From Sistotremastrum niveocremeum HHB9708 (lineage: Eukaryota; Basidiomycota; Agaricomycetes; Sistotremastrales; Sistotremastraceae), in contig KV419405.1 of the NCBI GenBank assembly GCA_001630475.1, positions 232,513-296,512 of the forward strand: DNA of 64,000 bases. The letters run 5' to 3'. The notes under the pieces are model-generated. The model was not told where the DNA came from and ran no database searches. It saw nothing but the letters and a program-made list of their open reading frames with translations. Positions 1 to 64,000 of this stretch are shown here, piece by piece. Every line of letters begins with the position of its first letter. Position 1 is the first letter of the stretch. Position numbers and translations under genes: made by a program.

Positions 1-393
1 AGCAGAGACTTAGCCGAGGTCTTCCGAGCCGACGCCGCTTGGTAACCGTCGGCTAGATTACTCGCCCCTTATCACTTCCGTCGTGGTCGATGTGCTTGCC
101 GTCGCGCTCCTAGGCTATTTTGCTGCCTTTTTGCAGCTCTTGAGGTCTGCTAGTCATTCAATGTTCTGCTATGTTATTGTTTCATCAAGCAACCGCTGCG
201 CTTGGCAACAGCGACCTCTCAAGCATCTCGATTGGGCTTGCTCGCTCGGTCTTCCAGACTCCTTCTGCTCCTGGTCGCACTCGAGTACTCACAATCGCTT
301 CTCGCCCGCACTTTTTAAGGCCTGCCCTAAACATATCAGAATTTCTACGCCGCATCGTTGTTTGTTCCTGTTCCTCCATTCTCTTCCCGTCCA

Positions 394-592
394 GTGATCT
401 ATGCGCCCCTCCGGGCGTACATGTGAGGGTGGGGCGGGGCCAGTGCCTGTGATCTATGGGCCCTCTGGGCTTACATGTGAGGCCGTCGAGGCTCGGACGA
501 TGATCTGTGGGCTCTTTGAGCTTACATGTGAGGCCGAGCATTCTACAGGCTACAGCCGGTGATCTGTGGGCCCTTCGGGGTTTACATGTGAG
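394..592. repeat. Tandem repeat of four hairpin-forming units
   Basis: Four units begin near 394, 449, 500 and 559, spaced 51-59 bp. Each reads roughly GTGATCTRTG, then a small inverted repeat, then TTACATGTGAG. The inverted repeat can form a 7-bp stem in every unit, although the stem sequence changes. The central pairs are CGCCC/GGGCG in unit 1, GCCC/GGGC in unit 2, GCTC/GAGC in unit 3, and CCC around a TTCG loop with GGG in unit 4. A degenerate start of a fifth unit (GTGATC) is near 620. No gene is visible in 1-1054; the repeat is its only recognisable structure. Its function is unknown. Confidence 0.75.
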
Positions 593-1054
593 ACTGTGCC
601 TTTAATTTTTGGACTGCCGGTGATCCTTCGAGTCGTCCTAGCTGGGGAACCAACGAGGAGTGGACTCGAAGCGAGAGGCTCTTTCGAGCATATGATCCTT
701 GTGCGCAAGTGTGATGCTTCACTCTCTCATATTCCTTTATTCCTTTCCACTTGCATCTACACGCATTGCATGTTGTTTGGAAGACTGGATTTGACTTCTC
801 TATTCTCGCTCTATTCTTCTCAGACGTACTGTATCAATCATATGACATCCTTCCGGATAGTCGAACGTGGTCATGACACGGACTTTCACTTTTGATTGAC
901 GTGGTAGTATATTTGGTATATTGAATACATCAGATCCAGTCGCAACCACCCTAATATCTCTGAACCCAAAAAGAAAGAAAAGTAGATAAGATCACGCCGA
1001 AACTCATGAACCCGAGAAGAAAAAGAAGAAATACATCGAGCTACGGAGAACCCA

Positions 1055-4000
1055 TCAACTTGAAGTCGCATTCAACACAACCTCATTCTTCTTCTCCAAC
1101 TCCGCCTTCTTCCTCTCCAACGCCCCCGCATCCTCCGCCCTCCCTTTCTTCTTCAAAGTAGTCGCCAAATGCCCCATAGCAGCCAACGTACTCGGATGTT
1201 GTTCCCCAAACTCCTCTGTCCGGCTCTCTAACACGAAACTCTGCAATTTCTCCGCTTCGTCCAATTGTCCCTGCTTGCAATATATCCACGCAAGATTCGA
1301 CATGCTCGTTAACGTACTTGGATGTCTCTCTCCCAGCACTTGTCTCTTCGTACCTAGCACTTCGACATGTAATGCTTTCGCCTCTTTCCATCGCCCTTGA
1401 CGGGAGTAGATAGATGCGAGATTGTTCATTGCCGCCAAGGTCTTCGGATCGTTCACGCCTAGAACTTTCCGTCGGCCCTCCATCACGATAAGTTCGAGCT
1501 CTTGAGCTTCTTCGAGGCGTTTCTGGTTCAGATAGATCGTCGCGAGATTCGCGATACTCGTCAACGTATCCGGATGATCCATCCCCAAACTCTCCTTCCT
1601 GAACCCCACCACCGGATCCTCCAGCGCCTCCGCATCGTCCCATCGTCCAGCTTCCCCCAACACGCGTCCGAATCGTTCAGCGATGTCTGATCCGGTGACT
1701 TTACCGTCTGCGAGTGCAGAATCGATATGCCGGACTAAGCCTCGACGGAATGCAAAGTCCTCCATTTTGAGTTCGGAGCTGACGGACATGCCGAGTATGC
1801 ATTGCATAGTCGTACATGTCACTTTCGTGTTGGAGACCATCTTCGTACGGGTCCATTCCCAGACGAGGGGGTGGATGAAGTAGACTTGATTCGGGGCGTC
1901 GTAGTCGATGAGGGAGTAGGATTGGACTTCTGAGACTGTCTTGCGGAATTTAAGAGGATCCCAATCTCCTCGATTGGATTTGAAGTGGTCGATGAACTGT
2001 CGAGCGTCCTCGAAGTGCTGGGCCTCGTCCTGTAGGGCGGGGTGATAGGAAGCGAGTTGCGTGGCGCCTTTCTCGAAGATCGATTCGGAGATGCCATCGT
2101 GGTGCAGGAAAGCACAGAGCTGAAGGAACTTCGCTGCTTCCTTCGAAAGACGCTGGAAGCTGATGATCCAAGTCGTGTAGACCGTCCATTCGTAATCGTC
2201 GACCTTCTGGACTTGATCTTTGTACTCTTCCAGTAGCTCGCCTCGGCATCTGGCGTATAGTTTAAGATATTCATCGATGCTGATGTTCGTGTTGGCGATG
2301 TAAGCGCCGGCTTGAACGATGGCCAAAGCGAAGAAGCCGAGTTCCTAGTGAGATCAGGTTAGAATGAATCGTGCCATTCAATACATGACATACCTTCACA
2401 AGGGACAACGCTTGATCGCCATTAGTATGACTAGGTCCTTTAGACGGCGGATCAACGATGCGAATCAACAAATCCTTCGCCTCATCAGGCTCCATATCCG
2501 CAACCTGATGATTCGCTTTCGGAGCATATCTCCTCAGCTGAGGATTCCGCGTCGTAATGAGGATATTTCCATGAGCGCATTGTGGAAAATATTGGCTTAG
2601 ATTGAGGGATGTATCGTCGGCATTGTTGAATAGGATTAACCATTCTTTCTTCTCGTCCGCGAGCCAGCGTAAGGCGTCTTCGACGGTTTCTCCGCCTTCG
2701 CATTTGACTCGGGCGATGTTCTCCATGTCGGTCCGGATAGTTTCGGGGCTCGTGGCATCGACGAAGAAGACCTCAGAGAATCTGCAACGAGTTACGTGAA
2801 GGTGGTGAGCAGAGCAGAACAACAACACGTGACTCACCGACTGCCTTTGGGTTCAGTTTGACTAGTCTGGACGAACTTGTATGCAATCTGACTCTTTCCT
2901 GCCCCGCCCAAGCCATAAAGAACATAGATATGTCGTTTACCCAAGTCCTCGGCAAAGTGTTCCGTCATTGAAGTGATCACGTTTCCTCGCCCAGTGAACA
3001 CGGGAGAAGGCTGAGGACAAGTCTTCAGTCGAATGACAGATTTGACTTCAGCCTTGACGGCGCCAACTAGTGCTTGAATGAGTCTAGATCTCACTGAAAT
3101 ATCTGCGTACTCACCAACTTCGGCTACAGGAACTGGAGCAGTTTTCACTTTCTCACGAAGAGCGGTTATGAGAGGCTCAATCCGCTGATCGACCTCGGGC
3201 GCTAGGAGATATTGCTGCGTATGCGTTGACACTTCATTCAGTCGTTCCCACTCATCTAGATGAACCCCTTGCATCCCCTGCTCGACATTGAGCCGGAAAT
3301 ACACATCAGGCCTCAATAGGAAACGTTTGGCCACCGTCTGCGCTTCTCTTTCACAATCCACCGCCATGCTTTGCATAGCCCGAAGAATATTTGAAGGAAG
3401 GACCTTCTGAAATAAAGAGGACTTGGGGATGCGAATGGTCTTTGAATGACCAGTACCAAGGCTGACGATGCAGGAGACTTTTCGGCCTGGATACATGAGG
3501 TTGGCTTCTTCGAGAACTTGGATGATAGGATTGTTGCACCCAAATCCTCCATCTACGTAAGGCTCAGTGGAGCCCTGGGAACCGATTACGATTCTTTTGA
3601 AGAACCTCGGTGATGCGGAGGTGGCTCGAGCGGCTTCCCAGATCGTGCAGTTATGTGCCTGGTTCTTCGGGGCTTGGTATGAACGGAAAAGTCGTGGTAT
3701 AGCGGGGCTCATGTTAAGCGCCGGCATGGCACAGACGAAACTAGAGAGAATTTAATGATCTATTCGCGCACGAAAGGTAGCGGCTCACGTTTTGCAACCG
3801 GAACGTTGTGGGCCGTCATCGAGCATCTTCGTATCTTCGAAGTGTGTTTGTTTTGCTACGATGTCTTTGATAGTCTGCTCGAAGAGGGTGGACCTGAACT
3901 TCCCGTTCCAGAAGGTATATTTTGGATGAGAGAACACTTCTTCGACGAGGGCGCTATATGCACTGATAGCTTCGTCGAGCGACATTCCAAGCCTTCCGAG

Positions 4001-4319
4001 CATGATGGCGATGATTCTAAACGTCTATGTTAGCGCACTGAACAATGAAGAATCGAATGTTGCATACCCTCCTGTGCTCGTCCCGCCGATTAAATCGAAA
4101 TATTTACACGGTCGGGGCAGCTTCTCGAGACCTTCCTCCTGTTGTATACGATACATGATTTCTTTCAAGATCAGAAGCTCAGACAAGCCCCGTATGCCAC
4201 CTCCATCTATCCGACACGGTGAGTCGATTCCTCTTCGTCGAAAATGATATTGACGTACCAAGGGACAACAGTCTCAGCCCACGTTCCTCTTTCTTTCCTT
4301 GTGGCTGGTTATGAGCCAT
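1055..4319 (-). CDS. NLR-type protein: patatin-like phospholipase, NB-ARC NTPase, TPR repeats
   Basis: This is a fungal NLR-like receptor of about 1,000 residues. Start ATG at 4319 (MAHNQPQGKK...); a 52-nt intron (4258-4207) interrupts the Asp codon of the DGGGIRG motif. The patatin domain comes first: DGGGIRG oxyanion loop, GTSTGG nucleophile elbow (catalytic Ser) and VDGGFGCNNP with the catalytic Asp near 3555, so the phospholipase dyad is intact. The NB-ARC follows, with Walker A GLGGAGKS near 2900, Walker B LILFNNADD near 2650 and the ILITTRN motif near 2555. The C-terminal half carries kinesin-light-chain-type TPRs (repeated HPxTLxxxxNLAxxYxxQGRxxEA). It ends ...EVVLNATSS at 1055. A 48-nt stretch (about 3108-3061) has intron ends (GTGAGT...CTAG) but is also open in frame, so its splicing is ambiguous. 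Patatin-NB-TPR proteins mediate heterokaryon incompatibility and cell death in Neurospora (PLP-1 type); a similar role here is inference. Confidence 0.9.
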
Positions 4320-5380
4320 GACAGAACAGGCGCCTCCAAAACGTATTGCGGACTAGACTCAACGGGGTCGAGGCGGGGCCGCGCTGAAACATTTCCCCAG
4401 ACGCTCGTTATATTCAGCTAGACCAGCAAGCTAACCCTTCGCCCTCGTATCGACTCGCGTATGACGCATGTCCAGATCGTCAGGAGGCGGACAGATAATG
4501 GCTTCACTGTGCTTCTCGGCTATTTGCATGTGTACATTCCGCCCTTGTATGTATCAGCCGAGTTGCCAATTGTGCCATCAAAGCTAGGTAAACGGCCAAG
4601 AGTGAAGCCCTCGATCTCAGTTTTCACAGTGACCTTTGTTGGAAAGCCGGGAAGAATTCAATCCAGGGGCATTCCGACGGAAGTATTTCGAGGGCTGATC
4701 GTGATCGCAGTCGGGTGATGTAAGTTAATGTGAGCCATGCCAAAGTTCGGTCATTCCAACGCATCGAACAGAGCGGAAAACGCGTGTGTTTATCAAGAAC
4801 GCAGCAAAATTCCCACTGGCAGCAGAACGCAGTTCGAGAAGAAGTGCATCCGACCTCCGACTTCCGATTGCCGGCGCTTTGAGGCCGTTCATTCAGCTCG
4901 AGCTCGACAGTGACTGCATCGCATTCTAAACTCAAACTAACGCTTTGAACGTTTTTCAAGATGGCAGAATCTGCCCCTTGATGGCTGTCGATTGTGCCTG
5001 GACGAGGGGCATGGAGGAACCTCTCGGGCGACCTTTCTCCATTCAATGAATGCCGATGTCAACACGCCGAGATATGGCCAATGCTCCTACACTTTGCGAA
5101 ATTCTGGGACAACGATGCTTGGAAGATAAATTTGGATCTGATTCTCTTCGAGTGCTGCAATCACACTCGAACACGATTGCTTTAGAATTTTCCATTTCGT
5201 GATCATTGCGAGATCTATAGCCTGAGCTGGATAATTTGTCCTCAAAATAACCAAGTATCCGAAAGTCAAATTGTCAACACATTCATTCAATCCACATCAG
5301 GAAAGGCGCCATACCACCCGTATATTACATACCACTGGTAAAACCTCTGCGTTGCGTCCCCTCTTGCACTCGGTGACACC
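4320..5380. other. Intergenic, no gene recognised
   Basis: This stretch separates the divergent NLR and AA9-like genes and should hold both promoters. Short open frames occur on both strands (for example 4461-4718 on + and 4624-5046 on -), but none shows a recognisable domain, a signal peptide or exon-like splicing. Confidence 0.5.
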
Positions 5381-6471
5381 ATGGCTGCCCTCCTTCGAGC
5401 CCCCAAGTTTCTCGCCCTTCTTGTTACAATAGCGTGCACATGTGTCCCGGTTTCTTTGGCCCTAACGCGCATGACGGCTATCAGTGTGAACGGCGGCCCT
5501 TTCATCACGAATTCGACCCGTTTGCCACCGAATACTTCACCAGTGACTGATGTAACATCTGTAAGTCGCTCATGTCGCTAGAAAACTCGTGAAGTGACTC
5601 GACTTGACCACGCTGATGTAGCCGAATATCGTATGTGTGCTCGTTCGTCGCATGTTCTGGCTTAGACTGCTGCCAGGCTTGCAACGTCGGAGGTACTACT
5701 CCGGCACCAGCAGTCACCGTCATCTCTGCAGGATCAAATTTAACAGCACTCTGGATTCCCGACACCCACGTTGGCCCAAACATAGTCTACGTCGCAAAAG
5801 TCACCGGAAACATTCTGACAACTACGAACCTCCAAGGCCTCCGCTGGATAAAGGCAAGTTTTCCTCATTATCATTCCTAAATGTCGTGGATCGACAAGCT
5901 CCCAGATATCCCAACAAGGAATTGTCGACCCAACAAAAGGCCCAACGCCAGGCGGCTGGTCTGCGCCCCTCCCGAATGGTGAATACAGCTTCCTTATTCC
6001 TACTCGATTGGCGTGTGGTCAATATTTCCTCCGGATCGAATCAATCGGGTTCCATGCCGCTTCGAGTATTGGAGGAGCTCAGTTCTTCTTGAGCTGCGTG
6101 CAGATTGATATTACGGGTGGCGGAGGGGGGTATCCTGTTGGCACAGGAATCCTCTTACCTGGTGGTTATACTGGTACTGATCCTGGAATTGTAAGTGTTT
6201 GACCTTCGATAATTTGCGTTTGTTCAACGGGGTTGGCGCCAGGTCTTCGTCAGTTGATTTCACATACGGATAATCTATCCACTAACGCATGTTAAGAATC
6301 CATATACCACGCCGTATCCGACATCTTATCCATTCCCCGGAGGACCTACCTGGCCAGATGGCAAGCGCATGTTTTCTTCTCTCTATTGATTAGCTGACTG
6401 ATCACGATGGCTCGTTAAACGCAGGGTCGACAGGGAACGACAACGACGCAGGTGATTGGGGTGCCCCATGA
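5381..6471 (+). CDS. Secreted AA9 (LPMO)-like protein lacking the histidine brace
   Basis: Six exons give a 253-residue protein: 5381-5560, 5622-5630, 5677-5853, 5906-6190, 6297-6360 and 6425-6471. Exon 2 is only 9 nt (Pro-Asn-Ile), and skipping it would break the conserved TSPNIACNV run. Two introns are of GC-AG type (donors GCAAGT at 5854 and GCAAGC at 6361). A signal peptide covers residues 1 to about 27 and ends VSLA. AA9 landmarks follow: NG near the mature N-terminus, SPVTDVTS, HVGPNIVYVAKV, LACGQYFLRIESIGFH and GAQFFLSCVQI. A Gly/Pro/Thr tail without CBM1 closes the protein. The mature N-terminus starts LTRMTAISVNG, so position 1 (His in active LPMOs, via its amino group) is Leu. The axial Tyr of GAQFY is Phe. 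The middle His (DTHVGP) and the IGFH His remain. A brace-deficient AA9 relative is known from Lentinus similis (His1 to Arg). Copper monooxygenase activity is therefore unlikely; carbohydrate or cell-wall binding is possible. Confidence 0.82.
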
Positions 6472-7382
6472 AATAGAATCATGGAATGCCTCGTGCTCCC
6501 GCCGATGGTAAGCGAACCCAGTATCTGTTTGGCTAAAGCACTTGACCACTGAAGGAACCGCAGGAAGCAAAATAGCCGGTGCCGAAAATGTGATCATGAA
6601 ACACGCGGAAATTTCTGCTTTGGTCTGCTGGCCAGACTTGAGAGTCTAGATAACGGAAAGGAGCAAGGTCCATGGATATTTAGGGATTATGCTGATCGTT
6701 TGGCCGTCGTCGGCCGCTGAGGACGCAATGCAGCAATCTGCTGAGCTCCGGAGTTGCCATAATCCGGAGTGCGTAATTTGGGAACCTTGTCTAGATTAGC
6801 AGTTTTAGCAGAGTGGCATTCACATTTTTACTCTCTTTTTTGATAGCCTGATAGATTGGCATCGATTGAAGACAAAACAAGAAGCCGCCAACCCTGCAAA
6901 CGGCTGGCCATTGGGAGAGATCTCATCGCAAACAAAGCACGTTGCCGGACGATAATCGGGCAGCGGCCCTGAACCGCGGGTGGACCCGGAGATCTTGCTT
7001 GCTTATCTCTTCTTCCTCCTTTTGCTGGCGTTTGATCCGGCTCGGATGACTTTCGGCCGATCAACACTCTCCGGTAGCGCGACAGACATGGCGACGAGTC
7101 GTTGCCTCTGTCAGGATCGCCCTCGAAAAAACGTCGAGGAGAGTGAGGAACGAAGTCAAAAAATACCAGGCACGTTGGATTGCACGTGAGTTGTTTAGGG
7201 CCGGCGATGTGCCTGGATCTTGGGTAGCAACGGCGATCTTTATTGGGCGTTCTAATTGCCGGAACTCCGTAACCAAGGAACAAAACTGTTCGCATCTGCC
7301 GATCGGTGTCTTGTCTCGTCCACAATCCCCCACAAACTGGACTCGCCATCTTTTGCTCTCTCTGCGACGTCTTCTCCCTCTA
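6472..7382. other. Intergenic, no gene recognised
   Basis: About 900 bp between the AA9-like gene and ric8, both on the plus strand. It should contain the ric8 promoter. The overlapping open frames at 6828-7349 lack family features and were not accepted. Confidence 0.5.
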
Positions 7383-9295
7383 ATGACCCTAATTTCCCAG
7401 TATAAGGCTCTATCGACAGACTCATCTTCATCAGATGTTCAGAAAGTGTTCAACTTGATCTCAAACAGTCAGTAACCCCCAGCGCTTCCATTGGAAATTC
7501 CTGATCAATCGATTGCCATGCATTTCTACAGCTCCTTCTCTCCAGATTAAATCTGAGCGCGAGGCTCTTGTTACGGCCATCTTGGAAGACCTCATAAGCA
7601 AAGAGTCGAGATTATCTTCGAGAGGTGCGCAATACCATTTTAACATGAAGTGGCACAGTCTAACCATCTCGACACGCCCTCTTTCCTGTATCGTCCTACA
7701 TCAACCCAGATCGCCCAGCCGCAATCAGCACTCTCAAAGTTCTAGGCAGATCTGACGACGCCGCCAGACTGCTTTCAACGAAAGAGTCGCTAGAATATTT
7801 CATCACCATTCTCGACAGTTCTCCCGATGCAGCTCGTATCGTCGCCAATGCCCTTCTTCTCCTCGGTACTGCTCGTCAGACCTGGGTAGAGATTGGAGGA
7901 GCCGATGCCACCCTCCCACTACTGAACTCCAACGACACAACAACGCTCTTCATCGCATCACGTATTCTCTTCCTCAGCACGTCTTTCAAATCTCCTCTCC
8001 TCTCCCATCTCGTGGAGGAAACGAAACTTCTTGATACGACCATACCCAAATTGGATCTCTTAACGCGCAGACTGAGCTCGGATTCAGGCGCATCACAGGC
8101 GCTCTCCGACATGCTTAAATACATCTTTAATCTAATTATTCATTATCCCCCACTAGTCAATATAAGCAGCACTCCGATCGAAGATCCTTGGGCTGATAAA
8201 CTGGATTGGTACGTCGCATCAACTTCCTCGAATCGGTTCACCGCTAAGCGATGAATTTAGCCTCGCGCGGCCATTAATCAAATGCTATAATAATATACCC
8301 ATAACCCAAGCTCAACCTCTCGTTTCACCCCTCAGCCACGTCGCTCATTGCCTCCTTTACGTTCCCGTTGAATCCAATGCATCCGCGTGGTTCCAACCCA
8401 GCCGTTCTCCCTCCCCTCCCTCCTCCATCACTCGCAAAGCCAAATCATTCTTTTCATCCTCTCGCTCCTCATCTCCTTCTCGCTCACCAACTCTCCCATC
8501 CTCAAGTTCATCAGGTCCTCCGCCTGACGTATTGAGACGTACACATGAAATTGTCAGCAAGAGTTTGGAACACTATTTCCCCGGCTTAATAGAAGTCGAC
8601 GCACTCGAGATCAGACAACGCATTCGGGGTGATCTGGCATCGCCTGATGAGATCATCCCACCTGGCGTCATGCTCCTTCGAAGGATGGCCGTCAAAGATG
8701 AGGGAGCCCGACGAAGACTCCGAGCCTGGCTATTCCCAGATGACTTGTATGTCTTGTGTTCTTTTATTGATTGTCCCGCTCACAATCATCATATGTCTGC
8801 AGAGATCGTACTGTACCGCTACCTCAGCACGACAGTCTCCTCGGCCGCCTAGTCCGTACCCTCTCCTCAGTCCACTATGCAACCCTCCGCGGCGCTGCCG
8901 GAGAATTCCTCTTCGCGGTCTGCGATTCAGACCCAATGACCCTCTCCTCCCTCGTCGGCTACGGAAACGTCGCTGGATTCCTCTTCAACAAAGGTATCAT
9001 GTCCGCTCCAGGCACCACTCCCTCTACGGATGCCAGCGGAATGAAAGATTCCGACAAGATCAATCCAATTACGGGGACTTATTATAGTGAGGGTCCAGGT
9101 CCGGACGATGAGATGACGGAAGAAGAGAAAGAACGAGAAGCGGAGAAATTATTCGTCCTCTTCGATCGACTCGAACGGTCTGGGATCGCAGAGAATCCCA
9201 TTCGACGCGCTCAGCAGGAAGGAAAGCTGGATGCGTTAGCTGAGAAGATGCGTAAGCAGAAGGGGAAGGAGAAGGAAGGTGACGAGAGCGAATGA
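7383..9295 (+). CDS. ric8: Ric8/synembryn, guanine nucleotide exchange factor and chaperone for G-alpha
   Basis: Five exons (7383-7467, 7532-7624, 7710-8208, 8336-8746, 8803-9295) join without a frame break into a 526-residue protein, the usual Ric8 size. It folds as an armadillo-like alpha solenoid. Family landmarks are the DRPAAISTLKVLGR helix region, ANALLLLGTARQTWVEIGG, ASRILFLSTSF, and the C-terminal block VGYGNVAGFLFNKG ... NPITG ... MTEEEKEREAEKLFVLFDRL ... NPIRRAQQEGKLD. A Ser/Pro-rich insertion of about 40 residues lies after EPSRSPSPPSS-type sequence near 8400-8520. Ric8 binds GDP-bound G-alpha subunits, promotes nucleotide release and stabilises newly made G-alpha in the cytoplasm. 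It is a single-copy housekeeping gene in fungi. The second intron could be misread because the unspliced frame stays open past 7624; acceptor 7709 restores the conserved frame. Confidence 0.93.
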
Positions 9296-9870
9296 ATACA
9301 TGGTTGGAAAGATTGGATGAATGAAGTTATGAAGCCTTTGGAGAGTGTAGGATCCTGAACGCCCTGTGATTGTTGGAAGAGGAGGGGAAGTGATGATACC
9401 AATATTTTATATACACGTTCATAATTGTCTTTTTCTGTCCTTTGTCGCTCTATCTGTGTTAGCAGTTTTCTGTTGCTTTATCGATATCTCTGTTAAGCTC
9501 CCTTCTGTTTGTATACCTGGCATTTACAAGTACCATAGTAAGCTATGATGCTTCTCGTCCCTGCCGCCATAGTGGATTAGCTATCAAAACGCAAATTACA
9601 CCATGATGCGGCAAACGAGTTCTTTTTTTCAAGTCAGCTCTAATAAGACTTCTAGTAGGATGGTGCGCGTCAAGAGGTATTTTTGATGGTGATATGTACA
9701 GATGTCAAGGACGCGCTATAAGCTATGCAAGAGCAATACTAGGATTGAATATAAACCAGAGACAAGAAGCGACATTAAGATAAACTATGTAAATGATCAT
9801 GACAGCTCAAACAGTGAAGAGAGTAGCGTGTAGATGAAGCGAGAGAAAGAGTGGCAGGGACGAGGAGCAT
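9296..9870. other. Convergent intergenic region (ric8 / nucleolin 3' ends)
   Basis: AT-rich 575-bp spacer between two convergent genes. It should hold both 3' UTRs and polyadenylation signals. No gene was seen. Confidence 0.6.
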
Positions 9871-11780
9871 TTAATCGAACTTCTGTTTTGAACCAGAGAA
9901 TTCGGCGATGCCACCTGTACGTGCGCCGCCTCGAGGAGCACCACGTCCTCGACCTCCACCACGGCCCCCACGATCAAATCCGCCACGACCGCCTCCGCGA
10001 CCTCCACCACGACCTCCGCCGCGTCCGCCATATCCACGATCACCACCACCGAAGCCACCACGTCCGCCCTAAAGGCAAGTCAGGTTATGGAATCATGGTA
10101 GCAAAAAAAGGAACATACCCGACCACCTCCTCGGCCTCCACCACGACCTCCGCCATCATTCGAACGAGGTTGACTGAAATCTAATCTCAGATTTCTGCCG
10201 TCGACCGCAGAACCCTGAGCGCCCTCGTATGCTTTCTTCGCCGTCTCGACATCACCGAATTCGACGTATCCGAAGCCTTTGGGAGCACCAGTCTCGCGAT
10301 CCGTGGGTAACCGTACAGATACAACGTCGCCATATTCGCCAAAGAGGGTCCAAATCTGATCTTCGTTTGCGCTGAAGGGAAGATTGCCGACGAAGAGGGT
10401 TGCGCTGGCTTCAGAGGGGGTGTCGTTGAAAGCCTTGGCGCGTGCAGCGGGATTGGGAGTACGAGAAGTTGCGAGATCAACTTTGACAGCACGACCATCG
10501 ACTTCGACACCGTTCATCTCCTCAACGGCCTTCTTGGCAGTAGCAGCATCAGTGAACTCTACGTATCCAAATCCACGAGAGCGGCCACTGCTGTTATCGA
10601 CCTGGACACGAGCCGAAACGACTTCCCCGATGGGTTCGAATTCGGCCTTGAGTCTGTCGTTGTCGACATTCCACGACAGCTGTCCGACGAACACAGTTTT
10701 GGGTTCTTCAGAATCTCCAGATTCCACAGGTACGGCGGCACCGTTTGCGGCCTTCACTTTCTTGGCAGGAGGAGTTGAGTCGTCATCGGCTTTGCGTTTG
10801 CCTAGGAAACATGATCAGTGAGAGACCAACACAAAAGAGAATGTGGGTCACCTTTGCCTGTAGCAGCTGGTGCGGTACTATCCTTCATTTCCACATCACC
10901 ATCTTCGTCACTGCTATCGTCGCTATCCTCTTCTTCGCTATCGTCACTATCATCCTTCTTCACTGCGGCAGCCTTCGCTGGAGCCACAGCCTTTGTAGGA
11001 GCGGCAGCCTTGGTCTTCTCCTCCTCGTCGCTGTCCTCTTCAGAATCGGAGTCGTCACTTGAAGAAGACTCTTTGGCGGGTGGTGCGGGAGCTGCTTTGG
11101 GGGCTGAAGCCTTGGCGGCGGTAACGGCGGTGGGCTTGGCAGCAGGTTTAACTTCAGAGTCTGAATCCGAATCCGAATCATCAGAACTCGAGCTCTCGTC
11201 TTTGGCTGGGACGGCAGGCTTAGCGGCAGGTGTCGTTGTCTTCTTGACCTGCGCAGCCTTAGGTTTTTCCTCTTCGGCTGAATCCGAATCGGAATCTTCA
11301 TCAGATGAAGACTCATCCTTCTTAGCAGCAACGACAGTAGGTTTTGCGGGAGTCTGACGGGAAAATTAGCAAAAGAAAGGCAAACTCAGGGGCATAATAA
11401 TTTCGTACGGCCGTTTTGCCGTTCGTTTTGGGAGCGGGAGCCTTCTCTTCTTCTGAAGAAGACTCCTCAGAGGAGTCTTCAGTGCTCTCGGCAGGCGGGG
11501 GAGGGGGGGGAGCCTTCTTCTCCTTCTTGTCTTTTTTGTCTTTCTTGCTGTCTTTGGTCTTCTCGGTGACAGCGTCCTTCTTCTTTTCCTTCTCCTTAGT
11601 CTATGGTATAGCCATCAGTATGGGAGCATAGATAAGACAGCATTGAACACATACGGAAGCTCCGTTCAAGATCTCCTTAGCAGTGGCGACTTTTGGGGTG
11701 GTAAGAGCAGTCTTGGAAGGCTTCGTCTTCAGTTTTTCCGCCGACTTCGAGCTCGAAAGTTTTTTCTCAGACTTGCCCAT
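9871..11780 (-). CDS. Nucleolin-like RNA-binding protein (Nsr1/Gar2 type)
   Basis: Start ATG at 11780 (MGKSEKKLSSSKSAEKLKTK). The N-terminal half is low-complexity: Lys/Ala-rich linkers alternate with Ser/Glu/Asp acidic blocks (for example DDSDDSEEEDSDDSSDEDGD near 10900-10950), the typical CK2-phosphorylated nucleolin pattern. Two RRMs follow. RRM1 carries TVFVGQLSWNVDND (RNP2) and SRGFGYVEF (RNP1); RRM2 carries TLFVGNLPFSANED and PKGFGYVEF. The tail is an RGG box (repeated GGRGGGR and GGFDRGG) ending SKQKFD. Several short introns interrupt the acidic region (near 11600, 11360 and 10810) and the RGG tail (near 10080). It should act in the nucleolus in pre-rRNA processing. The Ser-rich open frame on the opposite strand is an artefact of the acidic repeats. 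Confidence 0.92.
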
Positions 11781-12216
11781 CTTGATGGTTTGAAACGGAA
11801 AGGTAAGGGATGAAGAGAAAAGAGTGAGAGTTGACGGCCGGTCTGAGAAAGGAGCGTGCCGAGGAAATTTTCGAAAAGCGGGACCGGAGAAAAAACACTT
11901 TAGGGCCGGTCGCTTGATCTCAGCCGCTCTCGACTTCGTAATGTACCCGACTGCCGTGCGTGGTCTGAGAACTCAGGCTACGTACTCATGATGCATGCTA
12001 CATGTCAGCTACAATTGTATCTCGCAATTGCTCACGCCATCCACGCACAAGATGATTCATATATTACGGGCTAAACATCCACCCGGGTGTGGCTCCAGCG
12101 CTCTCGATTTCCTCTACTAGTACTGTCGCCGTATGTCACTGGATCAAGTACTGGCCACAATGATTGCCGGATCCACTGTTATGGACGGGAATCCCTTATC
12201 TTTTCACGATTTCTCC
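11781..12216. other. Intergenic: nucleolin promoter and left edge of the P450 array
   Basis: About 435 bp between the nucleolin start and the stop codon of the first P450 gene, both on minus. No gene was seen. Confidence 0.6.
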
Positions 12217-14517
12217 CTAGACATCCTGCTTACTCAATAATTTCACCAAAGTTTCTGAACGGGGTTCAAGTACACATCTATATGGCTTGGGGCGACTATT
12301 TGGGCATCAGTAACTCAACTGGCGCGGACATTTCGAACATACTGTGCGACCCCGTCTTGTATGTATTCAAGATCGGGCATGATTGGCTTCCCATGCTCGT
12401 CGAACGGACAGGAAATATTGAAGACGGCCAAGAGTGTAGCCATATTCATCCATACTGATGCAGTTGCAAAGTAACGACCTGGACAAACCCTGAGCCATAC
12501 TCGTATATCAGAGGTGGTCGTCGCCAAACACTTATTTATCTCCTACCGCCGTCCGAATCCAAACGCGAAGTCTTCAGGGTCCAGGAAATCCTGCTTGAGA
12601 TTCCACTTCCCCTGTTCGGAAACGAGGAACCGCTCTGGATTGAATTCAGTAGGCAAGGGATATTCTACGGGATCTTGACCGAATTTCCTAAGACATGTAA
12701 GTCAGGCCGAAATTCTCCCAGCCGTCAAAATCAGATCGCACCAGATATTGGCTAGAAGCATCGTGTCTTTAGGTATGAATTTCCCATTGTACTCATCGTT
12801 TCGGTTTGAGGAGTGAGGAAGGCCTACAGGTCGCGCTACATCACCTCTCCCATCTTTCTTAATAGAGCAGTAACTTACCCAAGGGGGCCACTGATTTCCA
12901 TCTTCGTCGAAGTTAGTGCTACGGAAAACTCGGGCTGACAAATTCACCTCAAACACTCTTTCAATGCAGCCACCAAGTAGGGTGTTGAATCTTGATCTTC
13001 GAATAAGGGCAGCCGGTCTCCACTGAGCACAGCATCAAGCTCTTTCTGAACTGTTCTCTGGATCTCGGGATAAATCATCATCGCTATGATAAACGTATTC
13101 GTCGTCGAGACCGTCTGAATGTTGATTGAGTGCAGCGCCATCGCATATAAGTGACTACGCCTACGGTATCGACACCAGCTTGTTTGGAGAAAGAGTGAGT
13201 TTCCTGCATTTTTGTTAGGCCTGCAGCTGACAGCCTACCTAGCACTGATATTGCAGCGACCCCATAGATATCTCGTTCATATTTGATCTCTCCGTCCTCG
13301 CCAGTATTCGATTCAATGAGAGATGCTACCATACTCGGCGGTGCAATCCCAGACTTCTAAACACGTTCATCAGTTGACATACTCAATCATCGACAATATT
13401 CGGGAACACCTACAACTTGAGCTTTAACAAGATTGTATGGCTCCACCCCTAAGCTATAAGCGGCGGCTTTTAAGACTCTCAAGCTTCGGGCTAGTTTCCT
13501 ACCCCACACCCAGCTTGGGAGATGCGCAACTTGAGATAATCAGGCAACAATCCTTAAGACGAGAGAGAAAGTTACGGATGGGAAAAATATCCACAGGGTG
13601 TGCACCCGGGGTACCGAGCCCGCTCAAACCTTGGAGGACACTATCCAAATGTTCTACCCATTTAGGATTGTCCAAAGTTACTAATCTTCTATCAGCGTCG
13701 ATTGTCTAAGATATAGACCCTGGAGCTCGGAAAACAGACCTGTTAAACCATATGACATGGATATAATATTGGCCGTGCCGGCTCTGCGCGCGATGATTTA
13801 AGTTCGCAGCATGGAATCAGCAAGATGTTGATGCTCACAAACGAAGTAGACTCTGAATGTCTTTGGAGCCTCCGATCAGATGGCCGGCTAGGGCTCTTGC
13901 ATTCTTAGTAATCAAAGGATACATAGACTTCACAGGACCCGCGCCTATCGATTGACTGAGGAAGCGACGCTGTCGTAGAAAGGTCTCGCCATAAGGGAAT
14001 GAAATGAGGGAGAAATCCCAACCGCCACTGTCATGTTTCGTATTTGGCAAGAGATAACCGAAAATTTCCTGAAGGAAGCGTACTATTTCGTAGTCAAGAT
14101 GCGTGGAGGACGGTTGGAATATATGGCCCCTCGTTTGTTGAAGAGTTCATCGGCTGCTTCCCAAGTGTTCAAGACGGCAACTTTTCTACCGAGGACTGTG
14201 AGACCGATAACATCACCTAGAAGTTTAGGTCAGACGAGGGTTCGCGCGTCAATAATCACCGGAAGACCGTAGTTATGCCACTCTGAAAAACGCAACCAAG
14301 GATCCTTCTTGATTTCTAGAGCATTGCCGAGAAATAGAAAGCCTTTTGGACCGGGAGGCAATGGAAGAGAGCGTGGATTTTCCAAGCGCTCTTGATGCCA
14401 CCGGTACACTTTCCACGCAATGAAACATAGACCGAGAACTAATTCGGGGTACAGAAGAGACATGCAGCTAGGCATTAGCGGCCTTTGCAGAGCATAGACT
14501 CTGTTAGGAGCATCCAT
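12217..14517 (-). CDS. Cytochrome P450 A (first of seven in the array)
   Basis: Many short exons encode a microsomal class II P450. The N-terminus (MDAPNRVYAL..., ATG at 14517; a later Met before SLLYPELVLGLCF is also possible) gives one membrane anchor and the hinge PPGPKGFLFLGNA. Substrate-domain motifs GDVIGLTVLG and RGAIYSNRP follow. Others are SGGWDFSLISFPYGETFLRQRRFL, the I-helix AGVDT, the K-helix ALKECLR and PTEFNPERF. The heme signature is split by an intron: FGFGRR then VCPGRYFATASVW. The C-terminus is RPKPYRCVLEPRSE...LLSKQDV, stop at 12217-12219. All catalytic landmarks are present, so it looks functional. It transfers electrons via a separate CPR, which is not in this window. The substrate is unknown, and the CYP family number was not assigned. 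Confidence 0.9.
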
Positions 14518-14855
14518 GGTCTTGAGTTCGTAGCGAAACGCGCTTTCGAGAAGTTGAAGCAAGTTGATTTGGAGGACGGTGGGAGAAATAAGCAAAATCG
14601 AGGCAACAGCTGATGCATCTTTTTATTGAGATAGGAGTGATTGCCTGATATATCGACAATTCATATATCAGCGTTCCCAGGTTAAGAATCTCCGTTTGAA
14701 GGACAGCCTGGCCGTTCTGCTGTTGGAAACTCGGAGGTACCGGAGCACCTTTAGCGCCTCCTGCCTCACTCTCAATGGAGACTTCCGGGGCTCTCCGAGC
14801 ATGTAGAGGTGACAAGACCAGAGAAGACAAGACTCGACGTGTAGAGGAACAATAA

Positions 14856-17298
14856 TCACGAGATATCGCAAAATTTACGTTGGTACAGGCAGCAAGCTTG
14901 AACGCATCCTATTTTCGCTACATCACTCATTCTCCACGTCAGATCTGGGTCATATCGTAAATAGTTTTGCCAAGAAATTCGAGACGCTGCACTAACCTCA
15001 GGATTTTGGACGTCAAAGACCCTCTGCATCTTCTCTGAACGAAAAGTCATCACACACCTAAAAGGTTTAGCATGCCTAAGTAGCCAAGAGATATCAGACT
15101 AAAGAAGAGCATTATGATGAAGAACGTTGCAACCTTATGATGCCTTGGGTGTATTCAAGATCCGGAAGAACTGGGTTTCCGTCGTCATCAATAACTGGCG
15201 ATATTTCGTACAGGCCCAAGATTGTTGCCATCGTGATCCAAAGAGCTGCATCAGCAAAATATCGACCAGGGCATTTCCTAAAACTGGCATAAGGCGATGG
15301 GGTTCATTTCAGTAAGTTTGAGCACCTTCGTCCAAATCCGAAAGCGATGTCCCCGGGGTCACGGAAGTCTTTTTTAAACGTGACTTTGTTTCCGTCAATG
15401 TCTACATAGCGCTCGGGCCGAAATTCCTGGGGCTTGGGGTAGTCTTGTGGATTTTCTAACATTGCACTGAATTCGGCGTGGGTCAATGTTTTTCAAGATT
15501 CAGAATAATGTTCAGCTTACGCAAGATTTGTGATAAGCATTGAGCCAGCAGGAATCACCATTCCTTTGTATACATCGTCCTTGAGTGATCCATGTGGAAT
15601 CCCTGTTTGAATTAAACAAGGGCTCAGAACAATAGAGCGGATCTGCATACCAGCCGGTAAAACTGGTTTCCATCTACAGCAGACTTAAAACATGTGCTTC
15701 GAATTTTATCGGGGAGAACTTACCTGTGCGTCTCTTTTAGCATTGCTTCTATATATGGCAACTGCTCTCGGTCTTCCATGACCGGAAGTCGCTGTTCTTT
15801 CAATAATAAGTCAATGAATTTGTGAGCTCTTTGCTGGATCTGGGGATAATGAAGCATTGCAACGAAGAAGGTTGTCAGAGTGGAGCGGCTCTGAGGGAAT
15901 TGTGAGCGAAAGGCACGGGCTGAGTGAAGACGGTACTGTACTGTATCGGCACCGGCTAGCCAAAAGGTTAGTATTCATGTCATAGTGATCAGTGAGCCGG
16001 ACACACCAGCGTACGCTATGGCGGCAGAAGAGGCAATTGTACGTTCATGCAGAATATCTCCGCGATAATCCGTGTTCTCAAGGATAAGATGCGATGTCAA
16101 GGAGGAGACGGCAGTTCCAGCAAGCTACGCGAGATTGGAACGCGTGGTTCAGCTTGAGAATCGAGATCTCACAGGCGACAGCTCACCATTTGTTCTTTTA
16201 CGGTTTCATAGGGGATTGTGACCATGTCATGTGTGGTTCTTTTCATTACTTCCATTTGTTTGACAAATTTCTGTCCCCAAAGCCAAAATGGCAATTTTCC
16301 CACTAGTGCGCATAATCTCAGAAGGCCATTCGGTTTGTGTGTTTGAAACTTACGAGCAGGCCAAACATCTATAGGGTGACCGCCCAACGTTCCGGTGGCT
16401 TCGAGAGCCTCCACTGCCTCATCAGCCATTTTGGCCCATTTATCGTCCTCGTCAAGAACTGTCGTGAAAATCAGAACGATCGTGCAGAGAGAAACGGCGA
16501 CAGATCCCACCTTCATAGCCATATGTCATCCAGAGTATATTCGCAGCAGTGTGCCTGCCAAAACGTGTCATATGATGCCATTGAAGTCGATTGTCCTCTA
16601 TTGCAACCTACATTCGGCTATATATTTGCACCTGGTCCGGATTATTTCCTACACGATCAGCAAATGATCTTGCGTGTTTGGTCATGAATTCGTGATACTT
16701 CGGGATGGCGCCGCGATTGAGTGATTGATTAAGGAAGCGTCGCTTGAGATGAAAATCGGCTCCATAGCGCGTCATGCCCAGAGAGAAATCCCATCCACCG
16801 CTTACATTGAATGAATCGTTGAATTTTCAATGTTGTCGTTATAAAGGACAAACTCACTAATCAGCCGAAAGCGTCATTTTTGGACGATCGGAGTAATTGG
16901 CACCACGGAAAGACAGAAGATCATTGGCGTCGTCGAATGCGTTCAAAACAACCACTTTTCTTCCCAATATCGACAGTCCGATGATATCTCCTGCAGAACA
17001 AGGGTCATGATTGTTTGAGGTAATAATTAAAAGTTTATGGACAAAACGAACCGTAGGTAGAGGACCAATCGATAAATTTTCGCCACGGACTAACCAAGGG
17101 GACCTGGAGAGCATTCCCAAGAATGGGTAAACCTGAAGGCCCTGGAGGATAAGGATAGCTGGATCTTTTCCGGCTGCTGAAGGTGCGCAAGAATATCGCT
17201 GCGGCTACAATAACTCCGAGGACGATTACCGAAGCTTCTTTTCCACTGAGAGAAGACGAAGATAAGGTTCTCAGCGTATGAGAGGTGGGACTGTGCAT
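14856..17298 (-). CDS. Cytochrome P450 B, with extended C-terminus
   Basis: Start ATG at 17298 (MHSPTSHTLRTLSSSSLSGK), then a hydrophobic anchor (VIVLGVIVAAAIFL) and PPGPSGLPILGNALQ. The next exon reads GDIIGLSILGRKVVVLNAF and RGANYSDRPKMTLSAD. ERR-triad and heme parts are present: RPERYVDIDGN, IAFGFGRR, then across an intron KCPGRYFADAALWI. After the usual P450 end (HAKPFRCVMTFRSEK) the frame stays open for about 55 more residues, rich in aromatic and Cys residues, to the stop at 14856-14858. The other six members stop within about 25 residues of the same HPKPF motif. The tail is either a lineage extension or read-through after loss of the ancestral stop. Confidence 0.88.
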
Positions 17299-17836
17299 CC
17301 TGGCAACGAATCAAACGAGAGATTGTTCGGGGCTCTGAGATTGCGAGGCGCGATTTATCAGGGAGACCTTGAGACTTGAGCTCTTGATATACCGGCGTAA
17401 TACCGCTCCCAGCCGCATGGAATGTATTGTATCTTGACGCGCTGAGCTGCCTCCGCGAATCGAACACCTCTTGGTTTGGCATAGTCGAGTTGTGAAGTTG
17501 CGATGTCGCACGGTCAGCCTCGGGGTGTCTGTCAACAGTATTGTTAGTGACCGAAAACTTGGCTCAAGCACGGAAGCAAATTCATTTTGGCGCGGGTGCA
17601 AATCAAGGCACGTGGCAGACCCTGCTTCCGACACCTCCCACGTGAATGTTCGACCGACCTCGAAGTCGACAGCGCAAAAGCTCCCGTGGTCGATAACTGG
17701 TCAGTGATGCTCAGTAAGGCTACCAGGCGAGATCATTGACATCTTATTTACATGTTACAGATTGACAGATCCTAGATAAGAACGACCCACGTAATTCGAC
17801 AATTTAGATTACATATCTGCTTCAATGCTCCTCTCC

Positions 17837-20125
17837 TTATTGGCTGAGGGCTTCACGGAGAGCTGAAAGCCTTGATACACCCTGTAACCGTGGCTTGATA
17901 TCACACTTATAAGGCTTTGGATGACTACCGGTGATCAGTATGACCGTTGCGTACACATTTTGAGCAGAACTCACTACGCGATGCCATCGATCCTGTAGTC
18001 CAAGTCCGGTTTGATCGGATTCCCTTCTGGATCGACGGGAAGAGATATCTCGAATCCGGTTAGTAATGTTGCCATTGCGATCCACAGCGAAGCTGTTGCA
18101 AATGCACGGCCAGGGCAGACTCTAGAAAATTAATAAACGATCTAAAGCAGTGCTTTCTGGGCTTGGAAGGACCAATACCTGCGACCAAATCCGAACAATA
18201 GTTCCTCAGAATCCACTATATCTTTACGCAACTGTGGTGCCTTGCTTGATGGATCGAGAAAGCGTTCGGGAATGAATTCGAAAGGCTCCGGATAATCATC
18301 TGAATTGTAAACCATGTTCCTGTCTTTGGATCAATCGGGTAACACCGCTGTTCAAAGGCATCTTTACCAGATATTCGCAAAGATTCTTGTATCTTTGGGG
18401 ATAAACATGCCGTTGTACTCATCATCTTGTATCACCGAGTGCGGTATAGCTAGTCAAGTCGTGAGTGACGGCTGGTCGTCCTCAGAGTGAGTCTTCACTT
18501 AAGGGTGCCACAGGTTTCCACCTCCAAATTAAATGAGTATTCATAATTCTGTGAGAAGATTGGAAGAGGAATACCTCAATGTCTCCTTCAGAATTGCGGA
18601 CAAATATGGAGTGCATTCTCGATCCTCGAAGGTAGGAAGTCTCATGTCTGTCAGCACAGCATCGAGCTCCTCCTGAGCCTTCTTCTGCGCCTCAGGATAT
18701 AGCATCATAGCTAATATAAACGTGTCTATTGCTGAGACAGTCTGCACAAGAAAATGCTTGAATAGATGAATTTACGGAGTATGATGAGTCTTACGGTGTC
18801 CACTCCAGCTGGATGCACGATGTGTTGAAAGTGCAATGTCGAATGATCTGAATGTACTCACCGATCATAGATACCGCAGCTACTGCTATAATCTCTCTTT
18901 CATGTTTGACATCCGCTTCTGGAGTTCGGTTGGACTCTATTAGAGCCGCGACCAGACAGTGAGGAGCTGTTCCAGAAAGCTGTTGTGTGTTACCCTACAA
19001 GCACCCGATGACAAGTAGTATGATTGCATACCACTTGATCTTTGACAGTGTTATAAGGCTCTTGGCCCAGCTTATTCGTCGAAGCTTTCAAGTTGTCGAG
19101 AAGATGATTTAACTTCTTTCCCCAGACCCATGCAGGCAAGTTTGCCACTTCCGATAGCGATTAGGGTAATTCCACATACTTTGTCGACGTATAACTCACA
19201 GATCGGGAAGAAGTCGGTCGCATGTGGAACTTTCGACAAGGCTTCAAGACTGTCTAGGCAGAAATCCAATCGTTTGACCCACTCGGCATTTTCCAGCTTA
19301 ACTTGTCGATCATTGGTTTCAGCTTCATTAAATGTGGCCGGTACGAACCTTCAAATCCGTAGATCATTGCTACTGTGTCCGCTATGATGCTTCTGGAAAC
19401 GTGAGTCAAGATACAAGACATGGGAGCAATGTTTAGATTTATCGCTGACAGACGGGTTAAATACTGGAATTGAAGAGGAGTTTGTGATATTTGTAGTGCA
19501 AGGGTGCGTGCATTCTTCAATAAAAGGTCATGAAATGACTTGACACCAGTAGCACCGATTATTTGATGATAGAAACGCCGCTGTAACAGAAAGTTTTCTC
19601 CGTGCGGTAAAAAGGTGAGCGAAAAGTCCCAGCCGCCACTATTCAGGTTAGCCAAACTTTAGCGCAGTGTTCGCTAGAGAAATAGGTGCTCACTATTTGC
19701 TGAAGAGTAGTCTCGGTTTCCTACTTGAATATATGGCTCCGCGTTTGTTGAGCAGTGCACTAATAGACGCCCAGGTATTCAAGACCACCGCCTTTTCTCC
19801 CATCATAGACAAGCCAACGACATCGCCTAATGAGGACATTCGTTAAAAAAAAATGCCGGGAGAAGTAATGTTACGCACCGTATACTGCCCATTCCGTAAA
19901 CTTCAACCATGACTCGGCGGGTACATCCAACGCGTTTCCGACGATAGGGTAGCCTTTGGGTCCAGGGGGGAAAGGAAGCCTTCGCGGATTGCGAAGACGG
20001 CCACACCAGATGTTATAGGCTTTCCATGTTGCAAGTCCTAGACAACAAAGCAGTACGCTCCTTGGGACGGCCAGCCATGCTTGTCCCACGATTCGCATTG
20101 CCTGACTCATATATCCGGCGTCCAT
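17837..20125 (-). CDS. Cytochrome P450 C
   Basis: Start ATG at 20125 (MDAGYMSQAMRIVGQAW). A membrane anchor (VLLCCLGLATWKAYNIW) is followed by FPPGPKGYPIVGNALDVP. Later exons carry GDVVGLSMMG, RGAIYSSR, SGGWDFSLTFLPHGENFLLQ, TVSAIDTFILAMMLYPEAQ, the K-helix ILKETLR, YPEPFEFIPERFLDP and LFGFGRR. Across an intron comes VCPGRAFATASLWIAMATLL. The C-terminus is HPKPYKCDIKPRL...LREALSQ with the stop at 17837-17839. The exon pattern matches P450 A and B, supporting tandem duplication. It appears intact. Confidence 0.9.
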
Positions 20126-22142
20126 AGCAACTGTTGTTATTATCCCACAATTAAGATGCCTGTGAAGCAAACTCGAAGAGAGGAGGCGTTAGCGGTTTCG
20201 CAACTTTCGCTTTCGCTGGGGGAGAGTACAGAGGACAAGGGCTATTCTTGAGGCTGGAAAGAAGTGAGTCGGGTATTCTAGCAAGGTCGATCATTTTGGG
20301 ATGAGAAGAAAGTGCCGGTAATGGGACAGTTGATAAGATCGATAAGAGCCTATATTCATTGCAACTGTACGGGTGCCCACTACTACGCATAATCTCCATG
20401 CTCTTTGGCCGTCCGGAGGACGAGTAAATTCTGTCCGTGAAGACTGAGGTAAGAAAAGATAGCGTTGTGTTGCTCAGCAAATATGACGGAGTCAGCGAAT
20501 GTAGGCTCGTGAGTGTGTCGTTCGTCCTGAGGATGAAAGAGTGCGGCAAGAGCTCACGCGCTCACGGGCGCTCACCGGCAAGGTGCTCGGCGCTTGAGAA
20601 AGGAGTCTATCGGCGTTACCGGTGTCGCATTCAGTCTCCGACTGTGCGTGCCTGAGGGGATCGTGATCTGTAACGCTTTCCGCCCGGCCCGGTTCTGAAT
20701 TTCTGTTTCGCGTCGACTCGCGGACGGTCTTTGAACAGACTGGTGGAAGATGGATCGATGGAATTTGGATCACAGCTGCGCTCCTCACCTCACTGGCTCT
20801 AGCTTGGTCTCAATGGCATGAAATTCGAGCAAGTTGCTGCGGGCAGCCCTCTGCCCAGTCTCTTCACTTCGTCGCCTTTGCGTCGCACTGCAGTCACCAG
20901 ATTGAGTCCGGGAACTGACCACGAGTTGACATCGATGGTCACGGCTTAATGGCACCCCTACAAGTCTGCGAATCCGAGTCAAGCTTGATTTGAAATAACT
21001 CACCGCACTCAAAAAGGGCATTCGAAGGCATCGGTGGCATTGTTCGCTGGAAGGTCGATTCTCTTATCTTTCGTCCCTCCTCATCTCACTGAAATAGTGA
21101 TCGCTGTGTTGAGAACGTGACTTCCATAGACAATGTCGACCTCAATTCACACTACCCAGATGTACTGTCGTCACGTTCGTCAGCTTTATCCTATCGTGCG
21201 ATCGGTCAGCATACTGCGGTTCAAGAGCGGATGTCTACCAAAATTTATTGCTTCTTCTAGTATGCCCACTCGTCTCGACCTCAATGCTTGAGAGATTTAC
21301 ACCCAGTCACAGGACTATGAAGCGCTTGCGGTCGCCAATGCCCGACTTCGACTTCACAACAGCCCTGATTGACTTCTATGAACACCTCCGGGCTTTGTGA
21401 TTCGAGGAAATGGCCGAAGATACCACGGTGTCTCTGTCTGCAACAGTGTTAAACACTGCAATCCTGGCTCTTGGCCACCTCCTTCTTCGTTGAACTGGTC
21501 GGCTGTAATTTATCTTTTGCAACCCTGGACAGAAGCATATCTACAAAGGTTCTTGTGCAAGATCATGCCCCCGTTATCTCCTCGCCGGGTCGGCCAACGC
21601 CGTTGTTTGCTGAGATGGCCCCATGCTCGAGTACATGCAAGCGATATTCTTACTGTCGTGACCATTCTATATATGCACTTTGCGCAAACGTGAAGCCTAG
21701 GGGCAGTCCATCTACTCGCTGGGCAATATGCACCTCGCTTCTGCCTGCGTATTAGGACCTCGCAACAAATATGACTCAGACAGCTTTATCGACTCGCCCT
21801 CGTGTCCGCTTCGGCCAGGACTACCTCACTTGCTATGGGTTTTCCATCTATGCGAATGGCTTGGCGATCGTCTTGAGTGATGTCTCCTTATCTTCCTTCT
21901 GTCAGAAGAACGCTTGGTTCCCCATTCGTCTTTTATGAGCCCAAGGAACCGTCCACGATAGGTGCATGGCCGGTTTGCTCTCACCACCCTGGTGCCTAGT
22001 TGTATCTTCTCTGCGACCCTGCGACCTAAGCCGTCGTTTCTGCGTATATAAGTCTCCAAACGACGTCCCTATGCTCATCAACTGCAATCCATCTGCTTTC
22101 GAACTGCCTCCCAGCTTACAACCTCCAAGTTATCACTCGAAG
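20126..22142. other. Two-kilobase divergent spacer at the centre of the P450/GST array
   Basis: This is the turning point between the minus-strand arm (P450 A-C) and the plus-strand arm (GST, P450 D-G). Open frames are short, overlap on both strands and show no domain. It is the longest gene-free stretch in the array and should hold the promoters of P450 C and the GST. Confidence 0.55.
22045..22052 (+). promoter_or_regulatory. TATA box of the GST gene
   Basis: TATATAAG lies 98 bp upstream of the GST start codon at 22143, a typical distance for a fungal TATA element with a 60-70 nt leader. Confidence 0.55.
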
Positions 22143-23217
22143 ATGTCCAGCGAACTCGGTGCCCATGTAAAGCCATTCACGCTTTTCAACCATGTTGGTT
22201 CGTACATCCCGCTCAGCTTCTAGTCCTTACGCTGACCTGCTCACAGGAATGCACATGCCGAATATCGTCAAATTATGCATTCTCATGAAGGAACTTAAAC
22301 TTCCTTATGAGTGCAAGTATCTTGAGTATGTTACGTGTTCTTTCTCGAGACATGTGCTTATCATTTTCAGTTTCACCAAGAACGAGCAAAAAGAATCTCC
22401 TCACATCGATTACAATCCTAACGGACGCGTTCGTCGTTTTCTGGCCTGTTTTTATGATAACATCGCTCACTTGGCGCAGATTCCGACTCTTGTTGATCAC
22501 ACAAACAATGACTTCCCCGTGTGGGAAAGCAATGCTATCATGCTCTACATCATGTCGCGCCATGATCCTGAGAATAAGTCCGGCTTCATGGGTGATACTC
22601 CCGAGGAGAAGGCCCAAGTAATGCAATGGCTTTTCTTCCAGGCCAGCGGTCAAGGTACTACGACATTGCTGTCCAAAATGGCTTGCTAACGAGTGTCCGA
22701 CTCAGGACCTTACTACGGCCAAGGTACTTTCTTCCTTGTACATCTATCGACATGTCCCTGACAGCAAACCACTATAGCGCATTGGTTTATTTATCTCCAC
22801 CCTGAGGAGGTTCCTTCTGCGATTGAAAGATATCAAGACGAAATTCTCCGCATTCTCGGAGTCCTCGAAGGTCATCTCAAGGATCGCGAATGGTATGTGA
22901 ACCGTTATGTCCGTAGATCACTGCTTACGTCCGATCCTATCAGGATCGTTGGCGACAAGCCTACTCTCGCGGACTTCGCGTTCTTGCCGTACAACATCTT
23001 TTACGCCCCTCGTCTTCTTCCTGAGGGCATCACTGTTGAAGACCGTTTCCCAGCCGTGGGCGCGTGGCAGAAGAGGCTCCTTTCGATGAACTCGGTTGCT
23101 GATACAATTAACGAGAGGGAAATTCAGATCAAGAAATATGCCAATACAATTCCCATCTTCAGGGGTGAGAAGAAGCGCATGGAGCCCGTCCTTCCCGCGA
23201 TCGAAGCTACCGCGTGA
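22143..23217 (+). CDS. Ure2p-type glutathione S-transferase
   Basis: Start ATG at 22143 (MSSELGAHVKPFTLFNHVG). The thioredoxin-like N-terminal domain reads MHMPNIVKLCILMKELKLPYECKYLDF, then the cis-Pro glutathione-binding region RIPTLVDHTNNDFPVWESNAIMLYI, whose ES pair contacts the gamma-glutamyl group. The all-helical C-terminal domain includes QWLFFQASGQGPYYGQAHWF and VGDKPTLADFAFLPYN. It ends PAIEATA at 23217. One exon, GACCTTACTACGGCCAAG, is only 18 nt and encodes the conserved PYYGQ motif. The Ure2p-like class is expanded in wood- and litter-decay fungi and conjugates or deglutathionylates plant-derived compounds. Its place between seven P450 genes fits an oxidise-then-conjugate role; the actual substrate cannot be read from sequence. 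Confidence 0.92.
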
Positions 23218-24253
23218 GATTAACTGAGAGTGAAGCTAGTTGGAAGAGAACGTAGGCGACAAAGAAATAAGAGCAATAGGAATTCATACACGAAGTAAAG
23301 CAGTGACTTGTCAAATAGGAATATGATCAGTATCAAATGTCTTGTAATTTTTCGACATTGTTTAGGGTGAAGACTTTGGATCGCCGGAATACGGGATTTA
23401 CGATGTTCAGTTGGAGCCAATCGACTGGTCGGTCCAAGATGTAGCCCCTGAGGCACACTGCCGTACAACTTAGAAACGGTGCCCCTGCGCGCTAGATTTG
23501 GTTCCGAGGATTAGTAACCTTTTACGAGTGATTTCCAAATTTGACATAGCTCAGTATTGTTGGAGATTTCGTAAGTGGAGCGCTATGACTGCGCTATGCT
23601 CCGCCCCTGAGTAAGAGTGAGAGTGAATACGAGAGAATTGAGAACAAATTCCGTCGGGGGCGGGCTCTGAAGATAAATTGTGTGACGCTATGTATGTTGA
23701 CCCAACTTGAACGTGCCCAAAAAAAAACACTCGTTTATCTTACCGGCTGTACACATTTGAGTATCACATTCTGTGTGGATAAGAATAACCGTCAGATCTT
23801 CGATCGCACTAATGGTCCCGTCTAATTCTAGGTTCAATCCATTGGACTCTAGCATCAGGCCTCAGGTTCAATCAAGCCGGCTGTGGAATGCGCGGGAGCA
23901 AAGGTGACGCGCTTGCGCCGCTTACAGCTCTCAAGAAAGGGGACTGCCGGACCTCTTTTGGCGTCGGCTAAGAAAGCTCCAACTGAATACTACGCAGTCT
24001 GACAGGGGGTACCTTCCCTCGATGAAAGCTAGCTCAACACTTTCCATACACAGGAGCCCTGATCAGGTAAAGGCATGATGGAGCCTGATTTCTTGGTCAG
24101 CCTCCTCAAGCCATACGATATGCTGTCCATTTCCCCGGAACCCATCCCACGCCATATTGGCTTTTAATGGCGATGACTATGGCTTATTCAACCCCTGCCT
24201 CATTCAGACCTCCCAGTATCTCCTACTTGACGCTGTAGGCGTTCTGGAGTTAA
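23218..24253. other. Intergenic between GST and P450 D
   Basis: No gene was seen. The last 110 bp carry a block shared with the P450 E promoter (see 24146-24186). Confidence 0.55.
24146..24186 (+). promoter_or_regulatory. Conserved upstream block of P450 D (CCAAT-like)
   Basis: CCCACGCCATATTGGC followed by ATGGCGA lies 108 bp before the P450 D start codon. The same block lies 109 bp before P450 E (26914-26958). It contains ATTGG, the reverse of a CCAAT box. It was conserved after the D/E duplication, so a regulatory role is plausible but unproven. Confidence 0.5.
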
Positions 24254-26491
24254 ATGGCATCTGCTACGCTATACTTAGGCCTTGCTATTTCCGCCGTGGT
24301 CCTTCTTGTGGTCACCAATTATCGAGTTCGAGCGCGGAAGAGATTGTCTTTCCCCCCGGGTCCAAAGGGCCTTCCATTCTTCGGGAACGCGTTCCAATAC
24401 CCAGAAGTTGACCCTTGGGAACAATTTGCCCAGTGGGAGAAAGAATATGGTCTGCTTCTCATTTCAGTCTGAGAGGCTTTACTCAACGGATCTCAGGTGA
24501 CGTGGTTGGACTCTCCTTGTTTGGCCAAAACGTCGTTATCATCAACAAATACGGAGCAGCATCCGACCTCCTAGAGAAGCGAAGCTCGATCTATTCCAAC
24601 CGGCCCCAGAACGCTCTCTGGGCAAAATAGTCAGTTCTCCTAATCTTTATCTCATCGACATCGCTGAATTGTGAGGTAGCGGTGGCTGGGATTTTGCTGT
24701 GACCGCGGCAAACCCTGGAGAGTTCTTCAACCTTGAGCGTCGTTTTCTCAGTCAATTCTTTAATACATCGGCAGTGAGGCAATTTTTCAACTTGATCACC
24801 AAGAATACCCAACGATATGTGACCTTGATATCGACGGATCCTGCCAAGTTCAGAGATTGGAACAGGATGTTAGTTTGAATATGCTGGAGAAAGTGAACGC
24901 ACGCTAACGAGTGTCGAAGGACAACTGCCGCAAATATTCTATCTGCAGCATACGGTCATGAGGGTAAGATCATTTCGTTAGATGATCATGTAGGTTGTTT
25001 AAGGCTCACATGGCGTTCACAGTCACCGACGAAAATGATGAATGGGTTCAAAGAACGGACCAAGCTATGCGAAGCATTGGACTTCTTGGCACGATTGGGA
25101 CTCATCCTATCGATATCATCCCCAGTCGTGAGTGTTGCATTGCAGTACGCGTTTCGCTTTTTTATGCTGGAAAAAAAGTGGGTCTGCTACCTTTCCGCAT
25201 CTGGGGCCGAAAATTCTATAAGGGGATGAAGACAGTACAAAAATGTGCACGTGAGATGAGCGTTCTACCGTTCCAGCTAGTAAAAGAGCAAGTCGTATGT
25301 GTCAGATCTTGAGGCGAAAGAATAAACAACAGCTCACCCGAGAATAGCACTCTGGGACCGCAATTCCATCTATAACTTCAACACTCATTGAGAGTCATCT
25401 GCTTCCCGACGGCTCTGTTAAGCATGAGAGAGAAATCTACGGAAGCGCAGCAGTTGTTTATATGGGTAAGCCTACCTTTGAGATGTTACGCATTTTGACC
25501 AATCCATTACAGCCGGCGCGGACACTGTCAGCTCATCGAAGCGTTACTTGAGACGGCATCACTGACTTTTCTCCCACAGACCGTTTCTTCCATCGATTCT
25601 TTTATTTTAGCAATGATGTTATCCCCCGAGGTTCAGGAACGGGCGCAGAAGTACATCGACGAACTTCTACAGGGAGAAAGGCTTCCCGATCTAGATGACC
25701 GTGATTCTCTCCCTTATTTGTCCGCCATCGTAAAGGAGACCTTGAGGTATTAGACTTTTCCTTAACATTATCAATACCTGTTTAATTTTCACTAGATGGC
25801 AACCAATCGTCCCCTTAGGTCTGGTCGCTACATTTCTAGCTTTTACTAACAGGGCCGCTCATTATGAGGTTGGTATGTAGGACTCGCGCATTGCCTCGCG
25901 CAAGACGACACCTACCGAAACTACCATCTTCCCGCCGACACCATGATTATTCCCAATTTATGGTATGGCGCAATCTAAAGCAATCATTATAGTCTGAACT
26001 TGTATGACAGGAAGATGTTGCGAGACCCTGATGAGTTCCCCGAACCTGAGAAATTCGAACCCGAACGCTTCATCAACACTCAGTCGGTGCCGCCGTCCTT
26101 GAGGACTGACGTTCGAGACCCAGAAGAGATGGCGTGGGGGTTCGGCAAAAGGTACTTTCCATCTTCTCAATCTTCCGAGCTGCTTCAATCTCTTGCAGAA
26201 TATGTCCCGGACGTCATTTCGCCTATGCAACGCTGTGGATTACTTTTGCTACGTTGCTTACGGTGTTTGACATCTCGTTGCCGAAGGATGAAGCTGGGAA
26301 TGATATTATTCCGGACCTCAATTATGTTAATGGCATTGTCATGTGAGTCGCTTGGTCACGACCCACTAGCACATCTCACTGACCGGAGCTCAAGTCATCC
26401 CAAGCCTTTCCGGTGCATCTTCAAGCCTCGTTCTGATCATGCTTTAAGCCTTCTTCAAACAACAAATGACTTGCAGGAAGGAGCTGAATGA
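24254..26491 (+). CDS. Cytochrome P450 D
   Basis: Start ATG at 24254 (MASATLYLGLAISAVVLLVV), a single anchor, then FPPGPKGLPFFGNAFQYPE. After the first intron come GDVVGLSLFGQNVVIINK and KRSSIYSNRPQNALWAK. Then SGGWDFAVTAANPGEFFNLE, the I-helix AGADT, TVSSIDSFILAMMLSPEVQ, the K-helix IVKETLR, PEPEKFEPERFIN and WGFGKR. Across an intron comes ICPGRHFAYATLWITFATLL. The C-terminus is HPKPFRCIFKPRSDHALSLL...EGAE, stop 26489-26491. Motifs and exon borders match P450 E closely, so D and E are the youngest-looking duplicate pair. It appears intact. Confidence 0.92.
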
Positions 26492-26913
26492 AGCCATTTG
26501 CGTCCGGAGGGGCTCAAATTGATGGGTAGCTGAAAGCACTTGTAGTCTGTCTATAGTTAATCTTGGTTGAAAGTCGTTAGAGAGCTGTATCACCAGTAGC
26601 AATGAGTGAGTTGCTAGAAAAAAATGTCGAAAATAGACCGCCTTTATTGCATCCGAGCGCCGAGTTCCTGGATCAGGAAACTTCTTATCATGAAATTTCT
26701 GCAGACGCCGGAGTTGCACTACAGTACAGGCTGGAGGTCATCGGAGACATTCCTCTGGCACAGTTTGTCATTCAACCAAGATGCCCAGGAAAACTAGCAA
26801 TATTATTGCGCCGGATGATTTTTGAAGCGCATTACTTGCCATTAGACTTTGTAGAGTTGCTGACATAATTTGTGCTTCGCCAGGGTCCGACTCGTCCCGA
26901 ACCAGCTCCCGAA

Positions 26914-26958
26914 CCCCACGCCATGTTGGCTGAAGATGGCGACTTGCCATGCTTATGC
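26914..26958 (+). promoter_or_regulatory. Conserved upstream block of P450 E
   Basis: CCCACGCCATGTTGGC followed by ATGGCGA and a CCATGCTTATG-like tail lies 109 bp before the P450 E start. It corresponds in sequence and spacing to the block before P450 D. The surrounding upstream sequence is otherwise diverged. Confidence 0.5.
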
Positions 26959-27022
26959 AGACATATCTCGTCCTGTACGGTTGTCAGCGCCCTCGTCAAT
27001 TCTGGAGAATATTTGAAGGGCA

Positions 27023-29239
27023 ATGGGATCCATCACCTATCTCTTCGCGATCGCCGTAGCAGCTTATCTGTTCTTCGATCAACGATCTCGCGCACGGAAA
27101 GCGCGACGTTTTCCTCCTGGTCCGAAGCCATTACCGTTCCTGGGTAACGCATTGCAATTTCCAGCGTCTGACCCTGGGGAAAAGTTTGCAGAGTGGGAAA
27201 AGGAATTTGGTACAACTGCGCTTTCTCCAGATCATGACAGTTCATTAACAGAGACTAGGTGACGTAGTCGGTTTAACGTTGTACGGGCAAAAAGTCATAG
27301 TCGTCAATACATACACCGCCGCTGCCGAGCTTTTGGAGAAAAGGAGCTCCATCTATTCCAATAGACCACAGCGAGCTCTGTTCGCAAAATAGTGAGCCTT
27401 CCCTAACTCTGCGCTTACCGACCACTTATATCCCATTTAGCGGAGGCTGGGACTTCGCGATCTCGGCCACCAATCCTGGGGAGCTCTTCAACCTTGAGCG
27501 TCGGTTTTTGAACCAATTCTTTAACACATCCGCTGTCAAGCGGTACTTCAATCTGATCACCAAGAATGCAAGACGATATATCAGCTTGACGGCCAATGAT
27601 CCCACACGATTTAGAGACTGGAACAGAATGTAAGATTTTCTCGGTCTGTCTACATAGGAACGCAATTGAAAAACGATCTAGCACGACAGCTGCAAATATT
27701 CTATCCGTGGCGTACGGGCACGAAGGTGCGACACTAGCGTTCGATTGGGCGTGATTTTAACCCTTCTGATTCAAGTGGCGGACGAAAATGACGAATGGGT
27801 TGAAAGAACAGAGCAAGCTATGAAGAGCTTTGGAGTGCTAGGTCCACCAGGCACCCATCCTATCGATATCTTCCCCTCGCGTGAGTGTTCATGTAACCAG
27901 CACCATCGCACATCACCTAAATGAAGAAGTTGGTTATCTTCCGTTTCGTATATGGGGCCTTAAATTCTCGGAGGGCATGAAGATCGTGCAAAAATGCGCA
28001 CATGAAATGAGCATTGTGCCATACAAATTAGTCAAAGATCAAGTGGTATGAAACTTTTCTGTTATAAAATGGATGCGTTCATCTGACTAGTAGGGAAGTT
28101 AGCCGGCACCGCGGTTCCTTCTCTTTCTTCGACTCTCATCGAAAACAACTTATTGCCTGACAAATCTGTCAAGAACGAGAAAGCGATCTATGGTAGTGCT
28201 GCGGTAGTATATATGGGTATGTCTGATTGATCACAATTCTATACACAATCTGACCGTGAATTTAGCTGGTGCCGATACCGTATGTTTGAACCATTGCACG
28301 CTGACATAAAAATAGTAACGCGGTGCTTCAGACAGTGTCTTCGATAGACTCCTTCCTTCTGGCAATGCTCTTATATCCCGACATCCAGAAGAAGGCACAA
28401 AGATATGTCGACGGACTTTTACAAGGAGAACGGCTCCCGACCCTGGAAGATCGAGACTCATTACCGTATATCCAAGCCATTGTGAAGGAAACTCTTCGGT
28501 ACGCAGTAGTTCGTCCACTTCTCATCCCGCTAAAGTGTCATAGGTGGCAGCCGATTGTGCCTCTAGGTTTGCTGTCTTGTTTTTCAAGTGATGAAGTATT
28601 GATTACGTAATGGTCTAGGGTTACCGCATTCGTTATCCCAGGACGATACATATCGTGACTACTTCCTCCCTGCCGACACTATGGTCATTTACAACTTGCG
28701 GTATATACAAACAATATCCTCCGCTGCTCTGACATCGAACAGCCTTGCAGGAGATTATTGCGAGACCCCACGGAATATCCCGAACCGGATCAATTCAAAC
28801 CTGAGCGCTTTATTGACTCTGATGCTGGTCAACTAAAGTTAAGGACTGACGTCCGAGATCCTGAAGATATGGCATTTGGGTTCGGTAAAAGGTGCGTCGC
28901 GGCTTTACGAGTCAAGCAAAGGCAATCATTTACATCATATTCAGAATATGTCCTGGTCGTCATTTCGCCAATGCGACGCTCTGGATCACGTTCGCGACAT
29001 TGCTGACAGTTTTCGATATTTCGTTGGCCAAAAATGAAGCTGGAGAGCCTATACTTCCTGACTTACAGTACGTCAATGGCACTGTTAGGTACGTCGCTTG
29101 TACGAACCGCGTTGAGTTTTTCTCTGAACTTTCTTATGCAAGTCATCCGAAACACTTTCAATGTGTCTTTCGGGCTCGGTCTGAGCATGCCTTGAGTTTA
29201 TTGCAATCTACCAGTGATTTATTCGACGCTTTGGAATAA
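27023..29239 (+). CDS. Cytochrome P450 E
   Basis: Start ATG at 27023 (MGSITYLFAIAVAAYLFF), anchor, then FPPGPKPLPFLGNALQFPA. Following exons give GDVVGLTLYGQKVIVVNTY, KRSSIYSNRPQRALFAK, SGGWDFAISATNPGELFNLE, the I-helix AGADT and TVSSIDSFLLAMLLYPDIQ. The K-helix IVKETLR, EPDQFKPERFIDS and MAFGFGKR come next, then across an intron ICPGRHFANATLWITFATLL. It ends HPKHFQCVFRARSEHALSLL...DALE at 29239. It is the closest paralogue of P450 D in motif wording and intron placement, and appears intact. Confidence 0.92.
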
Positions 29240-29496
29240 GTCTCATGTTTAGATAAGGGCTCCGGCCCTTCGTTGGATATTATGCTTGATCCTGTGCCCA
29301 TGTGGGGACGATTTTTGACCGCGAAGTATTGCAAGAAGTTGATTGAGATCATGTCAACTATGATGCAAACTATGCTTGTCTGATAAGTGGCAAAATTGGG
29401 TATTGTAGAGACATTACGCCTGTCTATAGTGAGGTATACCATATCAACAGTCGAATATTAAAACGGGATCTTCAGCTGTTGGCGTCCGAGATTGTT

Positions 29497-30613
29497 CTAG
29501 ATCGGAAGTAAACTGAGAGCGACAGGCTGAACCGTCTGAGTAGGAAATGCTGCAGAATACGCTTGTAAATCTGCTGTCAAACTGAGGCCCGCGATTCCCT
29601 CAGTGAAGATGATCAACGGCACGCTGACTATGCTTAGAGCATCAGAATATGATGCGCGTCGACGTCGAATATTGGTGGACCTACCCGCGAAGTTCCGCCA
29701 TTGTGCCGTGACAGAAAGTGTCCAAGGATCTATTTGCCAGATCGTGCTTTCACCTGAGCCAACGAAATCTCCAGCGACTTCATACCACGAGGCTGCAGAA
29801 ATTCTTGATCAATAAAGTCTCAATAGATGAGGATTAGGCTTACAAGGCACTATAGTTATATAACCCCATCTAGAAGTTCCTCTTGAGCGATCATATTCAA
29901 TGCTACAGGTCTTGAAATCTTACGCTGCGTTTCCCGGACCGAATCGATTGCCTTTGCTCCCGGGACCGAGGCCTATTCCGATGAACGGAAGAGCTTGACC
30001 GGCTACCGCGATGTCAACAAAGCCTGTCGTGCTGCTGACGGTGAATATCGCCGCTTTTGTGATGTCTGTGATGAACTTGAACTGGTAATATCCGTCTGAA
30101 ATCATGTGAATGTTGGATATCATGCTGTCGTCTCAAGATAACGCACTCAATGTTTGACTGATAAATCCCAAGGCAAGTCCATTCATGTCCTTCACTACCA
30201 TATGGGCCATAAAACTGAGGAAAAAATCGGGATCAGCCGTGGGGGGAGATCAGGATATGATACAATTACGGGAGTGCCAAAGGCGTCATCGAGACCGCCT
30301 GTCTGGGTGCAAGTTCTGTATATGATGGCGGGTGTAAGATATAGCATGAAAATTAGTTTACACTTAACAAACCGACACGAGAAGCTTGACGCTTAAAGAT
30401 ACCATCTTGAAGAAATTTGGGAGACCTGGGAGGAAGTCCAGCGGCGAGCAAAGCAGCGTTCGATAGTGGTTTAATCTGCTGATATCCCGCAGCGGCTTTA
30501 TCATCGGACAGCGAAGGTGAGGAGTGTCTGCTAGATCCGTCCTTGTAGATGCGTTTCCCCAGGCCAGCTGAGGCGACTACTGCGAAGACGAGAAAGACCG
30601 ACGATAATCGCAT
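29497..30613 (-). CDS. Small secreted protein of a basidiomycete-specific family
   Basis: Start ATG at 30613. The N-terminus MRLSSVFLVFAVVASAGLG is a signal peptide. A propeptide-like stretch follows with PLSNAALLAAGLPPRSPKFL, a signature I associate with a common Agaricomycete family of secreted proteins of unknown function. Further exons on minus give VKDMNGLALGFISQTLSAL, FVDIAVAGQALPFIGIGLG, STIWQIDPWTLSVTAQWRN and SLTADLQAYSAAFPTQ. These match the order of the family's G-(Y/F)-(I/V)-S, E-(S/T)-x-I-W and Q-W-x-N motifs. The end is ...LSLLPI with the stop at 29497-29499. Exon borders were not all resolved. It lies against transcription direction inside the P450 plus-strand arm, between genes E and F. 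Confidence 0.72.
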
Positions 30614-31527
30614 CGTCCAAGGACAGAGCAGAAAAAAAAGGTCGACGGTCACCTCATCTTCAAAATTGTTTCGAGCGTTGTCCTCCGTCGGTTACCATGA
30701 AGGACCCTGGCTTGGCAAGGGGACCGCCGGATCTTCGAGTCGCGACAAAGACATGAATGGTTCGTTCCTGGCAACTCGTGAAATTGTTCCGAGGTTTTCG
30801 AGTTGGATTCCGTTTTCCATGGTCGTCCATTTCCGTCGTTGTGTCAAAGTCCTTGCAATTGGAAGGCTCTATACCTTCGTCCTAATTGGCAGGGATCTAG
30901 AAGCTCAGCAGCTGAAATCCTCTGGGTACATTACCGGTACGTCGTTGAACGAGCCTTTTAGCTTTGCTTACATAATAATGCGCGATGGTCGGATATCGGG
31001 ATAACACGTCGGAGTTCCCATATTTGTTTGAGCACAGTGGCGGCCTCCCCGGGCAACGCTGAAGAGTCTTGAACACAGGGCACGTCGGCGTTGGACACAA
31101 TTTAATCTGAGCATCGCTACTATTTCATTTCTGATCGTGGAGATCAGCTCTTCCTGTCAAGCTCGGTAGTCTTGGAGGACGATGTGTGAACTCTTGTGTG
31201 AACTCTTCAGGGATTCCCAAGAAGCCGCAGGTGAAAGGACAGTATGGTGGCACCTAACGTCAAGGCTGAACCACGCAGAGGACTTCAAAATCTGAAACAA
31301 ATGTCAAATGGATTGTGGCGCTCATAAACACACTGCTCACACATGGTGCCTTTATGAGTCCTCCCACACCGGTAACCGTTGACAGTTTGTTCTCACGCAT
31401 GCTCGTACGCCAACACGCTTCCCTAATTCCACGTGCAGGCACAATACTCCTTCTTGAAGGTTCCTTTGATTCAACCTCCCTCGATCTTGCAGATTCGCTT
31501 TGAGCGCACTCTCTCTCTCTGTTACTG
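30614..31527. other. Divergent intergenic region
   Basis: About 900 bp between the secreted-protein gene and P450 F, expected to hold both promoters. A 12-bp direct repeat (GTGTGAACTCTT, twice near 31185-31210) and a CT run just before 31528 are visible. No gene was seen. Confidence 0.5.
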
Positions 31528-33769
31528 ATGGTGCAACATTATTCTTTCTCTGTGTTGGCAGCTACGATTGCGATAGGGGCTATAGCATCCTTCATGTTAT
31601 GGAGGAACCTAACAGGTCCAGAAGGAAACAGCGGATCATCTCAAACGCGTCTGCCTAGAGGGCCCCGGGGAATCCCTTTGATAGGGAATGCCCTCGATAT
31701 GGTCACCAGAACACCTTGGTTGAAGTTCACAGAGTGGGCAGCTCTCTATGGTCGATTCCATGTTCATCGCCGCAAACGCACTGCCAGCTGACGTTTGAGA
31801 CAGGGAATGTTGTCTATTTCTCCGCCTTGGGAAAGAACATGATACTTCTGAATACTTACAAAGTGGCCACGGATCTGCTAGACTCTCAAGGAGCCATTTA
31901 CTCGGAGCGACCCAAGTTTGCACTCGCTGCTGACTAGTTGGTTGACTTCCATAGATCCTTGACATGAAGAGGGCTCATCCGATTTCAGTGGCGGTTGGGG
32001 CTGGCTTCTGCCCACCCTCCCTTATAGCGGTAACAAAAATTTCCAAACGCAGCGCCGATTCCTCAATCAGCACCTCAATGCTACCGCGGTCAACACCTAC
32101 CATGAGCTGATCCTTAGAAATGTGAAGATTCTCGCATCCAATCTCTTGCGTCACCCGGATGGATTCCAGAAATATAACAGAATGTCCTCATCCTTGACCT
32201 TAGTAGACGTGGACGACACCGGTCTGATCTTTGATCCAGGTACGCTGGGGCGAATATACTGGATATTACATATGGCCACAAAGGTGAAATTGCATTGCGA
32301 CATTCTGAAACGATCCTCATCTCTCTAGTCACTGCACCTGATGATCCTTGGATCAAGCAAGCCGATGATGCTTTTCGGACTCTCGAAGCTTTTGGACTGC
32401 CAGGAACGCACCCTATAGACATCTTCCCGTGGCGTAAGTATCGACTGGTAAATATGCTAGAACTATAGTCATATTTTGTGGAAAAGTGGGGAAGCTGCCG
32501 TTCTGGGTTTGGGGATGTTCGTTCTCGAAAACGATGGCAAAGATGAGAGAAGCAGCATCAGTCATCAGCCAGGGTCCCTATGAGTCCATGAAGAAGCAAT
32601 ATGTCAGTATTCATGGAAGCTCGCGCCAAGTGGACTGCGGCATCTCTGCAGATCGTCGGAGAGGCACCTCGCTCTATGTGTGCATCACTAATTGAAGCGA
32701 ATGTTGACGATGACGGGAGGGTGAACCAAGAGTCGGATATTATATCCGCGACAGCCATCGTGTATATTGGCGAGTATATTCCTTATTTTTCGTGAAGTCT
32801 GGCGTATTGTTTACAAGCCTTTCGCAGGTGGGGCCGATACAGTGTGTGCTTTTTGGAAGCTAGAGAAAATTGACTGACATAGGATGTAGACAGTAGCAGT
32901 ATTGGATATATTCTTCCTGGCCATGCTTCTTAATCCAGAGGTCCAAAAGACAGCTCAGAAGAGTCTAGACGCTGTCCTGAATGGCAGTAGACTGCCGAAT
33001 CTCGATGACCGCAAGTCTCTTCCGTACGTGACCGCAATTATGAGAGAGACATTGAGGTAGGTGTCGCATTTTCGCGTGGAGATTTGATGCCGAATCGTCT
33101 CGAAGGTGGTATCCGATATTTCCAGCCGGTACGAGAACTGCCCTTCATAGAAGTACACATTGAATCGAATTGCCTGCTCGGAAGGCGTACCCCATTTCTC
33201 GCTCCAAGAAGGCGAATATGATGGCAGACGAATGCCTGCTCAGAGTATGATGATCGTCAACGTCTGGTGCTGTTGCTTCATTGTTTTCTCACTAGTCACT
33301 TACCATGGTCAGGAACATTACCCGGAGTTGTAACCGTCCGGAGGAATTTTTACCTGACCGTTTTCTCGAGAAAAACGAGGATAGAACTGCAGGCGATATC
33401 GTGAATCCTGAGGATTACATCTTTGGATTTGGAAGGAGGTTCGTGTTTGCAGCAGAAAATGCTCAAGTACTGATCACGACATAGACTTTGCCCCGGTCGC
33501 AATCTGGCTTTGACATCCCTGTGGATATCGATTGCGACCGTGTTGGCTCTCTTCGATATTTCCCCGATTGAGGATGCGGAAGGCCACCCAACCACCCCCA
33601 AAGTCGAGTTTTCGAACGGCGTGATTAGGCAAGTTTCATATTTGGATATTATAAAATTGAGGCATCGATTGAATCGGCTGATGTTTTATATTTTGTTAGC
33701 TGTCCCAAACCTTTCAAGTGTAATTTTACACCCAGGTCACTGCAACATGAAATGCTCCTCAGAGACTGA
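31528..33769 (+). CDS. Cytochrome P450 F, possibly decaying
   Basis: Start ATG at 31528 (MVQHYSFSVLAATIAIGAIA). The hinge is RGPRGIPLIGNALDM instead of the usual PPGPKG. Exons give NVVYFSALGKNMILLNTY, SGGWGWLLPTLPYSGNKNFQ, ILDITYGHK, LPGTHPIDIFPW, VGKLPFWVWG, the I-helix GGADT, LPYVTAIMRETLR (K-helix), PEEFLPDRFLEKNE, DYIFGFGRR and, across an intron, LCPGRNLALTSLW. The end is CPKPFKCNFTPRS...LLRD, stop 33767-33769, after a GC-AG intron. Just before PEEF, the conserved RDPxHYP segment is lost from the open frame. The letters EHYPE occur in another frame, followed by TAA inside an apparent 10-nt insertion (33328-33337). The gene can still be read through if the acceptor at about 33312 is used, but it may be non-functional. 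Confidence 0.82.
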
Positions 33770-34188
33770 CCGTTCGCACCGAAATGGGAGAGGACGCTGA
33801 TCTTCCGGATGTTGAATGAGTCCAATAAGTTAGCTAATTAGAACATTCGCCCACCCTGTAGACTGCAGTCTGTATTAGTGTAACAATTATCCCGTTGCTA
33901 TATTTTTGAAGCTGCTCAGCTCCATCTGAGGAAAAATCCTGGGGGGGCTGATGCATTGTGCTGATGCGACCGTGATTGAGGATGCTAATTTCTCTTTCTG
34001 TGGCCGTTTAATTTGCTATTTGACGTGGAAAAGCTCAAGGTCGATGACAGTCAAGATGGCTGTTGACGAACATGGTCAGCTCAAAGTTCTCACGCGCTTT
34101 AATTGTTGCCGTCGCTGCCCAAGCGCTGACGCCCACCGCGAGAAATTCGATCAATGGCAATGATGGATCTCTGCAACCCGCCTCCGCC

Positions 34189-36403
34189 ATGGATGCGACA
34201 TATACCACTTGGATACTCGCAGTATTGATAGCAGGGCTGCTTTACAAGCTGCTGGCTAGACCCCAAAGCCACCCGCCTTATCCTCCAGGACCAAAGGGCA
34301 TCCCGATATTAGGAAACGCCTTGCAACTGCCACCAACTAAGATTTGGGCGACATTCGCGGAATGGGCTCCAGTCTATGGTGTGTATCAAGAATTAATTGA
34401 AAGCTTTCGATACTTATACTGGGCTCCTTTCGCAGGGGATATCACGGGCTTGACTGTCTTGGGCATGAAGATGATCATTCTGAATACCTACGAGGTTGCC
34501 ACCGATCTCTTGGACAAGAGAGGCTTCAACTATTCTGATCGTCCGAAGTTTGCCCTGGCGTCTGAACAGTCTGTCGTCTTACCCTGCGCCCTTCTTGGAT
34601 GGAGTTGAATGTCGATACAGTGGAGAATGGGAATTCGCGCTTCCAATGAAGTCATACGGAGAATTGTTCCATACTCAACGACGATACCTCAACCGATTTC
34701 TAACCACCTCGGCCGTCAGGAACTACCACGACTTCATGGCTGATCACGCTCGCGTAATGGCAGTCCAAATGTTGGATAAACCTGAAGATTTTCGCCGCTT
34801 CACTCGAATGTAACGCTCTGATTGGTATTTCTGGATCATATTTGACTAATTGGATCACAGGTATACCGCCTCAAATATTATGAAGATGGCATATGGGTAT
34901 AAAGGTGTGCCACAACGTTACGCTTCGCTCGATCTCTCAAACTTAGAGTCAAGAAACTAGTTACGAGTCCTGACGACGAATGGATTAAAAGAGCAGACGA
35001 CGGGATGAAGAGTGCCGAAGTCTTCGGAAATTCAGCAGCTCACCCCATCGACATCTGGCCCATCTGTGAGCAAAACACCTTCTCTAATGATACAAAGCAT
35101 CCTAAAGGCGGAATCTCAGTAGGAAAACTGCCGTATTGGGTCTGGGGTCGGGAGTTTATCCGTAAACTCAACATCATGAAAGCGGGCGCACAATCTGTTC
35201 GTCATGGTCCATATTTCTCCGTGAAGGACCAAGTCGTAAGCTGCTTCACTTCCTCGTTGCATTCCCTTATTCGGAGCCACAGTTATCCGGGATGGCGGTG
35301 CCTTCGATGACATCGACATTGATAGAGGAGCACTTGTTACCTGATGGTACCGTGAGAGACGAGGACTCACTCGCATCGATCGCAGCTACAACTTATATTG
35401 GTACCTTACCTTCATCCTGCCTCCCATGTTCTCATTATTGACGAAGAATTCAGCGGGTGCAGATACAGTATGTCAATGCATTTCTCGCCATTTGCCTTGA
35501 CGACGACAGCTTTATGGTAGACCGTCTCCGCCCTTGACACTTTCTTGTTGGCCATGATGCTATTCCCTGAAGCCCAAAAAGCGGCACAAAGAGAAATTGA
35601 TGCTGTGCTACATCGGGGGCGATTACCTACCCTCGAAGACAAAGATGCGCTACCGCATATTCAAGCCATTATGAAAGAAGTGATCAGGTAGAACCATGCC
35701 ATGAATACCACCCATTTACCATGCTCATGCTCTTCAGATGGAATCCAATTATACCCACCGGTCCGTCTATATCAAGGCTACACGTTCTGCGTGTACTCAC
35801 CTTGTCCTTCTGCAGGATTGCCTCATGCAAGCATGGAAGATGACGAATACAAAGGACTCTTCATCCCGGCCAAATCAATGATATTCGTCAATGTATGGTG
35901 CGCATATACTCGATACTGGAATCCGCCCACATTCTTATCTTCGTTATCAGGGGCCTAGTCCGCGATCCCAAGCACTATCCCTCTCCCGACGAGTTTAACC
36001 CCGAACGGTATATCGACTCCAGCGGGCCAAAACCAGTCTTGAGGAAGGACGTTCAGGATCCTGAGGATTACACGTTTGGCTTCGGGAGAAGGTGAGATTC
36101 GCGATCATTCTTTGTCCGTTTCTGATCATTGGAATGATAGGGTGTGTCCGGGTCGACATTTCGCCACGACAGGGTTATGGATCGCCATGGCCACTATTTT
36201 GACAGTCTTTGAGATCTCTATGCCGCTGGATGAAGATGGCAATCCTATTACGCCTACGCTCGAGTTTGGGATCGGAACCGTCAGGTAAGCGCAGTCCCCA
36301 ATCCTCTTCCGAATGTCACTCATTGGAGCACAGTCATCCTGGACCTTTCAAATGTAAACTGACGCCTCGGTCCGATAACGTCAAGTCCTTGCTGACAGGG
36401 TGA
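34189..36403 (+). CDS. Cytochrome P450 G (last of the array)
   Basis: Start ATG at 34189 (MDATYTTWILAVLIAGLLYK), anchor, then YPPGPKGIPILGNALQLPP. Following exons give GDITGLTVLGMKMIILNTY, KRGFNYSDRPKFALASE, EFALPMKSYGELFHTQRRYL, HPIDIWPI, VGKLPYWVWG, the I-helix AGADT, TLLAMMLFPEAQ-type sequence, IMKEVIR (K-helix), RDPKHYPSPDEFNPERY and YTFGFGRR. Across an intron comes VCPGRHFATTGLWIAMATIL. The C-terminus is HPGPFKCKLTPRSDNVKSLLTG with the stop at 36401-36403. P450 F is its nearest relative in the window (shared VATDLLD and RPKFALA wording). It appears intact. Confidence 0.92.
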
Positions 36404-36535
36404 TACGTCATTGCATCTTTCGAAAGCGTTCTCCAGGGTAGAAGGATATAGCGCTCACTCATGCTTGAGGTGTATTATGCTTGGTATTATCAAGTGAAAT
36501 CTGATGTACAACACGAAGCCCTAATCATAAAGCTC

Positions 36536-37723
36536 TCACTTACTTGAACCTCCTTGCTGATTATCCTGCTCTTTATCCATGCTCATTTGAATAGCTTTTG
36601 CAATAGCATCTTCCTCGTCCATCTCCTCATCCTCCTCCACTGCGCCAAATGTAGGATCTACGGGGATATATTAGACAGATTCGACAGCATAGACAAAAAG
36701 AACTCACGTTCTCCGCCCATCTCAATGTCGGCTTCCTGCTGACTCAACGCCAAAGCTTGTGCCAACATTCTCTCCTCCTCGTCCTCTGTCTCAGCACCCA
36801 CGATCTGGGCGCCAGCACCAGCCCCAGCAGTCGTTACAGTTGTGCTAGGCGCGGGTGCTGTAACCTCGGGAATAGCATCCAAGTTCGTCGTCGAAGACGC
36901 AGCAGCAGCAGGCGCGCTAGCCTCAACAGCTCTCTGATCCTCCATCGACATACGTAAAGCAAGTGCAAGTTCAGGATCAACAGTAGGATCCACGCCGAAC
37001 TCGAACTGTTCAGCACCAGCACCGCTTCCTCCCGCGCCACCCGCATCCATCGCTACATCCGCCGCAGCACCTTCACCCGCCAAAATTGGACTGCTCGAAA
37101 TAACGTCGGAGAGAAGTCTCGTTCCAGGTGGTACAGCGAGGAAATGGGAGTTATCCGCCGAATTGACATTCTCCACAAAAGCTCTGAGGATGGGTTCGTT
37201 CGCTTCTCGTCCTTCGTCTTCGCCGAATGATACAATGTCCACTGCTACGTTATTCTTTTTCAATTTCTTGGCGAGACGAACGAGAGTGCGTTCGTCGGAT
37301 GAGGGGGGGAGAGGGGAGCCTACGAAGAGGACTATTCGCTGGCGGAGGTTTTTGTTTTGGCGGTGTTTGAGGGCGAGTTGGGCGACGGAGATGGCGGTTG
37401 GGATGTCTGCTGTGCCACCTAGTCCAGCGGCGGTTTTGTGCAGCGCTGTCAGGACCTTTCCGATTTCTTTCGCATGCGTGACGAGTACTTCTGGTCTACA
37501 CATTCATAATCAGATTCCATAAAGAGTGAATCAGATGTAGAGGAACGCACCCTTTTCCAGCCATAGTCATAACCCCCACCGTGTTCTCCGGATTACTATC
37601 AATCTTCGTCCTGAAGACAGTATTCACCGCATCAGACTGAGAATCGAATCTCGTCGGCGGATAATCCCCATTCCTCATATACTCCGAATTATCAATGATC
37701 ATAATCGTCGCTTCCAACGGCAT
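36536..37723 (-). CDS. RPN10: 26S proteasome regulatory subunit Rpn10 (ubiquitin receptor)
   Basis: Start ATG at 37723. The N-terminal von Willebrand A domain begins [20 protein letters not shown] and continues [27 protein letters not shown] and VDIVSFGE. Three ubiquitin-interacting motifs follow: [16 protein letters not shown] near 36970, [16 protein letters not shown] near 36760 and [15 protein letters not shown] near 36600. Yeast Rpn10 has one UIM and human PSMD4 two, so three is on the high side. Ala/Pro/Thr-rich linkers separate them. The end is QQGGSSK with the stop at 36536-36538. Introns lie near 37500-37550 and 36665-36708. The protein docks ubiquitinated substrates on the proteasome lid/base interface. 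Confidence 0.95.
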
Positions 37724-37877
37724 GGCTCAATCTCTTCGCGGGTGATCTGGATATGGGTTTGGGTTAAGTTCGAGAGCGCGAAGGTGACGCGTCTGTGGGC
37801 GCTTCGCGTCGTTGAGGGCGGACGGATTGGATTGGGAATTGGAACTCCGATCGCACGCTCTCCTTTGCTGGCTTGAG
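37724..37877. promoter_or_regulatory. Divergent promoter shared by RPN10 and NDUFB7-like gene
   Basis: Only 154 bp separate the two start codons, which point away from each other, so the two housekeeping genes very likely share a bidirectional promoter. No TATA box is obvious. Confidence 0.6.
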
Positions 37878-38320
37878 ATGGCGTCGTCGACTACTGCTTC
37901 GCAGGAGGAATTGAAAAAGTATAAGGTGCCTATTGCGTGGAGAGATGGATGTTCGGCGTGAGTTTGATTGGGGATCGTGGATTGCGTTGGGTGCTGAAGG
38001 GTGTTATAGGCTGTTGATACCGCTGAACGTTTGCAGACGGGATAAATATTATTTGCCTTGGGAGTGTGACCATGAGAGGTGGGTTTAGTATTTGTGGTGT
38101 TTGGATTTGTGCTGATTTTGGGTAGACATGCGTATGAGAAGTATGTGATTTAATCTGCTAATTTGCCGATGCTGATGCTATAACTCGATTCAGGTGTCAA
38201 TATGACGAGTGAGTTTTCCTCATTAATACCGCAGAGATGTTAACGCTGCCTAGTTACGTCCGACGGATGAAGGAGCTCTCAAAACTGCGGCTCAAGAAAG
38301 CAGAGGAAGAGTCAGAATAG
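37878..38320 (+). CDS. NADH dehydrogenase (complex I) B18/NDUFB7-like subunit
   Basis: Start ATG at 37878 (MASSTTASQEELKKYKVPIA). The fold signature is a twin CX9C pair: CSALLIPLNVC, a 10-residue spacer, then CDHERHAYEKC. These form disulfides in the intermembrane space after Mia40 import. The sequence RRDKYYLPWECDHERHAYEK and YVRRMKELSKLR are family hallmarks. Four introns cut this small gene (about 90 residues), and two of its exons are only 15 nt each, encoding HAYEK and CQYDD. The stop is at 38318-38320. It is an accessory subunit of the membrane arm of complex I. Confidence 0.93.
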
Positions 38321-38392
38321 AGCCTGTATCGTAGACCCAACACGAAGCGTTCATTCAACTGAGTGGTGATCAATATTCATTCCTTGACATTC

Positions 38393-39421
38393 TCAACTGG
38401 CCTTCTGATACTCCCTAACAACCAACCTCTCCGGTCCCTCTCCCTTATCCACATCATACCCCTTCCATCTCGCCAGTTCCTCGTCTAATCGATCTGCCAC
38501 TTTTTCCACCGAACTGTCTTTTCCGAACGCTTCAACGAATTCACCGCGTGGGTCCATGAGGTAGAAGTATATTGAGTGGTCGACGAGGTAGTCCATTTGT
38601 TCGAGGGAGGGTTTGCCTTCTGGTGGAGGGGGTGAGGAGAAGTAGACGCGATAGGCTTTGCAGGTCGCTTTGACTTCGGGGTAGGATCCTGTCAAGCCGA
38701 TCACGGAGGGGTGGAAGTCTGGCAAAGTTCAGGGTGAATTCTGGGCTGGGAGAGTGAAGCGTACCGGCGACATATTTCTTCATTGCTTGGACGTCGTCTC
38801 GTGCTGGATCCACGCTCACGAAGATAGGGAGCAGCTCGACGTCCTTCCCATGTCTCTTCGCAACCTCATCCACAACCGCACCCATCTTATCCAGTTCCGC
38901 AGGACAAATATCCGGACAATTCGTGAAACCAAAATACATCACGCTCCATTTCCCAAGCATATCCTTCTCCGTGAACGGTTTGCCATCATGAGTAACGAGC
39001 GAGAAGGGTCCGCCAACTGCTGCTCGTCCAATCTTCTTTGAAGCGAGAGCTTGTCGTTTGGCTTCTTGTATTCGTTCTTTCTCGGATTTGAAGTAGTAGA
39101 AGAGACCGACGCCGGTGAGGACGAAGATAGCTGCTGCTTGGGGCGTGAAGACGCCTACTGCTGCTCGATCACGTACACCAGAGGGCGTGTAGTGAGACGA
39201 TGAGTAGGCTCGGATTGAGGGTCTATGAGGAGGTGGTTTGGAGGTGAAGAACTAGGACAAGTCAGGATGGATGCTGAGCTGAGCGATTGGGGTGAACTAA
39301 CGGTGGGCGGGAGAGACTTCGCGTCTCGAGACCATCGTGGGGTCTGATTTGATAGCTCACGACGAGAAGCTGATCGTAAGCATGTTGACTGGAAGAATGA
39401 GCGACGCAGGGCGTACGACAT
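38393..39421 (-). CDS. SCO1: SCO1/2-type mitochondrial copper chaperone for cytochrome oxidase
   Basis: Start ATG at 39421 (MSYALRRSFFQSTCLRSASR), a mitochondrial targeting sequence rich in Arg/Ser. A single membrane segment (AAIFVLTGVGLFYYF) follows, then the thioredoxin-like domain. Copper ligands are visible: CPDICP (CxxxCP) near 38915 and the His of YLVDHSIYFYLMD near 38580. Other family features are GKWSVMYFGFTN, LLPIFVSVDPARD and ELARWKGYDVD-type C-terminal sequence. The end is REYQKAS at 38393. Introns lie near 38720-38765 and 39240-39300. It delivers copper to the CuA site of Cox2 in the inner mitochondrial membrane. Its first codons and upstream region are duplicated at 40789-41292. 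Confidence 0.94.
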
Positions 39422-39690
39422 CAAGCTCTGAAAAGTCGGAAAGCGGATGAAACTCCAGTCTCTTGCCACCACGATCTTTGAGTAATTTCCTATTGTCGTG
39501 TTCGCCCTTTGCGCCACCGGATAACGTCTACGATGAAGACTCTGGTGCCGAGGATTCCTTTCTTCCGATTCTCTTTCTAGTCAACACCCATTCCCGGAAG
39601 AAACGGAGCGAACGAGAACCTCTGCCTGATGAACTTCCAAAGCTACGCCGTTGCATTCGCCTCGACGTATGATGCCACACGCTAGGTACG
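39370..39690. repeat. SCO1 5' region, source of a diverged duplicate
   Basis: The SCO1 start region and upstream sequence recur at 40789-41292. Matching anchors in order are CATGTTGACTGGAAGA, GACGCAGGGCGTACGACATC (start codon), CTGAAAAGTCGGA, TGATGAAACTC-like, CTCTTGCCACCA-like, GAACGAGAACCTCTGC, CCAAAGCTACGCC and TGATGCCACAC. The two are about 1.4 kb apart in the same orientation. Confidence 0.7.
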
Positions 39691-40494
39691 TATAGTAGTA
39701 TCCTCTCGTCAGATCTCATTCTTCCTTCGCAGCCTTTTCTTTCGATGCTGGACATTCTTTGGCGATCGATGGTTCTCCCGGGCGACTCTCCTGCACTAAA
39801 CCTCGCACTTTTCGTCCTACTCTATATCGCAAACCTCACGCCTGCCTTACGCGGCTGCGTCTGAAGACCCTCAGATCTCAGACTGTATTGCTACCTTTCT
39901 CGTCTTTTTTCCTTCCTTGATGTCGAGAGTGATTCGGAAAATATCGGTTCTGCTAGTGCCGCTGTCCTAATAAGAGCGACTTTCTGGTTCTCCGTATCTT
40001 ATTCGGCCTCGCTGGATCCCCCTCATCTTCAGAATATACTGATATGCCTCAATATCCAAGGCTGGAATTTAGGTTCTTAAGCAATGTACCGTCCCCTCTC
40101 CACCGCGATAGTCAGCTACTTATGGCTCCGTCGACTTCTTTGCGTTGCGTTTGGATTACTTTTCAGTGATTCAGGCCCCTTCCGGTACAACTGCAGTCTG
40201 TTGGAGCTGACTCTTTCTTCCCGCCTCGTCAGTGTTTGCAGAGTTGAGCGTTTGCCTACAGATGATGAACTTGGTCTGTTCAACTCTGTCGTACTTACGG
40301 CAATTGACTGCATAGAGAGGATCGGAGACATTTCCCGCATGCTGTAACTTGTTTGTGTATCTGGTTTCCTTGTCAAATCAACGACTCCGCGGGTCAAAGG
40401 CTCACAGATTGTGAATAATGCAAGGTTGAACTTGATATAGCACTTGCGCACTGATGATTCTCTAAACTGTCGTTTCTGAGCGTGAGCCTCGCCG

Positions 40495-40790
40495 TTGTAC
40501 TGGATGGACCCTCGGGGAACAATCAACGCCGTTCTTTGGATATTCCTAAATCTAGATAGGCGAGTAACTTTGCACTCCTAACAGGCTTATACAGTATATG
40601 CAAAAACGCGTAAAAGAGAATTCGATTATAAATATTGTTCTAGCCTGCGCCCCCGAGGGTTAAACTGGCGAAATTCAGGGCCTTGGTGTACATCCGGATT
40701 CCTTCGGAGGAACATCCTGGCATCTGCCTTTCAGTCGGTGTGACCTCCCTCATATCCTATGCTTTCAAGGCAGCCTGCTTAGCTCAAGCT
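40495..40790. repeat. Diverged copy of the tRNA-Lys upstream flank
   Basis: This segment matches 41855-42166 in the same orientation. Shared anchors in order are GAGCCTCGC, CTTTGGATAT, CCGAGGGTTRAACT, ACCTCCCTCATAT / ACCTACCTCATAT, and CTTTCAAGGCAGCCYGC running into the 5' part of the tRNA. Confidence 0.6.
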
Positions 40791-40801
40791 GAGCGTAGAC
40801 A
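40773..40801 (+). pseudogene. Truncated tRNA-Lys relic (acceptor strand plus D arm)
   Basis: GCCTGCTTAGCTCAAGCTGA corresponds to the start of the intact tRNA at 42144 through its D arm. It then passes directly into sequence duplicated from the SCO1 upstream region. There is no anticodon or T arm, so it cannot be functional. Confidence 0.6.
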
Positions 40802-41292
40802 TGTTGATTGGAAGATCTAGAATGAACGACGCAGAGCGAACGACATCAAGCTTCAAGCCCTACCTACCTCCCTGAAAAGTCGGACAGCTGATGAAACTCG
40901 ACTCTCTTGACAGTTGCCACCATCGTCTCACATACGACCTTCTTTTCCTCGAATCCGTTGGCGAGCTCTTACCACGGGTCTCGATTATCCAGTAGTGCAG
41001 TGCGTCACAACATCGTCTGCACTATTCTCTCACCTCCGGACTCCTGACGCCTGACAATCCATCCACTGGCACCATGCCCTTTGCACTCCCGGGTTCAAAT
41101 GACAACATCTAGGATCACAGCTCCAGCCTCCTGGTTTTGTCTCCTCTCATCTGCTCCTCAGTAATGACCCGTCCCAGTACGAATACGAACGAGAGAACGA
41201 ACGAGAACCTCTGCTTCTTTTTTGATTGCCAAAGCTACGCCAATGTATCATCGAGTCATTCGCCTGGCATTTGATGCCACACACCCAGTTTA
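40789..41292. repeat. Diverged copy of the SCO1 start/upstream region
   Basis: This copy matches 39370-39690 but contains extra sequence in its middle (about 40940-41190). The SCO1 start codon and the next codons are recognisable at about 40846-40851 in reverse orientation. No coding exon continues, so it is a non-coding fragment. Confidence 0.65.
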
Positions 41293-41854
41293 TTCCTCGC
41301 CTGTCTCATAACACCAAGGGACTTGGGATGTCCAAATATCTCATCCTATTACATGGCTTTGATGAATGTTTCGCATCTATATTCACATCCTTCTCCCTCC
41401 TCCCTCGAAAACGAACGCTCCCCTCTTCTGGAGGTCTTCCGAACCCTCGAACCCTCTTACTTCTATATCCGCCTTCGTTTTGACGGACGTGTTCGATCTC
41501 AGTCGCTGCACCTCCCTTGCACTTCTTGTTCTGACATACACTCAATATTGTCGTCGAATCTATGTCCTTCGACTCCCATCAATTCCTGACCCTACTTACC
41601 TCGCCATCTGGACAACTTCCCTGTCTTGCTTACATTGATACCCTTCTTTATCTCTTGAGATCAGATCGGTGATCTTGCCTCCCCCAATATATCGTGATTC
41701 TTGAACCTGCCATACGCAGTCAATCTTGCGGGATGCAGATGCTGTTACATAGACATTTGAAGGTAGTCATGCTGCTCGGAAGAGAAAACCGCTTCACATA
41801 GTCAGCCTGGCGCTGCTAACATACTCCTGCTAACAAAGTCCATTGAGTAGTGCG

Positions 41855-42166
41855 CCTGAGCCTCGCGGCTGCATTGGACCGCTACGACCCACAGACGCTG
41901 TCTTTGGATATCTGTGTCATGGGCAGTCTTGACTGATACGAAAATTAGAATTACAAAGGCTCTTTCAGCCTTCGCCCACCCCGAGGGTTGAACTCGCAGA
42001 CTCGAGGCGAGGTCTGGTTCACAAACGAATTCCCTCGAAACAAAGTCTCGGCAGTGTCCGTTCAATCGGGGAAGACCTACCTCATATGGCTTGAGTACAC
42101 TGCAACTAGTCATTGTCTGTCGTTTACCTCTTCTTTCAAGGCAGCCCGCCTAGCTCAATCGGATAG
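41855..42166. repeat. tRNA-Lys upstream flank (partner of 40495-40790)
   Basis: See 40495-40790. This copy includes the intact tRNA start, so it is the likely source of the pair. Confidence 0.55.
41973..42001 (-). pseudogene. Inverted tRNA-Lys 3'-half relic
   Basis: Read on minus, the sequence gives a T arm GCGAG-TTCAACC-CTCGG followed by GGTGGGC and one base. The intact tRNA has GCGAG-TTCGACC-CTCGC followed by GGTGGGC. No matching 5' half was found beside it. It lies about 145 bp upstream of the intact gene in opposite orientation. Confidence 0.5.
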
Positions 42167-42242
42167 AGCGTCAGACTCTTAGGAGTTATCCGAATTCCGA
42201 TTCGGCATCTGAAGGCTGCGAGTTCGACCCTCGCGGTGGGCT
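42144..42242 (+). tRNA. tRNA-Lys(CTT) with a 25-nt intron
   Basis: The acceptor stem GCCCGCC (42144-42150) pairs with GGTGGGC (42235-42241; one G-U), discriminator T. The D stem is GCTC/GAGC. The anticodon stem is TCAGA (42171-42175) with TCTGA (42208-42212). The anticodon loop CT-CTT-A-A has anticodon CTT at 42178-42180. An intron of 25 nt at 42182-42206 follows the base 3' of the anticodon, the standard position. The T arm is GCGAG-TTCGACC-CTCGC. The A box (TAGCTCAATCGG) and B box (GTTCGACCC) are both good. Confidence 0.93.
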
Positions 42243-42251
42243 AGAATTACC

Positions 42252-42256
42252 TTTTT
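42252..42256 (+). terminator. Pol III terminator of tRNA-Lys
   Basis: A TTTTT run starts 10 nt after the tRNA end. Confidence 0.7.
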
Positions 42257-42630
42257 GATTTTCGTTTTATGCTCCTGCAATTTTTTGGAAACTCGTAGAA
42301 TGTCGTAAGTCCAAGATTTGAATTTTACCGATTTTTCTAGACGCCCTAGGTGCTTTTTCAAAGGGCCTAGCGGGAGGAGCAAACGTTGCAAGACGCCTCA
42401 AGAGATTCATCAAGTGTCGATAACGACCAAGGCAGTCCGTCATCGACGAGCCGCGTGGATAGCTTTCAAACTATGCGGTCTATTTGATAGGAACGACTTG
42501 ACTCAGCAGTGGCTTTCCCCAAGCGAATGCAGATGCCTTTCGACATATGAAAAGTCATCGAGAGCGATATATATATTAGTCTCAGGAACACATCAGGTAC
42601 GATATCGAGAATATTATCATGAAAACAGGT

Positions 42631-45600
42631 TCAAAGCGCGGATACAGGCTTGAGCTCAAGGTTTGGAGACACAATCTCCAACTCTCCCGTGTACAAAAGT
42701 GTATGAGGATCGACGTATAACTTCCATTGCGGATCCCTGAGGACCTTCCAGACCCTGATAAGTATGTATACTGCTCCTGGAGGATCGCTCGCTCTCGACA
42801 GGGAGCACTGAGATGCCTGGAAAAGGACGCTTAGCAAATGGGATGGATGGAGCGACGATTGAGAACGTACAAACTGAACCTGACTTTTCGACATGCTGAG
42901 CTTTTCTTGAAGATCTTGGGTTGTGGCTTTGACTTCCATGTAGTATGTAGGCCATCCATCTTTCCATGCATCCATCACTTCTTGGCCATAGATATGGCGA
43001 GTCAAAACACCGCGCGCGTCCCGATATTCGAAATCAGCTGGTGCGGGTGTGCCGTGAGGGGCCATGCCAGGAATTCTCCCCTTGATATCGCTGGTCCAAT
43101 GAGAAGCGTCAAACCCGGGCAATACGTTTGAGAACACTTTGTAGATCTGTGAATATGGTCAATATAAGGTCATGGAAAGCTCAAGAATCGCTCACGAAAT
43201 ATTCTCCGCAAATTCCGCTGATCGTAGCGATGTCGAGATCGGGTGAAAATGCCGCACTATCTTGGAAGCCGCTGGCCGCATGAGTCAACTCAAGCAGCTG
43301 TGTGTTCGAGGGAGCACTCCGATCAGTTCTAGAAGAGGGGCCTCTCTGAGAACCCGATGAAGGATCGTGGGCTTGAGGCACAGCGAGTCGTGAACGAATG
43401 ACTGAACCCAAAGTTGTGACGTTTTGCGCCGCACGCTCCACTTCGCTGAGGTACTTGGCATCATTGTTCCGATCGTTGCACTCGTCCCGATCGTTATCTG
43501 TGACAACCAGAGCCTGTGTATGACGAGGCGCGTAAAGCCGAGGCGCTTCACGCGATGGCGAGTAGTGCTGGGTGTGAAGCAGTGCTTCATCCACAAGCAT
43601 TGCCTCTATATGTCGATCTTCATGCACGAGCATTGCTTCTATATGTTGATCAACATTTTGGAGGGCGGGAACATCGATTCCTTTCATGTTGAACAATCCC
43701 TCGACCAGCTCTAGATCTTGGTAGATGCATACATGGAACATATGTGTTTCAATGGGTAAAAGATTGGCAAACTCATTCGAGATTTTGAGATTCCTTCGTG
43801 TAGAAGGCGCAAGAGAAGTGAATATTGTCAATTCAGTATCCTTGCGCACCAGTACAATCTCGTCAGTAGTGACTTGAGTGATGTCCTGTAGTGTATACGT
43901 TGATTGGATGTCCGGGACGAGTTGAATTGATACATTCTGTAGATTGTCGAGGAGTTGGAGCACTTCATAATTGCATTTATTCGGGAAGGTCCCCTGAATG
44001 TAACTGGTGATATTCATGAGTGGTTGCCACGAGGTTAAGAAACAGGCGTGACGGACCTCTTGACAAAATTGGCACGATATTGGATTTTTCGGGCTTCCGC
44101 GGCTTCGGTGGTTGCGCGACCCGCCGGAACGGACGTGCGAACAACAGAGTCCTCCAGCGTTCGAACGTGAGACTTGAACACTGGAGATTTTAGCAAACGT
44201 TGAATGTGCAGGATCGTCGTATTGTTGAAAGACAAAATCTCCACTTTGGATCGGAAAATGGAAGAAAGATGCCCTGTCGGATCGGCGACATAAATTTTTT
44301 CACCAATGGCACGTAAAGTCATTCCGTGAGATGGGGAATCCACTGGGAATATAGGCAAGGATGCTAAACGTTGGAGCCAGGCAATGGCGGCATCACCGCT
44401 ATACTCTTGACCGTCGAGGAAGTCGCATAGATCAATGAGCTTGTCAGATATCGCCTGCGACTGCTCTTTGGGAATTTGCTGATTCCTCCAGGTTTCGGAT
44501 ATGAGCCGAAGCTCTTCGACGAGGAGATCCGGGCCGCAATCTTGGATATTTAAAAGATCTCGCATAAGCTTCGAAAGCCCCTGATACATTTTCTCCAGCG
44601 CAACTTTGGACGTCATCGAACGTGCTCCTTTCCAAACAACCTTGCACGTTGTTACCCAAGAATGTTTGTTCTTCAAATAAACGAGTGGCTCGCTTGCGAA
44701 GGCTTGTCTAAACCAGATCAGATTAGCTGACGTGGACATATTCGGTAGAGGCGTAACACACTTGATTGCTTCTGGCGCGTCGACAAAATGATTCTGTAGA
44801 CTTTGATACAGACTCTGAATTTGTTCTTCATCGTGGCTTCCCTGATCTTTCAAGCGGCGGAGGAGCCTAAGATAAAGAGCCCCATCAAGTTTTGTAGAGA
44901 CACCCAGACGCTCGAGAAACATCCATTCCGGATTCTCGGCATCTTTGACGGAAAGGAATGGTAAGCCATCAAATTGTTTTAGATGCGTGGTGCCTAGATA
45001 TGTATCTTTGATGCAGTATGACTTCCCATCTTGGCATGTTGTTGTAAGGTTCCCAAGATATGCAATGGCAGAAGGTCCCAGATCGCTGTTTGACCACGAG
45101 GTCCAAGATTGCTGAATGACACAGAGAAGATCCTGCATGTTAAGGGACAAGCAAAGTGCTTTGAATTCAGGGGATAGTTGGCCATCGATGAGTCTTGGGC
45201 AGATGTGGAGCCCGAGTCTAAGGCGTAGCCATTCGACGAATTTAGCGAGTTGTTCGGGGGTCTGACATTTACGAAAGTAGGCAGAGTGTAAGAATGGGGC
45301 TTTGAGAATTCCATGCAATTTGATGGAATAAGACGAGTCTTGATAATCGACATAGACGGTATTCGCCCACGCGCTTTCTAGGGAGTCCGTGACTACGCGC
45401 AGTTTTATACCAGTGGATGATGGGCAATACTGCGATTCAAAGAACCACAGGGCATCGCTGATCATGTCATCCATTCTAATGAGGTTCGGTTCGCCGGTAG
45501 AGTGCCGTTTTAATATCTGTGCGGCGATATTTTCCTCGTTTGCGACTTTGACGCCCAGTGCGGCGTAAAGGCAATGTCTCCAGGTGTTAGGCTCGATGCC

Positions 45601-47434
45601 GGGGTTCAATAGATGTATCCCAAGGTTGGCAGGGATGTTCGACAATGCAGAATCGAAATATACATCAGTGATGCTGTTTGCAGGCACCCATCGACCGTCT
45701 TTCATGGGAAGGAGACGAAGCGCGCGAACTTCGTGCGACGGCCAGGTGGTCTCATAATCGTAACTCCGTCTCTTCTTCACAGGTATCTGAGACCTGATAG
45801 AATATAATGCTTGACACACAGCCTCGTGCCACCCATCCGTCCGCGAGCTAGGATCGAGGGATACTAGCATGAGAGCAAGGCCTTGAACGAATAAGTCTTC
45901 GTCTATCGACCTGACTCCTAATCGTCGTAAATGGACATGATCTTTCTCCATGTAAGATGAGGACAGATACACAAAAGGTGTGGGTAGAAAGGCTGGTTCG
46001 AGTAGAGGTTGGCCACGTTCGTCTCGGAATCGAGAGGGAGCGATGAGGACATCGCGGGGTCTGTGATAAACGCCCTTGCTATCCAGAATGATCGGGCGTT
46101 GCTTGAGATCCTCGATTATGCTCGTCTCGAGTCCGGAGAAGAAGGGATCGAATATACTTGAGGGGAGGAACCGAACCCAAGTATATTGCAACTGAGATCG
46201 AGCCTTGAAATCTTCGACGGCCTGGGAGAACGTAGCGGTGATGCCGGAACGTAACTGCTTATTCCACGACAAATCGGTTAAAAGATCCTCTCGATTGGCA
46301 GAGGCCAAGAAATCTGCTTGAATGACGAACTAGGTGAATTGTCAGAATCGAACCACCGTCTGAAGGCTGGCACCGCACCGAAAAGCCGTAGTCTCTCAAG
46401 GGTAAAAAGGCATGCACTGCTTGGGAAGAGATCTTGGGCGTAAGATCGGAAGCGACTGGAAAAGCCAACACAATTTCGCTTTCCCTGACATTAGCCCGCC
46501 TTTTCTCTCCTGGGTGTGTCGGAACTACTTTCTTGATGACGTAATATTTCTGGGTCTCCAGCATACTGGAAGTCTTCTTCTCCAGGATGACAATCGAGCG
46601 ATCCTCTCCAGTTATGTGACGGAGTGTCACTCGACTGAGTTTCCCTGATCTGAGCTTGACGTCGAGAGTAATCGAGCGCAGCTGTCGCAGGAACAGCAGG
46701 AGTGACGGGGACAATGTCATGAGCTCAGAAGCCAGAGCATCGCGATCGACATTCGCCTTCAGGTCTAGGGTGAATCTTGTCAAATTTGTGCGCTCATGCT
46801 CTGGAAGAGGGTCCCATATCGGTGTGAGCATGCCGCATGTTTGCGTCGCGTCAAATTTGAACATAAACTCTCGGGAGCAGATGTGAACGACATCAGAAAC
46901 TTGGAAGACGGACTTGAAGCCTTTGAAGAACTGTCAAGCCATCGTATCATGTACTGCATTGAGGACACACCTATGCCCTTCTCCCCTGGTTGATTTATTA
47001 ATTGAGAGAAAATCTGAAAGACAAGGCTGGGCTCACCGATGTATCCAATTTTTCCGGACTTGGTGCTATCTCCACTGTTGCAGATAGATTTAACATCTTC
47101 AGCGGTAAACCCCTCTTCATTACATTCCGTGATCAATTGATCCTCTCGAAGCTTGAAGTATAGAGTGGGAACCTCGTTGGTGTACTTGCTGTCATCGGCA
47201 TTTTGAATGAGTTCAAAGATGAAGTGCGTGGACTTGGAATATATCTCAACCGCCAACCTATTTCCCGCGATGGTCAGCCTTGATCACATTTTTATCAAGA
47301 AAAGATTACTTCTCTATGCTCCGGTGTAGATTAGCTCGTGTGTCTGTGAGCCACTCGACCATGTGAGGATCAGCATTGCGCATCATTTCTTCATCATAGC
47401 CCTTCTTTCGTCGGATCTCTTTAATCACGTCCAT
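42631..47434 (-). CDS. Sacsin/NO VEIN-like protein: HATPase domain with C-terminal DUF3883 (NOV)
   Basis: This is a large protein of roughly 1,450 residues. Start ATG at 47434 (MDVIKEIRRKKGYDEEMMRN); exon 1 continues HMVEWLTDTRANLHRSIEK. The GHKL/HSP90-type ATP pocket follows: FIFELIQNADDSKY (Asn/Asp of the N box), EEGFTAEDVKSICNSGDSTK (G1-like), then KGIG-FKSVFQVSDVV (G2 loop) across an intron. A long middle region of about 750 residues (44035-46308) has no named domain. The C-terminal part has TSDIKGRIPG, ADFEYRDARGVLTRH and YYMEVKATTQDLQEKL, the DUF3883/NOV pattern, a PD-(D/E)xK nuclease-like fold with the ExK pair. An acceptor near 44000 joins ...NFVKR to SYIQGTFPNK. It ends LELKPVSAL at 42631. 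The function in fungi is unknown; the plant relative NO VEIN acts in vascular patterning, and sacsin is a co-chaperone. Confidence 0.85.
43596..43661 (-). repeat. 33-bp in-frame tandem duplication inside the NOV gene
   Basis: Two 33-bp units starting at 43596 and 43629 encode HIEAMLV(D/H)E twice in a row, just before the acidic linker to the NOV domain. The period is a multiple of three, so the frame is kept. Confidence 0.7.
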
Positions 47435-49153
47435 GTCTTCAAGGAGGTAGGGGTGAAAGTTGCAACGCAGGTCCTGCTGATGGCGGTATAAGAGAACAAA
47501 AAGAGAGAAGCGCTAAACTTCGAGCGGTTGCTACGGGATTGCATGCTAGCGCTGTCCCCTAAAGGCCTTATGACGGGACTCTTGCTGGTTCAGCCCTTCT
47601 CGTGCCATCGCGGTCATCTGAGCTTTTGAAAGGGTTTTGACGAAAGTGCTCATCATAAGACCCTGCAAAGAACGGGGACAGAGCGTCACAGAGACAAAGG
47701 AACTGAGGCCCGGTGCTTGGTGATTGAGTATACTGTCGACGTCAGTGCGTTGAGGGCATTTATGTCTGTTATGTCGGACTCACTCACCTTGAAATTCTCC
47801 TGACCGTTTGTAAGGTTGTCCTGAAAATTCGAATCAGGAGATCGGATCCCATGAAAATGTTTCCTTTCGTAAGCGGTCCCCATCAGCTTCCTCGGCTACT
47901 GGCAACTCATTCTCCAGCACGCTCCTCGTTTTTCGGTTCTGAGATATTTCTTCGCACATTCACAGGCCTGGCCGATGCTTTGAGGTCGCAAGTGAAGGGC
48001 TGAGAGCGTCCAAGAGAGTCTGATGACTTTATCTGCGTCGAAGTTGTCAAAAAGCCCGAACAATGACACGTCGACGTCTCTGCTGTCGCTTCACCCATGG
48101 TGGTTTTGGTCCTTGCTCGCCGCAAATTCTCGCCAATGTCGTCCTTTCACACCATGTGCACGGACCATCCACTGGCACATATGACTATGATACCATAACT
48201 ACGTGGTAACACTGTTCTTCTGGCTGCACAAGGCCGGAGGCTCTGGAACTGTCTGAGCTGGCGCAAGCTTTCAGATGATGCAGATTCAGATCCATCGTGG
48301 GTCAATCGGCTTCCCCAGCTTTCGGTTAGGCAGGAGCTTCAACTTGTCTACTGAAGGACGCATCAAATTAGGTCAATGACCATTCAGCCAATGAAGAATT
48401 TCCTTGTGGTATTATTTCCGTTAAAGAGTAATCTCTTTGGAAAACCCACCTCAATCATTTCTAGGCCAAAGCTCTGTATCATTCGAGTGACTACCTCTGC
48501 CTATCAACGATATGCGTACTTCTCAGTTGTGTCTGGGCGCCTGTATCCATCCACGGGACCCAGTACCGTCTAATACCACCACCACCACCACCTTGCGCGG
48601 GTCTGATGGGCGATGAAGTCCATTGTATTGATCCTCAAGAATATAAGGCGCATAAAATTGTGGACGACACTCTCATCTACAACCGCGATGTACAATGCGC
48701 TGGCACATGCCTCGCGCTGGCCTCGAAGGTCTTTAATAAGTCGTGTCGAATTGACTCTTTGACGTAAGGCGTTGTCTGCGAAGTAGTCCAGCTAGCCGAA
48801 GAGTCGCATTATTCATTTTTGTTTTTTGAGACCGGGGCTCCAATGCTTGATTCCATTGCAAAATATTATTTACATCCGATGTGAATAACTAAATAAATCC
48901 ATTTAAGGCTTTGCTCGAGGATAACGAGTTCGATAGCTGACAGCACAGGTGTAAATGCGGTTGACACGTGGACCGTGCGTGGATGTCGGAGGCACAGCGT
49001 GTGCCTGACGGCGCTGGCCTCTGCTTCCGGGAGCCTCAAGGCTGTGCAGATCTACCGCGCGTCTAATGCGTGCTGCTTATTCTCAATCAGAACGACCCCT
49101 TTGACCCTCGTTCAAAATGTCAGCCAGTAAGCTCTCTCCCGTTTCGTCGACAG
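47435..49153. other. Gene-free spacer; contains an (ACC)n microsatellite
   Basis: About 1.7 kb between the divergent NOV-like and MLKL-like genes. An (ACC)6-type microsatellite lies at 48574-48592. The undetermined first exon of the gene at 49154 may be here. Open frames at 47686-47883 and 47907-48125 (-) have no recognisable features. Confidence 0.5.
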
Positions 49154-49981
49154 AGAAAGCTTGATAGCAAATGGATAGATGTAACAAATGCTTTGGATGC
49201 ATTGAAGTCTATAAGCTCGTTGTCTCCTTTCCCGTATCCTCAGGCTATCGCGAGTATTGCCCTGCTCGTCTACGAAGTTCGTCATCCCCAGCTTATTCGA
49301 TTGACTTATTGTGCTGATGTGTGTTGGCAGACATATCAGGTATGTTGACTTGAAAGTGCACCACAGCAAAAAGTTGAAAGAAATAGTCATATACAGGGAG
49401 AACCGAAGAGCTCCAACATCTGGTCGCGATGGTTGTGGAAACGGGTTGGATGGTTTCAAATACGTGTCAGGATGCAGGAGATATGATGACAGAAGAAATG
49501 AAACAAGCTGTTGATCAACTCCATCGGTGAGCCACATGCACGTGTCCGGCAAAGGTTATCTGATCTATGTCTTCAGAACTCTGGAGGGGATAGCGAGCCA
49601 TATTGAGAAGAGAAAGAGAAGGCCGCGGTTGATTGCGATGGTGAATTCGAAGAATGATCGGATATTCATCAAAGATGTGGAGGAAGACTTGGAGCGATGT
49701 GTGGAGGTATTCAAAGTCCGTTGTCCTCCTATCTTCCTATTTCATCCACTGAAGTCCGGCACGGATAGCTCCATACGCGGCTGATGAATCTGAGGCTGGC
49801 GACGCAGATTACAGCTGTTTCCGCGGACCAGCATGACGAGGTTTCCAAAGAGATGGAACGGGTCCGGCGAGAACAGCTGGACTTCATCGAGTCGAAGGGC
49901 AAGAAGCGAGGCAAAGAAGAGCAGGGCGAGTCAGTAAATCAAGAAAGCGTAGAAAAGCTTGTTCAATCGCCTCCATCGTAA
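49154..49981 (+). CDS. MLKL-type N-terminal four-helix protein (5' end unresolved)
   Basis: The first visible exon begins after the acceptor at 49153 (RKLDSKWIDVTNALDALKSI); no ATG lies in frame, so an upstream exon is missing from this call. A 9-nt exon (Thr-Tyr-Gln, 49331-49339) joins VYE to the exon at 49387 (SYTGRTEELQHLVAMVVETG). Exons then give DAGDMMTEEMKQAVDQLHR, TLEGIASHIEKRKRRPRL, FIKDVEEDLERCVEVFK and, after a 53-nt intron (49716-49768), LHTRLMNLRLATQITAVSAD. A charged tail follows, ending VQSPPS at 49981. The helix pattern (AIASIALLVYETYQ, long amphipathic helices, ERCVEVFK) resembles the MLKL/HeLo-like bundle that permeabilises membranes in programmed cell death. The assignment rests on pattern memory, not a search. 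Confidence 0.6.
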
Positions 49982-50440
49982 GCTCAGTTATGGACGCGTG
50001 GCCCCTTCGAGGGATGAGTCCGAGGAAACCGAGCATCATCCTGCATACAGCTTTCGGCAGGAAGTGAGGGGGCCAACGAAAGAAAAGAGGGGGAGCTTCC
50101 GTTTCAGGGACGCAGAAACCTTGGGAAGTCAAAGCCTGAGTCGTGCTGCTATTACTATCTCGATCAATAAGCATGTGGTGGTGACGCTACCCTTTATGAA
50201 CGCAGAAAAAAATACCCAGAGGTCCCATCGGATGCAGATTGGCGTGAATGTAATGTCATTTTCTCTTTGAAAGCTCTGGAATCGGTATCAGGGCATAGTG
50301 AACTGGAGGAGACCCAAAGAGCAGACCGACTGATGCACGAGGAGCGCCTCAAGGCCTTGTTTGCACATATTTGTCCCAAGAAATTTCTCAGTGTGCCTCG
50401 GCTGAGACAAGTCACATTGCCCGTCCCTATATTACGCTAA
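49982..50440 (+). other. Coding-like sequence downstream of the MLKL-type gene
   Basis: Two segments look coding: a charged stretch near 50053-50130 (FRQEVRGPTKEKRGSF) and one at about 50260-50440 reading LESVSGHSELEETQ and MHEERLKALFAHICPKKF, ending VPILR at a TAA. An intron from a GTAAGC donor at 49979 would link them to the preceding gene in place of its TAA. It could equally be a decayed 3' part. Confidence 0.35.
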
Positions 50441-50527
50441 ACCTCTTTATTCTTCTCTGTTAGACTCAACACCCCTCATAACACTGACCATCAACCTCGC
50501 TCTTTTCGCATTCATAACCTCCAGAAA

Positions 50528-52119
50528 ATGTCCAGCACAAACCGAAGACGCTACTCGAGCCAGTCCACCAGAGGCAGATCCGTCCCAGCTTCTTTTGGAA
50601 AAATGAATAACGTGGGCCGCACGAGGCGTAGGAGCGTCAGCACGGATGGCATCGCTCGAAAAGCGATTAAAAAACGCTTATCGACGTCTAATTTGGATTA
50701 TCAAATGGCCGTAGACGACGACGATTTGTCCGACGACGAGCCTCAGGCACAGCCAGAAAACGAGGCAGAGGAGAAACTCGATACTGTTCCTGCTAGCGCT
50801 CAGTCTACAAGCAGTGAGAGCAGCAGTGAAGAGTCGGATCCGGAAGTTGGAGGGCATGGGCATCTGAATGATTCTGTAATCATTGACGATGGAAATTCCA
50901 ACTCTCGACTTCACATTGCCGATCGACCAACGAAGCCCCTACCCTCTTCGAAATTCCCTCGTCCTCCCCCTGCAAGTGCACTTCATATACCTGCAGCGCC
51001 TCTCGACCCATCTCTTGTACCTTCGCAAACCACTGTCCCTCGTACGGCTCTGCAGCGCTCAAAAGCGAGACGACTGATTGTCGTGTTGGAACATGCTTGT
51101 TTGGAGGCTTATAGAGTTTCGGGTGGCTCTGGTGGAGGTGGCAATAGAGATGGAGGCCGGGACGGAGGCCGAGGAGGATCGAGTGGAAGAGGCGGCGGTG
51201 GAGAGGCAAAATATGCTTTATTGAACTGTGATGATCATCAAGGCATCCTAGCGAAGACTGGGAGAGATATTGCCGATGCTCGTCCGGACATCACACATCA
51301 GGTCTGTCGTGCCCTCGAGATTCTTTACGCCGTCACTGACCATTATCTGATGTAGTGTCTATTGACACTGTTGGATTCACCACTGAACAAGGCGGGCTTG
51401 TTACAGGTGTATATACATACTGCCAAGGGCGTCCTGATTGAAGTCAACCCTCACGTCCGCATTCCACGGACGTTCAAACGCTTCAGCGGTCTAATGGGTA
51501 ATGCCACCCTACTATTCCTTTTATGTGCGACATGGCTGACACACCTGGATCCAGTCCAATTATTACATAAATTAAGCATCAGGGGTGTCTCCGGTTCTGA
51601 GAAACTACTAAAAGTTATCAAGGTATGCTGTCATCCATTTCTCTTCGTCAAATGACTCACCTGTAACCGATATCCTAGAACCCGATAACTGATCACTTAC
51701 CCCCTAACACCCATAAAATCAGTGCGTTCCCCTTTCCTGTATTGCATGCCACCTAAGCATTGACTCTAATTCTTATATATAGCACTTTCTGGAGACGCAC
51801 AGACTGTGCGACTGTCCAAATACCTGCCTACATTACCCACAACGCACTCAATCGCAGTCTTCGTCGGCGCAATGGCCCGAGGGTATGTTGCCCGTCGCCA
51901 TTTTGTCGAAATCTTCAACTGACGCATGTAACTTTAGGAAAGACAACTTCGCTGACACAATCGTTGATGAGAAAATCAGTATTAGTGAATACTCACTGAG
52001 CGCCTCCGTTCGTACCTTCTAACTGCACCTTGTCGACATACAGGCTAACATACCTGGACCCACAGGTGGCGTGCGGCAAATTCTGCTGTGCTCTGGAAGA
52101 ATTATGGGACGTGGTTTAA
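50528..52119 (+). CDS. EMG1: EMG1/Nep1 18S rRNA pseudouridine N1-methyltransferase, with long N-terminal extension
   Basis: Start ATG at 50528 ([20 protein letters not shown]). Exon 1 runs to 51301 (258 codons). The first 175 or so residues are a disordered Ser/Arg and acidic extension absent from yeast Emg1. The SPOUT domain then starts [17 protein letters not shown] Gly/Arg/Asp-rich insertion of about 30 residues (51115-51210) splits it before [15 protein letters not shown] and [14 protein letters not shown]. Later exons give [85 protein letters not shown] and [11 protein letters not shown], stop 52117-52119. About 416 residues versus 252 in yeast. It methylates a hypermodified uridine in helix 35 of 18S rRNA and assists small-subunit assembly in the nucleolus. 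Confidence 0.95.
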
Positions 52120-52597
52120 ACCCCTCTATTCTCCTGTCCGGTCTATTTAGTCCGGAATTTCCGTTTTGCCTGTCTGATCGTTGGTTCAACCCCAACCTTT
52201 GTCTCTTGTTCTGTTTGCATTGCATCCATCTGCATTGTCCTTGTATTTTTACGATTCAACATCATCCATCCGGTAGTCTAGTCTTTAGTCAATCAAATTG
52301 CAACTGAATCAATGTCTGTTGGGAGTGTAGCTGTACATATTAATCTAAGACCTTTGGACGATAAAGCACAAGCCAGTATGAAGTAGTACGTAAATGGAAT
52401 GCCTAGTACGGATTGCAGATAAAGAGCTGCTAGCATTCGAGGAGCCCGCTTGCGGATCACCTATATAAGCGTGACCAGGTCGGAATCTTTCCGAGCCGAC
52501 ACTTTGTTGATTCGACCATACCCAAGGTCACCTTCTACCCTCCCCGTCCATCCATTTGTACTCATAAGCTTCCTTCAGACCTTGATTGTTCTTCTCT
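52120..52597. other. Intergenic between EMG1 and the methyltransferase
   Basis: No gene was seen. It includes the TATA box listed at 52462. Confidence 0.55.
52462..52469 (+). promoter_or_regulatory. TATA box of the METTL7-like gene
   Basis: TATATAAG lies 136 bp before the ATG at 52598. Confidence 0.5.
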
Positions 52598-53392
52598 ATG
52601 AAACTCAAAGACATCCTCTCCCCGCTCCTAGATATCCGTGCAGCACTCTCCTTCGCCCTCCTCCCTTTCCTCATAACGGTCATCAAAAATCCCTTCTTAC
52701 TCCTCCACCCATCCAAGCTTTCCCGCCTCTTCTTCTCTCTCTTGTGGACGCCCTTTTCGGAAGGTGTCGATAGCGCTGCCAGAAGTGCTAAACAGGGCCT
52801 GGTCACACCTTACGCATATGGCGTTGTCCTAGATATCGGTGCGGGCCATGGTCACACGCTCGACTATCTGGATCACAGCCGCATCAAGCGATACATCGCA
52901 CTTGAACCAAACGAGCATATGCATTCTCAAATCTCCGCCCGAGCGGCGAAATACGGCTATACGAAAGAAAAGGATAATTTTGATATTATTCCTTTCGGGG
53001 CCGAGGAGATTGAGAGAATCGTAATGAGGATTGGAGGAGAGCATACAATCGACACGCTGGCCACAATTATGACCTTATGCTCTGTCCCTTCTCCTCAGAA
53101 GACGATCCAGTCTCTCATCATCCGAACTTTGAAACCCAGAGGCGGTCAAATTCTATTCTACGAGCACGTCCAATCAGACTGGCACGACGTGAAATATTGG
53201 CAGTCAATGTGGACACCCATCTGGGGTATATTCTTCGATGGGTGTAGTATGAACAGACCCACGCATATATGGATCAGAAACAGCACGGAGTGGAACTGGG
53301 ACGAAGGAATGAGTAAGATGTGGACTGAAGAGAGCGGCGAATCCGGGAGGCAACTGTTCTCGTTTCGATCTGGGCGGTTCATCCGTCAATGA
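52598..53392 (+). CDS. METTL7-like SAM-dependent methyltransferase
   Basis: This single-exon gene of 264 codons starts at ATG 52598 (MKLKDILSPLLDIRAALSFA). An N-terminal hydrophobic segment (LSFALLPFLITVI) should anchor it in the ER or lipid-droplet membrane, as in METTL7 proteins. The SAM pocket motif I is GVVLDIGAGHGHTLDYL. The next acidic residue is in YIALEPNEHMH, motif IV/V around TLATIMTLCSVPSPQ, and the LKPRGGQILFYEHVQS motif follows. The C-terminus has DGCSMNRPTHIWI, the cysteine/Arg region typical of this class. Human METTL7A/B methylate alkyl thiols; the fungal substrate is unknown. Confidence 0.88.
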   Translation: MKLKDILSPLLDIRAALSFALLPFLITVIKNPFLLLHPSKLSRLFFSLLWTPFSEGVDSAARSAKQGLVTPYAYGVVLDIGAGHGHTLDYLDHSRIKRYIALEPNEHMHSQISARAAKYGYTKEKDNFDIIPFGAEEIERIVMRIGGEHTIDTLATIMTLCSVPSPQKTIQSLIIRTLKPRGGQILFYEHVQSDWHDVKYWQSMWTPIWGIFFDGCSMNRPTHIWIRNSTEWNWDEGMSKMWTEESGESGRQLFSFRSGRFIRQ

Positions 53393-53708
53393 ATTGAGCT
53401 GCCCGGGCCCTCTTTTGCGCGATTGAGAGTAGCACCAACACAATCCGTGTCTACTTTTGAAGTCCTGTTCCCAACGATGCTTCAGGTCTGTACCGAGAGA
53501 GGAACGAGTAAAGCTTCAGTGCGATGTATATAGTCTGAGGTACTACTGAAGAATGTATGAAATGAGCCCGTATCGAAAGCATATATATGCGCATAATAGG
53601 CTGAACTGAAGTCTATGAATGTCATCCCTGCTGAGTGTTCGAGCTGGCTAGAAAAGAACGGACAATTGACAACTCGTGGGGTATAAGGCCACTGACATTG
53701 AACTCTTA
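53393..53708. other. Convergent intergenic spacer
   Basis: A 316-bp spacer between the 3' ends of the methyltransferase and the MLKL-like gene. No gene was seen. Confidence 0.6.
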
Positions 53709-56473
53709 TCACGAGTTCTTTCTCTTGCACATTCTCAAATCGACAGTCTTCCTGCGGAATATCTTGTTGAAAGAATTTTGAGCGCCAGCAAGGAGAGAAC
53801 CAGAGACTCCCTTCTTGAGTGGTACCTCAGGATGGATGGTAGAAGACTGAGTACAAGTCCGCGCGCTCTTCGGGAAGGGCAGGAACCCATGGGAATTAAG
53901 ATCTTGGAGGAGTGCAAGAAGCGGTTTGCTCATTCTAACAAACTCGACGGCAGAATTTCTATGTCCGATTCAGGAACCATAGTCGAAAGACAATAAATAT
54001 ACTCACAGGTCGAACGATTTCACCAAGCCGAGAGTCCCAACACTCGCATCGCCCATGTCGTGAGGATCAGAAGCAAAAGACCAGAATCCAGGACTATCGG
54101 GCATTGACCCGTCTGAGTGAGGAGGGCGGAAGAAGTAGTTTATACATGACGTGTTCCCATCCGGGACTGTGCCAGACGCGTCAGCTGCGAAGCTGAGATG
54201 GGTCACTGGCCAAGGGTTAGATGAAGATTGGGAGAGAGAAGACATACTCAACCTGCACGAAGAACATGGGCGTTCAGTCCAACCTCCGGTCCGATCAAAA
54301 GTCCTGATCCCGAGAGGACCTCTCGAACTTGATCCGTCCACGGCGTCCACGTCCAGAGTTGAGCGAAGACCTCTTCTGTAGGACGACGATCGAATGTATA
54401 TCTGTTGGCGTGCATAGTCAGCGTACATTCTCGTCTTCATTAAGCCACGAACCGTAGATAACCCTCGATCGGAGTTCCCTCAAGAGGCTCCCATCTGCCC
54501 CCTCTGAAACGCAGCCCATGGATATGGTAGTCACCCGATCGCGACACAGGAAATCGGCAGACAAGCGGCGCTGGACACCAAATTTCTCCTTCTTTCCATC
54601 CAATCTCTCCGACAGAGACAGTGCCATCGAATTGTCTCCGAAACGGGTGCTCTCCGGTCCACAACCAGCCTTGCTTTAGCACCATCAGCGCGTTGTCCTT
54701 TGTCTTCTCCAGGCTCCATTTGTCCAACGATGTCTTCGCTTGAGCAAACCCAGACTCGAATTCCTCAAACGGTAAGATTGATCTCCAATCATTGTCTGCA
54801 GAATGTAAGCAGAGTTCCAACTCTTCTTGCTGTTGCTATGCTGCTTACCCCAACCCATGGTCAACTGCTCCCGCATCAACATCCGACCCGGACGTCAATT
54901 TTAAAAGGACTGCTCACTTTTCTACAAGCACTCAGCATCCGTGCTCCGGAGTCACTCCATGCGCCATCGAAGAGCCCCAGTGCTCCAATGCGCAACCGTT
55001 TGTCTCTCTGGCTCAGAAGAATATCCTGTAACTGATTATCCATCAGTATCTGTCTATGATGAGTAGTCTACTGTATTCACCGTTCCTTTCCACGAGGTTT
55101 TATGATCAATAAGGAAACGGTAGACTGTCTATCATCATTCAGCAGCTAATCGCATAGCATCGCGGGAATATCGCACTGCAATTTCACAGAGCTAAAGACA
55201 TGGTGAGTGTCTAGCCGAGAAAGAAAGACGGCAGACAAACGATCCGGAATCGTTCGCCGAGATGGTCGAGCCCCGGGAGAGTCTGTAGATAATCGTATGC
55301 GCCAATAGTGCCTACGCCGGTCGTGAGTCACAGTCCGAGATCGATCATTTGTCCACACCTTCTTCAATCACGATCATCCTAGTCCTCCTACTTGGGATGA
55401 TGATGCCCAGCATGCTCGCAAACTCTTGATTTCTGAATCCAAACCCACGCTCAGTCAGTATGATTCTCTGAAGTCCAAGACTGGCAACATACAGAAGATC
55501 TCGACGTAATTCGACCTCTTTCTCAAAAGCGCTCCGACTTCCATCTCCCGTCTCCTCCTCTTCCACAGTTTCAAATCTTCTTATTATGACTGGAGTCCAA
55601 GAGCCCACGCCGTCGGTTATCTTAGCATGTTGAAGTCGAAGGATGTACGTTTTCTTGTCTAGGCGTTCGATTTCTTCTCCAAACTTGACTCCCTGCACAC
55701 GTATCCGAGGGATCTGAGAAGCGTGTGTCAGCACTATTGGCATGTTACAATGAGAGGACGTACTTCGTCAGGCTCATCGCCATGAAAACAATTACACTGA
55801 TCTGCTGTCCGACGAAGACTTTCGACTCCTGCGAGCATCTTTGTCAACTTCTTGTCCATAGATATTGATGACCGGACCTGGATGTATTGTATCAGCAATG
55901 ATAGGCCGGACATATGACAGAGAGATGGATACGGACAATGAACCGCTGGTAAGCACTATCAAGCATTGCCATACAATCTTTCATTTCGTCCTGTATGCTG
56001 GCTGCTTTCGTGAAGTAATGCATCTTCGTGTGCGTGCCGAGTCGATGTGCCCTGCTCTTGACTTCTTGCAGCATGCTATGATATCCATTAATTCGATTGT
56101 GGTTGAAGCAGAGCTCTGAAGACGTACCCAAGATAGGTTTCAAGGCGTTCTTGCAGATCATCGGAGACTTGCCCAGTTGCGCCTATCTCTTCGCTCAACA
56201 TTAGGACATCGCGTCCTGCTCGCTCGGCGATGTCTCTGAATCCCTCCTTATTGGATTCAGCTCTCTTCCACCACGAAACCACTATCAGCTTATCTCAAAC
56301 CTCAATATGAGCAGAGAAACTGTATGCACCTCTGCGCATTCGAGCAAAGTGATTCCGATACCTGCGATGCTCTTGACAATGCCGCCTCCAGGTATGGCTT
56401 CCCCAAGGCTTTGGAGGATCTTCAGAGACTTGATCAGGTTGAAATTTCTGTCGGAAGACAGGGGCATTTGCAT
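53709..56473 (-). CDS. MLKL-like multidomain protein (four-helix domain plus unassigned C-terminal modules)
   Basis: The start used is ATG at 56473 (MQMPLSSDRNFNLIKSLKIL). The N-terminal bundle continues GEAIPGGGIVKSIAGIGITL, then NKEGFRDIAERAGRDVLML, SDDLQERLETYLG, HRLGTHTKMHYFTKAASIQD and CMAMLDSAYQRF. This is the same MLKL-type layout as at 49154. A linker has CNCFHGDEPDEIPRIRVQG. A region resembling the N-lobe of a degenerate kinase follows: TYILRLQHAKITDGVGSWTP, then FEKEVELRRDLLYVASLG. Then come GTIGAYDYLQTLPGLDHLGE, KRLRIGALGLFDGAWSDSG, GWKEGEIWCPAPLVCRF and EGTPIEGYLR. The C-terminus reads SPGFWSFASDPHDMGD and KPLLALLQDLNSHGF, ending at 53709. At least ten short introns; not every border was resolved. 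The second half is paralogous to 57090-58815. A cell-death role is inference from the N-terminal domain. Confidence 0.62.
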
Positions 56474-56495
56474 CTTCGAATCGCAAAGGAACGAG

Positions 56496-56905
56496 TCAAT
56501 ATGAACCGGAAGAGTCTGCGCAGATAAGTGGGAGCAAGCTGATTTCTTGATCTAGTAGTTTATGCATTAACTTCAAAGCTTGGGTCAATTGCTGCGGTTC
56601 TGGATCGCTTGTGCCAGCGAGTTCCATCTCCGTCGATATCGTAGGAGCCGCAATGCTTGTTATTGAGGGGCAATCCAGTTTGTGACAGTAGATGCAGGGT
56701 AGCAAGGGCGGTTTCAGAGGAAAGGTCTCGGGAGCACCCTCGGGCTTATCGGACGTCGAGGCACTGAACAAGCCGCCAAAATACTTTGACTCAATGAAGT
56801 ACTGAGGAAATCTGTATTCAGACGCAGGAGTGAGAACAAATTCTACAGCAGGTACTGCTTGAACAACATTTATTGAGCTCGAGAAAGAGTACGAAGTGAC
56901 GGATG
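56496..56905 (-). other. Open frame upstream of the MLKL-like gene, possible first exon
   Basis: A frame with no stop over about 135 codons reads VLTPASEYRFPQYFIESKYF, then a Cys cluster CIYCHKLDCPSI and QALKLMHKLLDQEI. It has no ATG of its own at a sensible place. It may be an upstream exon of the gene starting at 56473 or the rest of a lost gene. The remaining bases up to 57089 show nothing. Confidence 0.3.
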
Positions 56906-57089
56906 AATTTTCCTAAAGTCTTGGGGAACACCCAGTCTCGCTGAATCAGGGTTGGCTATCAATCGCAATGTGCGACCCTCCGTTTATATCATTGCATACC
57001 CCCGAACATCGAAGTCCGTGTATTGATGGACCATATAAGAGGTTCACAGGAGAAGGCATGATCAGATATTCCATACCGCTTTGGTCGTT

Positions 57090-58815
57090 TCAATGAGATG
57101 CCCGCACTTTGTGGCCGAACGTGGATCTCAGTCTCTTGCAAAGTCTGCTGAGAGCGTGCACGAACATAAGTTGACGAGGGACTTGTCGCTCGGGAACCGG
57201 GTGGATGGAGGCGGGGCGGGTGGAGGCTGATGCGATGTCATGAACGAGAAGAAAACCAGTGGCCTTGAGTTCCTGAAGGAGGGCCAAGACTGGCTTAGTG
57301 ATTGTGTCATACCGAATGTGAGGTTTCCTAAAGCACGCGTCAGATCTGTATATCAGAAGATACGGAGCTACTGACACGTCGAATTGAACTTCTGTTGAGG
57401 GATATCGATCAGCAAGGCAGAAAGGGTCAGACGAAAGAGACCAAAATCCAGGAGGATCACATATAGAGCCATCCGGGTTGGGTGGTTGTGCAAAGTAGTG
57501 AATGAGAGTGGGCCCATTCTCATGGATTTCGACGGAAGCATCGATTTGAAAGCCGGCTCGCGACACTTCAGCCCAAGGTCAGTACGTATACAGGAGCAAT
57601 CAACTCTGTATTCACCAAATCGGAGGGAAGAGACTTCCAGACCAAATTCTTCAGCAAGTGGAAGGGCTGACGCGAAGAAGAATTTCTCGATTTGAGACGT
57701 GCAGGTCGACCGCACCCATGTTCGGATATTAATCTTATCTCCGGGATAGCCGCTCAAAGACCACCTGCAAGAAAGTCTCAGCAAACCTGATTGGGCAGAG
57801 AAATAGAAAGACTGACCTTGTGAATCCATCAATCTGAGTACCTTCAACTGCGTCCCAATCCGCACCACACAGTCGGTCGGCGATGGCCGAGTAAGCTGGT
57901 GCATTTGCGACCTCGAACGGGACAGGAAGGGGAATGATATGCCATTCTAGGCCTTCCATCCAGCCAATCTGACCCACTGAAGGTATGAAGTGTGTGGTTT
58001 GTTCGAAGAGACTGGATGGACTCCATAGCCATAGATTGTTCAGCAAAGCTTGAGCATTCTCTTCTTTCGCGTCCTCTTTCCATCTTTCCAGAGAGTTCTT
58101 CGCGTCTGAAAACAAACTCTTATACGACTCGAAGGAGCCAACCAGTCTCCAATTCCCATCTGCAACATCTCAGACCGCGACACGAGGAGGAGAGCGGCTT
58201 CACTCACCCAGGCCTACAGTTAACTATACCCAACTCAGCACTACATTCGTGTCATGCGACATTCACTCACTCTCTTGAAGGATTCCCACATGCGCCAACC
58301 GGAATCGTTCCAATTATCGTCTATAGTTCCAAGACCTCCGATACGCAAACGTTTATCCTTCGCAGTCAAGAGAACGTCCCGAAACTGATTGTGACATCGT
58401 CAACTACACTCTCAGAATATTCAAATCACTCACACTTCCTCTCCACGAACTTCCATGGTCCCGAAGAAATTGATATGCAGCCTGGTTTCGGTCAGACCAG
58501 GATAATTTTTGGAAGGAAATACGAACTACGAAATCGCACATCTGTACGCAAGTCAGGTTGCGCAATCGGATCAAGCATGCGACTAACAATTCGAAGCTGT
58601 TCCTGAGCGTAATCCAGGCCCGTTAAACTTTGAAGGTAATCATATGCAACAACGGTTCCTGAAACAACGCGTGAGTCAGATTCCTTGCAGAGGGACTCAT
58701 GTATGAAGGAGATTACGGTCGCGGTCTGGCGCCACGGTGATAGTGCCCGTGCCGTACGGTCATTTTGGTACTCCGCAGAAACCTTATTCTCGGGGACCCC
58801 AAACCGAGTTTCCTT
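57090..58815 (-). pseudogene. N-terminally truncated tandem paralogue of the MLKL-like gene
   Basis: The coding similarity starts abruptly after an in-frame TAA at 58816-58818, at a point equivalent to the middle of the neighbour (kinase-like region). There is no start codon and no four-helix domain upstream. From there the order matches 53709-55500: GTVVAYDYLQSLTGLDYAQE, KRLRIGGLGTIDDNWNDSG, GSFESYKSLFSDAKNSLERW, GQIGWMEGLEWHIIPLPVPF, EGTQIDGFTR, DPPGFWSLSSDPF and KPVLALLQELKATGFLLVHD. It ends RASH at 57090. The exon borders of the last two exons are the same in both copies. The copy keeps open exons, so truncation is either recent or the module is expressed on its own from an undetected start. 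Confidence 0.55.
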
Positions 58816-59137
58816 TTAAGTATACTAGATCATACCCACGCGACCGGCTCCTTCAGGGATCCATCGAGCTCCTACCTATTCGGGTGGTGCTCATCGGGCT
58901 TAGGCCATCCCGTACTTCGCCAGTCCTGACGACTTGACCGACTTCTATTTATTCCGCCCTCGCAAGACATGTATCATAATCATTCAATAAATTCAGTTCT
59001 TCTTTGGCTTCCTTTTCCATTTTACGCTCATATTTCGTACGTGCTTGACGCGAGCCTCTCAACACGATATAGGGATTCGCAAGAGGTCTGATTGCTGAAG
59101 CTACGGTCATCGTGTACTATACCTCATGTTGCCTCAA
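58816..59137. other. Spacer at the truncation point of the paralogue
   Basis: No gene was seen. The left side is the breakpoint where similarity to the MLKL-like gene stops. Confidence 0.5.
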
Positions 59138-61822
59138 TCACGCTGCACCCTCGTCCAACTCCTTTCGAGACTCCCTTTCCAGAACGTACGGGGTAGGAAA
59201 CTGCGTCGGGACAATGGGGAAACGCTGAAATTGGGTTAGATATGTCCGACAGAAGAAACGAGCAAGCGCCGTTCGCATCGACTGAACGACAGGGATTGTG
59301 TTCGCTTCTAATGGCATCACCAGTCCTACCTTCAAATTCTGTGGGGCATCTGGCCAAGTGGCAAAAACTTTGCGAGCGGCCTCAATTGCAGGCACAGAGA
59401 AATCCCAAATGAATGAGCCGATCCCCCGATCCTCTGATGGCGCGCTCTTGAAACAGAGATCGTGCTCAATCTCATAGTGATCCCAAACGCTCGCAAGCTG
59501 TTTGCGGTACGATTCTCGGGCATCGTCTGCGTGCTGCGCACCGTCCGACATCTTCGCTTGCAAGGAAAGGCATTCGAGCCGGAAAGTAAGCTCATCGAGC
59601 TCCCACATGATTAGTCGCTGTGTGACGGCTAACATTGCAGGTTCAGAACGATCATAGGGTCTGTCGAACCAATAGTATGGGAGTATCGGCAGATCCGCCG
59701 GAATCATTGGGGCGCCCTCGGGGAGTAGCTCATCAAAGATAGCTAGATTTTTGCGACGGCGGTTGAACTTGCCGCGTTCAGGGATGTGAGAGAGGAAGTG
59801 TCGCCAATCTTCTCGATCCAGTATGGCTTCGCGATCCGGCCCACTTTGGGCTAGATGCCTGAACCACGGGTCACGAATTGCAAGCCAATTGATCAAAGCC
59901 CTCTCTCGCTTCGCCGGATTATCCTCGCTAAAGAAGGTGCTGATTGGCATCCAAAATCGGTGGGCTTTGCGAGCCGTTTCCATGTGTTGGATTTCGACTA
60001 GGGCCGTGCCCCATTCGGGGAGGGCGCCTGGTCGCTCAAAACGCGATGGGAGGGGTACTTGAGCTTCAATCGGTCGCACTCGGACGACATGGGCTGGGTT
60101 TGGCCCATCTGCGCATCCTCGCAATTAGTAAATGTGTTTGAGCGGTGAACAATGAAACATTGGCTCACACGGTTGATGGCGCATGGTCGTGCGGCTTGAT
60201 GTCTGTCGACGTTCTCCCATCCGAGAGACGTGCAGTTCTCGCTCAATTGCGCCCAGCTCGGACCGCGAACTTGTGGGAAGTTTTTGGGCTTGGAGTAGGA
60301 CTGCGTTGGGCATGAACTGTGCATCGTTGTGTCTCTTGAGGACTATGGATCTGCTATCGTCACGTGCAAAGGAGCCGACACTCTCCCAAGGTGCGCTGTG
60401 GGCTGGGGAATTCGCAAGGTGCGGTGCGCAGAGGGGTGGGAGAGGCGGATAGATGTGCGCACTGACGGAGGGAACACTGGAAGGCACTGCATCGGTTGAT
60501 GTGATGAGCCACACCGGAATCCCAGCGGAGCACAGGGATTCAGCAATATCTTCGTCATCGGTGAAGGCCCCGACAAACATATGGGCCGTGCGAGAAAAAT
60601 GGGTGTCGGTGTGGGTGGCCGGGTCTAAGGATGCACACGAGTATAGCAAAAAAATTGGTACCCATGGATATACCTACCCAGGTACCTGTCTTTTGGAGGT
60701 TTCACAGGTACAGGTACACCATCTGCCAAAAATTTCACAGGTACAGGTATTGGAAATCCCAAAATTCCATTTACTCAGGTACCTCATGGAGGTACCTGTC
60801 TAGAGGGCAGGTCTCCTCTGAGACTTGGACCCACCTCTATATCCAGGAATACATGTTGAAAACTCACTTTGATACCACTCATTCCATGAGTATTGAAGTC
60901 TCACTTGAGTTTCTGGTACCCATTGAGCATCTATTTGGACTTGAGTTGTGGTACTTGGGTCCAATCTGGATACCTAAAAGCATGTAGGTACTTGAGTATG
61001 GGTGTTCAAATGGGTATTTTTACCACACATTGGTACTCAGGTACAGGTACTTGACTCCAATATGGATACCCATTTTACTCAATTCTACTGAGTATCCATG
61101 GACTCACGGGTGACCTGGGTAAACTGCCAAGGTACCTGAGTCCTTCAAAATCATGTTGCCAAAAAATTTCACAGGTCCGAGTACAGGGCCCTGAGGGCTA
61201 GGGTACCTGCCTGTAGGGTACCCATACTCACGAGTATATACTCGTGTGCAACCTTAGCCGGGTCAAGTGTACGATTGACATACTGCTGTATTCCTGCCAA
61301 CTCCAGCCAGTATCGTTGGTACTCACCCCAAAGACGGCAAATTTCGTGCCAGGGCATCTTTTGATTGGCAAAGTGCAAGCGAGCGCGTAAGTGGTTGATG
61401 AGCTGGAAAGATTGGCGGAGGATGTCTGGTGAGATGAGTGGGGCGACGGAATGGATATATTGGTCAACATCATCGGCGAGGCCCTTGATAGAGGTGCCCA
61501 GGGTGGCGCGTATCGAAGGGCTGAGCTTGCAAAGGTCGTTCCGCCCTCCGTTGACGAAGGGATCAAGATCTTCTGGCGAGGGAGTTCTCCACATGAGTTG
61601 ATACCCGGCGTATTCGAGGTGTTGTCGACTAGGAATATAGGGGAGGTATGGGTACTCGCTCAGATGCATTTGCGGGCGCGATGTGTAGTCAGTGCTGCCG
61701 AATCGTCCATCAGCGCGGATTTGATGGTGTTGAGTCATCGGAGGGCTGGGTGGGATGAAATCGGTATTCGGGGTGACCACCGAGACAGTCGAGCTCTCGC
61801 GAAGAGCGAATTGGAAGCGCAT
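59138..61822 (-). CDS. Member of a multicopy Agaricomycete family of unknown function, interrupted by a TIR element
   Basis: Start ATG at 61822 (MRFQFALRESSTVSVVTPNT). The N-terminal part reads YLPYIPSRQHLEYAGYQLMW, DPFVNGGRNDLCKLSPSIRA and WHEICRLWGEYQRYWLELAG, up to YVNRTLDPA. The 633-bp element 60625-61257 then interrupts the exon. On its other side the same exon resumes DPATHTDTHFSRTAHMFVGA, then AGIPVWLITSTDAV. A further exon gives RFWMPISTFFSEDNPAKRER, DREDWRHFLSHIPERGKFNR, LPILPYYWFDRPYDR and a long C-terminus ending KELDEGAA at 59138. I recognise the PVWLI, RALINW, WRHFLS and YYWF signatures as a repeated lineage-specific family but know no function. The intron near 60125-60180 was not resolved in frame. 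Without splicing of the element the protein is cut short. Confidence 0.6.
60625..61257. mobile_element. Non-autonomous 633-bp TIR element (MITE-like) with 6-bp target-site duplication
   Basis: The ends form terminal inverted repeats of 21 bp with one mismatch: left 60625-60645, right 61237-61257, sharing CTAAGG and TGCACACGAGTATA. The element is flanked on both sides by the direct repeat CCGGGT (60619-60624 and 61258-61263). The interior is rich in GGTACC palindromes and CAGGTACAGGTACC-like strings and encodes no transposase. A palindrome CACGAGTATATACTCGTG lies just inside the right end. The host exon reads continuously if the element and one CCGGGT are removed, which proves insertion. The superfamily is not assigned. 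Confidence 0.85.
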
Positions 61823-62788
61823 CTCGCGGGTTGATTACTATGTCACCGCAATGGGTTGACGCGGTTTGCCTGTTCGTACGAGTGGGCAGGATGGGCGGCG
61901 CATGCACCACCACGAGACCCTATGGTGGGTGTCGTGGAGATGGGTGGGGATCCTGTTGTGGATCGCGAATTGGCGTCGGCGGATTCTGCTAGACATGGGA
62001 GGAGATTAATTGCGGGGAAATGGATTTCGGAAATGCGCCCATACGCGTGGTATGTGTGTCGTTCGACTAGAAGATTCTGGCGTTTGGTTTGGTTAGTTGA
62101 AGAGGGAAGGCTACCAGCTCTACGCACTGTGATCACACTGGATCCAGCGTCTGCAGGCTGAGTGCTCGGAGTTCGGAAATGGGCGTGAGGTTTTAGACGC
62201 TGGTAACGCCTGTCCAGTTGTGACGGGAGCAAATTGAGCTCCGACTGAACTCTAATTCTGCTCCCGCCCTCCATCGTCTTCGTTGGTTCCGCCTCTCTCA
62301 TTGTGATCGGGGCGATCGTAAGTGTCTACGGCGTCTCGGATTGAAAGATTATGCTTCCTGAGATGCCTTTAGACTTTTATCGCGCTCATCAAGGGTTGGT
62401 GCGATAATAGGTACGCTCTTGGGTCAGTCTGGGGTCGACCATACGTTAGTTGACTGCTGCATTTTGGCACAGTTTGTCGGATTTGGCGTCTTATGCGTCG
62501 GCTTCAGAGCAAACTATCCTTGCCGCGTACGATTGTGCCGATATCCTGTGCCTGTGGGGATTTTTTTTTTTTGGGTGCGTTGTGGTCTTGCGTCCTTTAC
62601 GGTCTCCTAACTTGTGGTGCGCCAAATTTCAGGTTTCGTTCATATGAGTGTCTATCTTTGCGTGGGAGACGACGGAGTATTGGTTCGCCTCTCTCTATAG
62701 CGTACCCCTGGTGGGGATCGTATCGCGTATGTTTCGTGTTGACGGTTTCGCGTCCTTATTCTCACTGATTTGTTTCGTCCTTAGTCTA

Positions 62789-62858
62789 GACGTGTGCCTC
62801 AAGTCGTCTGCCTCAAGACGTGTGCCTGAAGTTGTGTGCCTCAAGACGTGTGCTGCGA
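62789..62858 (+). repeat. 14-bp tandem repeat, five units
   Basis: Units starting at 62789, 62803, 62817, 62831 and 62845 follow GACGTGTGCCTCAA with one to four changes each; the last is degenerate. Confidence 0.8.
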
Positions 62859-62918
62859 GTGGCCTGTTCATCTCGTCAGGGGGATCCTTATGCTGGTTAC
62901 ATCGTGGTCGTGGTCCAG

Positions 62919-63097
62919 GTGAGTCTACCTGGCTTTCGTTATACTGCATGTGTAATACTAATTCATTCGACGTAGAAGTGGCGCACGCTCAACACCATGG
63001 GGAATGTGATGGTGATCGTTATATCGTTAATCTGGCTAATGTGAGTTTAGTCGACATTCGTTATGCTGGATCTAACGTGCTGATTCATTGGACGCAG
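62919..63097 (+). repeat. Pair of similar 57-bp intron-like sequences
   Basis: 62919-62975 and 63041-63097 are both exactly 57 bp, begin GTGAGT, end in AG, and match at 40 of 57 positions without gaps. They share TTCGTTAT and ATTCATT. The bases after each acceptor are also alike (AAGTGGCGCA versus AACTGGCCCA). Confidence 0.6.
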
Positions 63098-63916
63098 AAC
63101 TGGCCCATGAGCCGGCGTCGGTGGACTGCAGAACAATACCCGTGCCCATTCTTGGGTCTGACTGGGTATGTGATCGCCGTGTTGGATATCATCGCTCAGC
63201 TGTTGAGACTTTTGGATAGCCGCCTAGCATCATCATGCATCACTGCCGTCAGCTGCGTCATCGAGTTTCCGCCATTGGGACCTCGAAGACGTGGTTGCAT
63301 TGTGCTTCTCCATGCTCATGTTGACGTTCGCTCAGAACTTCGGCATGTGTGTGTGAAACAGATCCGTGTCGAGTACTGTCTCCGAAACCTGCTGCGCGAT
63401 TCCGTGGGAAGTAGTGGGTGCTCCTAGGAGCTCATTTGGGTGGGATCGATGGTCCCACTACCCCCATCTGGACGCTTCGGTGTTTAGGGGGAACGTTCGT
63501 GAAACCAGGGGGAGGCCGTGGCCTTTGGCTAGACCTTGGGATGCTGTTCGACCTCATGCGCGAGGGAGGATGGCATTGCCGCGTTGAATCTGGCTTGCCT
63601 TCGGGGCGCATGACAGTGCTTGCACGATCTCGGATCTCGGACTGGGTCACCTCTCTCTTGGTTATGGACGCCTAGAACGTATGCGGTGAGTGGTCATCAC
63701 AATCGGTGCTATGTACATATTCTGCTGATCTCCACAGGTTGGGTTGATGGTCCGAAAGATAGGCGGAGAGCGCTCGTTGTTCATGGCCTCCCGAAATGCA
63801 GGTACGAGCTCAGCTGCTCGCCGAGGTTGCATATGTAAATACTGTTGCTCCAGATATCGACGGGCTGACCATGCCCGCAAAGGCTGAGCTATCGGTTATG
63901 CATTTTAAGGCCTCCA

Positions 63917-64000
63917 ACGAATATATACTTGCCTTACCTGGGTACCTGCATGCAGGTACCTGCCTGTTTTTTTCAGCCAAAATCCCATACTTGTACTTGG
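63917..64000. repeat. Second, truncated GGTACC-rich repeat running off the window
   Basis: The sequence from about 63917 (TATATACTTGCC...GGGTACCTGCATGCAGGTACC) resembles the minus-strand left part of the element at 60625-61257. It shares ATATACT, GGCAGGTACC-type strings and GCCAAAA. It continues beyond the window end. Confidence 0.45.

Follow-up and report, generated by a model that had tools for sequence, protein, structure and literature searches.

Organization of the locus

The window, a stretch of 64,000 nucleotides from contig KV419405.1 of Sistotremastrum niveocremeum HHB9708, contains a minus-strand exon that is split by a 631-bp insertion with terminal inverted repeats (TIRs) and a flanking target site duplication. 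The insertion is rich in GGTACC palindromes, and the end of a related element lies at the edge of the window. These features are as follows:

60626..61256, plus strand: MITE without a transposase, very probably hAT, 631 bp, delimited by copy comparison across the assembly
60626..60645, plus strand: left TIR, TAAGGATGCACACGAGTATA, from inverted-end alignment
61237..61256, minus strand: right TIR, TAAGGTTGCACACGAGTATA, 1 mismatch
60618..60625, plus strand: left copy of the target site duplication GCCGGGTC, 8 bp, from copy comparison
61257..61264, plus strand: right copy of the target site duplication GCCGGGTC, 8 bp, from copy comparison
61265..61822, minus strand: host gene, 5' part of the exon, from the joined frame and family comparison
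60125..60617, minus strand: host gene, 3' part of the reading frame, from the joined frame and family comparison
60657, 60681, 60778, 60791, 60915, 61131, 61202 and 61217 (span 60657..61222), no strand: eight GGTACC palindromes, assessed by a shuffle test
63906..64000, plus strand: terminal part of a 282-bp MITE of the GGTACC type, from a sister family, TIR TAAGGCCTCCAACGAATATATA, which gives way to N letters just past the window edge

Removal of the element and one duplication in silico restores a single long minus-strand frame that starts from the ATG at 61822; at the filled site, the host frame ends at a stop codon 28 residues into the element. The joined 247-aa stretch has 19 matches in the assembly, two of which are the window's own halves. 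Among the 17 others, 14 cross the insertion point, none with an internal stop, and three comprise the N-terminal part only; a relative on contig C73 shares 118 of 240 residues in an alignment that runs across the insertion point. Since 14 of 17 relatives read across this position, the exon is real and the window copy is interrupted, as the first-pass annotation had proposed when it described a clean insertion into a coding exon with a continuous flanking frame. Judged from these alignments, the host gene is a member of a multi-copy family whose window copy is broken by the element, and its function is presumably lost. Neither half of the gene matches Pfam.

The element itself had been described as devoid of coding capacity. 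This holds in substance: its longest ATG frame (60631-60987) could specify 118 aa, has no match in a Pfam search, and is not stable in length, the longest inner frame ranging from 43 to 118 aa among 18 copies and reaching 118 aa in two of them.

Copies in the assembly and the target site duplication

Searched at the DNA level, the assembly (34.7 Mb in 111 contigs) contains at least 44 matches to the window element, fragments included; this is a lower bound, with 40 of 55 candidates scored. Thirty loci were taken for study, 18 of them as full-length (eight of 631 bp and ten of a 650-651-bp sister group), while the remaining 12 are incomplete copies, copies with insertions or gaps, or copies that lack one end; partial matches such as L010 were left out of the examination of duplications. 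Identity to the window copy falls from 99% (L002) to 78% (L021). Two groups, L014-L016 and L017-L020, consist of copies that are mutually 99-100% identical, and near-identical copies at separate sites imply recent transposition: by this measure, some copy groups moved recently. The element is thus short and transposase-free, with several near-identical dispersed copies, as expected of a MITE, and the earlier suggestion of a dispersed non-autonomous family is upheld. The exact TIR pattern occurs 89 times in the assembly and its reversed control not once; with up to three mismatches, there are 737 occurrences (about 100 of these places were listed) against 372 for the reversed control.

Comparison of the flanks of the 18 full-length copies establishes where the element ends. 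Perfect 8-bp duplications flank 17 of them, the exception being L019, which is full-length, lies close to a contig end and has no duplication; when the left flank of one copy is paired with the right flank of another, 0 of 306 combinations match. The base adjoining TAAGG varies from copy to copy and, in the same proportion of full-length copies (17/18), agrees with the opposite flank. The TIR is therefore 20 bp long with one mismatch and begins with TAAGG, not 21 bp beginning with CTAAGG as annotated earlier, and the true duplication is the 8-bp GCCGGGTC instead of the 6-bp CCGGGT. The insertion and its inverted ends stand as first described; each boundary was wrong by one base. The origin of the shift is simple: the first G and the last C of GCCGGGTC are complementary and mimic one extra base of the inverted repeat, leaving six bases to be seen as the duplication. 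This displacement masked the superfamily in the earlier annotation, so that a one-base shift can conceal an 8-bp duplication and make an element of a known superfamily seem unclassifiable.

Taken at face value, CTAAGG ends and 6-bp duplications would define a new superfamily. The 6-bp duplication is apparent in the window copy alone, and a rearranged element at L057:2196-3002 likewise has only six common flank bases, offset by two. A duplication of 6 bp is ruled out by the copy-to-copy comparison, in which the base by TAAGG varies and matches the far flank; 17 of the 18 full-length copies have a duplication of 8 bp, as do 14 of another 19 elements from this family and its sisters, some of them longer copies set aside earlier. 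A new superfamily is, accordingly, extremely improbable.

Among 17 insertion sites, seven fall in frames of at least 150 codons, compared with 42% of points placed at random in the surrounding flanks; when N is made to close frames, the count is again 7/17 and the random value is 1390/3361 (41%). The elements thus show no preference for open frames, a result that also bears on whether the insert could act as an introner-like element, spliced out by the host so that the gene still works. A good donor, GTGAGT, lies on the gene strand 25 nt inside the element, and the frame is restored by 2 of 16 pairings of GTRNG donors with nearby acceptors, or 6 of 28 with any GT. By simple reasoning, about one third of pairs would be in frame by chance, so there is no excess, nor is there the enrichment in open frames (7/17 vs 41-42%) that would speak for such a role; splicing of the insert is unlikely. 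Target composition was compared with the nTnnnnAn preference of Hermes (part of PMC10368747): of 34 strand-symmetrised sites, which derive from 17 sites only, 44% have T at position 2.

Longer elements with hAT transposase genes

A search with profile PF05699, the hAT dimerisation domain, finds 23 places in the assembly, every one above the cut-off, and none in its 14 control genomes. Three longer transposons, complete elements that end in TAAGG TIRs and are each flanked by a perfect 8-bp duplication, carry hAT-type transposase sequences; their ends are related, but not identical, to those of the window element.

The element at C68:14930-19382 is 4453 bp long and has the duplication ACAGTCAT. 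Its gene model, with GT-AG splice sites picked by eye, comprises 12 exons and a 971-aa open frame. PF05699 matches residues 787-869 of the protein with an E-value of 2.3e-13, and alignment to the Hermes transposase has an overall E-value of 1.3e-11 and consists of a C-terminal stretch (i-Evalue 1.1e-5) and a second one (0.007). A Pfam search of this protein gave no BED domain; a BED-like finger is possible around residue 122, judged by eye.

The element at C83:29314-35280 is 5967 bp long, has the duplication GTATGCCC, matches PF05699 and carries a putative gene for a protein related to that of C68, with 40-77% identity per stretch. Its TIR core TAAGGTTTAACACGAAT is similar to the window-family TAAGGATGCACACGAGT; GGTACC is present at both ends, with six of seven sites within the outer 200 bp; and one end is 95% identical over 57 bases to a 294-bp GGTACC MITE. 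Through these similarities, C83 stands nearest to the window element among the three. The third element, C22:357206-361759 (4554 bp, duplication CTCGGAAC), is absent from the PF05699 list, and its assignment to hAT depends solely on a more distant resemblance to the C68 protein.

TAAGG ends and 8-bp duplications fit hAT, and these features, together with the hAT transposase genes in related longer elements, supply the superfamily that the first-pass annotation could not name. The window element is very probably a miniature non-autonomous hAT (hobo/Ac/Tam3) transposon moved by cut and paste. Duplications of about 8 bp are also made by Merlin, P, KDZ and Mutator-like elements, and a transposase of such another superfamily might move the family if its hAT-like ends arose by convergence; in its favour, none of the hAT elements found in the assembly carries the exact TIR. 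Convergence would have to account for the TAAGG, the similar TIR core and the clustered GGTACC ends that the C83 hAT and the MITEs have in common, as well as for the 95% match over 57 bases between a C83 end and the 294-bp MITE, which is itself similar at its ends to members of the 651-bp group. We consider a different superfamily very unlikely.

The search for an autonomous relative, proposed in the first-pass annotation, thus recovered C68, C83 and C22 with related TAAGG ends and none with identical termini. No transposase-bearing element with the exact window-family TIR, TAAGGATGCACACGAGTAT, was found in the assembly, which has gaps and in which about 100 of 737 variant TIR places were listed. 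Neighbouring facing pairs of exact TIRs are all less than 2 kb apart, the longer pairs inspected contain nested insertions or gaps, and none of the transposase matches from the C68-protein search lies within 10 kb of any exact TIR. Some PF05699 places are closer, among them C39:43375-43545, about 1.8 kb from a complete copy at C39:45330; the gene is outside this copy, which has its own duplication. The loci of solo TIRs on C36 (L070) and C44 (L067) likewise lack any match to the C68 transposase. The partner may have been lost or be missing from the assembly; alternatively, a transposase of the C83 type may work in trans.

Two other loci were observed along the way. A 2452-bp element at L074:2215-4666 (G000:C25:142214-144665), with TAAGGCATCCAACG ends, the duplication ACGTCATG and C68-like GAGTACTC ends, has no match to the C68 transposase and is possibly a deletion derivative. 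L051 (G000:C23:259000-268900) holds two hAT-like transposase genes in tandem and in the same orientation; within the stretch searched, no TAAGG ends with 8-bp duplications surround them.

Palindromes in the element ends

The GGTACC richness of the window element, pointed out in the first-pass annotation, is confirmed by 1000 dinucleotide shuffles, which contain 0.43 GGTACC on average and four at most, compared with eight in the element. Seven of the eight lie within 200 bp of one end or the other, and the palindromes are putative subterminal transposase-binding repeats. In a broader test, the commonest 6-bp end palindrome of each of 15 elements was compared with the best of 64 palindromes in 300 shuffles; the elements belong to related and sister families and are not independent samples. 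The top palindrome exceeds all 300 shuffles in 12 elements and does not in L064 (reached by 100 of 300 shuffles), L008b (10) and L032 (10).

The palindrome differs between lineages. GGTACC is found in C83 and in the MITEs of the window and sister families, AGTACT within GAGTACTC in C68 and C25, and GGATCC in C22 and L037; TCCGGA is the fourth end palindrome seen. That hAT lineages of one genome have a common TAAGG tip and differing perfect palindromes in the outer 200 bp was the least expected result of the analysis. A tentative and somewhat doubtful idea is that palindrome and transposase DNA-binding domain change together as a recognition code, whereby sister transposons would cease moving each other's MITEs. 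A set of hAT elements with matching tips and different palindromes offers a route to asking how transposases distinguish between their own MITEs and the MITEs of closely related elements. A literature search returned no paper joining GGTACC with hAT, MITE and 'terminal inverted'.

Known systems and a proposed mechanism

The 20-bp TIRs of the window element are within the range of hAT elements, which have 8-bp TSDs and TIRs of 10-25 bp (as given in part of PMC3942097). The nearest parallel comes from a mushroom: Marasmius oreades MarorhAT-4, -11 and -12 are 597-631 bp long, lack the transposase section and have TIRs like those of the 3396-bp transposase-bearing MarorhAT-10, and new insertions and excisions of M. 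oreades hAT families were observed (in the sections of PMC9674265 on these families). The window element is likewise a fungal hAT without a transposase, in the same size range and with recent insertions, and is of the same sort as these short families. By contrast, movement was observed for MarorhAT, whereas the window element is known from its sequence and no transposase element with its exact TIR was found. BuT2 MITEs of Drosophila willistoni, also hAT-derived and of comparable size (532-927 bp; 24 copies, 18 with TIRs and 14 with identical TSDs, according to part of PMC3942097), differ in host and TIR, and have a known full-length transposase-bearing element that closely resembles the ends of the MITEs. 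Hermes, a housefly hAT, shares 8-bp duplications and short subterminal repeats adjoining the TIR; these repeats are bound by its BED domains, and two of them make a quasi-palindrome (PMC10368747, in the part on DNA binding). The Hermes repeats are centred on AAGT, unlike the perfect GGTACC palindromes, the putative sites here, and Pfam reports no BED in C68.

The window element was probably mobilised in trans by the hAT transposase of a longer relative. This relative would supply the transposase, which would recognise the TAAGG TIRs and, we infer, the adjoining GGTACC palindromes. The 631-bp element would be excised and then joined across an 8-bp staggered cut, the repair of which would create the 8-bp duplication. 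The target in this instance would have been the exon of the minus-strand gene, whose frame now meets a stop codon inside the element.

Sister families, nested and rearranged copies

A 290-bp sister family matches the first 86 bases of the window element at 86%, and the 294-bp GGTACC MITE resembles, at its ends, some longer copies belonging to the 651-bp sister group. The second related sequence of the first-pass annotation does exist and belongs to a related family, and it starts at 63906, not at 63917: all 95 bases of 63906-64000 are identical to the 282-bp element of L063 (positions 1681-1962, contig C46).

The five of the 19 further elements without a perfect duplication are two in L054, the 304- and 312-bp elements of L064 and L065, and L057:2196-3002. 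L054:599-1438 (G000:C4:829598-830437) contains two copies of the 290-bp MITE with 260 bp between them, and the four 8-bp flanks, GTTCATAT / CCTCAGAA ... ATATGAAC / TTCTGAGG, are as expected if the 260-bp spacer was inverted; recombination of inverted MITE copies can explain this pattern. L057:2196-3002 (G000:C12:11195-12001) is a MITE copy exceeding the family length, with flanks GCGCCTTG / GCCTTGAC that have six common bases at an offset of two and may represent an 8-bp duplication that has been damaged or else one of 6 bp.

L059, L060 and L061:1146-2268 were considered as autonomous elements and rejected: the first two hold nested insertions, the excess length of the third is an N run, and none of the loci has a C68-transposase match. 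The element nested in the MITE copy L059:703-2570 has the 8-bp repeat TACCTCAT and ends TAGTGATGG; that within the copy L060:247-1704 is flanked by TA and is Tc1/mariner-like in appearance.

Elsewhere in the window, a 14-bp tandem repeat, AGACGTGTGCCTCA, is present in 4.7 copies at 62788-62853, close to the element, and a tRNA gene at 42144-42242 is the sole Rfam match over the gathering score.
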